Source: Agelas oroides (taxonomy: Eukaryota > Porifera > Demospongiae > Agelasida > Agelasidae). Taken from it: a DNA stretch of 64,000 nt. A program made the translations under genes and the position numbers. The stretch is taken from NCBI GenBank assembly GCA_949130485.1, contig OX422184.1, positions 18,895,824-18,959,823 of the forward strand. Reading direction: 5' to 3'. Under the pieces are notes generated by a model that saw nothing but the letters and a program-made list of their open reading frames with translations, made no database searches and had not been told where the DNA came from. Shown here in pieces: positions 1 to 64,000 of the stretch (position 1 is its first letter; every line of letters starts with the position of its first letter).

Positions 1-201
1 TCAACTGTACAGTGGTTGCATTTGTACAGCTGCATTGTCTGCATGAATTGTCACAAATATCTAGTAAGGACTGCCTTTAGGCTAGCTACTACATACTATT
101 CACGACAACGTGTTGGCTGAAATGTTTATGATGGTCACTATGAATACGTACTATCCACAATTTTGCCACTTTGGTGGGCATGCACTGACTGCAGATCTTA
201 C

Positions 202-599
202 TGTAGTCAAGAAGTCTATGACTGCATCCAAGGCAGGTGTAAATCCAGGCAGTGTTCCAAACTCAGATTCTAGTACAAGAAGTCGCTCAAGCTGGTCACC
301 TGCAATAAATATAGCCAAATGTAAGTGTATGAAAGAGTTATGGACTAATACCAGAAACATTCAACCCAAAAAGCCCTTACACCTATACAGATAGCATTTC
401 AGAATCTGATATCCTGTAGCTAATAGTTGTGGAAACATACTGAGTTTATTGTTGTTGGGGTTAGTGTGCAGTTTCCTCAAAATTTGTGGAATGGATGGCA
501 TAGCTTGTCGAAGATCTTCCATCTCTGCCTTAGCAACAGATCCTGTGAAGTATGAACCATAGATACATAGCTACATAGCCATATCTATCTATCTATCTA

Positions 600-694
<95 letters not shown>

Positions 695-2740
695 CCACAA
701 TTAATACCTATGTATATGCAGCTTTATGACCGGAAGAAATAAAGTGAGAACTTACCTCGGTCTACAACAACTTCCAGGGAGCCTTTTAACATTGGTTTTC
801 TGGCACTCCTTCTCCCTCGTTTAGCAGTTAATGGCACTGTGTAGCAGCGCAACAGGTCAAGTGCATATGAACCATTGGCAGTAAGTAGATCTTCATTCAG
901 TGGGCCCTCTTGCAGTGTTGTGCGCCTGCCTGAAGACCTCTGCTGAGGCTTTGCCATTTTGACAGTTGTTGAGCCAGAAGAGTGGTAAAGATGTCTGGAA
1001 CGATACTCAATGTCCTCCTCCTTCTCTAGCTGCATCTCCTTTATGCGAGCGCCTGTTGAATACTTCTTTACGTCACCAGTGGAGATGGAGCGATGCATCT
1101 TGACTGAGCTTTCATTGCTAGTAGCCTCGTACCTGCAAGGAAGCAATGAGTAATGATGGCTATGCATGACCATAACTATTCAATGATGGGATCAACATTG
1201 GTCATGAAAGTCTACAGTTGTATATTTATTAGCTATATATACTTGTGCATGCAGTCCCATCTCCCAGTCACCCCAGCACAGTTAATGAGGCCTGGTATTG
1301 CCTGAAATGTGTCCTGTGCAATGGGTGACTTTATATGACATCTACGTCCTTTTTTGGTTTAAATTGTTGATCATTTCCATGCATAATGTGGCAGTGTACC
1401 ACACGCATTCAATTCTTACTGGTAGTGTGCCAGATGAACTGATTGAGGATCTTCTTCTTCCTCCTCTTCCTGGTTCTGGAAGTTTGCCTGGAAGGCAGCA
1501 GCAATGCTCTTCTTGAGGTTCACTCCCTCAGGATGGCTGTCCTTTTCATAGTAAATCTCCACCACACGACCATTTTCTGCTTGCACAAAACAAAACTGAC
1601 CAGAAAAGAGTTTGGTCATCAGAGCCTGCTGTTGCTCTTGACTACGATGATTGCAAGAAAAGAAGAAAAATAAATATATTGCCACTGCTACACTATTGAC
1701 AATTCAGAATTATTTGGTAAGAATGCTTACTCCATGTTCTCTTCACCGAAAGGGAAGTCAAGCGGGACCACATTTTTCACTGACAGACAGTACTCTGTTG
1801 CAGGTGTTTGGTTGAATGTCCCAACTGGATTTAAAGCAGAGACAGTGGTGCGGGTGATAGTTTAGGAGAGAAGAGGATGCATAACACTTGCACAGTAACT
1901 ACACTTGGTGTGTAAATGCACCACAATCAGCTCAATTAAATGCCAAAATCATTTTGGTATTTGATTGTCCTTCAGCACTTTTAATAACGGAAAAGCACAC
2001 AATAAAAACAACAACAACAACAAAAAATTTCCAAAAGGCACACTGATGCAACTGTAACAATAATAATACACACTTTTACAATCATTATTCTGCAGCTGAT
2101 CGTTCAGCATGTGTATGTAGGTGGTGCGCGCGTGGCACCACAGGTCAAAGACCTGAGATACAGTGCAGCTAGAGGTAGGTAGTAACCTGCCTCTTCAATG
2201 GAACTTTCTAGTCTGTCAAGACTCTGCACCAAGCTTCTTTCTGTAGCTGCAGTCTGCGTTTGACACTCATCGTAGTCTAACTCAAATCACCCACACATGG
2301 CTAACGTCACCACAGCCACATACGGCTTCCTCATAATTATTGCCGAAAACATACGTACCACCACTGAACACACGGAGATTAGCTCACCTGAGTTGCAATC
2401 CACTCTGACTATGGCAGACAGTGTGTAGTTCTGAAGTAAGTCTCCCTGAAAGAACTGCTGACTGGCAGTAAATCTGTACGTGCAAACACTGGAGTCCTGA
2501 AAGAAATTAAAGTCAGAGATTAGCTAGCTGCCATGCATGAACAATTCAGCCCAACCAATTCAACAACCCAAGTATTCAGGCTCGGAAGTGGATTAACTTT
2601 ACATTTCTGGTACTTACCTCGCATTGCCCATTTTCTATGTATCCATCTTGTAATGATCCTAACTCCGGCTCCACAGTTGGAAATGCATGGCTCAGTGCCA
2701 CTGTGAACAGAAAAAGTAGGAATAGCTTCTCAAATCCCAT
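202..2740 (-). CDS. Large lipid transfer protein (vitellogenin/apolipophorin-like), copy A, N-terminal exons, partial at left edge
   Basis: Seven minus-strand exons join with consensus GT-AG sites: 2618-2740, 2388-2496, 1731-1824, 1420-1641, 756-1132, 441-542, 202-299. Phases are 0,1,2,2,1,1,0 and all agree. The ATG at 2740 opens a signal peptide (MGFEKLFLLFLFTVALSHA). The beta-rich module that follows has the LLTP/Vitellogenin_N look: CTYRF near the start, an FCFVQAENGRVVEIYY strand, then EGVNLKKSIAAAFQ, which corresponds to the conserved 'NiKkgi' helix of vitellogenins. An acidic EEEEEED run and a basic KRGRRSARK stretch follow. By family knowledge such proteins are secreted and carry lipid between cells or into oocytes. 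The rest of the gene lies left of the window. It is paralogous to the gene at 48511-54712. Which LLTP subfamily it belongs to cannot be told. Confidence 0.85.
582..694. repeat. (TATC)n microsatellite
   Basis: About 113 bp of almost pure TATC tetranucleotide with one early interruption. It lies in the intron between exons 5 and 6 of the copy A LLTP gene; the matching intron of copy B (52395-52529) lacks it. Confidence 0.95.
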
Positions 2741-2790
2741 ACTGATACACATCTTGAGTAGGGTTTGCTGTAGGTCAAAAAGCATGCTCT

Positions 2791-2797
2791 TTTTATA
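2791..2797 (-). promoter_or_regulatory. TATA box of LLTP copy A
   Basis: On the minus strand the sequence reads GGGCTATAAAAAGAGCATGC. TATAAAA lies about 51 bp upstream of the start codon, which leaves a short 5' UTR of some 20-30 nt. The same box, at the same distance, is kept upstream of copy B although surrounding DNA has diverged. This is a canonical RNA polymerase II core promoter, consistent with a strongly expressed secretory gene. Confidence 0.75.
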
Positions 2798-2843
2798 GCC
2801 CATGGTAAACCATAAACATTGCAGTAAACAAATATTTATCAAA

Positions 2844-2945
2844 CCTTGTTGCCCGTAAACATGTCAGTTTCATTACACCTTGTTGCCCGTAAACATGTCA
2901 GTTTCATTACACCTTGTTGCCAGTAAGCATGTCAGTTTCATTACA
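2844..2945. promoter_or_regulatory. Three tandem 34-bp units with GTAAACA (forkhead-like) sites upstream of LLTP copy A
   Basis: Three head-to-tail 34-bp units begin CCTTGTTGCC and end TTTCATTACA. Units 1 and 2 contain CGTAAACATG; in unit 3 the core has drifted to AGTAAGCATG. GTAAACA fits the forkhead consensus RYAAAYA. The array lies about 50-150 bp upstream of the TATA box. Copy B has one unit only (about 54797-54830). A regulatory role is inferred from position and conservation. Confidence 0.55.
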
Positions 2946-2948
2946 CCT

Positions 2949-4432
2949 AGCTGTAAACATGTTGTCATCAGTTTATTGCCTATGTTGCTTCGAATAAGCT
3001 AAAGCCTTCAAGACTGTATCAATCATTAAGTGTGAATTTCATTTTATACAAGAAGGAAATGGCAACGGTAACTAGACATCTAGCATATACAATATAGTCA
3101 AATTGTTAGTACTATTACAGTAATTAGCACACTTTCCTTCTTTTAGGATGCAATTCATTTGCAGATGTAAAGAAAGTAAAAGCATCATATAACTCATATT
3201 TTCTGCTCATAGTTCAAAGTTCAGTTGGCTATCAGTCTCCTCAGCAAAGCAGATTCATCTATTGTCCCAAGTATGAATTCCATTCCAAGAAGGAAATAGC
3301 AAACTCTCTGGTGCATTTATAGGCTATTTGCCTATACACCAGCCTGCTCCTGTTTTCCTTCTTTACACAAAAGATGATAATATCATATATAACTCACAGT
3401 TTTCTGATCAAAGTTAGCTCCTGATCAGTCAGCAAAGAAGATCATCTTCACCCATGGGACCCCATGCAGACACAAAAGATGATAATATCATATATAACTC
3501 ACAGTTTTCTGATCAAAGTTAGCTTCTGATCAGTCAGCAAAGAAGATCATTTTCACCCATGGGACTCCATGCAGACACAAGGTCTGATTTCAGCAAATGA
3601 GCATCACCCAACAACACCAAAGGATATCTGAGTCAGAGTACTGATTAGAGAAAGGTGTGACTCCAGCTAACAGGGTGGCTTGTTTGTAAAGTCATGGCTT
3701 CACTTACTGGTGAAGAGAATTGACCCCTGGCAAGACTGGCCTCACTCAGTGAAGATGATTGACCTGTAGAAACAAAAGCAATGGGTGAATCACAGGAAAT
3801 AAGGGGAAAATGGACACATCACTACCCCCTCCTAAGTGTTCTGAACACACTTTGATTTGAGAGTTCATTATTCATACTTTACTGCCTCCCTACAAACACT
3901 ATTTACCTACATCCAGTTTCCAAGTGTGAATTCTATTCCAAGAAGGAAATGGCAGTCTCTATAGTGCATTCTTAACAATAACTGTAAGACAAATGAGCTT
4001 CATTGCATAGCTAACAATTTGATGCACTACACTCACCTATATTTGCCTACTTCTGTTTCACTGGCCTACTCCTTTTTTGCCTCCTGTATTATATACCTCC
4101 TTTAGAATATTTTCCCCCCTATATACATTAATAGTTTGGGGGGCATCGTCTAGACAAAATGGTGAGACAGAAGCTAAACATGAATAAAGAAAATCGATCC
4201 AACACATAGTTTTAAATTCTGATGTTTCCTTAACAATTACCTGGGTCATCCATTAGTAATGACACTGAGTCTGTGATACAGTGAGTGCATGGCCAATATA
4301 ATATACATCAGTCTAGGTTACTTTATAATTATGACTAGATACTTCTGTAAAGCCAGCAAATATGTTGTGCTAGTTTAAGTTTCAGTAACTAGCTGTAAAC
4401 AAGCTGTCATTTGACACTATATTGCATCATGC
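2949..4432. repeat. Upstream block of LLTP copy A, shared with copy B, with repeated modules
   Basis: This gene-free stretch is homologous to the region upstream of copy B. Two modules recur. One is TAGCTGTAAACA followed by a TCATTTGACA-like string (about 2949 and 4389; also 6716, 54835, 57150 and 57548). The other resembles GTGTGAATTCCATTCC followed by AAGAAGGAAATGGCA (about 3032, 3268 and 3921; also 6771, 54868, 55103 and 57854). The second holds TTCCAAGAA, a perfect TTCN3GAA (STAT-type) palindrome, and CATTCCA (TEAD-type). No coding potential was found. Confidence 0.6.
3367..3576. repeat. Tandem duplication, 2 x 105 bp
   Basis: Two head-to-tail copies (3367-3471 and 3472-3576) differ at only a few bases, so the duplication is recent. 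Each starts ACAAAAGATGATAATATC and ends CCCATGCAGAC, and each contains TGATCA twice. It is absent from the corresponding copy B flank. Confidence 0.9.
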
Positions 4433-4592
4433 ATGCAGTTAGCCTCGTTTGAGCAACTAATCAGGGGTAGTAACTGTACCTCGCCCTGTACACGCCCACG
4501 CATGTTTCTGCTGGTGTTTCTGGAAACAAATCCCTGCCCAACCCTATACCCTACCCTTGTTTCCAGAAACAATTCCCTCCCCGACCCTATAC

Positions 4593-6468
4593 CCTACCCT
4601 TGTTTCCAGAAACAATTAACGGGTCGAGGTAATATGTACGTTCCCAGGCGCGGAGGAGGGGGAGGAGAAAAAGCGCCTGGTACACACTGCTTGCGCATGC
4701 GCGTAATTATAGGGTGGTTTTTGCCTAGAAATGACCTTGAGACATCGACTAGGGCATCTCCGCTCTAAACTACACCACTGTATCGTTGCTTCTGTCTTGT
4801 CACTTGCATTGTTCTGTACTCCCCCTCCCTTGCGTGTTTCGACCAAAGAAGAGGCCAATGGAACAGAGACTGTTTCCAGGGTAATGGCGGAGGTTAATGC
4901 CATTTGTCTGTGGCGATCATGCTACAGTTTTGCTTCTTCAAGGATCGCCTGTCTCCTACCTAAGACGAAGCAACTCAGATGCGGCTTTTCACACTCAAGG
5001 ACTTTGTACTTTATGTTCTGTGTGTGTTAGCTGTTTTGTTTTCTGTTTGTTGTGACTTTCTGTATGCTCCAAGCCGGGCGATTGCAGACAAATGAACTTT
5101 GAATGAACTTTGAATTTGGAAAGGCCACGTGGTAGAATTAGGAGCGTGTACTAATATGACGATAAACGGTTCACGTGAATAGGATAAACCGTCATAAAAA
5201 ATACCACAGCTTTTGTTCTTAGGACGCTATAAACATCGCTGCTACATGCTCTGCCTAGTTTTATACTGTTGAATACAAAGAGAAATGTCTGGTAGGCAGT
5301 GGTAGGAATCGACTTATCGGAAATGGTGGATCATGGTAGCTACGCGTCCTCGGTAAATGCACTCATTGCAGGTAACCTGTTCTTTCTTGAGCTTTTTCTC
5401 GAGGTACCTAGCTACTGTACTGCAGCGCCCGTCTGACTAAGCTGGCTTGCTGGCTGGCCTGCTCCACTCAACTCAAAGACATGGACATCTTCTTAAGTTG
5501 TGAGTTTTTGACGAAGAAGGTGGCAGCTTCTGATTATGTTTGTTTTTCATACCACCTCCGGACCTGCAGATTGTGTTCATCAGACACTGTTGAAACTGAA
5601 TTTCATTTTGTTTTGTTGTGTCCAGCTTTAGATCATTTACGTTCTACCTTTTTCAGTTGTTTATCCGACTTAGATACTTCTTTTACCACCCTTACCCTTA
5701 TTGATAATTAAGTATAAAACTAGAAACCAGCTTTTAAATCTGTAATATCTGTATACTTAACCATTATTTTGTACCTGTTTTCAGTGACTCATAGGCCTAA
5801 TCAGGCCGGGCATATCGCGTGTCACTCTAATAAAATATTTCATTCATTCATTCATACGACAGAGGTGGCAGCTCTAGAGGAAGACAGAAATACCATGACA
5901 AGGTGTCTGTGCTGGTGATTGGTGGTGAGCTGGTGGTGTCTACCCCAAGTGCCCTGGGTGCACGGTTGCAGGTTCTGGGCTACTGTACTGCAGCGTCCGT
6001 CTGACTAAGCTGCCTTGCTGCCCATTCACCTGTTCACATGGACACTGATTATTGGTGGGCTAGCATTGAGGATTGGACAAGACTCTTTCAGGTCAAAGAC
6101 TTGTACTGTACTGTAGTAGCAAAGAGACCCCTAACAAAGACACCTTAGTTGGCTTGTACTGTGTACATCTGTACCCCTGTCTCCCTTTCTCCTCCCTCTC
6201 TGACCAAGAAGTGTAGCCATTGGAGCTGTTCACTATAGCTCCAGGGTAGTGGTCATATTGGAATACCACTCGTCTGAGGTCACAACATCTCAGTCTACTG
6301 CTGCTCTCAAGATGTCCACCTCTCTTTTTCCTGACAAGACAGCGGCAGCATGTGTACTTGTACAACACAATGGATGTTGATTTAATTGTGTTCTTGTGTG
6401 TGTGCATGTGCATGTTACTGCTATGTTCTTTATTCTTTATACCGTTCCCCACTTGGGGTTATTCGATG

Positions 6469-6500
<32 letters not shown>

Positions 6501-6592
6501 ACCAGGCGCTCTTTCTCCTCCCCCTCCTCTGCGCCTGGGAACATACATTACCTCGACCCGTTAATTGTTTCTGGAAACAAGGGTAGGGTATA
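4593..6592. repeat. Inverted pair of a ~90-bp repeat enclosing ~1.8 kb
   Basis: The block 4593-4684 (from ATACCCTACCCTTGTTTCC to CGCCTGGTACA) recurs in reverse complement at about 6501-6592 with few mismatches. The left copy is preceded by two more partial units (ACCCTATACCCTACCC at about 4540 and 4585). The pair may be the inverted ends of a composite element or two independent insertions. The interior holds the LINE tail at 5484-5856 and a duplicated stretch (GCTACTGTACTGCAGCG at about 5411 and 5979). No transposase gene is visible inside. Confidence 0.6.
5484..5856 (+). mobile_element. 3' end of a LINE retrotransposon (zinc-knuckle tail)
   Basis: A 76-residue reading frame ends in a CRLCSSDTVETEFHFVLLCP-like stretch. 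This is the C-x2-C...H...C knuckle found at the C-terminus of many LINE reverse transcriptases. A 3' UTR of about 110 bp follows, with AATAAAATA and a short (ATTC)n tail. The reverse transcriptase core is missing, so this is a severely 5'-truncated, dead copy. Confidence 0.7.
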
Positions 6593-6599
6593 CAATGCT

Positions 6600-9500
6600 G
6601 TAGTCTTCTAGTTGAAACATTAACATCTGATAACAACTTGATGTGTAAATTTTTGTGGTAGAAAAACTACACAACAATGAACAGCCAACCGAGAGAATTC
6701 CTGTCACAGAGTAGCTAGCTGTAAACAAGTGATCATCATTACATTTCCTCAGTACAAAAATTTCCTTTCAAGTGTGAATTCCATTCCAAGAAGGAAATGA
6801 AGACTCTAGTCTATCCATAATCATGACTGTAAGCACTATTACAAATGATTATGAATACACTTAGGTAGACAGAAAGAACGCACTTCGCACACACGTTGAG
6901 CGGTACGTTTTTCGCTTCGCGAACGCACGAACGCTTGGGGCAGAAACTTCAAGATAGATCGTTCTTTCGATCGGGGACCCCTCCCCCCACCTGTCTTGAT
7001 AGACAAAACGTCATTCACGTGATAAATGACCAGGCCTTCCCCTCCGATTTTGCATACTGCAAGCGTCAAAAAGTGGACGGTGGGAAGGCCTGTTTGCCAT
7101 TCAATTTTTTTTGACTATGTATACTCCTAGCCTCGTTCCCACCCATGAGCCTATAGAGGAGACAGAGGCAACACATGAACAAGGCAGAGTCACGAGAGAC
7201 AAATGGAAATAGATCCAGCCTAGACGCATGCATGCACGTCTCTTTCAAAAACAAGTGGTCATACTAAGCTGGATCGACTTAATTCTCACTTCATCCCGCA
7301 TCCTTCAGCTCTGCAAAGTTCTAATGCATTAGCTAGTTGGAGAAGTTTCTTGGCCTGTATGCAATACCATCCAGCATGCAGCAATACACTGGATGTATAT
7401 GATATAGTACATGCCCAAGTGTACAAGTAGCTACCATCGTCCTAAAAGCAGTAGGTAGCTAGTATTTATGCAAGGACTTATATCTAGTGTATTCATAATC
7501 ATGATTATCAATGTTACATACTATTACAAAGGAGCCTCAAGCAAGACATAAGCTAGACATAGAAAGTCACAGCAAGCACTTTTCCTCTTTTGTAAACAGT
7601 AAAAGAAAGTAAACACTTTCATTCTCACCTAGCAGCTGTACAGATCTCAGAATGCAATCTGTGACATGGTTGAAGAGGTTTTCTGACCTAAATGCAATGT
7701 AGTAATTCAGTCTTATCCACATTTTCCCACTATGAAATACGACATTTTGAGTGCTCAATTCTACAACAGTAGCTACTCTTGAAAATACACATTCTGATGT
7801 TTATTTTAATTTGTAGTGCTAGGTTGTGATTTAGCGTCATTTTGCTGATACATATACTTGAAGCCCCATCAAACAATGTATGGTAAACTTCATACTTCAT
7901 ACTACATGACTTGAAATGTAGATCAAAAGTACTTTGAAAATCATACCTGTGGTTCAATTACACAAGGTTTAATCATCTTCATTAAGTTCAAATAATACTG
8001 CTGTTCATTTACTTGAACTTGACAAGTGTGAATCACAACTTTCAAACCAGCATCAAAAAATGTAAATTGAATTCTAAAGAAGAAAATGGTGGCAGCAACT
8101 AGACATTTGTAGCATAAGCTAAGTACTACTACAATTAGTCGCAAACTTTCATTCTCAATATGAATATCTTCAGGTGTGCAAAGCATGATATAACTGGTAC
8201 ATGTCATTTCATTCACCAACTGATTGGTACTACCAAATTCAAGTGCTGGAAATCATGTCAAATTTTTTTTACCAATTCAGTTATCTCTTCAATTCCCCCC
8301 CCCCCCCCCCCCACCTTATATATTTAAATATATATATACACATACATATATATATATGAGAGAAGAAGAGAGCCTGGGATAATATACCACAGCTGGTAGA
8401 CACCATATCTGTACCAGTAGCCTACATGAACCATCCTTCACACTCAAGGAGCTAAGAACACCGACAAAGCATTTTGAGAGACGTTGGTTGGTGTTGTAAA
8501 GAAGCACTGTTGCCATCAAAAGCACTGTGGACACATGGGATGCACTGTAACACAGCAAGCCAGTAGCTAAGTGCACACTTCACTGAAGTGTCAAATTGAC
8601 TTGTAGTTTGGCCGCTGTAAAATCCTGTGTCACCATAGGTCCCATTTATGATGGTAAATGTTTGGCCCTGTATAGTCTCCGTGGATTACCTATCAAGCTT
8701 AGTGCTTTAACTGAAGATACTTCAATGATAACTGCATCAGCTGTGGGGTCAAACTTCAGTAAGTCCTCTCAGACTTGGAAAGAAAGGCTAAAACATTGGA
8801 TAGTCATGTGCACTTTTGTGGCTTTTTCTCAACTATTCTACCATACTTTTTTTCTTTCTTTCCACTGGGGGTGCAACATTTGATTTTTTCCACAGAAAAA
8901 GAGAATAGTAATGTCACATTTTAATATTTTATATTACAAAATAAGTAGGTTTATTGGAGTGCTTGGGTACATCTAGAGCTGAATTGTGGTCAACCATAAG
9001 AGCTAGCTAGAGCCCTGATGGCATATTTTCAGAGGCTGGCAGGTATGCAACTAAAATGTTCAGGATTGTGAGAATTGATTGCTGTGTGGTGGTCTTAGCT
9101 CGATCGGTGGCAGAAGAGCATTGTCAGTGCAGGCCAAGAACCCTTGGCATAACCATACATACATAAGCAACTGCTGGCTGTTCAACTTTTGCTTTATAAA
9201 TTTAAACATATTTTCGTTTAAAAATCAGTATTCTGGAAAGACACAGAACACAAAATAGTTAATATGAGCCGTACATGGATGTCCAATAAAAATTGATAAA
9301 TGTGGGTTATATATGGTTATATGTAAGTTGCATATCAATGGCACAATGGCACTGTCAGTCCAAAAATATTGATAAATGGGGATGTATGGATTAGTAAGTT
9401 ACATGATAACATATCAATGACACAAAGTCAGTCCAAAATTGTTGATGAATTTGGATGCATGGACATTCAACATCTACTCTGCAAATAAAAATCTTTTCAA

Positions 9501-10736
9501 CATGCCTGTAGTTGTACCGAAGTAACATACAAATGTTACAAGGTCAGTTTGTAGTGATATAATTATAATATGGAGCCTGAGGGAGAAAAAGATATGGGTC
9601 ACTTGAGCACAAGTGGACAGGAAACAAACAAGTAATGACTTTAGTTCTCATGCAGTCATTAGAACTCCAATTACATAATTATTATTATTACATAAATGTA
9701 GGGCATTGTGAGTGACTGCATACTACTAACTTACTAACTTTGAAACACTTGTGTTAGCTATGTGGCTACTTGGGTGTATTGCAAAAGTTGCAGGGTGGGT
9801 ACATACAAAATTAGTAGAATTAGCGTTAGGTTTGAACTGTTATGGGTGTGCCTACTGGCTTCTTGGTTAGTTTGGGCTTAGGAGTCATATAATGACAATG
9901 GGATCTATATATTCACTGAAGCAAGAGCTTTTCCTGACATGGCTAGTACATATTCATACTTGTCTCTGATCAGAGACAAATACTGTATGAATATGTACTA
10001 TGAATATGTCCTTCAAACTTCCTTTTAACCACTAGTATTTGACACCATAAGAAATGATAGATCCACCAGGACAAGTACAACAACGAGCACTTAAATACTC
10101 AAAATAGCTGAAAAAATTACCTAACAGTCACAGTCCATCACACAGGGACTAGCATCCTGTTCAAGGCTAACTTCATTACAGTACATAACTACTATGTATG
10201 TACTTGCACCGAGCAACTTGTGGCAGGCTTAGAGATGCATATCTGAATTCTATACCTGGCTTTGGCCATTGTAGCTAATGGTTGAACTCAAATCATCTTG
10301 GCATAATAAGGCAGCTAGCTTTGAGTGTCTAATGACACTATTCCACAATGCCTGCATGCATGGTGGTGTTGTACTGCCTTTAGTGTGGTACTATACAGAC
10401 AATAATTATCATACTTACTGAACTCTGAGGTTAAAAATTCTGTTCTTGTGGTGTGGAAGGTTGACAACTCATTATGTAGTAAAGAGAAAGACATCTCTTA
10501 TCTGGTACCTTCAGTGGTTGTTGAGGTAGGGGTACAACACAGAAAGTCAGGAGTTAGAAAATTTACCACTATAGTTTGTGCTATGCAAAGTTATGGAGAC
10601 TCCATTCATACATTCCAACCAAAAAATGGCCTTGAGTCAGCTACAAAAATCTCTTCCTAATGACCAGTCTGAAGGTGGTATCCATTCAAGCAAATCCTGT
10701 TGATAAAAACCATCAAGGATGCTGTTATTTTTTGCA
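6600..10736. other. Gene-free interval with simple repeats
   Basis: No convincing exon was found on either strand. It holds one more copy of the GTGTGAATTCCATTCC module (about 6771), a truncated TAGCCTCGTTCCCA repeat end (about 7129), an 18-base poly-C run (about 8297) followed by an alternating TA/CA tract (to about 8358), and AT-rich filler. Short frames here lack domains and splice context. Confidence 0.6.
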
Positions 10737-13700
10737 TCATGTGGTACACCAGCAAGCATGCATGCAGGTTATAAGGTGTTGTACAAAAGAGGAAGCTGGG
10801 AGAGAGGTTAAGTACCTATACTATACCACATCTTACCATATTTTTGGTGGATGAATGTGACTGCTTCATCCATCCCAGCAGCCTGTAATCCTTCAACTAG
10901 GCTCTTGTATGTTGGTGAATTGTCATTATTTAGCCAAAACTGAACCATGGCGCTAGTGCAATCCTCGACTAGAGTTGGTGAATGCTGACAATTTGCTTGG
11001 ATTTCGTTTAGTTTGTCAGTTTTAATCTTCAGTTTTGAGCCCAAATTGCGCCAATGTGCACGTGGAATAGATAGATTAGTCAAGTCCCTCAGCTCTGGTA
11101 TCTTTTCTGGAACAGAATCTACTAGGACAAGAGGAGGTAAATACATATAATATCATGTATTAGTAGATTTTTCATGTAAATGCAAGGTTTCCACATTCCC
11201 CATGCTGGACACAAAGCAGTGTAGGAAGGATTTCATAGTAGTAAGGTCATGCATTTCGGCACATACGTAAGCACAGAAGCTAGTGTAAGGGTATGCACCC
11301 CTAGAAAAGCTTTTTGCAATAAAATGCTCTGAAGTCACTTCTGAAACCACTAATGCCATTAAATCTTCCGCTCAGCTTTCACTCTGTATCACTGTCTTGA
11401 TGCACACAAAAACAAAGATCATGGTCCTAGTTTTTGAGAACAGTGACTTTTGCAGTTCCCAAAATCATGTTAGGGAAAACTGAAAATGTTATGGTAGGTA
11501 AGGTGTTTCTTGTGCTGTCAGACTCCAGTGGCATGTGTCTGTATCTTGAAAGGAGTGACAATGTAAGCCTGGGCTCTGACTTGCTAAATTGAAATAAGAC
11601 TAGCTGATATGGAACTTAAAGCAGCAAACACTATAGACCACATGCTCTAGTGCAGTCTTCAGTCAAATTGCGGTCAGGCCTTATGGCATGGAAACCAAAC
11701 TCCTCCAAATGTACAACTCACTCAATGCTAAACTGGCAGAGTTGGAAGTGATGCTGCCAACAGCATTAGACACCACACAGCAGTAGCTCCCAACATCTGA
11801 TGGCTGGACATTTTGTATAGTGAGCATCTCATTGGCAGTTACGAATCTCTCATCACTGGGAAGTGGACTCCCATTCTGCTTCCATGTGTATATGCTTGAT
11901 CCAGCAGCAGTCACAGTGAATGTTACACTGGTACCAGGAATGATATTCAGCTTGTTGTGTGGATGTCTGGTGATCGTGGGAAGATCCACTGAATAGAGTG
12001 AGGAGGAAGAGTGGGGTGGGGAAGGGGTGATGTGTAATGTTGTCTCTTTGGTGGAACAATGTCACATCTTATAGCTAGTTAGGTGGACACAAATCAATTA
12101 CAATAGCGTAACTTTAGGTGGCTCTTTGACTTCTACTAGCACCAAAAGGTCTGTATTGCTGTATTGTAGATAGCACATACAGAAGCCATGCATAGTTGAC
12201 TTGATTTGGGTGGGCCTACTGACAAATTGGATGGCACCCTGGCCAACCCTCGGCTTGCCACTGATCGTACTACAAACTGAAATTGTGGGACACTAGGAAA
12301 AGAATGAGTTTTCAGCTAAAGTGCTGTGTAAACGTGATCTATTCACACACACCCATGAACACATGCAACACAATACAACAGATATACACAAAGACATATA
12401 TACACTTACAGATAATTAACTCTGCAACACTGGATGGCACACTACCCTCAGTATTAGTGACAGTACACATGAAGTTCCCCTCATCCTCTTTCACAACATT
12501 CACCACAGTTAGGGTGGCAGTGTCGGTGCCTCTGTATTTGTCACCATCACTGACAGTCAGATTGTTTCCATTCCTCTGCCACTGGTATGTGTGGTCACTG
12601 TCAGTGGCCTGTACCGTGAATCTGATTGTGAATCTGATATTCTTCCCTGGAACCATCTTCAGTTGACTAGTACCATTAGCAGGGTAGTCAACTGGAAAGA
12701 AATATAACACAATCTAGCAGTAGGTATAGTGATAAATGCTGTGGCATCCAAGCAGCAATTAAATATTCGGAGGAGAGTAATCGAATAACATTCTCTACAA
12801 TGAAAAATGTTTCCCCAAAAACACAAAACATGTTCATGCACATGAGTACTGTCTGTAAATACAAGTACATGTCTTACGTATTTACATTTTTCCTTTATGC
12901 TCTCACTCTCACTTGTATACTTGGTCACTCTACTGTCAATTGATCTCTTGCCACTTTGTCACTTGGTACAGACACCTCATTACTTGGCAGTATGCTTACT
13001 TATTCACAACAGGCTACCTAGCCTGAAGGTGAAATGGGTCTTGCTATAAACACAATTATGAACTGTGAAATGATTATCAATATCATAAACATAATATAGG
13101 TATGAAGAACTTTACTTTCTGAGGATGAGCATGCAATACTTATTTGTATTCTTTGAGGAAAACAATTATGCTTATATACCTAGGTTTATGGTTGATATCA
13201 TTACTACAAAGCAATCCTGTGAACATGCCCCAAAACTGATGCATACAATTAACATAATGGTTACAATTGCCATGGTTGCATAGAAACATTAAAGCACTCA
13301 CCATTATGGTTAACTGTCATTACCAATGTCACCAACTGCCAATAGAGTATGCTGCACTCATTTAGTTTCCTTTGTAGTTTCTGCATAGTGTGAATGTCTT
13401 TCCCATTATCTGTTAGCCTCTGCAGAATTTTGAGGCACTCTGAGGAATCAGAATGCTCAAACTGTTTCATTTGCAGGGTTACCTCTTCACCAGTAGACAC
13501 AGCTTCAAATGAAATTTTTGTTTTGTGCATTAGATCTGCAATAGTTTCCAGAAAGTCACCTCTAGCTGTTTTAACTTCCCCGAAATGTTTCCAAAGTTTA
13601 TCCTTATCAAGACCATAGTAGGGATCAAAAACATTATTAAACAATTCTTTTGAATCAATCAACTGCTCATCTTTTCCACAAGTTAGAGATGTTCCACTTT

Positions 13701-16700
13701 CACTTTCAAGTGACCGTTTTGCTAGATAATTAAGAGGAAGTAGAGCCGCATCAGTTACTTCCACTGGATATGCAACTTTTTGAGGACGAATCAATGATTC
13801 TTTCACCTCAACTGCATCATGACATGTGATGCCAAGGATAAGATTGATGATATTTGTCCAATTCTGAGCACATTTAATCTTACAATCACTCCGACAGCTT
13901 GCCAGAACGACTACTGACTCATTGTGTTTCCCTACTTCTACAACAGTTTTTACTGAATTTCCAGTCCACCGTAACCCCTGTTGCCATATAGTAACTCCCT
14001 TTCCTTCCTGTTCATCAAGGTTGAAGAGGAAATCAACCAACTGCTGCAGAAGAACATACAACAATTTTGATGCCAGTCTACTACCTCCAACACATTCAAG
14101 GTACCAGCCACACTTGATATTTCCATGTAGCTCCCACTTTTGGCCTGAACTGCCTGGCTTGTCTTTGCTAACATCATGCCATTGAGGGAAAAAGTAATAC
14201 TTGTCTTTCGTGTTAAGTTTCAAGCATTTGAAGTTCTCTTGTTTCACAATATGACAGAACTCCAAATGAATCAACAACTTTATAATCAATTCTGTGTCAC
14301 TCCCTTCATTTAATTTAATAAAGAGTTTACAGAGTTCTGAATGTGATACAATGCTAAAACGTCGTCTGTCGACTTCTGAATGTGAACTGAAATCTCGTCT
14401 GACTGGTTGAGCTGCCGAGCTCTTATTTGCAATTTCTGGTAAGCTCCCAATAACATCACAGAGCAACACTCTTCTAAAACTGTCAGTGACTATCCAACTT
14501 TCCCCATCTTTATCATCACTTTTCAAAAGCAGAACATGTCCTGTTTCATTCAGTTGAGAAGCAAGTTCAAATAGGGAAGATGGGTTGGAAGGCAACAATA
14601 CTCCTTCATTTTTGGTATCCTCTGCAAGTGATGCTACAGAAATGGCCTTGGTTTTATTTTTCATTAAGTATCCATGAAGAAATCTGCACCCTACATCTAC
14701 TTTTATATTCTTCAGTGAGCAGTGCTGTTTGAGTTGTTTAAACAGCTCTTCAATGTCACTAGACGTAGGATATCTGTTGTCCAAGGGAATAATTTGTTCA
14801 CTAAAGTCATAGTATTCACTGTGTGGAACTTTGATGAATTTTTTTTGTAGTTGATAATTCTCTTGACTCAGACTATCAACATGGCTTGCAATAATTATAA
14901 GCTGTGGTTGATTTGGTGTCTTGACTTTCATTGCTTCTGCTTCTGTCTTTACCTTTAAAGAATAGTGTGTGATGAAGTTCAACCATTTGGTGACAGCTTT
15001 TTCAATTTCTTCCTGTTTTTCAGTAATCTTCACCACTAGGAGAAACACTGGAGGTGAATATGGAAACACTGGAGGTGAATATGAAGTGGAATGAAATAGA
15101 ACAGTAGAATGACTTGTGTAGTGCTTGTCTTGACCTGCAAAGTCATATATGAGAATATTGCCAATTCTACTACTTGTACACATGTATGGAATAATGCCAG
15201 AGGTGCAAGACTCTGGCTTGGTAACTGTTCTCGTGCGTGGCTTAGAAATGAGCTTTGCAAATGTGGGAATGTCTTTGCTGCATAGGGCTCGGATTAATGT
15301 ACTTTTTCCAGCTCCTGAATTCCCAATCACAAATAGCTTCATAAACGGATTTGAAGTGTTCTTTGCCACTATATTTTGGTATTTGGACATCTCTTCTTTT
15401 ACTTCAGAAGTAGTGGCAAGTTGGATTGGTGTCATTCCGGCTGCATTTTTCACATCAAACTTTACCCTTCCACATGAAAGGAGAGCCTTTACAGTATGTA
15501 GATCTCCATTTTGACAGGCAAGATGAAGAGGTGTGTTTTCTTGTTTGTCTCTGGCGACAGGATCAGCTTGCATTTCTTCAGTTAGTGGCTGAATTAGACT
15601 GCTGTATCCTCTAACTGCAGCAATGTGTAATGGTGTCTCCCGTTTGTCATTTAGAACATTGCAGTCTGCCATTCCACATGAAAGGAAAGCCCTTACAACA
15701 TGTACATGTCCACGTATGCAAGCAAGATGAAGGGGTGTGTTATTTTCTTTGTCTCTGGCAGAAGGATCAGCTCGCATTTCTTCAACCAGTGGCTGAATTA
15801 GATTGTTGTTTCCCTTAGCAGCAGCAATGTGTAGTGGTGTCTTTCCTTCAGAATTAGTTAAATTCGTCACTCTCAGGTTGAACATTTTACTAAGTTGATA
15901 TATGACTTCTTTGATATTGCAGTAGCAAGCACTGTGTAGAATTGTATCACCATTCTTGTTTTTTAAAATTGTACAATTAAGTTTGGAAATAATTTGACAC
16001 AATTTTGTGACAACTTCACTTTCAACTGGAGCTGGAAGTTCCCGAAGGAGTATGTGTATTGCAGTATCACCATTTTTATTTCGGATGTCTAGGTAGCTAT
16101 CAGAGGTATCCAAATGCTTCCAAATTAGCTCAATACCAATTTCAGGAAAACATTGGACCAGGAGGTGAAGTGGTGTATCTTTGCTTTGATCCTGTAGGGT
16201 CAAACCTATGGTGTTTATGGTGGTTGTGAGGATTTCAACAACTTTCTTTTGATTTCTTACATGAAACAGAGCACATCTACTTTCACTGTGGCATAAAGCA
16301 TCTGGTTTTGATCCAGAGTCTGTGAAATCCCTTCTATGTTGGGACAGTATTATGTGGAACACAGTATCTTTGTTTTTGTTCTGAACATTGGGGTCAAATT
16401 TCTTGTGCTTTATCAATGGTATAAGAAGGCTAGAATCCCACCACTCTTCACTTTGAACCATAAGGTGCAGTGGAGTGTTGCCATCTACATAATCTGTAAT
16501 AGATGGGTTCATTAAGTTAAAATGTGAACTTTGTATTAGCAGGTGGAAAACTTCTTTGCGTTTTCTGATGGATACCTGTTTACTAAGGCAAAGAACATGT
16601 GTTACTGTTTTGCCTGTTTGATTTTGAACATTTGGGTCAAATTTTTCATGGTTCACTAAGAGTTTCAAGAGGTTTACATCATACCATTCTTCAACTTGGA

Positions 16701-17760
16701 GCATGAGATGTAGTGCAGTGTTGCCATGCATATTTGTGATGAAAGGATTATTCGAATGTCCCACTAACAGATTGAAAGCATTTTTTTGTCTGCTACTATC
16801 CTGAGAAGAGCCATGTTCAGGATTGCAGAGAACATGAAGTGATGTGTCTCCAGCTAGATTTTGAATATTTGGGTCAAATCTACTGTGCTTTACCAAAAGG
16901 TTCAGAAGATCAGTATCCCACCATGCTTTGTTATGAAGCATGATGTGTAGAGGAGTGTCGCCATGCTCATTTTTGATGAAAGGATTCACATCTGGATGTT
17001 TTATCAACTGTTGAAAAACCTTCTTATATCTCCACATGTTGAAAGACTTCTGTTCTCTAGAACAAAGCATGTGCAAGATGGTGTTTTTGCAATTATTTTG
17101 AATATTTGGTTGACATTTTTTAAGTACAAGAGCAACATTTTCCGCATTACACAGATCTTCATCCTGACATAACAAGTGCAACACTGTATTGCCATTTTTA
17201 TCCTGGATATTTGGGTCAACAGATGGCTGAGCAAGGAGTAGGTTAGCTATTGCAGTTCTGTCTCCAGATTTCCAGTAGACATTAGAATTAAACAAGTTGT
17301 GCACTGGAGTGCGCATATGAATATTTCTGAAATTCAGCTGTTGATCATTATCATTTCGAATGAGAAATTCCACAATTTTTACCTGAAGATGGTGGCAAGC
17401 TACATGTAATGGTATATCCCTTTCATTGTTTTGACAGAGTAGATCATATTTTTCATAATCAATGAGCCACTGCACCAGCTTCAGTTTGCCATTGTTACAA
17501 GCAACATGTAACACTGTATCCCCTGTTCTGCTGTCACAAATTGGTTTACAGTGGGTACATTCACTAAAGTGTTTTCCATGTAGGATGGCTCCAAGTATGC
17601 AACGTTGGTATTCACTGTAAGGCTGAGAAACAGCAAGCATCAATGGTGTCTCTTCCAACTGATGTTGATGATGGCACCTTTTGTCATTCACAAGTGTTGA
17701 TATGACAGATAAAGCATCATCTTTTGTGCTCCTTTTTTCTTCACTGACTTGAAATGCTGA
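10737..17760 (-). CDS. Ankyrin-Roc-COR-Ig-Ig-Death protein (DAPK/Roco-like multidomain gene)
   Basis: Minus-strand exons: 13302-17760, 12410-12691, 11722-11988, 10837-11121, and a possible terminal exon 10737-10795 (41-nt intron, then TGA). Every intron is phase 1 and every junction keeps frame. Exon 1 encodes about 20 ankyrin repeats (residues ~40-800 of a 1501-residue frame). A Roc GTPase follows: P-loop VIGNSGAGKST near 812, DFAGQ switch II near 875, a degenerate G4 (SHVD) near 959. A COR-like region reaches ~1480. Exons 2 and 3 each encode one Ig domain (YQWQRNG...GNFMCTV; YTWKQNG...GSYCCVV). Exon 4 encodes a death domain (HWRNLGSKL...VEGLQAAGMDEAV). Roco-death proteins such as DAPK1 are intracellular GTPase scaffolds in cell death and innate signalling. 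No kinase domain is seen. The 5' end is unresolved: the frame is open to about 17850 without ATG, and an acceptor GTGCAG lies just before 17760. Confidence 0.8.
15040..15080 (-). repeat. 18-bp tandem duplication inside the Roc GTPase coding region
   Basis: The unit CACTGGAGGTGAATATGG is repeated head to tail, in frame. It gives the peptide YSPPVFPYSPPVF between switch II (DFAGQ) and the next hydrophobic strand (LLVVKI). The six-residue insertion sits next to a core beta strand and may change the GTPase fold. It is read directly from the sequence. Confidence 0.8.
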
Positions 17761-17815
17761 CTGCACAGCATGTCTTTCTGGTAAACTAGAAGTTGTGAAA
17801 CTCCTTCTAGGTGAT

Positions 17816-18125
17816 GACCTCCATCTTAGTGTTACTGAATTGGCTCAAAAGTTAATGAGATTGGTTATGAGGAAGGATAAAGACAAAATGATCCATATGG
17901 ACTAAAAATAACCGACAAATCTAAAGCCACAGCATTACATCATGCTTGCAAAGGTGGCAACATAGACATACTTAAAGAGCTTTTTTTTAAGAAGTCACAG
18001 CATTGGGATATCAATTGCAGAACTGAAACAGGGGATACTCCATTACATATTGCTTGTGAAGAAGGTAATGCTGATATTGCTGCTTTTTTGTTAGAGAAAA
18101 AGAGCTGCAAAGTAAACCCTACAAG
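17816..18125 (+). pseudogene. Decayed ankyrin-repeat gene, 5' part
   Basis: From about 17889 the plus strand encodes two recognisable ankyrin repeats (ATALHHACKGGNIDILKEL, then GDTPLHIACEEGNADIAAFL). Stops lie just upstream, and a LINE interrupts the frame at about 18126. Ankyrin coding resumes at 20083 on the other side. The gene starts within about 100 bp of the Roco gene's 5' end and points the other way, so the two are divergent. Confidence 0.75.
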
Positions 18126-19968
18126 GGAGTTAGTTAGTTAGTTAAATTGATTTTATCCATAGGAATGGGTTACACAGGAGGTCATGGACCTATCTAGTGT
18201 GCTTCCCTAAAAGAAAAAGACTTACGTGTACAAAATAACAGAGATATTAGCTAGTAGAACATATGATTGACACAAATTCACGATATAAAGACTATGGCAA
18301 CACAAAAGGAGGAAGACACTGCTTCAACTTATATTTAATATACCAAACCATTGCAACCAAGGCCACTGAATCTCTTGGTAATATCTTCAGGAGATTCAGA
18401 ATTCTAGTGGCCTTGGTTGCAATGGTTTGGCAATGGTTATTCCACTTTAACTTTGTGTCTATTAGCACTCCCAAGTATCTGAATGAGTCCACCCACTCCA
18501 GGTTTGTGCGATTTAAACAGTATTCAAATCTGATTGTTGTCCTTCTGTTTGTTATTTCCATCACTTTGCATGTCTCTACATTCAGTGCCAACTGCCAAGT
18601 CTTTGTCCAATTTAAGATCTTCTCCAAGTCCCTCTGCAGTTTTTCTGCATCTCTTCTATGAGACACTTCTCTATAAATGACACAGTCATCTGCAAAGAGT
18701 CCTTCGTCCATAATGTCATTGATATATATGATGAACAGCGGAGGTCCCAGTACAGATCCTTGTGGCACACCTGATGTCACTGGAATCCATGAGGAAAAAC
18801 AGCCATTCACTACAACTCGTTGCATTCTTCTGGTTAGGAATGATTCAATCCACTTTAAAACTTGGCCTCTAACTCCAATGTGATTCAGTTTGATCAGCAA
18901 CCTCTGGTGTGGGACACTGTCAAATGCCTTGGCAAAGTCTAAGAATATAGCATGGGTCGATTTTGCTCTGTCAAGTGTGGCAGCCCACTGATGAATTGTC
19001 TCCAGAAGTTGGGTGAGGCACGAATGTCTTGGTCTGAATCCATGTTGTACTGTGCTCAGTTTACTGTGTTCATCGAGCTTCTTTGCAATGATTCTCACCA
19101 TGATCTTCACAACTAGTGAGGTTAGGCTAACAGGTCAATAATTCCTAGGTTGGTGACAGTTCCCCTTCTTATAAATTGGAGTAACATTTGCTGCTTTCCA
19201 GTCACTTGGAAGAGATCCTGTTGCCAGAGACTTGGTGAATAATTTTGCTAGTGGCTTGGTAATGAAAGAAGCAGCTTCCTTCAGCAGTCTACCTGGTAGA
19301 CCATCTGGTCCGCATGCCTTCTTGACATCAAGCTTCCACAGTTCCTCATACACCTCCTGCTCTGACAGAGCACAGACATCAAAGGACTGTGGACATGGTT
19401 CTCCTGGTAGTTTTGCTTTAATCTCTTGTAAATTACTAGTGTCTTCTCTCGTGAACACTGATTGGAAATACCTGTTTAGAACCTCTGCCTTTCCAGTATC
19501 AGTAGTATGGACCTCATTGCCATGATAGAGTTGAGGTATTCCACTGTCATTTTTCCTGATCTTTTTCAACCAGCTCCAGAAGGGTTTGGGGTTTGAAGAG
19601 TTTTGTAAGTTTGCTGCTATCTCTTCGATATGAGCTTGGTGATCACGTCGTGTTAACTGCCGCACAGAGTTACTGGCAGCTCTGTACCTCGCATAATCCT
19701 GGTCTCTACCTGACCTTTTTGCCTTCCTGTAGAGCCTACTTTTTTTCCTGATGGCTTTGATAGTCTCCTTGTTTAACCAGCATTTAGATTTCTGTGGTTT
19801 CCACATTACCCTGGGGATGCACTCCATTACTACTGCATTGAATGTGTCCTTCCATTTCTGCCAGTTTTCTTCAATGCCATCATCCATCTGTGTACACTCC
19901 CAGGGAATATTGGCCATGTAGTCTCTAAAAGCATCAAAATCAGCTTTCTTGTAGTTGTATACAAATCT
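18126..19968 (-). mobile_element. LINE retrotransposon (CR1/L2/Jockey-like), 5'-truncated, with one in-frame stop
   Basis: The minus strand encodes an endonuclease-RT linker (RFVYNYKKADFDAFRDYM), then reverse transcriptase: ACGPDGLPGRLLKE, ANVTPIYKKG, HGFRPRHSC, FLDFAKAFDSVPHQRL, SGVPQGSVLGP, LFADDCVIY (FADD catalytic box) and SFRYLGVLID. The TGA at 19135-19137 stands where the family has Arg in the 'NYRPVSL' motif, as one C-to-T change would produce. The 3' end (low coordinates) carries a (TTAG)n-type tail. The element lies inside the ankyrin pseudogene and is inactive. Confidence 0.9.
18343..18430. repeat. Perfect 25-bp inverted repeat within the LINE RT end
   Basis: The arms CCAAACCATTGCAACCAAGG...(18343-18367) and their exact complement (18406-18430) enclose 38 bp. 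The loop itself holds a nested TGAATCTC/GAGATTCA pair. The plus-strand frame spells YQTIATKAT and the minus strand CQTIATKAT. The RT C-terminal sequence therefore occurs in both orientations, which points to a local inversion/duplication of the element's end. Confidence 0.85.
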
Positions 19969-19969
19969 T

Positions 19970-20082
19970 CTTGAACTACCCCAAACTCATGTGAAATTAC
20001 CCTATAGTCCTTGTTCCCTCCATCGCACAGTGGTTGGAGAAGGTTTGGTAGGGTTGAACCACCCTGAACTCATGTTAAATTC
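19970..20082. repeat. Solo copies of the CATGAGTTTGGGG repeat family
   Basis: Reverse-complement units of the family that forms the array at 23365-23780 (CCAAACTCATG, CCCTACCAAACC-type strings). They lie between the truncated 5' end of the LINE and the resumption of ankyrin coding. A further partial unit follows the ankyrin pseudogene at about 21570. Confidence 0.65.
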
Positions 20083-21570
20083 CTCTTATGCATGCTACAA
20101 TGGATCACTGAAAGCTGCTGAAACACTAATAAGATGCAACATAAACACTACAAATAGAGAAGGTAACACCCCACTTCATATTGCTTATGTGGGTGGTGCA
20201 ATAACCAAGTTTTCTGACCCATTCTTGAAGTTTTTATCTAGCAAGCAAGGATTTGACAGAGATAGTTCAGAGTTTTGCCTATAGCAAAGCTTCTCCTAAA
20301 ACAACCTGAATGCGATTCAAACTGTCAAAATAGAAAAGGTGCTACCCCACTACATATTGTGTGTGCAGGAGGTCAGCTGGAGATCTTCAAATTGCTTATT
20401 GAAAGAAGTGGCTGTGATGTCAATTGCAGAGATAGACATGATAATTCTCCACTACACTTGGCCTGTCATGTAGGTCATTGAAGTTGTCCAGATACTTTTG
20501 AAGAAAGATAACTGCATCTTAAGTTGTTCAAATGAAAATGGTGATACTCCTCTTCATATGACTTGCAAAACCAAACAAGACAACTCAGAAATAGTCAGAC
20601 TGCTTATTGACAAAGGCTGTGATCCAAACTGTAAAAATAAGGAAAAATTAACACCCTTACAGTGTGCATTCAACATGGGAAATACAAAAGTGTATGCAGT
20701 TCTTCATGAAGGAAAAGAAAAGAACCCTACTAGTTTACTTTTGCATCGTGCTTGCAAAGATGGCAGACTTGAAACAGTTAAGCAGCTTCTAAGCAGAGTT
20801 AACTGTGACCCTAACTGCACAGATGAAGATGGAGACACTGCTCTCCATATTGCTTGTCACTGAAACAATTCAGACTTAGCTGAGCTTTTGTTAAAATCTC
20901 CCAAGTGTGATCCTAATATCAAAATACCAAAAGAATGGCCCCAATTCATATAGCCAGTAGAGGGTAACACTGACATCATCAAGTTGCTTCTTTGCAAGAA
21001 AGGAATTCAATGTAACATGAAAGCTGGTAATGGTTGCACAGCCTTACATGCTGCTTGCTTCTTTTGCCATCTTGAAGTTGTTAAACTCCTGCTAGATCAT
21101 GATGAATGTGATGTTAATTGTAGGGATGAAGAAGGTGCTACACCCCTTCATTATGCATTCTTGAGGCCTGCTGGTCATTCTCATGTAGACTTACCACCGG
21201 ACACAGTTTGCATAGAAAAACTATTAAAGAACTACTCTCTGATCCTAAGACTGTGATGTTAATTGTCAGGATAAAGAAAATGCTACACCTCTTCATTATG
21301 TATCCTCAGGTGAATATTGCCTTGGTGGACAGGTTGAAACTGCTAAACTCCTTTTAGAGAGGAATGTTTGTAATCCAAATTGCAAAACTATAAATGCCTT
21401 CACATTGCTTACTATAGTGATGAAGATGTAACACAAATTATTGATATGCTGCTTCAAAATTCCTGCGATCCTAATATTCAAGACAACAACGATATGATAC
21501 CACTGCACATAGCTTGTGCAAGAGGTTTCACAGATACAATATCACAGCTAATATTTGCTGTTCATGAAAC
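20083..21570 (+). pseudogene. Decayed ankyrin-repeat gene, 3' part
   Basis: At least ten ankyrin repeats are readable on the plus strand, among them GNTPLHIA, GATPLHIVCAGGQLEIFKLL, DNSPLHLACHVGH, GDTPLHMTCKTK, GDTALHIACH, GCTALHAACFFCHLEVVKLLL and DMIPLHIACARG. Many contain a CDVNC or CDPNC loop. Stops or shifts near 20282, 20479, 20861, 20950, 21254 and 21415 break the frame with no splice sites to rescue it. With 17816-18125 this is one dead ankyrin gene split by the LINE. The repeats resemble both the adjacent Roco protein and the minus-strand fragment at 25610-25841. Confidence 0.85.
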
Positions 21571-21615
21571 CTCTTCTAACTACTACATTACAGAAGGAAC
21601 ACGGATTATAATGTG

Positions 21616-22296
21616 AACAAGTCACAAAAAAGTTTGCCAAACGCAAACAAGCACATGTAGGGATGAAATCCTCAAAAACCAACCAAACAAGACGGGAACG
21701 ACACCACAATACTTTTACACCATCCCTACATCTTGTGCCATTTTGCCAAAACTGTGTGTTTGTATTTGTTTTTTAGTTGTGTGTAGAAGAGGGTTGTCTT
21801 GTAGATGGAAGGGTGTGGCGTGGGTGTGTTGTGCATAGTGAGTATGTTGTGTTGTTGGTGGTTGCTACTGAGTGTAGCAGGTATGGTCCAAGTTGTGTGT
21901 AGGTGTGGAGTGAGTGAGGAGTGGTGAGTGTGTGTGGTATGTTGGAATGTGCATTATGTTGTTAAGTTTTATGCCTGTTTAGCATGATAGATATGGGTTG
22001 TCTTGTATACAGGTGGCTGTGAAGTGAGTAGTGGTAATTTTGTAATGCTTTGTGAAGGATGGGTTATTTTGTGAGATAGTTGAATGGAGTGAAGTACTAT
22101 GTTTGTTTGTGGTTGGTGTGGGCTAATAATTACAAATGTAGAGGGTTTTGTGTTGTGTACAGGTGGCAAAATGGCACAAGATGTAGGGATGGTGTAAAAG
22201 TATTGTGGTGTCGTTCCCGTCTTGTTTGGTTGGTTTTTGAGGATTTCATCCCTACATGTGCTTGTTTGCGTTTGGCAAACTTTTTTGTGACTTGTT
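21616..22296. mobile_element. Foldback/MITE-like element with ~130-bp terminal inverted repeats
   Basis: The left arm, about 21618-21748, starts ACAAGTCACAAAAAAG. It is repeated almost perfectly, in reverse complement, at about 22164-22295. The arms contain TTTGCCAAACGCAAACAAGC and GACGGGAACGACACCAC. The ~415-bp interior is strongly GT-biased on the plus strand and codes nothing. Arm identity implies recent mobility or gene conversion. Confidence 0.85.
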
Positions 22297-22481
22297 TCTG
22301 TTGTTTTTTTGTTGTTGTTGTGTAACCACACCCCAAGTGAAATGACTTGTTATGTAGTTTATTGTTGATGTTGATGGATTTCTGGAGGATGTTAGCTGTT
22401 TGCACTTATCCACTTGACAATGGAATCATGGGTGTAACTGTTGTCTAATTGGGTATGTGCATGTGTGTGTGAGTGGTTGTT

Positions 22482-22748
22482 CTAAGGCACTGTGGTCTCG
22501 GGGTCCTCCCAATAACGGGTATGGGAGGACGCCCTCTTGGTCTCGGGGTCCTCCCAATAAATGGTATGGGAAGATGCCCTTTTCTTTTCAGGGTTCTTCC
22601 AATAACTAGTAAGAGAGTACGCCCGGGAAGATGCCCTTTGTTTTTCCGGGTTCTTCCAGTACTTGTTACGGGACGCTTGCCTTTTGCTTTCTTTGTTTCG
22701 CAGATAGTTCTGCTTATCCCGCGCCCGTTTCTTGTGGACGTTACGCAT
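22482..22748 (-). other. 88-residue ORF with tandem YW(K/E)(N/D)PE repeats
   Basis: The ATG at 22748 opens a basic, helical-looking frame. After about 28 residues it runs through four units of the type YWKNPEKKRASSHT (45-bp period, first unit longer), ending PETTVP. Similar YxxxPEKKRA arrays occur at the N-terminus of invertebrate transposon-associated proteins (family memory, uncertain). No promoter, partner exon or domain is seen. It may be a fragment of a mobile-element gene. Confidence 0.4.
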
Positions 22749-22749
22749 A

Positions 22750-23360
22750 CTGCGTTCCTTGTCAAATCCAGCACAAGTACGTCAACTGCTGTATGAAAGT
22801 AGCAACATATGCAATCGTTTGGGAATCAATCGATCGTCAAGTTCTCTACGGAAGTAGAATAACCGCAGCTGCATGCCAACTTCACGTGCTGTAGCTGTTG
22901 AACTTCTGTTGACGTAATCGCTATGAATATTCTATTCTAACAAAATGGCGTATAGCAGCAAGCATAAGCGTGGGGTTACCTGAGAATTGCCGATTAATTC
23001 GACTTCTTTCTTTGAGAACGATGAGTGGTGGGTACAATACCCAGTAATTTATGCTGATCTTTCGCGTTTGAATCGTTGTAATAGCTTCAGCCGTTGTCGT
23101 GCTATCGTGGTGAGCAAAAGAAGAAGTCAGAAGATAGACGATTTGCCTTTTTTAGCGACTTGATGTCAGGTATACTTAGCGATGCTTTCCAGCAAATTTA
23201 ACTATCCTGTTGCCCATGGAAGCACTCGATAATGTCTGATATGGCTCATGGAGGCCGTTGACTTATCTAACGCGGACATTTCGAGCGTGTCATTTGTGCA
23301 CTTTGAATGTGGCCGCCATTTTTTTTCGGGGTCATCCCTACATATGGCGTACTACCGTAC
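22750..23360. other. Gene-free interval
   Basis: Moderately GC-richer DNA with CpG-containing stretches between the tandem-repeat ORF and the CATGAGTT array. It could be 5' flank of the 22482-22748 ORF. I see no exon, repeat or RNA gene in it. Confidence 0.5.
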
Positions 23361-23364
23361 GCCA

Positions 23365-23780
23365 TGATAAACATGAGTTGGAGTAGTTCAATGCTTCCGA
23401 ACCTGATAGAACCATTGTACGACATAGGTTCCCAGTTCTGTTGTGGAGTGTACCATGAGTTTGGGGTGGTTCAACCCTACCAAACCTCTTCAAACTACTG
23501 CACCACAGAAGGAACATGGACTATAACGAGAATAAACATAAGTTCAGGGTAGTTCAATGCTTTTGAACCTGATCAAACATAAGGTTGGCATAGTTCAATG
23601 CTTTCAAACCTTATCGAACCACTGTTTCACATAGGGAACTAGGTGTGTTGGGAAGTTTAACATGAGTTCGGGATGGTTCAAAATTACCGAACCTCTTTGC
23701 ACTACTGCACCACAACAGAAGGAAAAATGGACAATATGGAGAGTAAACATGAGTTTGGGATGGTTCAAACCTACCTTTCC
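23365..23780. repeat. Degenerate ~83-bp tandem array (ACATGAGTTTGGGGTGGTTC family)
   Basis: Five to six diverged units each begin AACATGAGTT or a close variant, contain GGTTCAA, then CCGAACCT or CCAAACCT, and end near a GAACTA/GGAACATGGA string. Single units occur at about 19970-20082 (reverse) and 21570-21612. The array lies downstream of the kinase-like gene. Confidence 0.75.
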
Positions 23781-23967
23781 TTTCTATAGACCATTCTACT
23801 GCCCATTCTAGTGCCACTCTACTGTCCAAGGAATCATCACCCCTTCCAGGAGTATCAAGTTGCACTTTTATTAGTAACCTCTGACCTCCCATGCCATGCA
23901 TGTAGCCAGGCAGAGAACAAACACATGCATACAGTCAAGTATGGCATAGAACAATAATAACACAACA

Positions 23968-25440
23968 TTATTTCTGACGTGCATGTATCACATCTTTTAG
24001 AGTCTTTGTGTTCTTTCTGCTGATGATGGATAATCGCAACTTGTCTTTACAATACTCACCATTCTCAAGCAGTCGTTTCAAAAATCCATCATTTTGGCAT
24101 TCGGTTGACAGTCCTTTGAATGTCATAGCATGGTAATCAGTTTGACTTGGATCGCAAATGTATGCAGCCAGCCAGCCTAACTGCACTAAGTCTGAGAGCT
24201 CTGCTCTCCACAACTTTGGTTGAAGTCCAGGTGGCTTACGATACATACAGCTGTTCGCATCCAGCACATTGTCTTTGGCACTTGAGGACTCATCTAGATC
24301 TATAAAAACAGGCTCACAGGAATCTGAAAAACAAATGTTGGGTAAACGAACATCATTATGTGCAAATCCACAGCTATGAAGCTCATCCAGGGCAGCTTTG
24401 ATTTTTGGCACCAAATCAGACAGACAAGAGACGGCTTCATCTTCTGAAAGTGGATCATGAGTAATTCTATTATATGTGGTTATCGTCTTCTCCTTTATCT
24501 CTTCAGTTTCGTACTGAACAAAATGATTCAGAGGACTCTCCTTCAACTTCAACATAAACTTTGAAATTGCTGAAATTGCCTTAAAGTTGCTGAACAACTT
24601 GTAGCACTTCCTCTCACTTTTACACTCGACTAGTATTGAATGCCGGGATGGCAGTTGCTGTGAATCATTTGGAAACAGATGTAGGTCATTGTCTGATAGT
24701 TTTACAAGAAAATTGTCATCGACTGTGTTGACTTCAGGAGGTGTAGGACACTGCAAAATCCTGTCTATTTCAACCATCACATTCGCCATTGCAACAGATC
24801 GCAGTGAGTACATAAACACTAGTGACTCAAAGGTGACTGTTACTACCACAACAGTTTTTTGGGTATGGAGTTTAGGAAAAACAAAGGCAGTAAACGTGGA
24901 AAAGCTTGGATCAGCATTACGAAATAACCGTATCATATCTATACACCCAATTATTGTCTTTCGCAAAGTATTGCTAAAGGGAGATGAGTGCACCTCTACT
25001 GTAAAACGTAGCTTTCCATCTTGATAAACTGCCACATCTGGCCTTTCCCTGGTTGTACAACAAAAGGGAGATAATTCATTCAAATGTTCCACACTGTTGT
25101 CTACTTTAAATTCCAATTTCAAATGTGAGCAGAGTTCAACACAATACTTGGCCAAATGTTCATTTAGTCTCGAAGGCACTTCTCCAATATTTGTTCTAGT
25201 TTTCTTTGGGAGAGAACTTTCGAATGTTTGTAAATCGAAATCAGTGTGCAAGTGTAACGCCAAGTCGTTGAGATCATATCCTGACTTCAAAGAATCAAAC
25301 GACTCTAAATTCTCGCTCTCTGCATGTTTTATTATAAGTGGGCCAAAGGAATAAGTGTTTCCTGATGCAGTAGATGCAGATGGAAGACGTGGCTGATATG
25401 CACGGTTTATTCTAACTCCATGGTGTGATGAACTAGCCAT
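23968..25440 (-). CDS. Intronless nuclease-fold/kinase-like protein (Crinkler-type effector architecture)
   Basis: An uninterrupted 490-codon frame from ATG 25440. Residues ~85-210 look like a PD-(D/E)XK nuclease fold: RPDVAV near 134, then LRFTVEVHSS near 147 (Asp...Glu-Val, with His/Ser where the family Lys would be), and a helix with FRNADPSFSTFTAFVF. Residues ~265-450 look like a divergent protein kinase C-lobe: ALDELHSCGFAHNDVRLPNICF, the catalytic loop with HxDxRxxN near 363, then FIDLDES, a DFG equivalent, near 381. No glycine-rich loop is obvious. Nuclease-fold plus kinase fusions are known from the Crinkler/CR effectors of oomycetes and fungi and from their animal relatives. Biochemical activity cannot be asserted. 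Loss of introns and mobile-rich surroundings fit a laterally mobile origin (inference). Confidence 0.75.
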   Translation of the reverse strand: MASSSHHGVRINRAYQPRLPSASTASGNTYSFGPLIIKHAESENLESFDSLKSGYDLNDLALHLHTDFDLQTFESSLPKKTRTNIGEVPSRLNEHLAKYCVELCSHLKLEFKVDNSVEHLNELSPFCCTTRERPDVAVYQDGKLRFTVEVHSSPFSNTLRKTIIGCIDMIRLFRNADPSFSTFTAFVFPKLHTQKTVVVVTVTFESLVFMYSLRSVAMANVMVEIDRILQCPTPPEVNTVDDNFLVKLSDNDLHLFPNDSQQLPSRHSILVECKSERKCYKLFSNFKAISAISKFMLKLKESPLNHFVQYETEEIKEKTITTYNRITHDPLSEDEAVSCLSDLVPKIKAALDELHSCGFAHNDVRLPNICFSDSCEPVFIDLDESSSAKDNVLDANSCMYRKPPGLQPKLWRAELSDLVQLGWLAAYICDPSQTDYHAMTFKGLSTECQNDGFLKRLLENGEYCKDKLRLSIISRKNTKTLKDVIHARQK

Positions 25441-25609
25441 AAGTATCTTCTGGGCACTGCATGTGTGTGCGTATGTTTGAGCAAAGGGATAAGGTGGTAT
25501 ATAGTTACTTAGTTACAATTACTGACCTTTATAGTGTGGATGGACATACATACTACAAAACTAACTGGTGTGACATCACACTTAGTAGAATGTGCTAATC
25601 TATCATCGT

Positions 25610-25841
25610 CTGAAATGTCCAGGTTGCATTTTCCTTTGGTCGTAAGAGCAAGAATTAGTTTTACATTTTCTTTTCTGGCTGCAATGTGAAGTGGAGTTCT
25701 ACACTTTTTGTTTCTGCAGTTTGGATCAGAGCCATTTTCAATAAGTAGCCTGACTATTTCAGAGCAGTCACCTTTGGTTTTGCAAGCCATGTGAAGTGGT
25801 GTATCACCATCTTCATTTTGCCATTTTATATCTTTTTGCAA
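25610..25841 (-). pseudogene. Ankyrin-repeat fragment on the minus strand
   Basis: Encodes GDTPLHMACKTKGDCSEIVRLL followed by CRTPLHIAARKENVKLIL, about two ankyrin repeats with a DPNC loop. It closely matches the plus-strand unit at about 20530-20640 (GDTPLHMTCKTKQDNSEIVRLL), so it is an inverted duplicate of part of that pseudogene. The frame runs into unrelated sequence by 25600. It may be an upstream exon of something unseen, but no partner exon was found. Confidence 0.65.
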
Positions 25842-26016
25842 GCCATGTGCAATGATGAATTTCCTTGCTGTTGGTTGCCCATTGATGATTGTATGTGACC
25901 TCAGAGTTCAGTTTGGGATGTGTAGGTTGTGGTTGTATATTGAACTCTGAAAGAGAACAATTTTATTGAGCACAATAGTAATACAGCAACTGTCACAACA
26001 GTCCAGCAAAATGATA

Positions 26017-26340
26017 ATTGGGGCGAGCATGAGCGAGCCCCACACTAGCAAGTCGAACGGTGGACTTCATATGGGATAGACTAAGTTCACCCGGTTTGAA
26101 ACGGTTACGTCATCTTATATTCATAAGAGGCTACTGAAGCAAAGATGTTCATCACATTTTGTAAGACCAGAGAAAAAAAAAGTACTATATACATTCCCTG
26201 GCCCTAGCCCTAACCCTAACCCTAGCCCTAACTCTAACCCCTTAACCATTTACCCAATGAGCTGCTTCAGATGGCCACCATGCTGTGTGGTCTAATTGGG
26301 GCAAGCGCAGCGAGCCCCACACTTGTGGTACGAATGGAAA
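26017..26340. repeat. Two copies of a GGGGCRAGC...GCGAGCCCCACAC repeat
   Basis: The strings at 26017-26063 and about 26295-26341 share ATTGGGGC, AGCGAGCCCCACAC and a following ACGAATGG/TCGAACGG. Each contains a GGGGC...GCCCC mini-palindrome. Together they bracket the telomere-like run. Confidence 0.6.
26201..26245. repeat. Interstitial telomere-type repeat (CCCTAA)n
   Basis: About seven units of CCCTAA/CCCTAG/CTCTAA on the plus strand. TTAGGG is the common animal telomere repeat. A short degenerate run far from a chromosome end usually marks a healed break or a retrotransposed telomere patch. Confidence 0.8.
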
Positions 26341-27370
26341 ATTGCCTATATATATATATATGTTTGGTACGTGCGTATTCCGTATACCGTAGTCTCCCGA
26401 AAGAGCGCCCATGGGCGGAGCACCTTACAAGTCTGCTAAAGAGGGGGGTGGGCACTCCTTCGACTGCTTCCGCATTTAACCACGAAAGAGCGCCCACGTC
26501 ATGTTTACAGCGATTCGAAGCCCTCGAAGCAAATAATTGGACACAAAATAACGTACAACGGAATCACCAGCGGCTTCGAAGTCGAGTCCTGACGGCACAC
26601 AACACTCTGAACGGCACGATGTGACGGTAAGCATAGTGTAGCTCGCGGTGCTCACTGCATTAGCTACGTCCGTCTACGCAAAGATGCCTTGTTAACTGCA
26701 TTCGTTGCAAGTGGTTTTTCCTACAGGACAGCCAACTAGGTGCATTCCAGAGTAGTCCCACAGCAGTGACAGGGGTTTAAGGGAAACTCCTTGCAGGAAG
26801 ACACAAACCTTGTGCAAGAGTTACCGTGTTGATACCAAGGGTAGGGTTGGTGAAAGCGTGACATTCAGCACAACTACGAGTGGGGCTGCTGCTGCAGCAG
26901 GTTGTACATCGCTGTCAGTGGTCTACCATCCACCCGGGATGTCTCCAGTGGCTATCCGGAGGAGCATGCTGCCCTGGACTGTTTAAGCGACTTATTTATG
27001 TTGCTGTACTTAGCTTCTATACTGGGATGTTTCAGTGATATTGGTTTTTTCCTCCTTCACTGCTTTTTCCTTGTAGCTACCAAATTTTTTTTTTTTTTGA
27101 GTGTTTGGAGGTTTTTTCCCCTGAGTGCACCGGCCATGCACTCTAAATTAACTGTGCCGACTATTATTGCGGCCCATCCCAATTTGTTTTGGTTGTTGTA
27201 TTTACATATGTGGTAATGCTTGGTTTTGTACCGTCACCACGCGTGCAGTCAGTCTCTCATTACAGTTGCCTGACTACGCGTGGGAGGAGAAAGACTGCCT
27301 GGTATCGACATACTATGGTGGGCCATAAGTGCACTCCGCTGCGGAACATACTCCGAACACAGTCGGACTC

Positions 27371-28090
27371 CGACATAGAGCGGCCGCAGTAGAGCGGAAG
27401 CGGCCGCAGTAGATATAGGGTTGGGCGGATTATGCTGGCATAATTTTGGGAATAATAAGTACAAGGAAGCATTGAGCATTATGCGGGAATAATAGGTCCA
27501 TATTATGGTGGCCCATAAGTGCACTCCGCTGTGGAATTAACATACTCCGAACACAGTCGGACTCCGACATGGAGCGGCCGCAGTAGTGCGGAGAGCGGCC
27601 GCTGTAGAGCAGAGAGCGGCCGCAGTAGAGCGGAGAGCGGCCGCAATAGTGCCCTGTTGGTAAGCGGCGAAGTAAGGGAGCACTGATCAGCAATCGCAGA
27701 GTCTGGTGGACTACACTGAGATGTCACAGTTCAATGGTCAATGAACTGCCATCCTGTTTCAATTTACTTTTTCTGTACAGTGTAAAGTAATTATTTGAAC
27801 ATACAAGTTTGCTCCTTCCAGATAAAATGCATGGGCATAGTTTGAGCATAACAGGCAAATTCGGGGCAAATTTTTAGGCATAATTGGTACAATTTTGAGC
27901 ATATTGGAATAGCATAATGGGTACAAAATTGAGCATAATCCGCCCAACCCTAGCAGTATAGAGCGGAAGCGGTCGCAGTAGAGCGGAGAGCGGCCGCAGT
28001 AAAGCATTAAGCGGCCAAACAACGTCGGGGCTCGCCGCAGTAGAGCGGAGAGCGGCCGCAGTAGAGCGGAGAGCAGCCGCAGTAGAAATA
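27371..28090. repeat. NotI-site minisatellite, GCGGCCGCAGTAGAGCGGAGA units
   Basis: A 20-21-bp GC-rich unit containing GCGGCCGC recurs in three clusters: 27371-27412, about 27573-27655 and 27960-28085. It is preceded twice by CGAACACAGTCGGACTCCGAC (27352 and 27549). Reading frames across it (LLRPLSALLRPL) are artefacts of the repeat. Confidence 0.85.
27417..27951. mobile_element. MITE with AGGGTTGGGCGGATTATGC terminal inverted repeats
   Basis: The left end AGGGTTGGGCGGATTATGC (27417) is matched in reverse complement by GCATAATCCGCCCAACCCT (ends 27951). Internally there are repeated GCATAAT/ATTATGC pieces, non-coding, plus a block of the NotI minisatellite. A more distant relative may be the element at 56668-57134, which also has GGATTATGCT near its end. 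Confidence 0.75.
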
Positions 28091-28265
28091 TTATCGTAGC
28101 AGTTGCATGATGGATTAAAGTTACTGTTCCATTGGGGAATAATCTGGTATGCAGAAATCATTCAATATTGCAAGTCGTATGTATAAGAGGTACAAACCTG
28201 CAAAAATTAAAATGTGGGCTATGGAACTATACAAAGGAAAAGTGCATGCACCCATGCGTGCATTA

Positions 28266-28763
28266 CAGGGGCGTAGGAACCGTAGCGGCCGTAGCGGCTT
28301 TGGCCGCTACACTTTTTAGCCCAAAAATTAATATTCATAACCTGCTATAAGTTACTTATAGCTCAGCAGCCTCTTCGTTGCAGCAGTCTCGCATGCAGTA
28401 ACATGCGTACATTTACGCTTAAAAAGTATGCTGTCAAAATCTTGCCGGTGGAGTGGCCTTAGCAGGAGGCTAATGAACACTGACCACTACTGCTAGCGAC
28501 GAAAAGCTGGGCGGTCTCCAGGGACGACAATGAATTTATGATCTTACTGATTTCCACGTACATTGGGTCTTGAGACAGTTGGGAAGGTCTGAGAACGAGA
28601 CTGGGATATTTATATACCCTTGAAAAAGTTTGTAGTCTAAAGGTGCGCACTTTTGATAAATTCGCCGCCGCGCTACGAGCGGCGAAATCATCAACTACAA
28701 AATTTTCGCCAGTGCTTCGCACGGCACATAGCCTCTACACTTCCACTTTGCTTCCTACGCCTA
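28266..28763. mobile_element. hAT-type MITE with TGCATTA target duplication
   Basis: The element starts CAGGGGCGTAGGAA and ends TTCCTACGCCTA, an imperfect hAT-like terminal inverted repeat. It is flanked by the direct repeat TGCATTA (28259-28265 and 28764-28770). The 498-bp interior has no transposase; a short minus-strand frame in it has no recognisable domain. Confidence 0.8.
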
Positions 28764-29280
28764 TGCATTATTAAGCTGTAGTTTAGCTATAGCTACTGCT
28801 CATCACTGCTTCTTGCCATTCAGGATGGCCTGCAATTGTTACGGAACTGCAGTTCGGAGATGACCTAGGTTTGAGCTGAAATGACACGTGGTCGTGACTG
28901 CCATTTAATATATAATTTTCTGTCTGTACAATGTTTGTCGTTTTGTGAACAGCATACGCACACATGCAACTTACTGACTCGGCTTGGCGAATTCGTCGTG
29001 CAGTCTTGACGGTTCGCAGTATTAAATGCAGCGCAGCATTGCATGGGCAATGGTGCGTGAGCTATAAGATTATTGGAGCGATGGCTGCAGCGTGACCCTG
29101 CATGTGAACATGCTGTGCGAGGGCTATAGGTAACAGAAAGTGCTATGGAAGGCTTGCTCCTTCAGGCTTACCTTACGGAGTCTTCCAGTGAGCCTGAAGT
29201 ACCTTGTCTCTACGCCGAACAATCGACGCGTTCCGCACATGCATATGCGAGGAAATCAGAATTCGACTTCACTGCACTGC

Positions 29281-29598
29281 ATGGACGTTTCTTCGCACGC
29301 AGCTTCGTGATACAAAAAAATAAACGCGCAAAATAAACACGGCAAAAAAAAAAGACTAACGTACAGAAACACACAATATATTCCCTCACATTACAGCAAG
29401 AGTAACTGCATGTATAACAAATGTACGTTCCACAGCTGACATGGACGTTTCTTCGCACGCAGCTTCGTGATACAATAAAATAAACGCGCAAAATAAACAC
29501 GGCAAAAAAAAAAGACTAACGTACAGAAACACACAATATATTCCCTCACATTACAGCAAGAGTAACTGCATGTATAACAAATGTACGTTCCACAGCTG
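29281..29598. repeat. Tandem duplication, 2 x 160 bp
   Basis: Units 29281-29440 and 29441-29598 are nearly identical; the clearest difference is TACAAAAAAATAAAC against TACAATAAAATAAAC. Each contains an A10 run and ATGGACGTTTCTTCGCACGC. Near-identity indicates a very recent duplication or an assembly duplicate. Confidence 0.95.
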
Positions 29599-29630
29599 TT
29601 AAACATTATACAGTCACATCAACATTCTTA

Positions 29631-29913
29631 CCTTAATGCATATATTGACCATGGCCAGTAGAATAAGAGGAGTTGCATCAGCAGAACTAACTTCATTGTT
29701 CAAACACGCTCCTATAAAGGGAATGGTTGTGATGTCACGCATGTCATTCATTACCCGTAGCCGTGGAGACAGGATTTCTATATAGTCTAGGGGAAAGGGT
29801 ATGTAAGTTATGTAATAATAAAGTTGAGACTGAATTTCATTTTGTGATGGAATGTAGTAAATTACAAAACTTGCGAAATGAGCTGTGAGTGCAATTATTG
29901 TACGAGAATCCAT
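29631..29913 (-). CDS. Hypothetical exon with consensus splice donor
   Basis: A minus-strand frame from ATG 29913 (MDSRTIIALTAHF...) reaches ...LILLAMVNICIK and then an excellent donor (AAG|GTAAGAA) at 29630. Inside, CCCTTTCCCCTAG at about 29790 is a good acceptor. The exon may therefore be only 29631-29789 (DYIEILSPRLRVMNDMRDIT...). Its partner exons are not identified, because the next stretch downstream is the 160-bp tandem repeat. I do not recognise the family. Confidence 0.35.
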
Positions 29914-30372
29914 GTGATTGCATATTAATCATATACTTCAAGTCTTCGAACACCGCGCTGTGCAAAGCAAGCGAGTAAGCCACGCCTCAAACGGGCGAGC
30001 TGAACGGTATCGCTTTTAATAGCCACGAAGCCCATGACAGTTCAGAAACGAGACAGAGAAATGCCGCCCAGGTTTAGAGTAGCACACGAGGAGAGCAGGG
30101 CGGGTCCGTTCAAGGAGTAGCTAGTTATGCCCAGCATTATGTTTCGACTTTCCAACACACCACCGCTTGTTTGCCGTATTTCGGTGCGTTTTTGTTCCGT
30201 TTTTACAGCGTTTCTAGCATCTAGGTACCTTTACAGCGACAGCGACAAATGTGACAACAGTAGCCATTTTTGAATTATTGTTGCTAGGGCGATTCCAGAG
30301 GCGAGTAATTATGAGCGATAACGTGATTCATCGGATTGTAAACGTGCGCGCTTCTGATTGTTTGAAAAATAA

Positions 30373-30636
30373 TTACACACTTTTATATAGGGAAAAATGT
30401 ATATAAATCAATAAGTATTTAAGTAGAGAACATGGCTGCCCTGCAGTCGTTGACTCTAGGGGGGGCTGGGGGCATGCTCTCCGAGGAAAATTTGGTAATT
30501 TAGGGTGTTCTGAGGCGCATTCTGGTGCATTCTGAGGTGTAAAGAGAAGCTCACAGAGCTTCTTGAGAGGAGGCTCATCATCATAATCATCATTGTTTGC
30601 TGCATGAGCTACTTGGACACTGGAAACTATCTCCAT
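30373..30636 (-). other. Short unassigned ORF
   Basis: An 87-residue frame starts MEIVSSVQVAHAANNDDYDDEPPLKKL. The acidic-then-proline-rich composition looks protein-like for the first 60 residues, then turns AT-rich. No domain or splice partner was found. It may be the start of an exon or chance. Confidence 0.2.
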
Positions 30637-31616
30637 CGGCTAGGGTCTAGAGGTCTCCTCCAGTATGCCTATACCATAGTGCTGGTATGCATGCACAAGT
30701 CAACGCATGCATGCACAACGCATGCGAGCATACCTGACTGTTCGTGTAATAGTACGCATTAGAAAGCACTGCATAGTCACCACTAGGCTCTCAACAGTCC
30801 AGCCAGCTTAGACCTAATCAAAAACAGCGCGGATCGCACTCAGTATAGCGCACGGGGCACGTATACTCGAAGCGAACCCGCGCTGAGGTTGGTGGGTCCG
30901 GCTTGCGAGACTATAGCGAACAGTAACACAGCCATCGGTAAGCACGGTCAGTTACGGTGCGGAATTAATTAATTGAAGTTCTCTGGGAGGGCATTTGCCC
31001 CCTCCCCCCCGGTCGCGAATTTCTATCTGACGCACCCTTTTCGAACATAGTCTCTGCACGAAGTTCATGCTAACAAACTGCGCATGCGTGGATGGGTGGA
31101 GTTAAACCCTTGAATTCTATAAAGCTGCATAGCGTGAACAGCGTATAGCGCAGCGTTTCTGCTACCAGCTAAGCCTGCCAACCTATGAATCTTCAGCATA
31201 TGTAGTGGAGCCGTCCAAAAATGCCAGCAATATAGTTAATCTGGATTATATTGTATCTCTGACTGTGAATGCTCTTCACATTATTTTCAATATTATGCAA
31301 CAAAAGACTAGTACATATTCTTGCAGCCACACCAGTCACAAAGAGAGGAAGAGTCTTGTCACACTACAACTGATGAGTCGTCACTGAGGAGCACAATTAT
31401 TGTAATGCACGGCTAAATCTGTCTTGCTATCATGTCTATGTGAATGAGTATCATCTACGATTGGTCATGGCAACATTCTGCTGTGGCAGTGACTTGATGG
31501 TTGCAGACTCTTCCCCATTTTGTGAAGGTATGGCATGCAAGACTAACAAGGGATTTGGGTTCATAACGAGTGCAGTATATCCACTATGGCAAATAAATGG
31601 CATCCTTGTCTGCCTT

Positions 31617-32065
31617 CACTGCAAAAACTACTCAGTTAAAATAACCTCTGAGTGGTTACTCCAGTTTCAGGGTTGGTGAGTACTATATATGAAGAGAATT
31701 CACTATCATTTTACCATCCACTATCCCCTCACAATTCTATCAGGCTCCATAAAGAAGCAAAGAGTACTTGACTGTGGTACATACTGCATAGCTGTAGAAT
31801 TGTGAGGGGGATGGTGGATAGTTATGGAACCAGATAATAGCTAGCAGATGGACCATAAGAAGCGGTATGCATGTGCATTAGGAAGCAGACAAGTGTCTGT
31901 GCTAGCTCTTCGCTACTCAATGAAGCTTGATGGAATTTTGAGTGGGTGATGGATGGTGTTTATAATTTTAAAATTCTCTTCATAGTATAATACCCACCAG
32001 TTCAATGATCCCTGAAACTGGAGTAAACACTCTTAGGTTATTTTAACCAGGTTGTTTTTGCAGTG
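31617..32065. mobile_element. Nested foldback element
   Basis: Outer arms about 31617-31700 and 31972-32065 are imperfect inverted repeats sharing CACTGCAAAAAC, GTTAAAATAACCT, TACTCCAGTTTCAGGG and ATGAAGAGAATT. Inner arms ACCATCCACTATCCCCTCAC (31713) and its complement near 31790-31822 nest inside them. It would fold into one long hairpin. Non-coding. Confidence 0.8.
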
Positions 32066-32786
32066 TTTGAAAATCAGAAAATGTCCTTGGTTGCAGTTCT
32101 TGCATAAAATGGCTCTGCAGTTGATTCACCATTCAGTCTCTCTTCAGTTGCCTGTGTTAACATCAAACAATGACTTGGGGAGGAAGGGACAATTTCTTGC
32201 CTAATTATTGTTCATGTGTGTCTCCAAGAGTCCAACAGCAATTTGGTGTGACAATAGGAACTTGCGCAGGTTCATATCAGCAAAAATAATACATTTTGTG
32301 GGCACAACAATTTCATCTGGAAAAGAAATGAATGCATGCCATTAGTTTTAATTTTCCATCATCTTTTGATCACTTTGAGGGCAGCCTGGGAGACTTTCCC
32401 CATCAGGAAGGTACAAGGATGCACACCCCTCCTCTTCCTAGGAAGACATTGATGTCTCTCATGTGGTAAAATCTCCCAGCCTGGACTTGTATTCAAACAC
32501 AGCCACAGTGCACCTACAAATACAGTGGGAGAAGGCGTGGGAGATCTCATCACATGCAGTGACATCAGGTAGACAGAATGCAGTCACACAAGGGGCGGTA
32601 CTCGATCATCACAATTTATATATTTACTTGGGGTTGTGTTGATGAGTTCCGAGTGTACCAAAGCAGATGCATGACGCTGCCTTGCAAACGTTTAGACTTC
32701 AAACAGAAATAGGATTTAGAAGCCGGAAGGGGTCTCAAGATTGTTCGTCGAGCAGAGCCTTCCGTGTGTCTATACTTTTATCTACC

Positions 32787-33061
32787 TAAGGCCATTCTGA
32801 ATTAATTGTTTGTTTGAACTAACATGACCACAAGAATGTTGGGTCGGTCGGGCAGGTAATATTTTATTTAGCCCCACCGGATGTATTAATAGCTACAACA
32901 CGTGGCAGCCAGTAACGGTAGCCTAAAAAACAATTTTAGCCTACTTGTGCTAAAATGTTTGAGGCGGTGCATATACCAATTATTACCCAACTATGAGGCA
33001 CTTTTAAAACTTCAGGTCGGTCGGGTTAGTTCAAACAAACAATTAATTCAGAGTGGCCTAA
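32787..33061. mobile_element. MITE with 33-bp inverted repeats, possible PIF/Harbinger type
   Basis: Ends GGCCATTCTGAATTAATTG... and its complement (to 33058) are flanked by TAA on both sides, fitting a 3-bp TWA target duplication. GGTCGGTCGGG occurs in direct orientation near both ends. The small plus-strand frame inside is fortuitous. Confidence 0.75.
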
Positions 33062-33266
33062 TGCTACATGAAATAATCCCATGTGATGACATTTTCAGGT
33101 CTTATTCCACTGTATTTGGATAGAAATATACTGCATGGAGACAGTGAAGATTGGTCAATAGGTTGACTTGTAGTCAAACACTCAAGCTCTCGGTTTGCAG
33201 TGAAATCAAGCTGTCAAGTACCGAAATGGTCGAACTTTTAAGACCTTTGTCTTTACTGTGACCATA

Positions 33267-33330
33267 GAAGGGGTGGTTTCTCAGAGTTACTGTAGCTACA
33301 GCTACAGTGGCTCTGAGAAACCACCCCTTC
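33267..33330. repeat. 64-bp near-perfect hairpin
   Basis: GAAGGGGTGGTTTCTCAGAG at 33267 pairs with its exact complement ending at 33330. The centre (CTGTAGCTACAGCTACAG) is itself palindromic, leaving one mismatched step. It would extrude as a cruciform or fold as a miRNA-length RNA hairpin. Confidence 0.85.
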
Positions 33331-33563
33331 ACACATTAAAATAACATAGTGGTTGACCAACCAATTGCTTTTGTCAGCCACACACTAGTTCAGTCACAGT
33401 GGCAAACTTGAACTTCGCTATTAGTAGCTAGATAGCTCACCTTGCTTGATGACTGTATGAAGGGTTCATGGGTACAACTCCACCCACTCACGCATGCGCA
33501 GTTCGTTTCATGAACTTCGTTGCGGAGAATAAGTTCGAAAAGGGTGCGTCAGATAGAAATTCG

Positions 33564-33590
33564 CCCCCCCCCCCCCCCCCCCCCCCCCCC
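33564..33590. repeat. Poly-C tract, 27 bases
   Basis: An uninterrupted run of about 27 C, one of several long C homopolymers here (also about 8297 and 38948). It is a site of replication slippage and possible sequencing error. Confidence 0.9.
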
Positions 33591-35057
33591 GGCCCTATGC
33601 TAGGTACGGCACTTTCTATTATTAAATTTGCTGCTTCTGCATGGCAGATATCTATACTTCAGAAATGGCTGTAGTTATGTGCTACACTGGGCTACTGAAG
33701 TGAATGTCTGCATGGAAACAACAATGTTGAGAATAACAACATCCATTAGCAATGTATCATGACTGGCAGTGTGTATAGGCAGATGTACTTTGTGAAGAAC
33801 AAACTCTTCTACACATGTAGCTATGAATATACAAAAGTGTTCCCCCCTTGACAAAAGCTGTCCTATAGCAGGACAAAATTTGGCAAACAATAGTTACTCG
33901 TCTGAGGGACCACTTTTGGCAGCTGAAAGTCGGCCCCAATGCAGACCAGTTTGATTTGCCTGCAAAAACAAAGTTTTTTTTTTAGCAAAGTATTTGGCTA
34001 CTACTGTTGCGTGACCATCCTTACTATGCACATTTTATGAATGCAGTGGGAGCTGATACTTTAGCAAACTTTATTAGCCTCCCACATGTTTTACAAGCAC
34101 TATATATACATGTACATTCTTTGAATTAGCGCAGGAAGGACAGTCACGCAATTGTAGTAACCAAATAGTTTGCTAAAACAGCAATTTTGCTTTTACATTG
34201 ATCAGTAGTACCACCCTATTCTGACTGCTCAGAAGGTTAAGGTAGGACAACCTTGAATCGCGAATCGGGCCGATTCCGCTCATGAATAATTAATGAGTTG
34301 GGTGACCATAATGGCGCGATTGAAATTCATTGACTTGTTTACACTTTCCCATGGCGGCATCAACAAGGGGGGGCATGTCCCTTTGATGTGGCCTGCGGCC
34401 CTTTGTAGTGGTCTGGTGGCACTTTCATGTGGCTGGGCGGAACTTTGAAAAAATCCTCCAACACTTAAAAAAAAAAAAAACACAGTAGAAAGATTTTCTA
34501 GCTCGTTGAATGTGACGGTTGGCTGGAGCCAAGTTACACACATTCCCGCTAGCATAAAATCGGGCGGGGCCTACAAGCCCGAAAAGTCAGCTTTCTACAG
34601 TACCTTTGCCAGACAACTGTGTGATGATACCCGTCTTCCAGGATGGCTCTCTGCCTTTCCAGTACACTCACAAACATTCAAGCCCACTCAGGCAAGCTTT
34701 GCACACACAACTATTCTAGGGGCAATGACAGGGAGTAGGTTTGTGGGCATAACTCCCTGGCCTGGAGGTGAGCGAGAAAAAGCATACCTAGTTTTCTAGG
34801 GGGTGAGTTGAGCTTTCTGAAACTGGGCTCAGTTTTGGTTGGTTTGAGTGGAGGTGTGTCGAATTTTTCTTGAAAGCCAGCACAGCCAAAATGACTGTTT
34901 TTGAGGTCAAATGTGTGTTTTGGCCTGTAGACTGGAATTGAAGTGGTCCCAGGACAAATCCATACGTAAAGTTTTTACTTGTTTTGTGTGTGTGTTGATG
35001 ATGTGGTCAGACTGGGGGTGGAGCCTTGAGAGGGTGCAAATTTTTTATTTTAGCTGA

Positions 35058-35346
35058 GTTGTGTGTCGAGTGGGGGAGCACCAACACCACTGGCACATCG
35101 ATGTTCAAAATTTCACACATACATAAAGTGTGAAGTTAAAACATAAAGGGAGATGGGGATGGGGCATTTATGGCTTAAATGGAAGGGGCATTTTATGGCT
35201 TAAATGGGTGGGGCATTTATGGCTCAAATGGATGGGGCGGTTAGTTACTGTTTTTGGGAGATATGCTCAAAAAAATACTGGTCTTCAGGGGAGTCACCCT
35301 TTCCGGTCCTCGCATGACCTTTCGGTCCCTTTGAACTCCCGACCCG
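35058..35346. repeat. Left copy of a direct repeat pair (with 37013-37390)
   Basis: Starts GTTGTGTGTCGAGTGGGGGA, runs through AAAATTTCACACATACATAAAG, an expandable GGCATTTATGGCTTAAATGG minisatellite and TTTTTGGGAGATATGCTC, and ends CTTTGAACTCCCGACCCG. The right copy matches throughout but has more minisatellite units. A diverged third copy lies in reverse at about 57290-57470. Confidence 0.9.
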
Positions 35347-35825
35347 TGGCCTACTACAGAAAGGGCGGGACCACTCCCCGCCTAAGGCTTGCTTTGAGTG
35401 AGGAGCCCAGCTCTCAGTTGGCATTCACACAGCTAAGAATATTCTAATTACTTAAGCAAATTGGGGGTAGGGCTAAATGGGTGGAGTTATCATAACACTA
35501 ACTAGGGGGATGGGCGAACCAACGTACCGTCTCTCGCTGTCCGTGTGTCTGGGAGGCTTGTTCGGCGGTAGGCGTTTCTGTACTGAAGACTCTTTTGCTG
35601 GATACTCGGGTCTGTGCTGTGGCGACTTTTTCGCGGTGAGTACTATACTAGTTTGTGTGTGAGATGCGGTCGGGGGGCTTTAAATGGGAGCGTGCTTACC
35701 CTAGTAACGGCATCTTTACGCTAGTTATAGCGTGTGCTTTGCTATAGTAACGGTACGCCTATGGTTATAGTCGGTTCCGTAAGGCTGAGCTATGGCTAGG
35801 GTTGGGCTGGGGCTGTTCGGTGTTA

Positions 35826-36490
35826 TCTTTGAGGCTCACTCGTATTGGCATTACGAGTGTGAGCCTGGCTCTCTCACACTTGACTAACCACTGTGAGGCT
35901 CTCTCACAGTTGCGCTATAGGTCTGAGGCTCACTAGAATTAACATTTCGAGTGTGGGGCTCTCTCACACTTGACTTATCACTGTGAGGCTCACTCACAGT
36001 TACGCTATGTGTCCGAGGCTCACTAAAATTAACATTACTACTGTGAGGCTCACTCACAGTTCCGCTGTGGGTGTGAAGCTCATTCACACTTGAGTTACTA
36101 CTGTGAGGTTCACTCACAGTTACGTTACGAGTGTGAAGCTCATTCACACTTGAGTTACTACTGTGAGGTTCACTCACAGTTACGTTACGGGTGTGAAGCT
36201 CATTCACACTTGAGCTACTACTGTGAGGCTCACTCATTGTTATGTTATGAGTGTGAAGCTCATTCACACTTGAGTTACTACTGTGAGGCTCACTCACAGT
36301 TCCGCTACGTGTGTGAAGCTCATTCACACTTGAGTTACTACTGTGAGGCTCACTCACAGTTCCGCTACGTGTGTGAAGCTCATTCACACTTGAGTTACTA
36401 CTGTGAGGCTCACTCACAGTTACGTTACGAGTGTGAAGCTCATTCACACTTGAGTTACTACTGTTACGTTATGGGTGTGAAGCTCATTCG
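35826..36490. repeat. 60-bp minisatellite built of alternating palindromes
   Basis: About ten 60-bp units. Each consists of two half-units: GTGTGAAGCTCATTCACAC and CTGTGAGGCTCACTCACAG, separated by 11-bp spacers such as TTGAGTTACTA and TTACGTTAC. Both 19-mers are imperfect palindromes around GCTCA. The period is a multiple of three, so long frames open on both strands (minus, NELHTRNVTVSEPHSSNSSV-like; plus, CEAHSHLSYYCEVHSQLRY-like). Neither frame has a start context or a domain. Confidence 0.9.
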
Positions 36491-36893
36491 CATTTTAAAT
36501 TACGAGTGTGAGTGTGTTAGGATAAGGGCTTTATACTTTATGCTTTATACACGTGTATCTATGTGGAGATGGATAAAGACGGGGTCTTTTTGACTACAGC
36601 TGTCCTTCCTCTCGCAATTAAATACACTGTGGTAGTTAAGTGGAGATCCCCTGCGTACGGGGTTGCGGGCCTGGGTGGGTTGACTGTACAAGCACTTTGC
36701 CTGAGTGGATACTCTCACTATCCACCACCTCAGCCTCCGGCTCAATTATCTCTTCACCAAGGGGGTATCCTATGGTTAACTTTGGAAAATGGGAATGGGG
36801 CTGGGGCAAGGAATTATTGTTGGAGAGATATTCCTTCATGCACAGTGAGAAGTCTAGCCTGGTGCCTATTGTCATGCTGTTTAGGTCTAAGGT

Positions 36894-37070
36894 ATGCCTG
36901 AGGTATTATGGCTGTTGGAACACGTGCGTCTTCGGGTGGATCCATTGAAGGATGCTGCGGGTTCCCCATTTGGCAAGGCTGACAGACTTTATCTGTACCT
37001 GCATGTTCAGAAGTTGTGTGTCGAGTGGGGGAGCACCAATACCGATGTTCAAAATTTCACACATACATAA
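36894..37070 (+). other. 58-residue coding-like fragment ending in the right direct repeat
   Basis: The frame MPEVLWLLEHVRLRVDPLKD then continues ...GSPFGKADRLYLYLHVQKL and crosses into the direct repeat at 37013. Its composition (charged helix, LYLYL strand) is protein-like, unlike the neighbouring frames. It may be a remnant of the internal gene of an element bounded by the direct repeats. Family not recognised. Confidence 0.3.
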
Positions 37071-37390
37071 AGTGTGAAGTTAAAACATAAAGGGAGATGG
37101 GGATGGGGCATTTATGGCTTAAATGGATGGGGCATTTTATGGCTTAAATGGGGTTGGCATTTATGGCTTAAATGGGTGTGGCATTTATGACTTAAATGGG
37201 TGGGGCATTTATGACTTAAATGGGTGGGGCATTTATGACTTAAATGGGTGGGGCATTTATGGCTGAAATGGATGGGGCGGTTAGTTACTGTTTTTGGGAG
37301 ATATGCTCAAAAAAATACTGGTCTTCAGGGGAGTACCCTTTCCGGTCCTCGCATGACCACGGGTTTCGGTCCCTTTGAACTCCCGACCCG
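37013..37390. repeat. Right copy of the direct repeat pair, with expanded 24-25-bp minisatellite
   Basis: The same sequence as 35058-35346, but the GGCATTTATGACTTAAATGG unit is expanded to about seven copies (37107-37275). The pair encloses about 1.7 kb. It could be LTR-like, but no primer-binding site, polypurine tract or gag/pol was seen. Confidence 0.85.
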
Positions 37391-38196
37391 ACTAAAAATT
37401 GAGTTTTTTGGCATTATCAGGTAGAGAAAGCAGTTTGGTACAAACTTTTTGTGAATCTTGTGTACAACTTGACATTACCCATCCATCCGTCCACATTACT
37501 CGGAGATCTGGGATTCAAGGTTGTCCTACCTTAAGTGGGTGTATGCAAGCAAAGTTCATGGGACATAAACAGAAAGGACATCCATCCAGATTCCATAAGC
37601 TTCATAAATGCAGCACGTCCATGCACACACACCATTTTCAGCAGGTGGGGGACCAATTTTTGGCATGCCAATTTTGATTCACTCTGACCAATTCTTGCAT
37701 GCCAATTTTTTCCTGACAGAACATGCACTTTTTGTCATTATTTTTAGCAGTTTTCCGACTCTGTGTACCTAGGCTGGCCTAGCTATATTTACACTATGTG
37801 GAACATTCTGTGGGTAATTATCAGCTCCCACTAAGAGCTGCATTCAATTACCAAAGAATGCAACTATAGGGAACCAAATACAACAGTAGCTAGCATATCA
37901 CCACCTTTGAACTAATGTCATACAGGAATATTTCATAAAAGCTGCCAGATGTACATGCTAAAAGAGTAGCTATTTAGAGAGTGTTGTTTGCAGCAAGGCC
38001 AGAGATGTGCTCACATCAGTCATATTTGACACGCCAATGTAGTCAAGCTTCTCCCCCATAACTGGTGCTACAGATGCTAACACAATTGCAATTAGCTACA
38101 CACGACAGAATTGGTATGTGTACATCCGCAAAATTGAGATGAATAGATTTAGGCAGCAATCTTGGCAATATATAGGTGAGTCCTGGAAGCAGTATA

Positions 38197-38909
38197 CAGT
38201 AAAACCTCCGAACAAAGGACACATTGGGGACGGGCCATTTGTCCCTTGTAGAGAGGTTGTCCTCTTCTCGGAGGTTTTCTTTTTAACCTATTGGAAAGTC
38301 CTAAAAGACAAATAACTATATACTTAACTTTTATTATTAAAATGTATTCTGTCCATATACTTTAATTTTGATGGTTGTTTCAATTGAAAGATGGCAAGAG
38401 CAATACTACTTGCATAAAAAAATGTAGAATGATTGCAATTATGACAACAGTAACGAGATAAACACTCGATTGTGCGTAACCGCTCATTTGCGAGTACAGT
38501 TGAAAGGACGATCCGTTATGGGCATTCGGTATACTTCGGGTAGGCGTGGTAATGTGTGCTCGGGCTGTTGAACACGCATTTTCGGACCTCTCCGTTGCTG
38601 TACCACGGCGAGAAAGGCTAGCACGATAAGCAGTAGTGCTAATATGATGCCCGGTCTTTGAATCCAGCGATGGTGGCGCACAATCTTACGAAAGCCGTCG
38701 ATCACTGTCCGTTTTCGGAGGTAATTTTGTATTGGCTAAGGTACGTCTGGGGCTCATCAGTGTCCGTTGTTCGGAGTTGAGAGGTGTCCGCTTCTTGGAG
38801 GTTCGAAATGTATTAGTTCTATGGTAAAATCAATCGGGGGCAAGTGATCTGTCCGCTGTACAGAGGTTGTCCGCTTTTTGGAGGGTCCGTTATTATAGAG
38901 GTTTTACTG
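38197..38909. mobile_element. Pogo/Tigger-type MITE with TA target duplication
   Basis: Ends CAGTAAAACCTCCGAAC and GAGGTTTTACTG, flanked by TA on both sides as for Tc1/mariner/pogo elements. Inside are repeated GTCCGCTT.TTGGAGG and GAGGTTGTCC strings. The 73-residue minus-strand frame at 38484-38705 has a hydrophobic segment but no transposase motif, so this is a 713-bp deletion derivative. Confidence 0.85.
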
Positions 38910-39223
38910 TAGTTAATATGTACATGAACAATTAACAAACCACATCTCCCCCCCCCCCCCAGGCCTAGATGTTATGCAAAGTCACCCACCCACCAACACA
39001 TATACCAGACTTCATCAACTGCACCACATAACAGCTGTAGTGGAGTTCATTTTTACGTATGGTGGAACTAGCTGACTATTAGCTACTAAGTCCATGATTG
39101 ATTGCACATGCAGTAGCAAGAATCAAACATGCAAAGAGCATAGCTACATACACATTGAATATTTCACCCCTGCAAGTAGTAGTTGTAATCCCAGACATAG
39201 AGCAACATGAGCTGCACTGGTGA

Positions 39224-40474
39224 AAGACAAATAAAGCGTCATTGGTTTCAGAGTTTAACCGTATTCGAAGTGAAGCTGGTCAAGATACCATTTCTGATTA
39301 CTCTGCAACGACTTGGCTCAAACAAGAACGTCCAAAGATTGCTATTTATCCGCATCAGGCCGATTATTGTGACTTTTGCTCCAAAGTCAAAAAGGAGATT
39401 CAAGGCCATCAACAGAAAACTAATCGTCTGAAACAAAGTGGTAGTGCTAGAGCTGAAGATATTCAAGCAGCAGAAACTAACAAGGCACAGGCAGAGCTTT
39501 TAGTTTCAAACCATAGAGAAGTAGCACGAGAATCACTGAAATACTACAAAGAAATGAAAATGAGGTGTGCCAGTGATTGGAAGGAGATTCAAGAGCTCCA
39601 AAAATCATCTGATAATTCAGCAAGGCTAGAGGAACTACAGCATAAATTCACACTCATACTAAGTGCTGATTACCAGATGAGCAAGTTGTTGCCGTACTGG
39701 GGCTCAAGCCAACAACCAAGCTCAACTTATTACATGCAAAAGGCCTCCTACGATTTGTTTGGAATTGTTGATCATCGAACAGAAGCAGGGTTTGTTTATC
39801 TGTTCAGTGAATGTATTGGACCCAAAAATACTGACCACACTTTTTCTTACTTACTACACTACTTAAAGAGTAGTGGACATGTCCCTGGATGGATCAAAAG
39901 GGTTCAGGTCTTCTTAGACAATGCTGGATCTACCAACAAGAACAAATTTATGATGGCGTCCATCTACGAGGTAGTACAACAAGGAATTTTGAGTTATTTT
40001 TGAGTATCATTTATGGTGGTAGGACATACCAAGTTTGCCCCAGACCAAATGTTTGCTCAAATAGCCAGAAGTTTCTACTCCTCGGATGTTTTCAATGAGA
40101 AAGATCTGTCTGCAGTTGTTGGCAGACACACCAATGTCATAATGGACAGTGGACGAATTGTTCGCACCTGGCGTGAAGTTGTTAGTGAAAAATATACTAA
40201 CTTACCCGGGATCAGAAACCTTCATGATTTTATAGCTTTGTGTAACCCAGGTTGCAACTCAATTATGAAAGTTAGGGGGAAGTGTTACACAGGTGAACTA
40301 GTGGACACTCCAATGAGAATTGTTGACTCCTCACGTATTGCTTTACCAACTATAAGCCACAGTTATCATGCACAAAGGAAGGTTAAAGAGCTCTCAGAGA
40401 CCAAGAAAACTGATTTAAAACAAATGTATACAAACTTTATACCTAGTGAGCAATGGCATGAGTTACTAAGTTAA
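39224..40474 (+). pseudogene. DUF7869-type transposase-like gene, N-terminally truncated, one in-frame stop
   Basis: A plus-strand frame is open from 39224. It encodes SEFNRIRSEAGQDTISDYSA, a CDFC knuckle in a basic region, a coiled helix, then VFLDNAGSTNKNKFMMAS (putative RNase H-like acidic DN motif). A TGA lies at about 40001-40003. The same frame resumes with FMVVGHTKFAPDQMF, which together with the DN motif is the hallmark of DUF7869 proteins found in cnidarian and sponge mobile elements (family memory). It ends at 40472 with QWHELLS. Only one stop breaks the body, so decay is recent. No terminal repeats were identified. Confidence 0.7.
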
Positions 40475-40649
40475 GCTACTATGAATGTGTAAGCCCAGTT
40501 ATGTTCTTACACTGTGGCCGCTAAGTGTTGTTGGTGCAATGTACTGTAACTTGCTCATTTAATGTTCAATTAAATGTGATAATCTACAAGAGTAACTCTT
40601 CCATATCAGTCACTAATCATAAGCTGCTGTGTGTATATACTAGGAATAC

Positions 40650-42170
40650 GCATGCGCAGAGTATGCCTCGCGCAGAAGAATATCCGGAAATATGCAAGTA
40701 GATATCCGTTGTAACCACGTGTAGCGTGTAGGTGCTAGGTGCTGGAGACGAGATAGAGCGATGAAGATGGCAAAGCGGTCGTCTGAAGAGTTTCAGGAAG
40801 TGAGCGTAGTGTCATGCGAGTATCTGTCAGACTCTTTCTCCTTTGCCTTACTCTCTTCTGATGCAGTGTCCTTTTGTTTCCGTCTTCGCTCTCTAGCACG
40901 ATCACGCTTTGACTGCTTCTGCTCCATTTCGGCTCTCGGACGATCTTTTTCACACGTCGATCGCCTCCTGCTCCCACCAGTACCATGTGGCCCCTGCTCC
41001 GTTTCGGCTCTCGCACGCGCACGATCTTTCGATCGCCTCCTGGTCAGCCAGTACCACGTGGCAAGTAGTCTGGGGACGAGACCACAGAAACCGCGCCCAC
41101 GCAATTAAAGTGTGACGGATATATATATATATATATACATACATACATACAAACGCGAGCTGACTACACTGCACGATTAGTAGCCTCGCGCTAAGGCGCT
41201 CGGCAATAATGTTGTGATACTGCTATTAAATTATTTTGCGATTCTTAGAATAAATCTGCTCTGACCTTACGTATTGCATGCACATGTACGTAATGTACTG
41301 CTCCATGTTCTGTGATGAGCTCTCTAACAAGTTTGTCCTTGCTCCGTGGTCAGAGAAGAAGTAATCTTCACTTGAAGGTCTGTGAGCTTTTGGTAGACTG
41401 TTTACAGAATCCTGATTGCTGTCCCAAAAACCTGTCATTGTTAGCGGCACACAAAATACATGCAATAAAATGAGCACAACATAGGGTGTAGCCTGTTTTA
41501 GCATAATAGCTGGAGTTGTTATTGTTAATATCGGCACACAGAATATTAGCATAACATATAGGTATAGTCTGTTTTAGCTTAACCATGCAATCTAAAAAGT
41601 CAGTGACGTGTTGTGACTAAGATCACATGCAGGATGTTTTTTGAGTTTGGAAAATAATTACAATGGAAAATCACGGTAAGTGAGTTATTGTACAATGACA
41701 ACCTTCCAAATGCTATAGGGTGTGGCTTGTGACTAGTCTTGGTCCCAGACCAAAAACCAACCTCAGCATAGATCACTTCACTGAATAAAGTCAGAGGACG
41801 AGACTAACTAAAGTTGTGATTTGAACCATCCAGACTTCACTGCTCAAACAGACATAAGAATAATGACAGTTTGGCCCACATTGGTCACAATGGTCCTGAT
41901 TAGAGTGAAGGAAGTTGACATGGGAGTACTGTGGTTTTAGGGGGTTCTGAGCGATATAGTCTTACACATACTTATGTGGTTATGGTTATGGTTATGAATA
42001 AACTACATGCTGAGCTCATGAGATGTTGGTTTACATACCTGTGTGCTGCTCTGCATTAAATGTGGAGTCCACTTCCATGTCTGCAGATGCAGTAAAACTC
42101 GCACTTTCCTCCTCTCCTAGACCCATTCTGTGAGCCTGTGTATGTAAAGGTGTATCACACAAGTAACGAT
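40650..42170. other. Interval without assignable gene
   Basis: 40740-41110 is GC-rich with overlapping frames on both strands. It contains a duplicated module (GCTCC.TTTCGGCTCTCG, CGATC..TCCTG.T..CCAGTACCA). The minus frame is Arg/Glu-rich but looks like a by-product of this repeat. A (TA)n/(CATA)n run lies at about 41120-41152. No exon is supported to 42170. Confidence 0.5.
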
Positions 42171-42171
42171 C

Positions 42172-42234
42172 TAGCCTCATACCCAGGCCATGTACCTTTT
42201 CGACTTTTTCCTATGCGGCCTGAGTATGAAGCTA
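42172..42234. mobile_element. TAGCCTCGTTCCC-family mini-palindrome with 9-bp target duplication
   Basis: Begins TAGCCTCATACCCAGGCC and ends GGCCTGAGTATGAAGCTA; 63 bp in all. Flanks GTAACGATC (42163-42171) and GCAATGATC (42235-42243) match at 7 of 9 bases, as an aged 9-bp target duplication would. Confidence 0.75.
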
Positions 42235-42350
42235 GCAATGATCAAATTTCTAGGGTCACTTTCAATTTCAGCACAAGCATTGTTTGATTTGTTTCTCAGC
42301 GAGTCAGATAACAGTAGCCTTGCTCCCACATCCTCACTCCCCACCCATTA

Positions 42351-43633
42351 TAGGGTTACCAATGTGAAAACTCAACCTCCGGATTTCGAACAACTTACAC
42401 CACACGCATGAAGAGCTCACTGATGCTTAAACAATCGCACACTGAAACTTCACCCCCAAGCGTATATTGCGTGTGAACTCCACCGAAACTCATTTACGTG
42501 GCTAAGGGGTTAAAGTACAGGTCGTATCAATATTCATAATACCAAAATTGAGTCTCAGAGGTTGCTTTACAATGGCAGTGGAGCATTTTCTTTCTTGTAT
42601 AGGTGAGTAAGAAATTGCTGGAACTCTGAGAATTAGCATTTATTGCAGGTAAGTAGTTAGAATGAAACAATCCCTCCTAGTTCATTTTTGTGAGGCTTGG
42701 TCCAAATAATATATAAAACAAGTTTGGTAGTGATTGAAGGTTCTTTGCCATCTGGCTAAAAATACAAATGTGACGTGTCTGGATGAGGCAAAGCAATTCA
42801 GGAGAACCTTTTAAAGCTTATATGAGTAACTAGTTTTGGGTACAGTTAAATTCATCATTTAATTCTGAATAGAACAGTTTTTGTAGCATCTAAATTGGTG
42901 AAGTAACAGTGAAGATATTTATTTTTGAAGAATTTTTGGAATTAACTACACCAGTTTGGCAACTTTCCAAGATAAAATTCTCATAAGTGGTTGATTACAA
43001 ATAAAAAATGATATCTCCACTTCTACAGCACCGATTTGGACAAAACAAAGACCATTACATTCCAAATTGAATGACAAATGTAGCTGTGCTCAAGAATTGC
43101 AACTTAGCAAAGACTGAAAAGCTATCACTAACCTCACCCATGCCAATGTCACAGTTTCAATGATGTTAGCCAGACGGCAAAGAACCTTCAATCACTACCA
43201 AACTTTGTTTATATGTTATTTGGACTAAGCCTCACAAAACTGAACTAGGAGGGATTGCTTCGTTCTAACTGCTTACCTGTAATAAGTGCTAATTCTCAGA
43301 GTTCCAGCAATTTCTTACTCACCTACAAGAAAGAAAAAGCTCCACTGCCTTTGCACAACGGCCTCTGAGACTCAAGTTTGCAAATTTGAAACTCCTACAC
43401 TCAAGCAAGGTTTTGGTGAAACTAGAGTGCTAATTTGCATTACATCATCATGGTGATACCACCCGTACTTTAACCTCATAGTCACGAAAATGAGTTTCAG
43501 TGCCGTTCGCACGCAATATACGCTTGGGGGTGAAGTTTTAGTGTGCGATTATTTAAGCATCAGTGAGCTCTTCAGGTGTGTGGTGTAAGTTGTTCGAAAT
43601 CCGGAGGTCGATTTTTCACTTTGGCAACCCTAC
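42351..43633. mobile_element. 1.28-kb foldback with ~400-bp imperfect arms
   Basis: The left arm, from TAGGGTTACCAATGTG, recurs in reverse on the right as CACTTTGGCAACCCTA. Matching landmarks include GAAGAGCTCACTGATGCTTA, CCCCCAAGCGTATATTGCG, GAGTAAGAAATTGCTGGAAC, GGGATTG/CAATCCC and GAAGGTTCTTTGCC. The arms have drifted by substitutions and small indels. The interior (42760-43170) is non-coding. A transcript would form a long double-stranded RNA. Confidence 0.85.
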
Positions 43634-43639
43634 CCATTA

Positions 43640-45505
43640 CTTGCAAGTTATACAGTAAGCTGGGTGTGGGTCTGTCCATGTATGTTACGATGAGTTTGTG
43701 GTTGAAACCAATATGCATATATAGCTATGCACACGTTCATCCCTTGCTCATGCTTGCCCCTTCAATGTCCTGCAGTCTGGAGCATACCATAATATTAGTG
43801 TGCTGCTCAACTGTTGGCTTGTAGACTACATGCAAGCAACAGGCTACGAATGACATGTACATGTGCAGATAGTTCTTAACATCTGTTTCTGGAGTAAAAT
43901 ATACTTTTAAATTAGCACATTTTTACTATGGTATGCTTAGATTCTCATGAATAACTTGCTGTGATCTGTCTGAAGGTGGGAAGTTTTAAACACCTGACTT
44001 AGAGCAAGTGCGAGCAATTTAGTGACTAAAAATACACATCTTTTCATGTTTTGTCTAAGTCAGTTAGACACATGTCATTGAGATTTCCTTCATTGTGGCA
44101 ATCTTAGCTGTATGCAGTTGCAAAAACCTCCTTTACCAACAGTGTCTACACTGAGTCACAGTACACCATTCATCTGCACAGACTCACCTTTCCTCTCCCT
44201 CTGTTGTCTGCTGTGTCCTCTGCTGATTTTGTCCAATTAGCACTTCTAGAGCTCTGTTCCTGCTCAATTTGAGAATGGACATGTGTCATGCCCAGTCACA
44301 TTTTGTATTGTGCATTGTGCATTCACCACACTGCATTGATAAGACCACTATTTGTTGCACAACAAGTTGCTGTGTGATACACTTTTATATTAGTGCTTCC
44401 CAGCTGCTGCAAATGTCATTTGTTTATTTAGCAACATCGGCCATGTCTCCAACTTGGGAAAGTGTGATCATTGTGGAGTAATAATGTACTGCAAAAATGC
44501 CTTTATCAATTTACTTCGCGTAGGGACTCCTTCGAAGGAGTGCTTTTTGAGATACGTGCCTGTGAGAGTAGGAAGAATAAAGGAGTAACGTTCTGAATTG
44601 GACTGAATGGAATGCTTGCTCGATCGCGAGTGGATGTATTGGAAACTTACTGTAGTGAAAAACAAGCATGCACATTATCCATGATCAGTAACTATGTACA
44701 TGAACCTACATGTACGTACATATACCTACATGTACGTACATGTACGTACATGTACCTACATGTATGTACATGTACATATGCCAGTAGTTATTGTACTAGC
44801 CTCGTTTCTGTTGCTTGCAGTACAGAAAACAGGAGAGGGCCATACTGTACGTAAGTGACGGACGCTGGGCAGGGGACTGGGAACATGGCTAATTGTACAA
44901 GCATGAGGGCAATGTCGGATATCGCCTGAGACCTGAGTACCATAATTAATTTGTGGAAATGAACTCGTTCAGATTTTAACTTTTGGCAGTTCTCCGTCTC
45001 TTGTTTTCGTAGTACAGTTACAAATAATTTAGTATAGCACAATTCTAAGCTTAGCAAGATTTCACTGCCAAAATTAACGTTAGAGGTCTAGTAGACTCTC
45101 ACTAATCCAAACACCCAAAATAATGACATTCATGGCTATTTTGCTGTGTATTAAATAGAAACTGCAATGAACTTGCAACTACTTCCATTCAACACATATT
45201 ATTTTACTGGTCTGAATATTTATACGTTAACTATTGGTACAAGACTGTTTGGATTAGTGAGGGGCTACTGTACTGTGTCTATAGACTACACTAGATATCA
45301 CAGGGCTGCCCACTCATATCTCACATATATACAGTGCCTCTGATGTAATACCGGCCGGGGTGGGGGGTGGGGGAGGGGTAGATACAAATGACTTTGCTTG
45401 GTATGGTGTGAAGTGCTACTTTGATCTACACACACAATTAGCCACACAAACAAGTACATTTGAAAGTGTGTACCTGTAGCTTCATACAATGTAGCTATGT
45501 ACTTG
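43640..45505. other. Gene-free interval with ACATGTACGT microsatellite
   Basis: No exon is supported. The notable feature is about 44697-44780, a run of ACATGTACGTACATGTACCT type in which each unit is self-complementary. The rest is unique-looking AT-rich DNA. Confidence 0.55.
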
Positions 45506-45509
45506 TGTC

Positions 45510-45735
45510 AAGAGTGCATTAGAATGGGCGGCTAGATGAAGAGTGTGTAACTCCAATAGAAGGCCGTAGTCCGGTCAAAATTATTGAACCGTACTAAAAA
45601 CAAAACACCCGGCACGTGCTTACCAACATGTCTACGTGCAGCTGCACATACGTGTTACTATTTTTAGTACCAACCAGTTGGAATTTTACATAGTTACACG
45701 CTCTTCCTCTAGCCGCCTGGTTCTTATGTGCTCTT
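45510..45735. mobile_element. 226-bp foldback MITE, AAGAGNGCATNAGAA family, copy 1
   Basis: Ends AAGAGTGCATTAGAATGGGC and its diverged complement, terminating CTTATGTGCTCTT. Conserved inside are GTGTGTAACTCCAATAGAAG, GGTCAAAATTATTGAACCG and TACTAAAAA. The second copy is at 59907-60152. Confidence 0.8.
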
Positions 45736-45757
45736 TGTCAGAAAGATGTGCTCTTGT

Positions 45758-45807
45758 TGTGTATACAATTTGTACAGACATCTACATCTGTACAAATTGT
45801 ATACACA
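45758..45807. repeat. Perfect 21-bp-arm hairpin
   Basis: TGTGTATACAATTTGTACAG(A) is followed by an 8-base loop (CATCTACA) and the exact complement. It lies 23 bp beyond a foldback MITE. Confidence 0.9.
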
Positions 45808-46254
45808 AGTACATGATATCATGTGCGCACCATAGTGCTTTTCATTCTTGCACTAAAATATTCTTTTTGAAGCAGGGGCGGATCTACCAAGAAGAACAGG
45901 GTTGGAATGAAAGGAATGAAGTTGGAGAAGCACCTTATTTTTGCACATTTCATGCTGAAAGTGGAAGAATGTTAATAGAGGAATGGCTCTCGTGGCAATT
46001 CCCTGTGTTTAGAACTTCAACTGAAGTAACCTATCACTTCTACATCCATGGACTGGCAGCTACTTTTGGATTATCACTGTGCCGATTTTCAAGTGCTTCA
46101 GGGGGCGGGACAACAGTGAACATTAGCGACTTGCCAAAGGGAGGGGGTGCTCTAGGCCCTATCTTAGCCTGATCTGCAACTGGTCAGAAGTCATGTTCAT
46201 TTTCCTTTTGAGAGACTCCTGATCTCTAGCATTTGCAGCTGATGTATCACAGAT

Positions 46255-46341
46255 TAGCCTTGTTCCCAGGCCTTCCCCGGCTTCAGTTTTTGATCACTTG
46301 CAGTATGTAAAACTGGAGCCGGAGACCTGGGGACGAGGTTA
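46255..46341. mobile_element. TAGCCTCGTTCCC-family mini-palindrome with 9-bp target duplication
   Basis: 87 bp from TAGCCTTGTTCCCAGGCC to GGGGACGAGGTTA. Flanks ATCACAGAT (46246-46254) and ATCACAGTC (46342-46350) agree at 7 of 9 positions. Confidence 0.75.
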
Positions 46342-46639
46342 ATCACAGTCGGACAGGTTATCTCGTCTCTGTTTTGAATAAATTAGTTTCTAACCCCCCC
46401 ACCCTCCTCCCTCAACACTCACTCGTGCACTCATTCCTCGGCAGCAGTAGATCCAACTGGAGGAGTATGCTGTGGAGAGCCTGTACACACTCAGAAGATG
46501 CAAAACCGTCTTACTACCTACGTACCAGTATAATACCCTTTCAATTAACAGTAATCCAATATACTCATGCATCTACACTTATGTGATACGCCAAACGTGC
46601 ATGAGATAGCATTCCCCATCTCCCGGTTACCCTAACAGC

Positions 46640-47655
46640 TGATGAGGCCTGGTATTGGCTGAAATGCGTCCTGTGCAGAGCAGCATGGGGCTTTCCCTTC
46701 TGCAACCTACAGCACAGTCTACATACATGTACAAATGTAGTACAACCCTACTCAGTATATTGTGACTCAAAATGCTCCTGATGTACCATGAGTCTCTATG
46801 GTGTATGGAATTTGTGCCTTGAGTAATAGTAATAATAAGCTCGAGAGGGAACCTACTGTATACACCCATGAAACCATAACTTGTACTTTGCTCTTTGTTA
46901 AATACTGTCTCAAGTAATTGGAGTTCAGGACATGCGAATCTCCACAAGGCAGCACCATAGAGAGATGTACAGAAAAACTGAAGCAAACTGAAGCAAACAT
47001 GACTTCACAGCTGAGGAACAGACTCCAAAATTTGCTACAAGGCAATTAGCATGTCCAATAAAATCCTTCCTTTTGTTCTCAATATCCTCAGAATCAGAGA
47101 GATCACATGACAGAGTGTGTCCTAGTTGAACAACAATATCTGTGAAAGTTAGCTCCTGTCCACAAAACTCAAACCGTTCATTCACAACCACAGACTTATG
47201 TGAACGGAAGCAAATGAGTTGAGTTTTCCATGCATTAAATATCAAGTTTTTCTCAGAAACAAAATCCGATCAGACTTGAAGCATCCTTCTGAGCGCATGA
47301 GCACAGGGTGCAATCAGAGCTAGATCATCTGCGTAACAGAGACCGCCCACAAACATCCCTTCCCAGTGACACCCACACCAAGCTTTTGCAAACATAGAAG
47401 TTTATCAGTAAACAGTATTGGGGATAAGACCCCTCCCTACCAGACTCCGTTTGTCACGGAAAAAGGTGAAGATAGAATACCATTCCACCTGATCTCCATA
47501 TGCTGGTTGCTGTACCATTGCAGCAAAAATCGAATAACAGGATTATATCCTCCCTTGTTCGTGTTATTTTTTGGTATGCCATCCCTACATCGATCTGTTT
47601 TCATTTTTAATGATTTTTCTTTTCTTGTAGAAATTACCAATAACACTGCAGGTTT
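46640..47655 (-). mobile_element. LINE reverse transcriptase fragment with stops
   Basis: The minus strand reads IRFLLQWYSNQ...MEIRWNG, then TNGVW-stop-GGVLSPILF (the family motif has Arg/Gln at the stop), then GLCYADDLALIAPCAHALRRM with an intact YADD catalytic box near 47322-47333, and FVSEKNLIFNAWKTQLICF. A stop follows LRRMLQV. A thumb-like tail reaches about 46640. It differs from the LINE at 18126-19968 (YADD, not FADD). Dead copy. Confidence 0.85.
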
Positions 47656-47659
47656 AATT

Positions 47660-48505
47660 AAAACAACTTACTCTTGTTATGAAGATGTAACTAGCACAAA
47701 TTACAACCACGTGAACTAGACTGTAAGCCAAACCATTATCATGCATGGATTAAATCTATCATGCATGGATTAAATCACTACAATGTCAGGATGCTAAACT
47801 ATGCAAATGTTTGAAGATGCACACTATATTATTTTACTAAGGATTTTCAATCCCGCCATGCAGGTCCAGAAGCAGGAGCACCATCACTAGGCAGGAGTAG
47901 ATGAAGGAGCAGGTGGGAAGTCGGGGTGAGGTGGAGGAGTATCTTGGAGAGATGGGCGAGGAGTGTCTGGGACAGGTGGAGGGGGAGAGTTTGGCAAGGG
48001 ACATGTTGGATCATGCATACCACCACAGATGTTATAAATCGAAGTCAAGGGACGACTTGGCAGGTTCCATGTCCGAGAAAATGAATCCCAACGATGTCTA
48101 GTACCCCATTCGATGCCACAGGGATACTTCTGTTTGTAGAGAAAGTGTATGTGTAGAAAATCAGTTTATATATATTTACATTTAAATAGTATGTATATAG
48201 AATTCTTAGATGAAGAGACTTCAATTTAATAAATCAATAAAAGAAAAATGCAAACCTTACTTAGTGAGTCAGAAATTTGAGATTCCTAAATTTTCAGCAG
48301 TTTCTGAAACACATTTTAAGAGTTTCCAACACTGGGGGAGGGGGGCTAACCCAAGATTTGTGCATGGGTTCAACCACTCTTGTTCTCAGTTTTTCTAGTT
48401 TTGTATTTCATGTCAAACATTATCACAGTGAAAATAATTGGACTTCATATTACTGTCATTATTATTCTACAATTTTTGTAGTGAATGAATCAACAAAATC
48501 ATTGA
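47660..48505. other. Interval downstream of LLTP copy B exon 11
   Basis: Further LLTP exons are expected on the minus strand because exon 11 ends in a good donor (TTT|GTAAGTC), but I could not place one with confidence. A short plus-strand frame (47901-48101, MKEQVGSRGEVEEYL) is purine-repeat rich and unassigned. ATGCATGGATTAAATC is repeated at about 47740-47775. Confidence 0.4.
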
Positions 48506-48510
48506 CTTAC

Positions 48511-51500
48511 AAATCTCAAACTCCAGATTCTTCCTCTGCACATCCTAATGCGGCGAAACTGGTACCAGGCATACAAATTGATTCGGTTGTTTGGCCATCC
48601 CTCATACGCACCAACACAGGCCTGAGCTCTTGGTGATCCAGTTATACAACTTGCACACAGCCTTCCCTCTCCACTACCCTCAATTTGATATTCAAAAATA
48701 ACATCTACTGATACTCCACCTCTAGCCAAACTCTGCAGAATGAGAAATTAATTCAGTTAACATAATAAAAGTCATATTTAGTGATTTGTGACACCAGGCA
48801 TGTAAGGTGGTGGAGTCAATTGAGAAACACAGCCTTACATATTTGATCTCCCAAAACCTTATAGGCAAATTGGAGATATGATTGATGAAAATAATGAGCC
48901 GTTCAAATTTAAGTTTGATGAAATTGACACATGCAACTCTACTACCAAATTTCCTCATAATGTTGTGGAAAAGCTCATTTAAAAGTAGCTTCTGTGAAAG
49001 ATGTGTGGACCAAGCTCAGTGGTGCAAGATTTGCTTTAAATTGTACATAGTTACACTGGACTGAGGACCCCCCATCCTCACCAATATGTTGCCTCTAACA
49101 CCACCTTCAACTGTCAAAGTCAAACGTGGACCAATTCCAGCAAAGCCACGAAGTGTGCTTGAATTGGCGCATAACTCAGTTCGAAAGTCAATGTTAGCTT
49201 GCACATGAGGTTGCAGGTAGAGTGATAGAGTTCCAACATAAATGAATATGCTGTATGACACACGAGGCAGACTATATCTTGGTGAGGAATATAAGGTTCT
49301 TGATGGAGTAGGAGTGCAGTTAGAGAAACTTGTTGCATTGGACAAATCAATAAGTACATTACTGAGCACTTTGAAGTACAGCTTAGCGTGCACTTGGCTG
49401 TCTGTTTTCTCCAGCAATACTTCAGCATGCAGTATATTCCATGACCAACGAAGTAAATTTGCTCGTGCAATGACTTTGCCAAATGCCTTCAGGTTTGGAC
49501 AACGATGTCCAATAAACAATCCAGCACCAACCTTAAGGTTTGCCTGGCTAATTCCAAGTGTTTTGCCCCAGATATAAGCTCTGTGGTTTGTGTAATTCCG
49601 AACATCAGCAGCACGGCTACCTTGTGAAGCAACTACATCATAATCTAAATTGGATTCATCCCAATCTGTTCCTCGTCGGTCTCTGCTTTGAGAAAACTTT
49701 TTCTCTGTTGCTATGATGTTTTCAAGAGCTTCAGCTAACCCTTCTGATTCAGGTGTCTCAAATGTTTCAACAAACGAGAGAATGAGTTCCGCTAACTGTA
49801 TATCTCCAAATTGCACAGCAGATGCTACAAGTGCTGTCTGCAGCTCCATCGACGGTGTGTAATCTATATCTCTTTCATCGAAGTATTTGGCTCCCTCACT
49901 AAGTGTTTCTGCAATGGCCACTACATGCTCATAGCTTGCAGGTGTAGTTTGAAGTATGGAGTACAGAGTTTCCTCTACAACTGGATCGTTAATGAGCTTT
50001 CGCAATGCATTAATGGAGGCAAGCTGCACTTCAAGGTCACTGTGGTTATGAAAGGAGATGATAGTGTCCAGTGCAAAGGGAGACCCAGTGTTTCCTAGCG
50101 CATGGATATAGTGAACCATTGTCATCACTGATCTTGGAGCTTCTTCCATTCTGTTCAGAAGGAATTGAGCAATTCTCTGTTCACTCTTCTCTGTTGTTTC
50201 AGAGGCCAGTGCACCATAGGCCAGCAGCAGTGGATCAAGATGATCATCATTTGAGATAATAATCTGCTCCAGTTCAGTTAACAAAGTCGGACTTGCATGG
50301 CGAATAAAGGCAATGTACAATACAATGCTTGTTTGCTCATTTTCTTTAGATGCTTGCTGAAGATCTCTGATAATGGCCTGGAATAAATAGAAGCAGAAAC
50401 CTCCACTGAAGGTAACAAAAGGGGTATGGTAATATTACATCACAGTAGCCATTTCAATTTAGGTCGGTACATTTGGTATATTCCCTGTTCGCCTACTCCC
50501 ATTTTGCCTACTCCCGTTTCGCCTACTCCCGTTTCGCCTACTCCCGTTTCGCCTACTTTAGAACAAAAACTGGCGTTTCGCCTACTCTAAAAAAACACAC
50601 AATATAAATGCACTATCAAATATACAAAACAATAATACAATGTTTAGACATTAGTGTGTGCGGACATTCCTTGTACATATTCCTCTAACGTAATTTTATT
50701 TGTATCAAAGCGACCCTCAAGGTGGTTGTTGGTTCTGAAGGAGTCATTCCAGTATACACTCCACATGGCTGCCTACCACCATGTATCTTCAAAATACCGG
50801 ATGAACTCCGTGATGCGGGGCAATTGTGGGGCGGCAACTTTGATAGCTTGCCAAGCTAGTCGCACAAAGCGGACTGGTACAAATGCTAATACAGCAGTTC
50901 TTCGAAGGAATCGGTTGACATTTGCATCTTCTCTGTAGGCAACTTGTAAGCCAATATTTTGGAACTTTCTCATCAAAGCTTGCCATACATGACAACCTAT
51001 GATTTCACATCCTTTGACTGTACCAAAACATGGTTGACCTGTACTGGTTGGTACACTCAACTACGTACAGCTCAGTCTTGGTACAGACAAAGCCAGTCCT
51101 AGCACAGGATATCACTTTGACATGGCCCAAATAGATTTTCAAAGACAAGCCTACTTCAGGATGTTGCCTTGACATCACTTTGATGCCCAAAATTAATCTT
51201 TTTAGGAGTAGGCGAAACACCACTTTTTTTGTCTAAAGTAGGCAAAACAGGAGTAGGCGAACAGGTACCAATTTATACATTCTATCACTTTAATGTATAG
51301 TAATTGCAAACACCTACCTTCTGTGACTTGTTACTACCTTCGACACTTAGCAGTGAGTACAGAAGATGTTTCATAGATATATCAACTGGTTCTACAGCAT
51401 TTTGTGTCTGGGTAAAAAGATAACACCAAAGAGCTAATGGCAAGTAATTTAACTACTGCACAGCATTATTAATTTTATCACTGATTACTGGAGTTGCTTA

Positions 51501-54500
51501 CATGGTTGGTAATTTTCACGAAGAAGTTCTTTTCGCGTTTTTCGCGCGAGTCGATAGCCGGCAAAACTGCGAAATTTGTGTTGCCTACGATAAACGAATC
51601 ACATTTCAATCCGGCAATACTTTGAACTATTAAGCCATTCTAACTGCTATTGCTTAAGCCAATCGGTAAATCGAGTAAGTTCAAACGGACGAACTGGATG
51701 GCAGCGCAGGGCCGAGAGCGAAAGCGATCGCCTCTGATACAATGGGCCTGGGTACGAGGCTACTTTTATAGCTGGCCAGCATATCCTTTCTCCCCAAACA
51801 CGAAAGAAGAGCAAAGAGAACAAAGAGACATGCAAGATCGACCTCTCTCTCCATAGACAATTCTAGACATTCACTAAGCTTTTAGCTGTCCAGCTAGCTA
51901 ACACGCGGGTTCCAGATTCAGTGACTGCGAAAAGTTAAAACCGCAAAAATTTCTGAAACCCGAATTTAGGCCCGGTTTGCGAAAATTTGTATCCACGAAA
52001 ATTACCAACCATGGTAACAGTGAGGATCTGTAACCAGTATTAAAATTTGGGCTCAAACAATAAATACTGAATGTATACTGAATGTAGCTATACATGTAGC
52101 TCATACTGTATTGAAGTATTCTATGACTGCATCCACTGCAGGTGTGAATCCAGGTAGTGTTCCAAATTCAGATTCTAATATGAGGAGCCGCTCAAGCTGG
52201 TCACCTGTAACAACCAAGTCAGTAGGTTCACAGTACGGTCTGAGATAAAATTTGTACTTTGTATTTACACTGCTTTTGTTGAGAGAACTTACTAAGTTTG
52301 TGGTTGCCAGGATTACTATGCAGTTTTTCTAAAACATGTGGAATAGATGGCATGGCTTTACGAAGGTCTCCCATCTCTGTTTCAGCAAGAGAACCTGCAT
52401 AGAAAAAGCATATGAGCCAAATTACATTCAGTGCAAAGTCATTCCACACAAGTCGTAATTGCATCTCAATGAAGTGAGAAGTTATTAGCTAATACTACTG
52501 TAATTATACCTGCATCTCAATAAAGTTACCTTTATCAATTACAACTTCCAGGGAGCCTCTTAACATTGGTTTTCTGGCACTCCTTCTCCCTCTTTTAGCA
52601 GTTGATGGCATTGTGTAGCAACGTAACAGGTCAAGAACGTATGAGCCATTGGCAGTAAGTAGGTCATCATTCAGTGGGTCCTCTTGCAGTGTTGTGTGTC
52701 TGCTTGAAAACCTCTGCTTAATCTTTGCCATTTTGACATTTGTTAAGCCAGAAGAATGGTAAAGATGTCCAGAGCGGTACTCAATGTCCTCCTCCTTCTC
52801 TAGCTGCATGTCCTTTACACGAGCTCCTGATGAATACTTCTTTACGTCACCAGTGGAGATGGAGCGATGCATCTTGAGTGAGCTCTCGTTGCCAGTAGTC
52901 TCATACCTGCGGGGAGTACTGAGTAATGATCGCTATACATGCATAACCAATATTATGCAAAACTATTCAATGATGGGGTCATCAGTGCTCACAAAAGTCT
53001 ACAGCTGTATAATTATTAGCTATATACTTGTACATGCAGTTCCATCTCCTGGTCACCCCAGCACAGCTGGTATTACTCGAAACATGTCCTGTAACTTTAC
53101 ATGACATCTACGCCTTTTTTTTAATGTTTTTTTTTTTTTTTAAGGGAGATGTGGCTTGTTGATTGTTCGTGCACATGCATTCAATTCTTACTGGTAGTGT
53201 GCCACATGTACTGATTGAGGGTCTTCCTCCTCCTCCTCTTCTTGATTCTGGAGGTTTGCCTGGAAAGCAGCAGCAATGCTCTTCTTGAAATTTACTCCCT
53301 CAGGATGGCTGTCCTTTTCATAGTAAATCTCCACAACACGACCATTTTCTGCTTGCACAAAGCAAAACTGACCAGAAAAGAGTTTGGTCATCAGAGCCTG
53401 CAGATGCTCTTGACTAGATGATTGCAGGAAAATAAGAAAGATAAATATATTACCACTGCCACATTAGAATTATTTGTAAGAATGCTTACTCCATGTTCTC
53501 TTCATCAAAAGGGAAGTCAAGCAGGACCACATTTTTCACTGACAGACAGTACTCCGTTGCAGGAGTTTGGTTGAATGTCCCAACTGGAGTTAAAGCAGAA
53601 GCAATATAATGCGGGTGATAGTTTAGAGGGGCCCCGGAAGGAAAGAAGAGGATGCATTACAGTAACTATACACTTGCTCTGTAAATGCATCCGCGGGAAG
53701 GAGAGTCAGAGTCAAAAATAATTTCAAATGTCGCACTGATGCAACTTCATCAATATTAGTGCGCACTTTTACAACGGTTATTCTGCAGCTGATCGTTCAG
53801 CACGTGTATGTATGTATGTATGTATGTATGTATGAGCGGCGCACGTGACACCACAGTCACGTCAGCTAGTCTCGTGCCCAGACCCCACCCTCTCACAAGG
53901 AAAAAAGCTTTTTGGCGAGGAATTTGCTTCCGCCAATCGCATTGCAGAAAACACAATCTGTGAAAGTCTTGCCCGGCTACTTCAGCACGATAACACAGCA
54001 CTTTTTTGGCGTGTTATCAGTTCTCAGCTATGCATACAGCAAGCTATGAATTTTTAATGAAGCCCAGGGAAGACCCTCTCTGCGCGGGTGGGGTCTGGGC
54101 ACGAGCCTTTCTAGCGTGTCAAGTCTCCAAGCTTCTTTCTTAGTCTCGTTCCCAAACCGCATTTTTCGCGCCTCCGGCTAGTCTCGTGCCCAGACCCCGG
54201 GAGAGTCTGGGCACGAGACTAGCCCCCGGCTCGGCGAAAAGTAACGAGACTATTTCTTTCTGTAGCTGTAACGTGTGTTTGACGGTCATCGTAGCCCCAC
54301 TCTAACTCGATTCACCTACGCATGGCTACTGTCACCGCAGCCGTACGCGCTTCCTCAAAATTATTGCCGCAAACATGCGATCCACCACCCAACACACGGA
54401 GATCAGCTCACCTGAGTTGCAGTCCACTCTGACTATGGCAGACAGTGTGTAGTTCTGAAGTAGGTCTCCCTGAAAGAACTGCTGACTGGCAGTAAATCTG

Positions 54501-54712
54501 TACGTGCAAACACTGGAGTCCTGAAAGAAAAGATTAATATGAAATTAGCTTGCTACCATGAACACACATTTGGCCCGAAGGTGGATTAAAACTTTACACT
54601 TCTGGTATCTAGCTACCTCGCATTGCCCATTTTCTACGTATCCATCTTGCAATGATGCATGGCTCAGTGCCACTGTGGACAGGCAAAGTAGAAATAGCTT
54701 TTCAAATCCCAT
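48511..54712 (-). CDS. Large lipid transfer protein (vitellogenin/apolipophorin-like), copy B
   Basis: Eleven minus-strand exons join in phase: 54617-54712, 54412-54520, 53490-53583, 53192-53413, 52530-52906, 52293-52394, 52107-52204, 51318-51407, 49082-50377, 48839-48991, 48511-48732. Exons 1-7 match copy A in phase and, except exon 1 (27 bp shorter), in length. The protein has a signal peptide (MGFEKLFLLCLSTVALSHA), the N-terminal LLTP barrel (FCFVQAENGRVVEIYY, EGVNFKKSIAAAFQ) and then, in the 432-codon exon 9, an alpha-helical HEAT-like domain (LLAYGALASETTEKSEQRIAQFL, TGSPFALDTIISFHNHSDLEVQLASINALRKLI), which is the vitellogenin superhelix. Beta-sheet-like sequence follows. Known role of the family: secreted carrier of lipid. 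A MULE-like element and a MITE sit in introns 8 and 7. The 3' end was not located. Confidence 0.88.
50463..51273 (-). mobile_element. Mutator-like (MULE) deletion derivative in intron 8 of LLTP copy B
   Basis: Both ends consist of tandem CGCCTACTCCCGTTT units, in inverse orientation (about 50490-50590 and 51210-51265). The minus strand encodes the C-terminal part of a MULE-type transposase: FVRLAWQAIKVAAPQLPRITEF, IRYFEDTWW, a TAG stop, then MWSVYWNDSFRTNNHLEGRF. The R-TNN-LEG signature is typical of animal MULE transposases. N-terminal catalytic parts are missing, so it is non-autonomous. Confidence 0.7.
51501..52013. mobile_element. MITE with ATGGTTGGTAATTTTC ends in intron 7 of LLTP copy B
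   Basis: ATGGTTGGTAATTTTCACGAA at the left is matched by TTCGTGG...GAAAATTACCAACCAT at the right (inverse; CACGAAAATTACC at about 51995). The 513-bp element is non-coding and holds a TACGAGGCTA end of the TAGCCTCG family at about 51750, so elements are nested. Confidence 0.75.
54141..54252. mobile_element. TAGTCTCGTTCCC-variant palindrome, absent from copy A
   Basis: Runs from TAGTCTCGTTCCCAAACC to AAAGTAACGAGACTA, with a nested CTAGTCTCGTGCCCAGACCC palindrome. It is flanked by CTTCTTTCT and TTTCTTTCT (8 of 9). The same intron of copy A reads CTTCTTTCTGTAGCTG without the element, i.e. an empty site. A related, larger TAGTCTCGTGCCCAG pair spans about 53867-54110. Confidence 0.85.
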
Positions 54713-54761
54713 TCTGATACAAATCTTGTGTAGGTTTGCTGTAGGTCAAAAAGCGTGCTCT

Positions 54762-54768
54762 TTTTATA
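54762..54768 (-). promoter_or_regulatory. TATA box of LLTP copy B
   Basis: The minus strand reads GGGCTATAAAAAGAGCACGC; the box lies 50 bp upstream of ATG 54712, as in copy A. One GTAAACATG unit lies about 50 bp further upstream. Confidence 0.75.
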
Positions 54769-55681
54769 GCCCATGTAGTAAACCGTAAGAACAATTATCT
54801 CCGTTGCCAGTAAACATGTCAGTTTCATTACATCTAGCTGTAAACAGTTTATTGCCTTCATTAAAAGTGTGAATTTTATTTTATACAAGAAGGAAATGGC
54901 AGCAATAATTAGACCACTAGCACATTCATAGTCAAATTTGTCAGTACTATTACAGTAATTAGCGCACCTTCCTTCTTTTGGAATGCAATTCATTTTCAGA
55001 TGTAAAGAAAGTAAAAGCGTGATATAACTGGTCAGAGTCCAAAGTTCATTTAGCTATCAGTCCCTCAGCAAAGCAGATTCACCTCTAGCTATTTTCTGCA
55101 TGTGTGAATTCCATTCCAAGAAGGAAATGGCAGACCCTCTAGTGCATTCATAGCCTATTTGCCTACTTTCATTTCCCCTGCATGCCTGCTCCTGTTTCCT
55201 TCTTTACATACTTTTAACCTATATAATTTCTTTTTGCTTAGTGGCATTGTCTAGAGAAATGGTGAGACAGTAGGCAAGATGACTTGTCTCATGGGAAGCT
55301 AAGGAAACAGATGGAGCACTTAATTAACCCTCGAGAGGTAGTCACTTATCAAAAGCATTTGCAATTGGGATCAAAATCTAATTAAGCAATCAAAGTCCTT
55401 TTTGAGAGTTTTCCAAGTTATCAAGTAGCCTCGTTCCCAGGCTCTTGTGTACATAACAGCCTGGGAATGAAGCTAGGATCAAGGTGACCTCCAAGCTGTA
55501 ATAATCAACGGACCAAGAACACGCAGTACTTTAAACCACTAAAAATCAAGCAATCAAGAGCTTCAGAATGAAATGAGCAAGTGATCAAGCACACTTTTCA
55601 CTGATTTTCAAGAGATTCTGAAGCTTTCTTACGTGCAACAGTAATGACACTGGGACTATGTGTGCATTTGCATGAAATACA

Positions 55682-55803
55682 TAGCCTCGTTCCCAGGCCT
55701 TCCCACCGTCCAGTTGTTGATCACTTGTGGTATAACCTCGTTCCCAGGCCTTCCAACCGTCCAGTTTTTGACTGGACAGTGGGAAGGCCTGGGAACGAGG
55801 CTA
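55682..55803. mobile_element. TAGCCTCGTTCCC-family element with clear 9-bp target duplication
   Basis: 122 bp from TAGCCTCGTTCCCAGGCC to GGCCTGGGAACGAGGCTA, with a duplicated left arm (AACCTCGTTCCCAGGCCTTCC). Flanks TGAAATACA (55673-55681) and TGAAATACG (55804-55812) agree at 8 of 9 bases. A 50-bp sibling lies at 55426-55475. Confidence 0.9.
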
Positions 55804-56667
55804 TGAAATACGTAGGTGGCACGGAATTAACACAGTATTTCCAAGGTCGACTAACCTGGAATCCAAGCTGATAGACTTCTTTGCCTTCATAAAATTTTAG
55901 CAAACAGTCAGTTTTGGGAGTCTTCAACCTTTCACTGTCCGTAAAATTGGGGATTTTTCGGTCCATTTCCAGTCGGCATTGGCATCCATGCAGTAATGCA
56001 TTCATACTTAAGATATTAGATGTGGCCTGGCAGAACACCTCATATGGTGGTCAGAACTTTGAGATAAGCTTAGATCGACTTCTCTTTCGTTTTTTGAGAT
56101 CATGCGTGCACTTTATTGTGAAATTATTCTTGTGAAGTTAATATTCTGTGTTTCCCTTGTGGTTTAACTTTTCTTGTTTTTATAAGTGCTCCAGAACTTT
56201 GTAAATTTATCAATTTTGTGTATGATTGTGAAAGAAAAAAAATCAAGAAAAAATCGGCATAAGTAAAAAAGAAATAGTGAAAAGAAAAATAGGCAGATTT
56301 CTTGGGGAAAAAAAAAAAGAAAAATAGGGAAACAAAAAGCAAAATCTATCAAGGCCTAGTTAGGATGCTACCTACAGTGAGCATGTAGATGCGTCCATCA
56401 AGTGGCAATTTTGTCGGGTTCATGAATATATTAATAAGCTACTAAAACCCTTTTTTAAAATTAGGCAAAGCAAGATTGCCCTAAAGCAAACCCTAACCCT
56501 GAAACTAGGAGTAACACTGGTCCCGACTGTAACCCACGTTTATGTTTTCGTTAACCTCCACCGAGAGAATTCTGTGCCACTTAAAGTGCATGCCCGATAA
56601 AAAGGTATTTAGGTAACTTGACTAAATACTTTTGTCAAACCAGCAAACATGTTGTGCTGGTTGAGTT

Positions 56668-57134
56668 TAGGCCTTGATGGATTATGCTAGCATAATTTTA
56701 GAATTATTTGAGAATAATAGGTGTAAAATTCTAATAAAAAAAGAATAATATGTCCTAGTTTTGTAGGCTACACCTAACAGCAATTGGCGTTGAGTCTAGG
56801 CGTACATGTAACCTTGTCCATAGGCATCATTTGGCAGCTGCTGCCAATGAAACATTGAAACCTGGGGATGAGGCTAGTGTGCGTGCGCATTTCCACTCCA
56901 ATCACGTGTAGTAATGTAGTAGGCATTAATTAAAATGAGTATTTGTACAGTTTTTGGTATTGAGTGGGGCTATCTATATATAACAAGACTCTATTTGGTG
57001 CACGATGTATTGTATTTAGACTGGGAATAATAGGCATGATGAAAAGAATATTAGGTAGAATGAGAAGAATAATAGGTAAGAATTTGGAGAATACAAGAAT
57101 AGAATAATAGGGTAAAAAAATCCATCAAGGCCTA
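56668..57134. mobile_element. AT-rich MITE with GTTGAGTT target duplication
   Basis: Ends TAGGCCTTGATGGATT and its complement, AATCCATCAAGGCCTA after an A run. The direct repeat GTTGAGTT (8 bp, arguably 9) lies on both sides. The copy A flank at about 4363-4395 (TTGTGCTAGTTTAAGTTTCAG) is the uninterrupted site. Internal ATTATGCTAGCATAAT and AATAATAGG runs; no coding. Confidence 0.85.
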
Positions 57135-58444
57135 GTTGAGTTTCAGTAACTAGCTGTCAATAAGCTGGCATTTGACACCACACTGCATCAGTAAAACACT
57201 AGCTACATGGCTACAGCTTTCAGGCAATACAGTGTACTCATAATTAGCACCCTTTCCAGACCATTAATTTTTTTTTTTTTTTAGCATATCCCCCCAAATA
57301 GTAACTCACTTAGCCATAACTGGCCCACCCACCTACACTTCTGCCCCAGCCCTCCTCTCATGTCCCCATTGTTTTAGCTTCAAACTCGATTAATGCTCAA
57401 AAATGTCCACACAGTCATAGGAACATTGATGTGCCACCTGGTGTTGGTGCTCTCCCCCACTTGACACACAACGAAATTCATTGTTATATCCATGCAGGTA
57501 AGTACACCTTAACTACCTTTGTCAACCAGCAGAAATGTCAGCATCGAGCTGCATGTAAACAAGTCATCATTTGACATCATTGTATTGTTATGCTTCGTCT
57601 GCTATAACAACGGATTGGGACGGATTGCGACAGAGCCATTAGTTGACAGCCATTTTAGATCTCTGTACAATTCGCACACACAATCATAATATAGTTACGT
57701 GCACATATACATACATAACCACACATACTAGTGCGCATGCACCAATGTATACATATTAAATAATAACAATGCACGTCATAACATTGCAGGAATAGTACTT
57801 AACACTACAATCATACTGCCTATTAACTGTAAACAATACTTTCAGGATTAAGTTACTAGGTGTGAATTTCATTCTAAAAGGAGGAAATGGCAGCATCATC
57901 TGTAGCACAAGTCATACACATCACATGACATCACAATAGTAGACTTTTCGACTTTTTGTTATCTTCAGAACCTGATGGAAACATCTCAAAGGTTCTAAAT
58001 TACAATTAATTCATGCAATTTCCAGGGTTAGCCAACTTTACTTAATTCTCTGCCCTTCCATGACATAAATTGCACAAAAATGCAATAAAATACATGCATA
58101 GCCTATATGAACATATGGTCAAAAAATTGAAAACATTCTGCTGCTAAGAGTATCCCAAGTCGAGGGGGGAAATTCATGATTAGTGGGTTATAGTCCACTT
58201 TACCTCTCAGCCCTTCATTTGTTGTTGTCAACACTAATCTCGTTTTCAAGCCTTCTCTTCCCTTACTTTTTTTTTATCACTGTAACTAAACATGACGGCC
58301 TACATGATGGGAACAATCAGGTGCCATAGTGAACATGATCCTGTTCCAAACTGTACCACATCATCATAATCCAGCCGTTTCGCCAGCGACCGGAAGTGCA
58401 ATAGGAGTGGTCATTTTTTTATTTTTGGCGTAAACACGAATACG

Positions 58445-58747
58445 TCATGGATTCACCGTCCACGTGGCAGACTCCATTTGGAGCACTTCGTTGGAGGGCA
58501 GCTGGAGTCGTGCGTGTGTGAGCACGCAGCAGTCGATCGGGTCTTGGAGGAAGAGCAAGGACTGTGCTATGTAACTGAACAAGTCCGGTATTCCTACACC
58601 TTGGAACAGTAGAGAAATCGCGTCGTCTTCGAGGTATCCTCCGTTTTGCTGGTTCTGAATGAGAGACACGATCGCCTCCCCAATAGCGTTTCGCCAATAG
58701 CAGAGATGACGATTTTTGCTGTGGATGTTGTCCTTTGGTGCAACTTT
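58445..58747 (-). CDS. Hypothetical terminal exon (about 100 residues)
   Basis: After an acceptor-like ATTTACTTGGTAG at 58748, the minus strand is open for 100 codons: HLCYWRNAIGEAIVSLIQNQ, GGYLEDDAISLLFQGVGIPD, LFSYIAQSLLFLQDPIDCCV, then LQLPSNEVLQMESATWTVNP and TGA at 58445. The composition is convincingly protein-like. Its position just inside the CAGCCGTTTCGC end suggests it belongs to that element. Family not recognised; no upstream exon identified. Confidence 0.45.
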   Translation of the reverse strand, partial: KVAPKDNIHSKNRHLCYWRNAIGEAIVSLIQNQQNGGYLEDDAISLLFQGVGIPDLFSYIAQSLLFLQDPIDCCVLTHARLQLPSNEVLQMESATWTVNP

Positions 58748-59000
58748 CTACCAAGTAAATAGTAAGTTGTTCCCATACATACTTTTGTGTATTTGAGACT
58801 CCAAAAACTTGTAATAATTAAGCAGTGTGACCTGGCTAGGTTGTGCAGCACTCACCTTGCATCCCCCTATTTTATTAGACTATGGATGGTGCATGCTTCA
58901 AAACCTTCTGTAGGCCTTATGTCCAGACTTTCACCCAGCTTTTGTTACTTGATATGCCAGGAGGGCCTTGTAAAACTGGTTATGTACAGTGACATATCTC

Positions 59001-59582
59001 TAGCCTCATTCCCAGGCTCTCCCCGCTAAGGAGGGGGAAAGCCTGGTACATTTTATCACGTTAAGGGTAGGCACAAGGTAGACATGACTTGATTGTGCGT
59101 GGGCATGCACGGAATCCAGCCCACATAGTTTGGAGCTTGTGATTGAGGCAAGTACATGTGTAGCTACGATGGCAAAAACACACTGGCTATAGTAGCCGTA
59201 AATCGCAAGGTAGACCGGTGTAGTAGATTCTCAGAGTGTCAGACACGGCACCTGACAGGCTGAATGGCAAGAAATTTCGTGATTGTTGTGTGTTATAAGC
59301 GTCTTTGTTGTTTGAGCTGTCACCGCTGAGTCAAGATATCGACTAGTTCTATGTGGACAACTATATATAGCTGACTGCAAAGATGAAGATAACACATAAA
59401 AGCCATATTTACCGGAAAGAAGACTGTAGTAGTCTTGAAAACGCTTGTGCTTGAACGTGTGTGGGCGCCCAGCTTAGTCCACCCCTGCATAATTAAGTCA
59501 TGCCTACCCTTGACGTCATGCATGTGATAAAATGTGCCAGGCTTGCTCCCTCCTTAGCAGGGAGAGCCTGGGAACGAGGCTA
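59001..59582. mobile_element. 582-bp long-arm member of the TAGCCTCGTTCCC family
   Basis: Runs from TAGCCTCATTCCCAGGCTC to GAGCCTGGGAACGAGGCTA. The terminal arms extend about 110 bp, with matching TTTTATCAC..TTAAGGGTAGGC and GCCTACCCTTGACG. The longer internal region carries no transposase. It shows that the tiny copies may be deletion derivatives of longer foldbacks. Confidence 0.8.
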
Positions 59583-59906
59583 GCTGTTAGGCACACTTCG
59601 CTGTAAGGTACTCAGTTCCTTCCTGTGGAGATGTAAGTGTATGCACTTAACAATGTGTGAGTATGGAAACTGTAATAGGGTGCAGTAGCAATACACTTAA
59701 CTCTCCTTTGGTTGGTGTGCAGCTAGGTCCTCCCTGCAGTCAAAAACTATTCTAACCATTACCAAGGAGACTTTGCACATGCATGAACAGTGTGTGTCAG
59801 GTGCTCCCTCCAATTTTTGAGTGCCTGGGAACAAGGCTGGGTACAATATAGCCTCGTTCCCAGGCCATGTGTTGTTCACACATGGAGCCCCTCTATAGCA
59901 GACATC

Positions 59907-60152
59907 AAGAGCGCATAAGAACGGGCGGCTAGAGTAAGAGCGTGTAACTACGTAAATTTGAAACCAGTCGGAATTATTGAACCGTACTAAAAATAGTAAC
60001 ATGTCTACGCGTAGCTGCGCGTAGACATCAGCCGTTGTTGCTAAGCATGTGCCGGGTGTTCTATTTTTAGTAAGTTCAATAATTTTGACCGGACTGTGGG
60101 CTTCTATTGGAGTTACACGCTCTTACTCTAGCCGCCTGTTCTTATGTGCTCT
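59907..60152. mobile_element. 246-bp foldback MITE, AAGAGNGCATNAGAA family, copy 2
   Basis: Runs from AAGAGCGCATAAGAACGGGC to CCTGTTCTTATGTGCTCTT, with a central ACATGTCTACGCGTAGCTGC...GTAGACAT palindrome. Flanks GCAGACATC and GCAGACACC agree at 8 of 9 bases. It is homologous to 45510-45735. Confidence 0.85.
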
Positions 60153-60183
60153 TGCAGACACCATTTGGAACCAACATTTTGTC

Positions 60184-60578
60184 TCTTATAACGAGGTGTC
60201 CCTAACTGAGTTAGGGACACCTCGTTATAAGAAAAAATATATATATATACTTATAACGAGGTGTCCCTAACTCAGCGGCTTCTGGTATACTTCCGTGAGT
60301 AACAGCGCTAATCTAATGTCAAGTTGTTAGCTCCAGCAGCGTGATGGACAATATTGCTGAAAAGGTCGACAAGTGTCCACTAAATCGGGGTCGTTAAGTA
60401 ATGTTTGCATACGATTGGGGGCGCGAAAGCTGTCTATTATACGGAGTAGCGGGGTGTCCGCTGTTCAGGGGTTGCTTAAGTATTGAAGTGAATGGAAGAA
60501 CAGTCGGGACTTTCAGAATTGCCCGTTATATTGTGGGTGTCCGCTGTTGAGGGATGTCCGTTAAGCGGGGTTCCACTG
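60184..60578. mobile_element. Pogo-like MITE remnant with inner hairpin
   Basis: The right end GTCCGTTAAGCGGGGTTCCACTG is followed by TA, the pogo/Tigger pattern. At the left, CTTATAACGAGGTGTCCCTA occurs in both orientations (60186-60232) and again at 60251, giving a perfect hairpin. GGTGTCCGCTGTT-type strings recur inside. Confidence 0.7.
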
Positions 60579-60964
60579 TATACTAGTTGCATGCCCTCTT
60601 GCCACCATTCGTAGCGTGGCGAGGCTTTGATGATAAACCTTTGCAGGAAAAGTCATCTAGCCAAAACTGGACCAGCCAGAGTGGCAACACTGCCACTGAT
60701 GCTTTGCAATATATAATGATGTGTTTTAATCTTGCTTCTGTTCACTTCTCTCTGTAGGGAGACTGCTTCCGTCTTTGATGAATAACCAGTGCCCACAGGC
60801 TTTGCATTGAATTGTTGTATACTAGTATACTAGTTTGCATTACTGCTGAACTTCTGATACCCACAACAGCACACTATCTTATACAATAGATCTCACTCTA
60901 CTGTCTATGCTTATACAAATAGGTGGATTTTTGTTTGGTTTTTGTTTTGCTTGTATTGATGTAG

Positions 60965-61034
60965 TAGCCTCATTCCCAGGCTCCTGTAACATTAATAACT
61001 GAAAAGCTGGGGGAGGAGGCTGGGAACAAGGCTA
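60965..61034. mobile_element. TAGCCTCGTTCCC-family mini-palindrome with 9-bp target duplication
   Basis: 70 bp from TAGCCTCATTCCCAGGCTCC to GGAGGCTGGGAACAAGGCTA. Flanks TTGATGTAG (60956-60964) and TTTATGTGG (61035-61043) agree at 7 of 9. Confidence 0.75.
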
Positions 61035-61848
61035 TTTATGTGGTTCATGTGTGAATGTGTGATCAATTTGGGGTCAACTTTGAGCGGACGAAAAGACCCG
61101 AAGAATGGCCAGAACAACTTCTTTCTGAGGATGAGAATTGAGCTAACAATCTACTGTCAGTATGCAAAATTTTGACTTGAATGCAGCTGGCGAAACGCTG
61201 TTGGAGAGGACGTACAGTTTACACACTGTTTTTTAGCTGTGATTCGTAGGAGCTGTACGAGATCGGCGATGGTATCAACTATGAGGTGGGTAGCAAAATT
61301 GTACCTGGTTTGTTGGACTGTAGAAAGCTGCCTTCATATGCCCTGCGTGTAAAGCAGCAGTAAGTGGCGCCACCACCGAGATATAGTACATCACAGTCGC
61401 ACGAAGAATCTCGCTCATTTCAGGCGTTCGTTTGGTGACTCAAAAACGAGTGGGCGTGGCTAAATTAAAATTGGCGGAAGTTGTACGCTAGCGAAACGGC
61501 TGAATCATATACTGCAGATTCCAAGGTATAATTATATTGTTTTCAACTGTCTGGTAAACTATATTAGAGTATGGTGTCATAAAATACTGTAATATGATTG
61601 GTCAGTGCCTGGATTCTAAATCTCATAGAATCCTGTCTGGCTACTTAGAATCCAAGCCCAGAAGGTTTGATGTTCAAAAGAATATTGGTTACATGTAACA
61701 ACTCAACAAGTATAATAACAACAAAAATTATTGTTTACATAATATATAGGGAGTAGTTTAACAACAACATACTATTGTTTACATAATACATGTTTACATT
61801 ACAGAGAACATGCAGGTGTACAAGTAGAACATGTAGGTGTACAGGTAG

Positions 61849-63313
61849 CTAGGTACGGGAGTTAATATTGATGGTGACAGATGAGCATGAATGGAAAGCA
61901 AATGATGCCGGGATGGTTGTAGATGCGGTGTTTGAGAGTTCAAAAGTAGAAGTGTGGCCCTGAACTGGAACAAGTTGAGAGGATTGAGGTTGTTCGGGAG
62001 GGATGGAGTGTTGAACGCAGATCCTCTTTGCACTAAGGATGTCCGACACTTGTTGACGCTGGGTTTCAGATGTCCTTTTGTAAGTACGAACACCTTCTGT
62101 ACTGCAGTGTCCAGTAGTCTCCATGACCAACTGCTCGTCAATCCCCGAGTCATACAGTCTTGTTGCAGCAGTGACCCGGAGAGAATGATTGGTTTTGTAC
62201 CCTGGTATTCCAGCTGACTTGCAGAGGCGAGCAACTGTGGTGCCAAGTTTATGGTATCCAAGTGGCCGGCTGGAATACCAGCAGGTATCAGATGGATTTT
62301 GTAGAGGCATCAAGTAGAAGGAGTCTGCTGGACGATCCGCTGGACATCGGGTCATGTACAACTTGTACAGCCTCACAAAGCATCTGTTGGGGTCATCAAG
62401 GTTTTCGTGGTGGTATACGACTTTGGGCTTCATTTTTCTCCCCTTCAAACCACCAGGACGATTCTTTGAAATGTCCTCCCTGTACACCAGATACGCTCTC
62501 TCTCCTGGTTTTTCGACTAGCTCGATCTGTGGTGGAGTAAATCTGAGTTGGCGGTGTTCCTTGCCACTGCGAAGAGCAAAATTCAGACCATTCATGAAAA
62601 TGATGGTGTCCAGCAGAACCTGAGGAGTGTGGTCACCAAGCAATCCCTTCTGCCACAAGATCTCCTCTTCTTGCATGGTGAGTGGCTCAGCTTGCTTCCT
62701 CTTAGTACCTTTTCCGGCAGCTTGGAGACGTTTCATCTCCGCGTCTAGTGAGCGACGGAAGTCTGGCAAATTCATGATCTTTAAAGAAGTCGATAGCGGG
62801 TTGACCATTCCATCGCAAATGGCGCATTATGCCACAGCAAATGTGGTGTAGACTGTCTGGGGTAAACTCAGAACCATCTTTTTTGCGCAACTCCAGAATG
62901 AAGTAGGAAAGCCATTGCTGCAACTCGGTTGGCTGTAGTTCCGTTAGCTGGGGGATGGAGACTCCGAAATTGCTCTGCCTATGCTGGCACCATTCTTCCC
63001 ACAGTCTAACGCAGTATTGAGTGTCCTGCTGTGTTTTCTTGGGTACTGCAGACACCCTTGCGTCCGCTATCTCCTGCTGCGTCTTCGGTGCAGCAAAAAG
63101 TCTGTTGCTGTTGGTTGTAGCTGGTGTAGGGGTGGGGCTCGTTAGTGGGCGTGGTGGTTCATATTTGCTCGTGACTGGGCGTGGTTGCTGTCGCTCAAAC
63201 GATTCGATGGCGGCAAGGAGAATGCGATCGATATCGTCGGGTTCGTCGGCTTCGTCGCTGTTGTCGTGGCACCATTCCAGTACTGAGTCGCTCAAAAGGT
63301 CTGCGAGATCCAT
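61849..63313 (-). pseudogene. Crypton-type tyrosine recombinase (DUF3504-like), one frameshift
   Basis: ATG 63313 starts an acidic N-terminus and a Pro/Thr linker, then a SAM-like core-binding domain (YCVRLWEEWCQHRQSNFGV, LQQWLSYFILELRKKDG, LHHICCGIMRHLRWNG). Near 62762-62770 one extra base shifts the frame. The second frame, in phase from there to 61849, has the catalytic domain: GLNFALRSGKEHRQLRF (Arg I), TNHSLRVTAATRLYDSGID (His-x-x-Arg), TGHCSTEGVRTYKR (second His and nucleophile Tyr). All five catalytic residues are present. Crypton transposons and their KIAA1958/QRICH1-like relatives show this layout (family knowledge). It is probably inactive owing to the shift, unless that is a sequencing error. 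Confidence 0.85.
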
Positions 63314-63405
63314 GGTTTTTCGGTTCAGTTCTGATTTTGCGTTGTTTCTATGGTTTTTCGTTCGGTTTTTTATAGGCGTTGTTATAGTTTACATACTCTA
63401 AATAA

Positions 63406-63547
63406 GTTAGATTCGTCGGCCAATGGAATCTACGGGATTTAGAAGGCCTCAGGGCCCTTAGTAGCGTCCTCGCTACGCTCGGAACGCTACAGCCCCGGGC
63501 CCTTCGGCCTTCTAAATCCCGTAGATTCCATGGCCTCCGAATCTAAC
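63406..63547. repeat. 142-bp foldback with ~42-bp arms
   Basis: GTTAGATTCGTCGGCCAATGG... (63406-63448) and its near-perfect complement (63506-63547, ending GGCCTCCGAATCTAAC) enclose a GC-rich centre with GCGTCCTCGCTACGCTCGG. It lies about 90 bp upstream of the recombinase ATG. Confidence 0.85.
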
Positions 63548-63808
63548 TATTATATAGAGGCTTACACAAACTGATACAGTGGCACACCAAAACTGTACTC
63601 TTGCACGATTAGCCATAACCGTGATTATTATTATAGCTCTGCTTTGTGACACAAAGCCCAGTTAGCCCATGCACTCAACTATGCATCTGTGCTGTCACAA
63701 ACTGTACAATAGCACAGTAGCTAGTAGCTAGCTAGTCAATGTATAATTCCATCTCATTGTGCATGCTTGTTATAATCATACAATGTAATGCATGTGTATA
63801 CACTATCT

Positions 63809-63858
63809 AGCCTTTTACCCAGGCCGATCATTAATAAACGGCCTGGGTACGAGGTTAG
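63809..63858. mobile_element. Diverged TAGCCTCG-family mini-palindrome
   Basis: TAGCCTTTTACCCAGGCCGA pairs with GGCCTGGGTACGAGGTTA. No clean target duplication was seen. Beyond it the window ends in sequence without an assignable gene. Confidence 0.6.
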
Positions 63859-64000
63859 TGTACACACAGTCATGAGAGAGCTCAAGGTTGCTCAGAGTGA
63901 AGTACCAGTAACTTTAGTCCAGGCTTTCCAACTTCAGATTTGTCTTGCAGCTTTGGAGACTGATCTAGAACAGACATCCTAGTTTACACTAATAAGCAAA

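Follow-up and report, generated by a model that had tools for sequence, protein, structure and literature searches.

The most plausible reading of this locus is a single fused gene on the minus strand, and we judge the chance that this leading model is correct to be about even. Ankyrin repeats, a Roc-type GTPase, two immunoglobulin (Ig) domains and a death domain are encoded in this order on one strand of the window (the whole stretch of 64,000 nucleotides analysed here), every junction is in phase 1, and joining the exons leaves a frame free of stops (Table 1). The model would have these exons spliced into a single transcript, would include a COR region after Roc, and would place the product and its function in the cytosol. 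The collinearity and phase-1 junctions reported in an earlier note on this DNA were thus confirmed. The larger claim made there, of one ankyrin-Roc-COR-Ig-Ig-death gene or scaffold, is possible, but it is challenged by a candidate separate start at ATG 13273. The common phase is in itself weak evidence, because Ig exons are as a general rule phase 1-1.

Table 1. Features of the locus, in window positions.
Feature	Position	Strand	Description
Opposite-strand ankyrin repeats	17745..18141	plus	17881-18141 by Pfam Ank; 17745-17880 by eye
Ankyrin and Roc-type GTPase coding exon, C-terminal part read as COR	13302..17844	minus	From ORF, Pfam and inspection by eye
Gap or intron 1	12692..13301	minus	610 bp; without AATAAA/ATTAAA; contains the rival first exon
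Rival first exon	13180..13273	minus	ATG 13273, 31 codons, signal-peptide-like; donor CTAG/GTATAT, phase 1
Ig exon 1 (Ig1)	12410..12691	minus	282 nt, phase 1-1; Pfam ig 40.2 bits, E 4.2e-10
Ig exon 2 (Ig2)	11722..11988	minus	267 nt, phase 1-1; Pfam I-set 52.4 bits, E 5.6e-14
Death-domain exon	10837..11121	minus	285 nt, phase 1-1; Pfam Death
Possible terminal exon	10737..10795	minus	19 codons and stop; acceptor score 5.44

The ORF listing gives a minus-strand open frame of 1527 codons (17844-13261) for the first exon, with its earliest in-frame Met at 17640. Nine stretches of it matched the Pfam family Ank_2 (E 2.1e-64), above the cut-off, while no kinase domain was found in it with Pfam. Roc was the best-scoring Pfam family after ankyrin, but its 20.6 bits with the whole ORF and 23.2 bits with the C-terminal fragment both lie below the cut-off of 27. 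The P-loop GNSGAGKST and a DFAGQ motif are recognisable by eye in the Roc region, and PDB sequences matched this region only weakly, with FtsE at the top (E 0.04) and the Roc of LRRK2 at E 0.39. The region after Roc may be COR-like, a lead that comes from inspection by eye for features of COR; it had no Pfam match at E<=10, no NCBIfam match and no COR among the PDB sequences matched. An AlphaFold single-sequence model of the Roc-COR fragment reached a pLDDT of 33.8 and was not used. The proposed ankyrin-Roc-COR exon therefore stands for its ankyrin part, whereas Roc falls short of the cut-off and COR was matched by no model used.

Splice sites were scored with generic metazoan weights. On this scale the donor at 13302 (G/GTGAGT) ranks in the top 0.3% of the window's GTs, and 7 of the 139 ORFs of at least 80 codons, the ankyrin-GTPase ORF counted, have a donor as good within their final 120 nt. 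The acceptor of Ig1 at 12691 is in the top 0.3% of the window's AGs and has the highest score in 13700-10300; that of Ig2 at 11988 is in the top 1.2%, and the death exon has an acceptor (11121) in the top 0.8% and a donor (10837) in the top 0.7%. Consensus splice sites, stated in the earlier note for every exon, were borne out at these five positions but not at the donors of Ig1 and Ig2, which are mediocre (top 7% only), nor at the proposed 5′ boundary at 17760, where the acceptor scores −3.6 and 41% of AGs are as good. AATAAA and ATTAAA are absent from the minus strand between 13301 and 11122. A polyA signal within 12700-13300 had been named beforehand as a refuting sign; neither standard signal occurs there, but a scan of two gaps for weaker variants found CATAAA at 13190 and 12899, AATACA at 13150 and AGTAAA at 13116 in this interval. 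The strong donor at 13302, the region's best acceptor at 12691 and the lack of standard signals behind them speak for fusion, and the mediocre donors of the two Ig exons speak against it.

Both exons claimed to encode Ig domains proved to do so, with Ig profiles above the Pfam cut-off in each. The B-strand cysteine position, located by eye, is not C in either domain, nor in 10 aligned relatives, and the pair would therefore lack the usual disulfide. A separate start for these exons, the other refuting sign named beforehand, has a sequence candidate in the gap before Ig1. ATG 13273 begins MAIVTIMLIVCISFGACSQ..., and a phase-1 GT could join the exon it opens, MAIVTIMLIVCISFGACSQDCFVVMISTINL, in frame to Ig1. 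An exon as strong as the one observed turned up in 3 of 1000 sequences made by dinucleotide shuffling of the gap and, with the exon's own region left in, in 2 of the 208 tiles of the window; with looser thresholds similar exons appeared in 23-80 of 1000 shuffles and 6-19 of 208 tiles. This rival start exon counts against fusion, and it raises the alternative of two adjacent genes, one an ankyrin-GTPase gene that stops at 13261 or splices elsewhere, the other a gene with ATG 13273 as its start, comprising Ig1, Ig2 and perhaps also the death exon.

We consider two adjacent genes unlikely, and to the same degree doubt that the product of a second gene is a secreted or exported Ig protein. The signal-peptide-like character of the start exon, its in-frame phase-1 donor and its rarity in shuffles all favour a second gene, as does the company of the Ig relatives, which lie in Ig-rich runs on contig C12 and beside extracellular-type ORFs on C1 and C2. 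The second start, however, would fall where the first ORF reads through beyond its strong donor at 13302, 29 nt downstream of it, and the donor of the start exon is weak (−0.06). In a comparison with L025-L046, 22 loci that surround Ig and death relatives, the start exon had a best E of 0.097 and no credible match. Moreover, a protein with a signal peptide and a death domain but no convincing membrane span would not be a sensible one. Hydrophobic stretches of 19 residues do occur between Ig2 and the death exon (11643-11587 and 11184-11128), neither of them in a spliceable exon. A receptor with Ig, transmembrane and death domains was considered and rejected: at the threshold used, the 14 membrane-span-like phase-1 exons found in 13290-10300 all lay outside the interval from Ig2 to the death exon. 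With no such exon in that interval, a secreted or membrane-bound Ig-death protein makes little sense, which is a point for fusion.

The closest relatives of the Ig exons are found in the same genome, in 8 places for Ig1 (60-65% identity) and 11 for Ig2 (53-65% identity), mostly on C12 and otherwise on C1 and C2. Three C12 copies keep the order Ig1-then-Ig2 (L025, L026 and L028). The C12 loci contain more Ig exons, as confirmed for L035; one ORF of L025 had no family match. Around the relatives on C1 and C2, ORFs with Sushi, SRCR, Calx-beta, fn3 and EGF domains lie on the same strand. The relatives are therefore read as extracellular-type genes.

Divergence gives an indication of relative age. 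Between the Ig exons and their relatives (n=7 for Ig1, n=6 for Ig2) dS is 0.40-0.70, and the death exon is saturated against all five relatives compared. The Ig pair thus looks younger than the split of the death exon from its sampled relatives. On the window branch all 20 triplet estimates, overlapping and not independent of one another, gave the Ig exons a dN/dS of 0.31-0.66, with dS 0.32-0.64. Among relatives of different copies, 8 of 10 pairs had an Ig2 dN/dS of 1.00-1.63; the Ig2 triplet values therefore vary with the choice of pair, being biased low with distant pairs and 0.66 and 0.46 with close ones. Taken together, the substitution patterns suggest that the Ig pair has probably been under constraint, part of which may be older than the insertion. 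A dN/dS below 1 in the Ig exons argues for fusion. As for the exon shuffling proposed in the earlier note, it gains from the nearest kin being an Ig1-Ig2 pair in Ig-rich genes, less diverged than the death exon, but not from the phase pattern, which is weak when taken alone.

The death domain claimed for the exon at 11121-10837 was borne out by the Pfam Death profile (33.5 bits, cut-off 22.6), and a phmmer search of PDB sequences at E<=10 matched no death domain to it. At least 126 genomic matches to this exon were found at E<=0.01 (a lower bound, with 150 of 464 candidates scored), and an alignment with seven genomic relatives gave identities of 36-48%. Of eight death loci, two that are almost identical, L006 and L007, are directly followed by a NACHT-type ORF, with NACHT confirmed for L006; in the 8 kb upstream of each of two others, L003 and L004, nothing matched the Ig, Roc or ankyrin sequences of the window. 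An Ig-like match within 10 kb upstream on the same strand accompanies 2 of the 126 death-like places, namely that in the window and C10:9008531, where 310 bp separate the start of the Ig-like exon from that of the death-like exon. This second pairing of Ig-like and death-like exons is a further point for fusion. On the other side, in 46 loci around Ig and death relatives (294 kb) the only Roc-COR matches were to the window's own DNA and ankyrin gave no match, so that the architecture did not appear there in a second, independent copy, which counts against fusion.

A different way of joining the same exons would splice 13302 straight to 11121, giving an ankyrin-Roc-COR-death protein, with the Ig pair either riding along in the intron, skipped as a cassette or belonging to a secreted gene nested there. 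This join is in frame and open, it would yield the known combination of Roc-COR and death domain of the DAPK1 group (PMC6337361), and the Ig pair seems the more recent element. Yet the Ig exons retain open frames and splice sites, their window-branch dN/dS is below 1, and the acceptor of Ig1 outscores that of the death exon. We therefore hold such skipping to be quite improbable.

The poor acceptor at 17760, a first Met only at 17640 and inverted ankyrin repeats upstream all count against fusion, as does the lack of a standard polyA signal downstream, none being found as far as 9000. The plus-strand ankyrin repeats stand head to head with the ankyrin-GTPase ORF and are, by eye, degenerate near the junction. 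ORFs that look by eye like reverse transcriptases (18295-19986) adjoin the ORF start within this inverted region; Pfam gave no match for the stretch 19138-19986. The junction is likely a rearrangement breakpoint, and the 5′ end of the ankyrin-GTPase ORF may be truncated. One may go further and regard the whole locus as rearranged and partly dead, its 5′ end lost at the inversion and its downstream exons mere leftovers. Degenerate inverted ankyrin from about 17745 on the plus strand, the adjoining reverse-transcriptase-like ORFs and the poor acceptor at 17760 would fit such decay, but the open frame of about 1500 codons and the stop-free Ig and death exons would not, and we find it highly improbable.

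Further upstream, a 513-codon ORF (25512-23974) was tried as a DAPK1-like kinase exon and set aside: by eye it looks separate, with its own Met, stop and AATAAA. It has weak kinase-like NCBIfam matches far under their cut-offs and, by eye, catalytic-loop-like letters, and the inverted ankyrin repeats separate it from the ankyrin-GTPase ORF. CpG content was likewise considered. No CpG-normal stretch occurs in 7301-22450, and CpG islands as promoter marks at first seemed to favour one unit; the argument was dropped because the start of the single control gene, L045, lacks an island and L035 has islands between its Ig exons. At the 3′ end, the terminal exon ending at 10737 that the earlier note implied is possible, but it is just one of three ends compared, the others being read-through of the death exon to a stop at 10808-10810 and an exon from 10696.

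If the single-gene model is correct, the product would be a cytosolic Roco-type scaffold with ankyrin repeats, a Roc GTPase, a COR-like region, two Ig domains and a death domain, and without a kinase in the exon. The Ig1-Ig2 pair of an extracellular-type gene would have been inserted into a phase-1 intron between the GTPase exon and the older death exon, where it could be spliced in without a shift of frame. One may speculate that the ankyrin array binds a ligand, that GTP-dependent dimerisation through Roc-COR joins two copies, that the Ig pair serves as a rigid spacer or a binding module, and that the death domain brings in adaptors of cell-death or immune signalling. That the locus encodes a lineage-specific cytosolic cell-death scaffold, with a captured extracellular-type Ig pair that lacks the B-strand cysteine, was domesticated inside the cell by one phase-1 insertion and now functions within an ankyrin-Roc-COR-death protein, is a tentative proposal for which we would give somewhat less than an even chance.

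As one gene, the locus would represent a Roco GTPase scaffold that gained Ig modules through an intron-phase-compatible insertion. The event could be placed in relative time (Ig dS of about 0.4-0.7 to sampled relatives, against a saturated death exon), and it would be a natural test of extracellular modules turning intracellular in animal immunity. As two genes or a skipped cassette, it would be an ordinary neighbourhood and a warning against joining exons on phase only.

Ankyrin repeats precede Roc in DAPK1, an order shared by the exon described here. The earlier note drew a comparison with DAPK1 minus its kinase; here the Death score is above cut-off and the ORF is kinase-free, the Roc score is under the cut-off and COR went undetected. 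Roco proteins with a death domain are the DAPK1 group (PMC6337361), and Roc-COR together with a death domain would be the shared feature. The death exon here is in frame with the GTPase exon, and in a putative single transcript it would supply the C-terminal death domain of that group. Unlike in the DAPK1 group, two Ig exons stand between the COR-like region and the death domain and the ORF has no kinase, and because of this last point the locus is not filed as a member.

Early-animal Roco proteins offer a wider frame. Trichoplax has at least 17 Roco genes, with LRR, TPR, CARD and death domains, and the likeness lies in a Roc-COR core amid shuffled adaptor domains; Ig is not among the combinations given in the available part of that source, and the word "immunoglobulin" does not occur in its text (PMC11378527). 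Expansions based on TRADD-N and death-like domains are comparable in another respect. In Amphimedon, death-like domains have undergone extreme species-specific shuffling with ankyrin repeats, and in C. gigas Ig repeats occur together with HEPN and DED-TRADD-N; many species-specific combinations of death-like domains and ankyrin repeats in Amphimedon and Crassostrea thus resemble the present one, but they are TRADD-N based, and Roc-COR is not described with them in the section concerned (PMC8195603, section 10). No TRADD-N match was listed by Pfam here. A literature search, with subscription journals mostly outside its coverage, returned no invertebrate report of Roc-COR with immunoglobulin and death domains, and no sponge report joining Ig, death domain, ankyrin and exon shuffling. 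MALT1, a cytosolic signalling protein, unites death and Ig domains in one chain as the fused gene would, but in the order death-Ig-Ig-paracaspase and without ankyrin or Roc. Seen against these systems, a protein of the Roc-COR-Ig-Ig-death type would add a new combination to the known shuffled Roco and death-domain proteins, not a new kind.

The ankyrin repeats on the plus strand lie head to head with the 1527-codon minus-strand ORF that carries ankyrin repeats and a Roc-type GTPase; they are degenerate close to the junction with this ORF, and minus-strand ORFs that resemble reverse transcriptases break them up. One 111-nt stretch among the ankyrin repeats has an inverted counterpart with 83% complementarity, and the arms of the perfect 133-nt inverted repeat, which is perhaps a mobile element, are 415 nt apart.

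The 513-codon ORF has a Met, stop and AATAAA of its own. Pfam gave no match for it, weak kinase-like matches were found in NCBIfam, and its motif HNDVRLPNI resembles a catalytic loop by eye. The DUF3504/phage-integrase and QRICH1 ORFs resemble a Crypton-type tyrosine recombinase, and the stretch matching DUF7869 appeared transposon-like by eye. CpG observed/expected was uneven across the window, with a median of 0.36 and a 90th percentile of 0.92, a pattern typical of methylated genomes; the start of the single control gene compared with CpG islands was unmarked by one (n=1).

Features in the window and, on contigs C1, C10 and C11, elsewhere in the genome
Feature	Position	Strand	Remark
DUF3504/phage-integrase and QRICH1 ORFs	61852-63388	-	
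Vitellogenin_N and HEAT matches	49022-50434	-	weak, both below cut-off
DUF7869 match	39224-40000	+	slightly below cut-off
Inverted ankyrin pair	25708-25818; 20530-20640	-; +	
ORF, 513 codons	23974-25512	-	
Perfect inverted repeat, 133 nt	21616-21748; 22164-22296		arms
Reverse-transcriptase-like ORFs	18295-19986	-	named by eye
Ankyrin repeats	17745-21306	+	opposite strand to the 1527-codon ORF
Ig-like, then death-like exon	C10:9008531-9009104	-	common strand
Death-like exons, Ig-like downstream	C10:9270348; C11:256232; C1:17259773	-	

Outside the window there is a second place where an Ig-like exon precedes a death-like exon, at a distance of 310 bp start to start. At three further places Ig-like exons lie 2.4-9.6 kb downstream of the death-like exon on a common strand, an order similar to that of MALT1.
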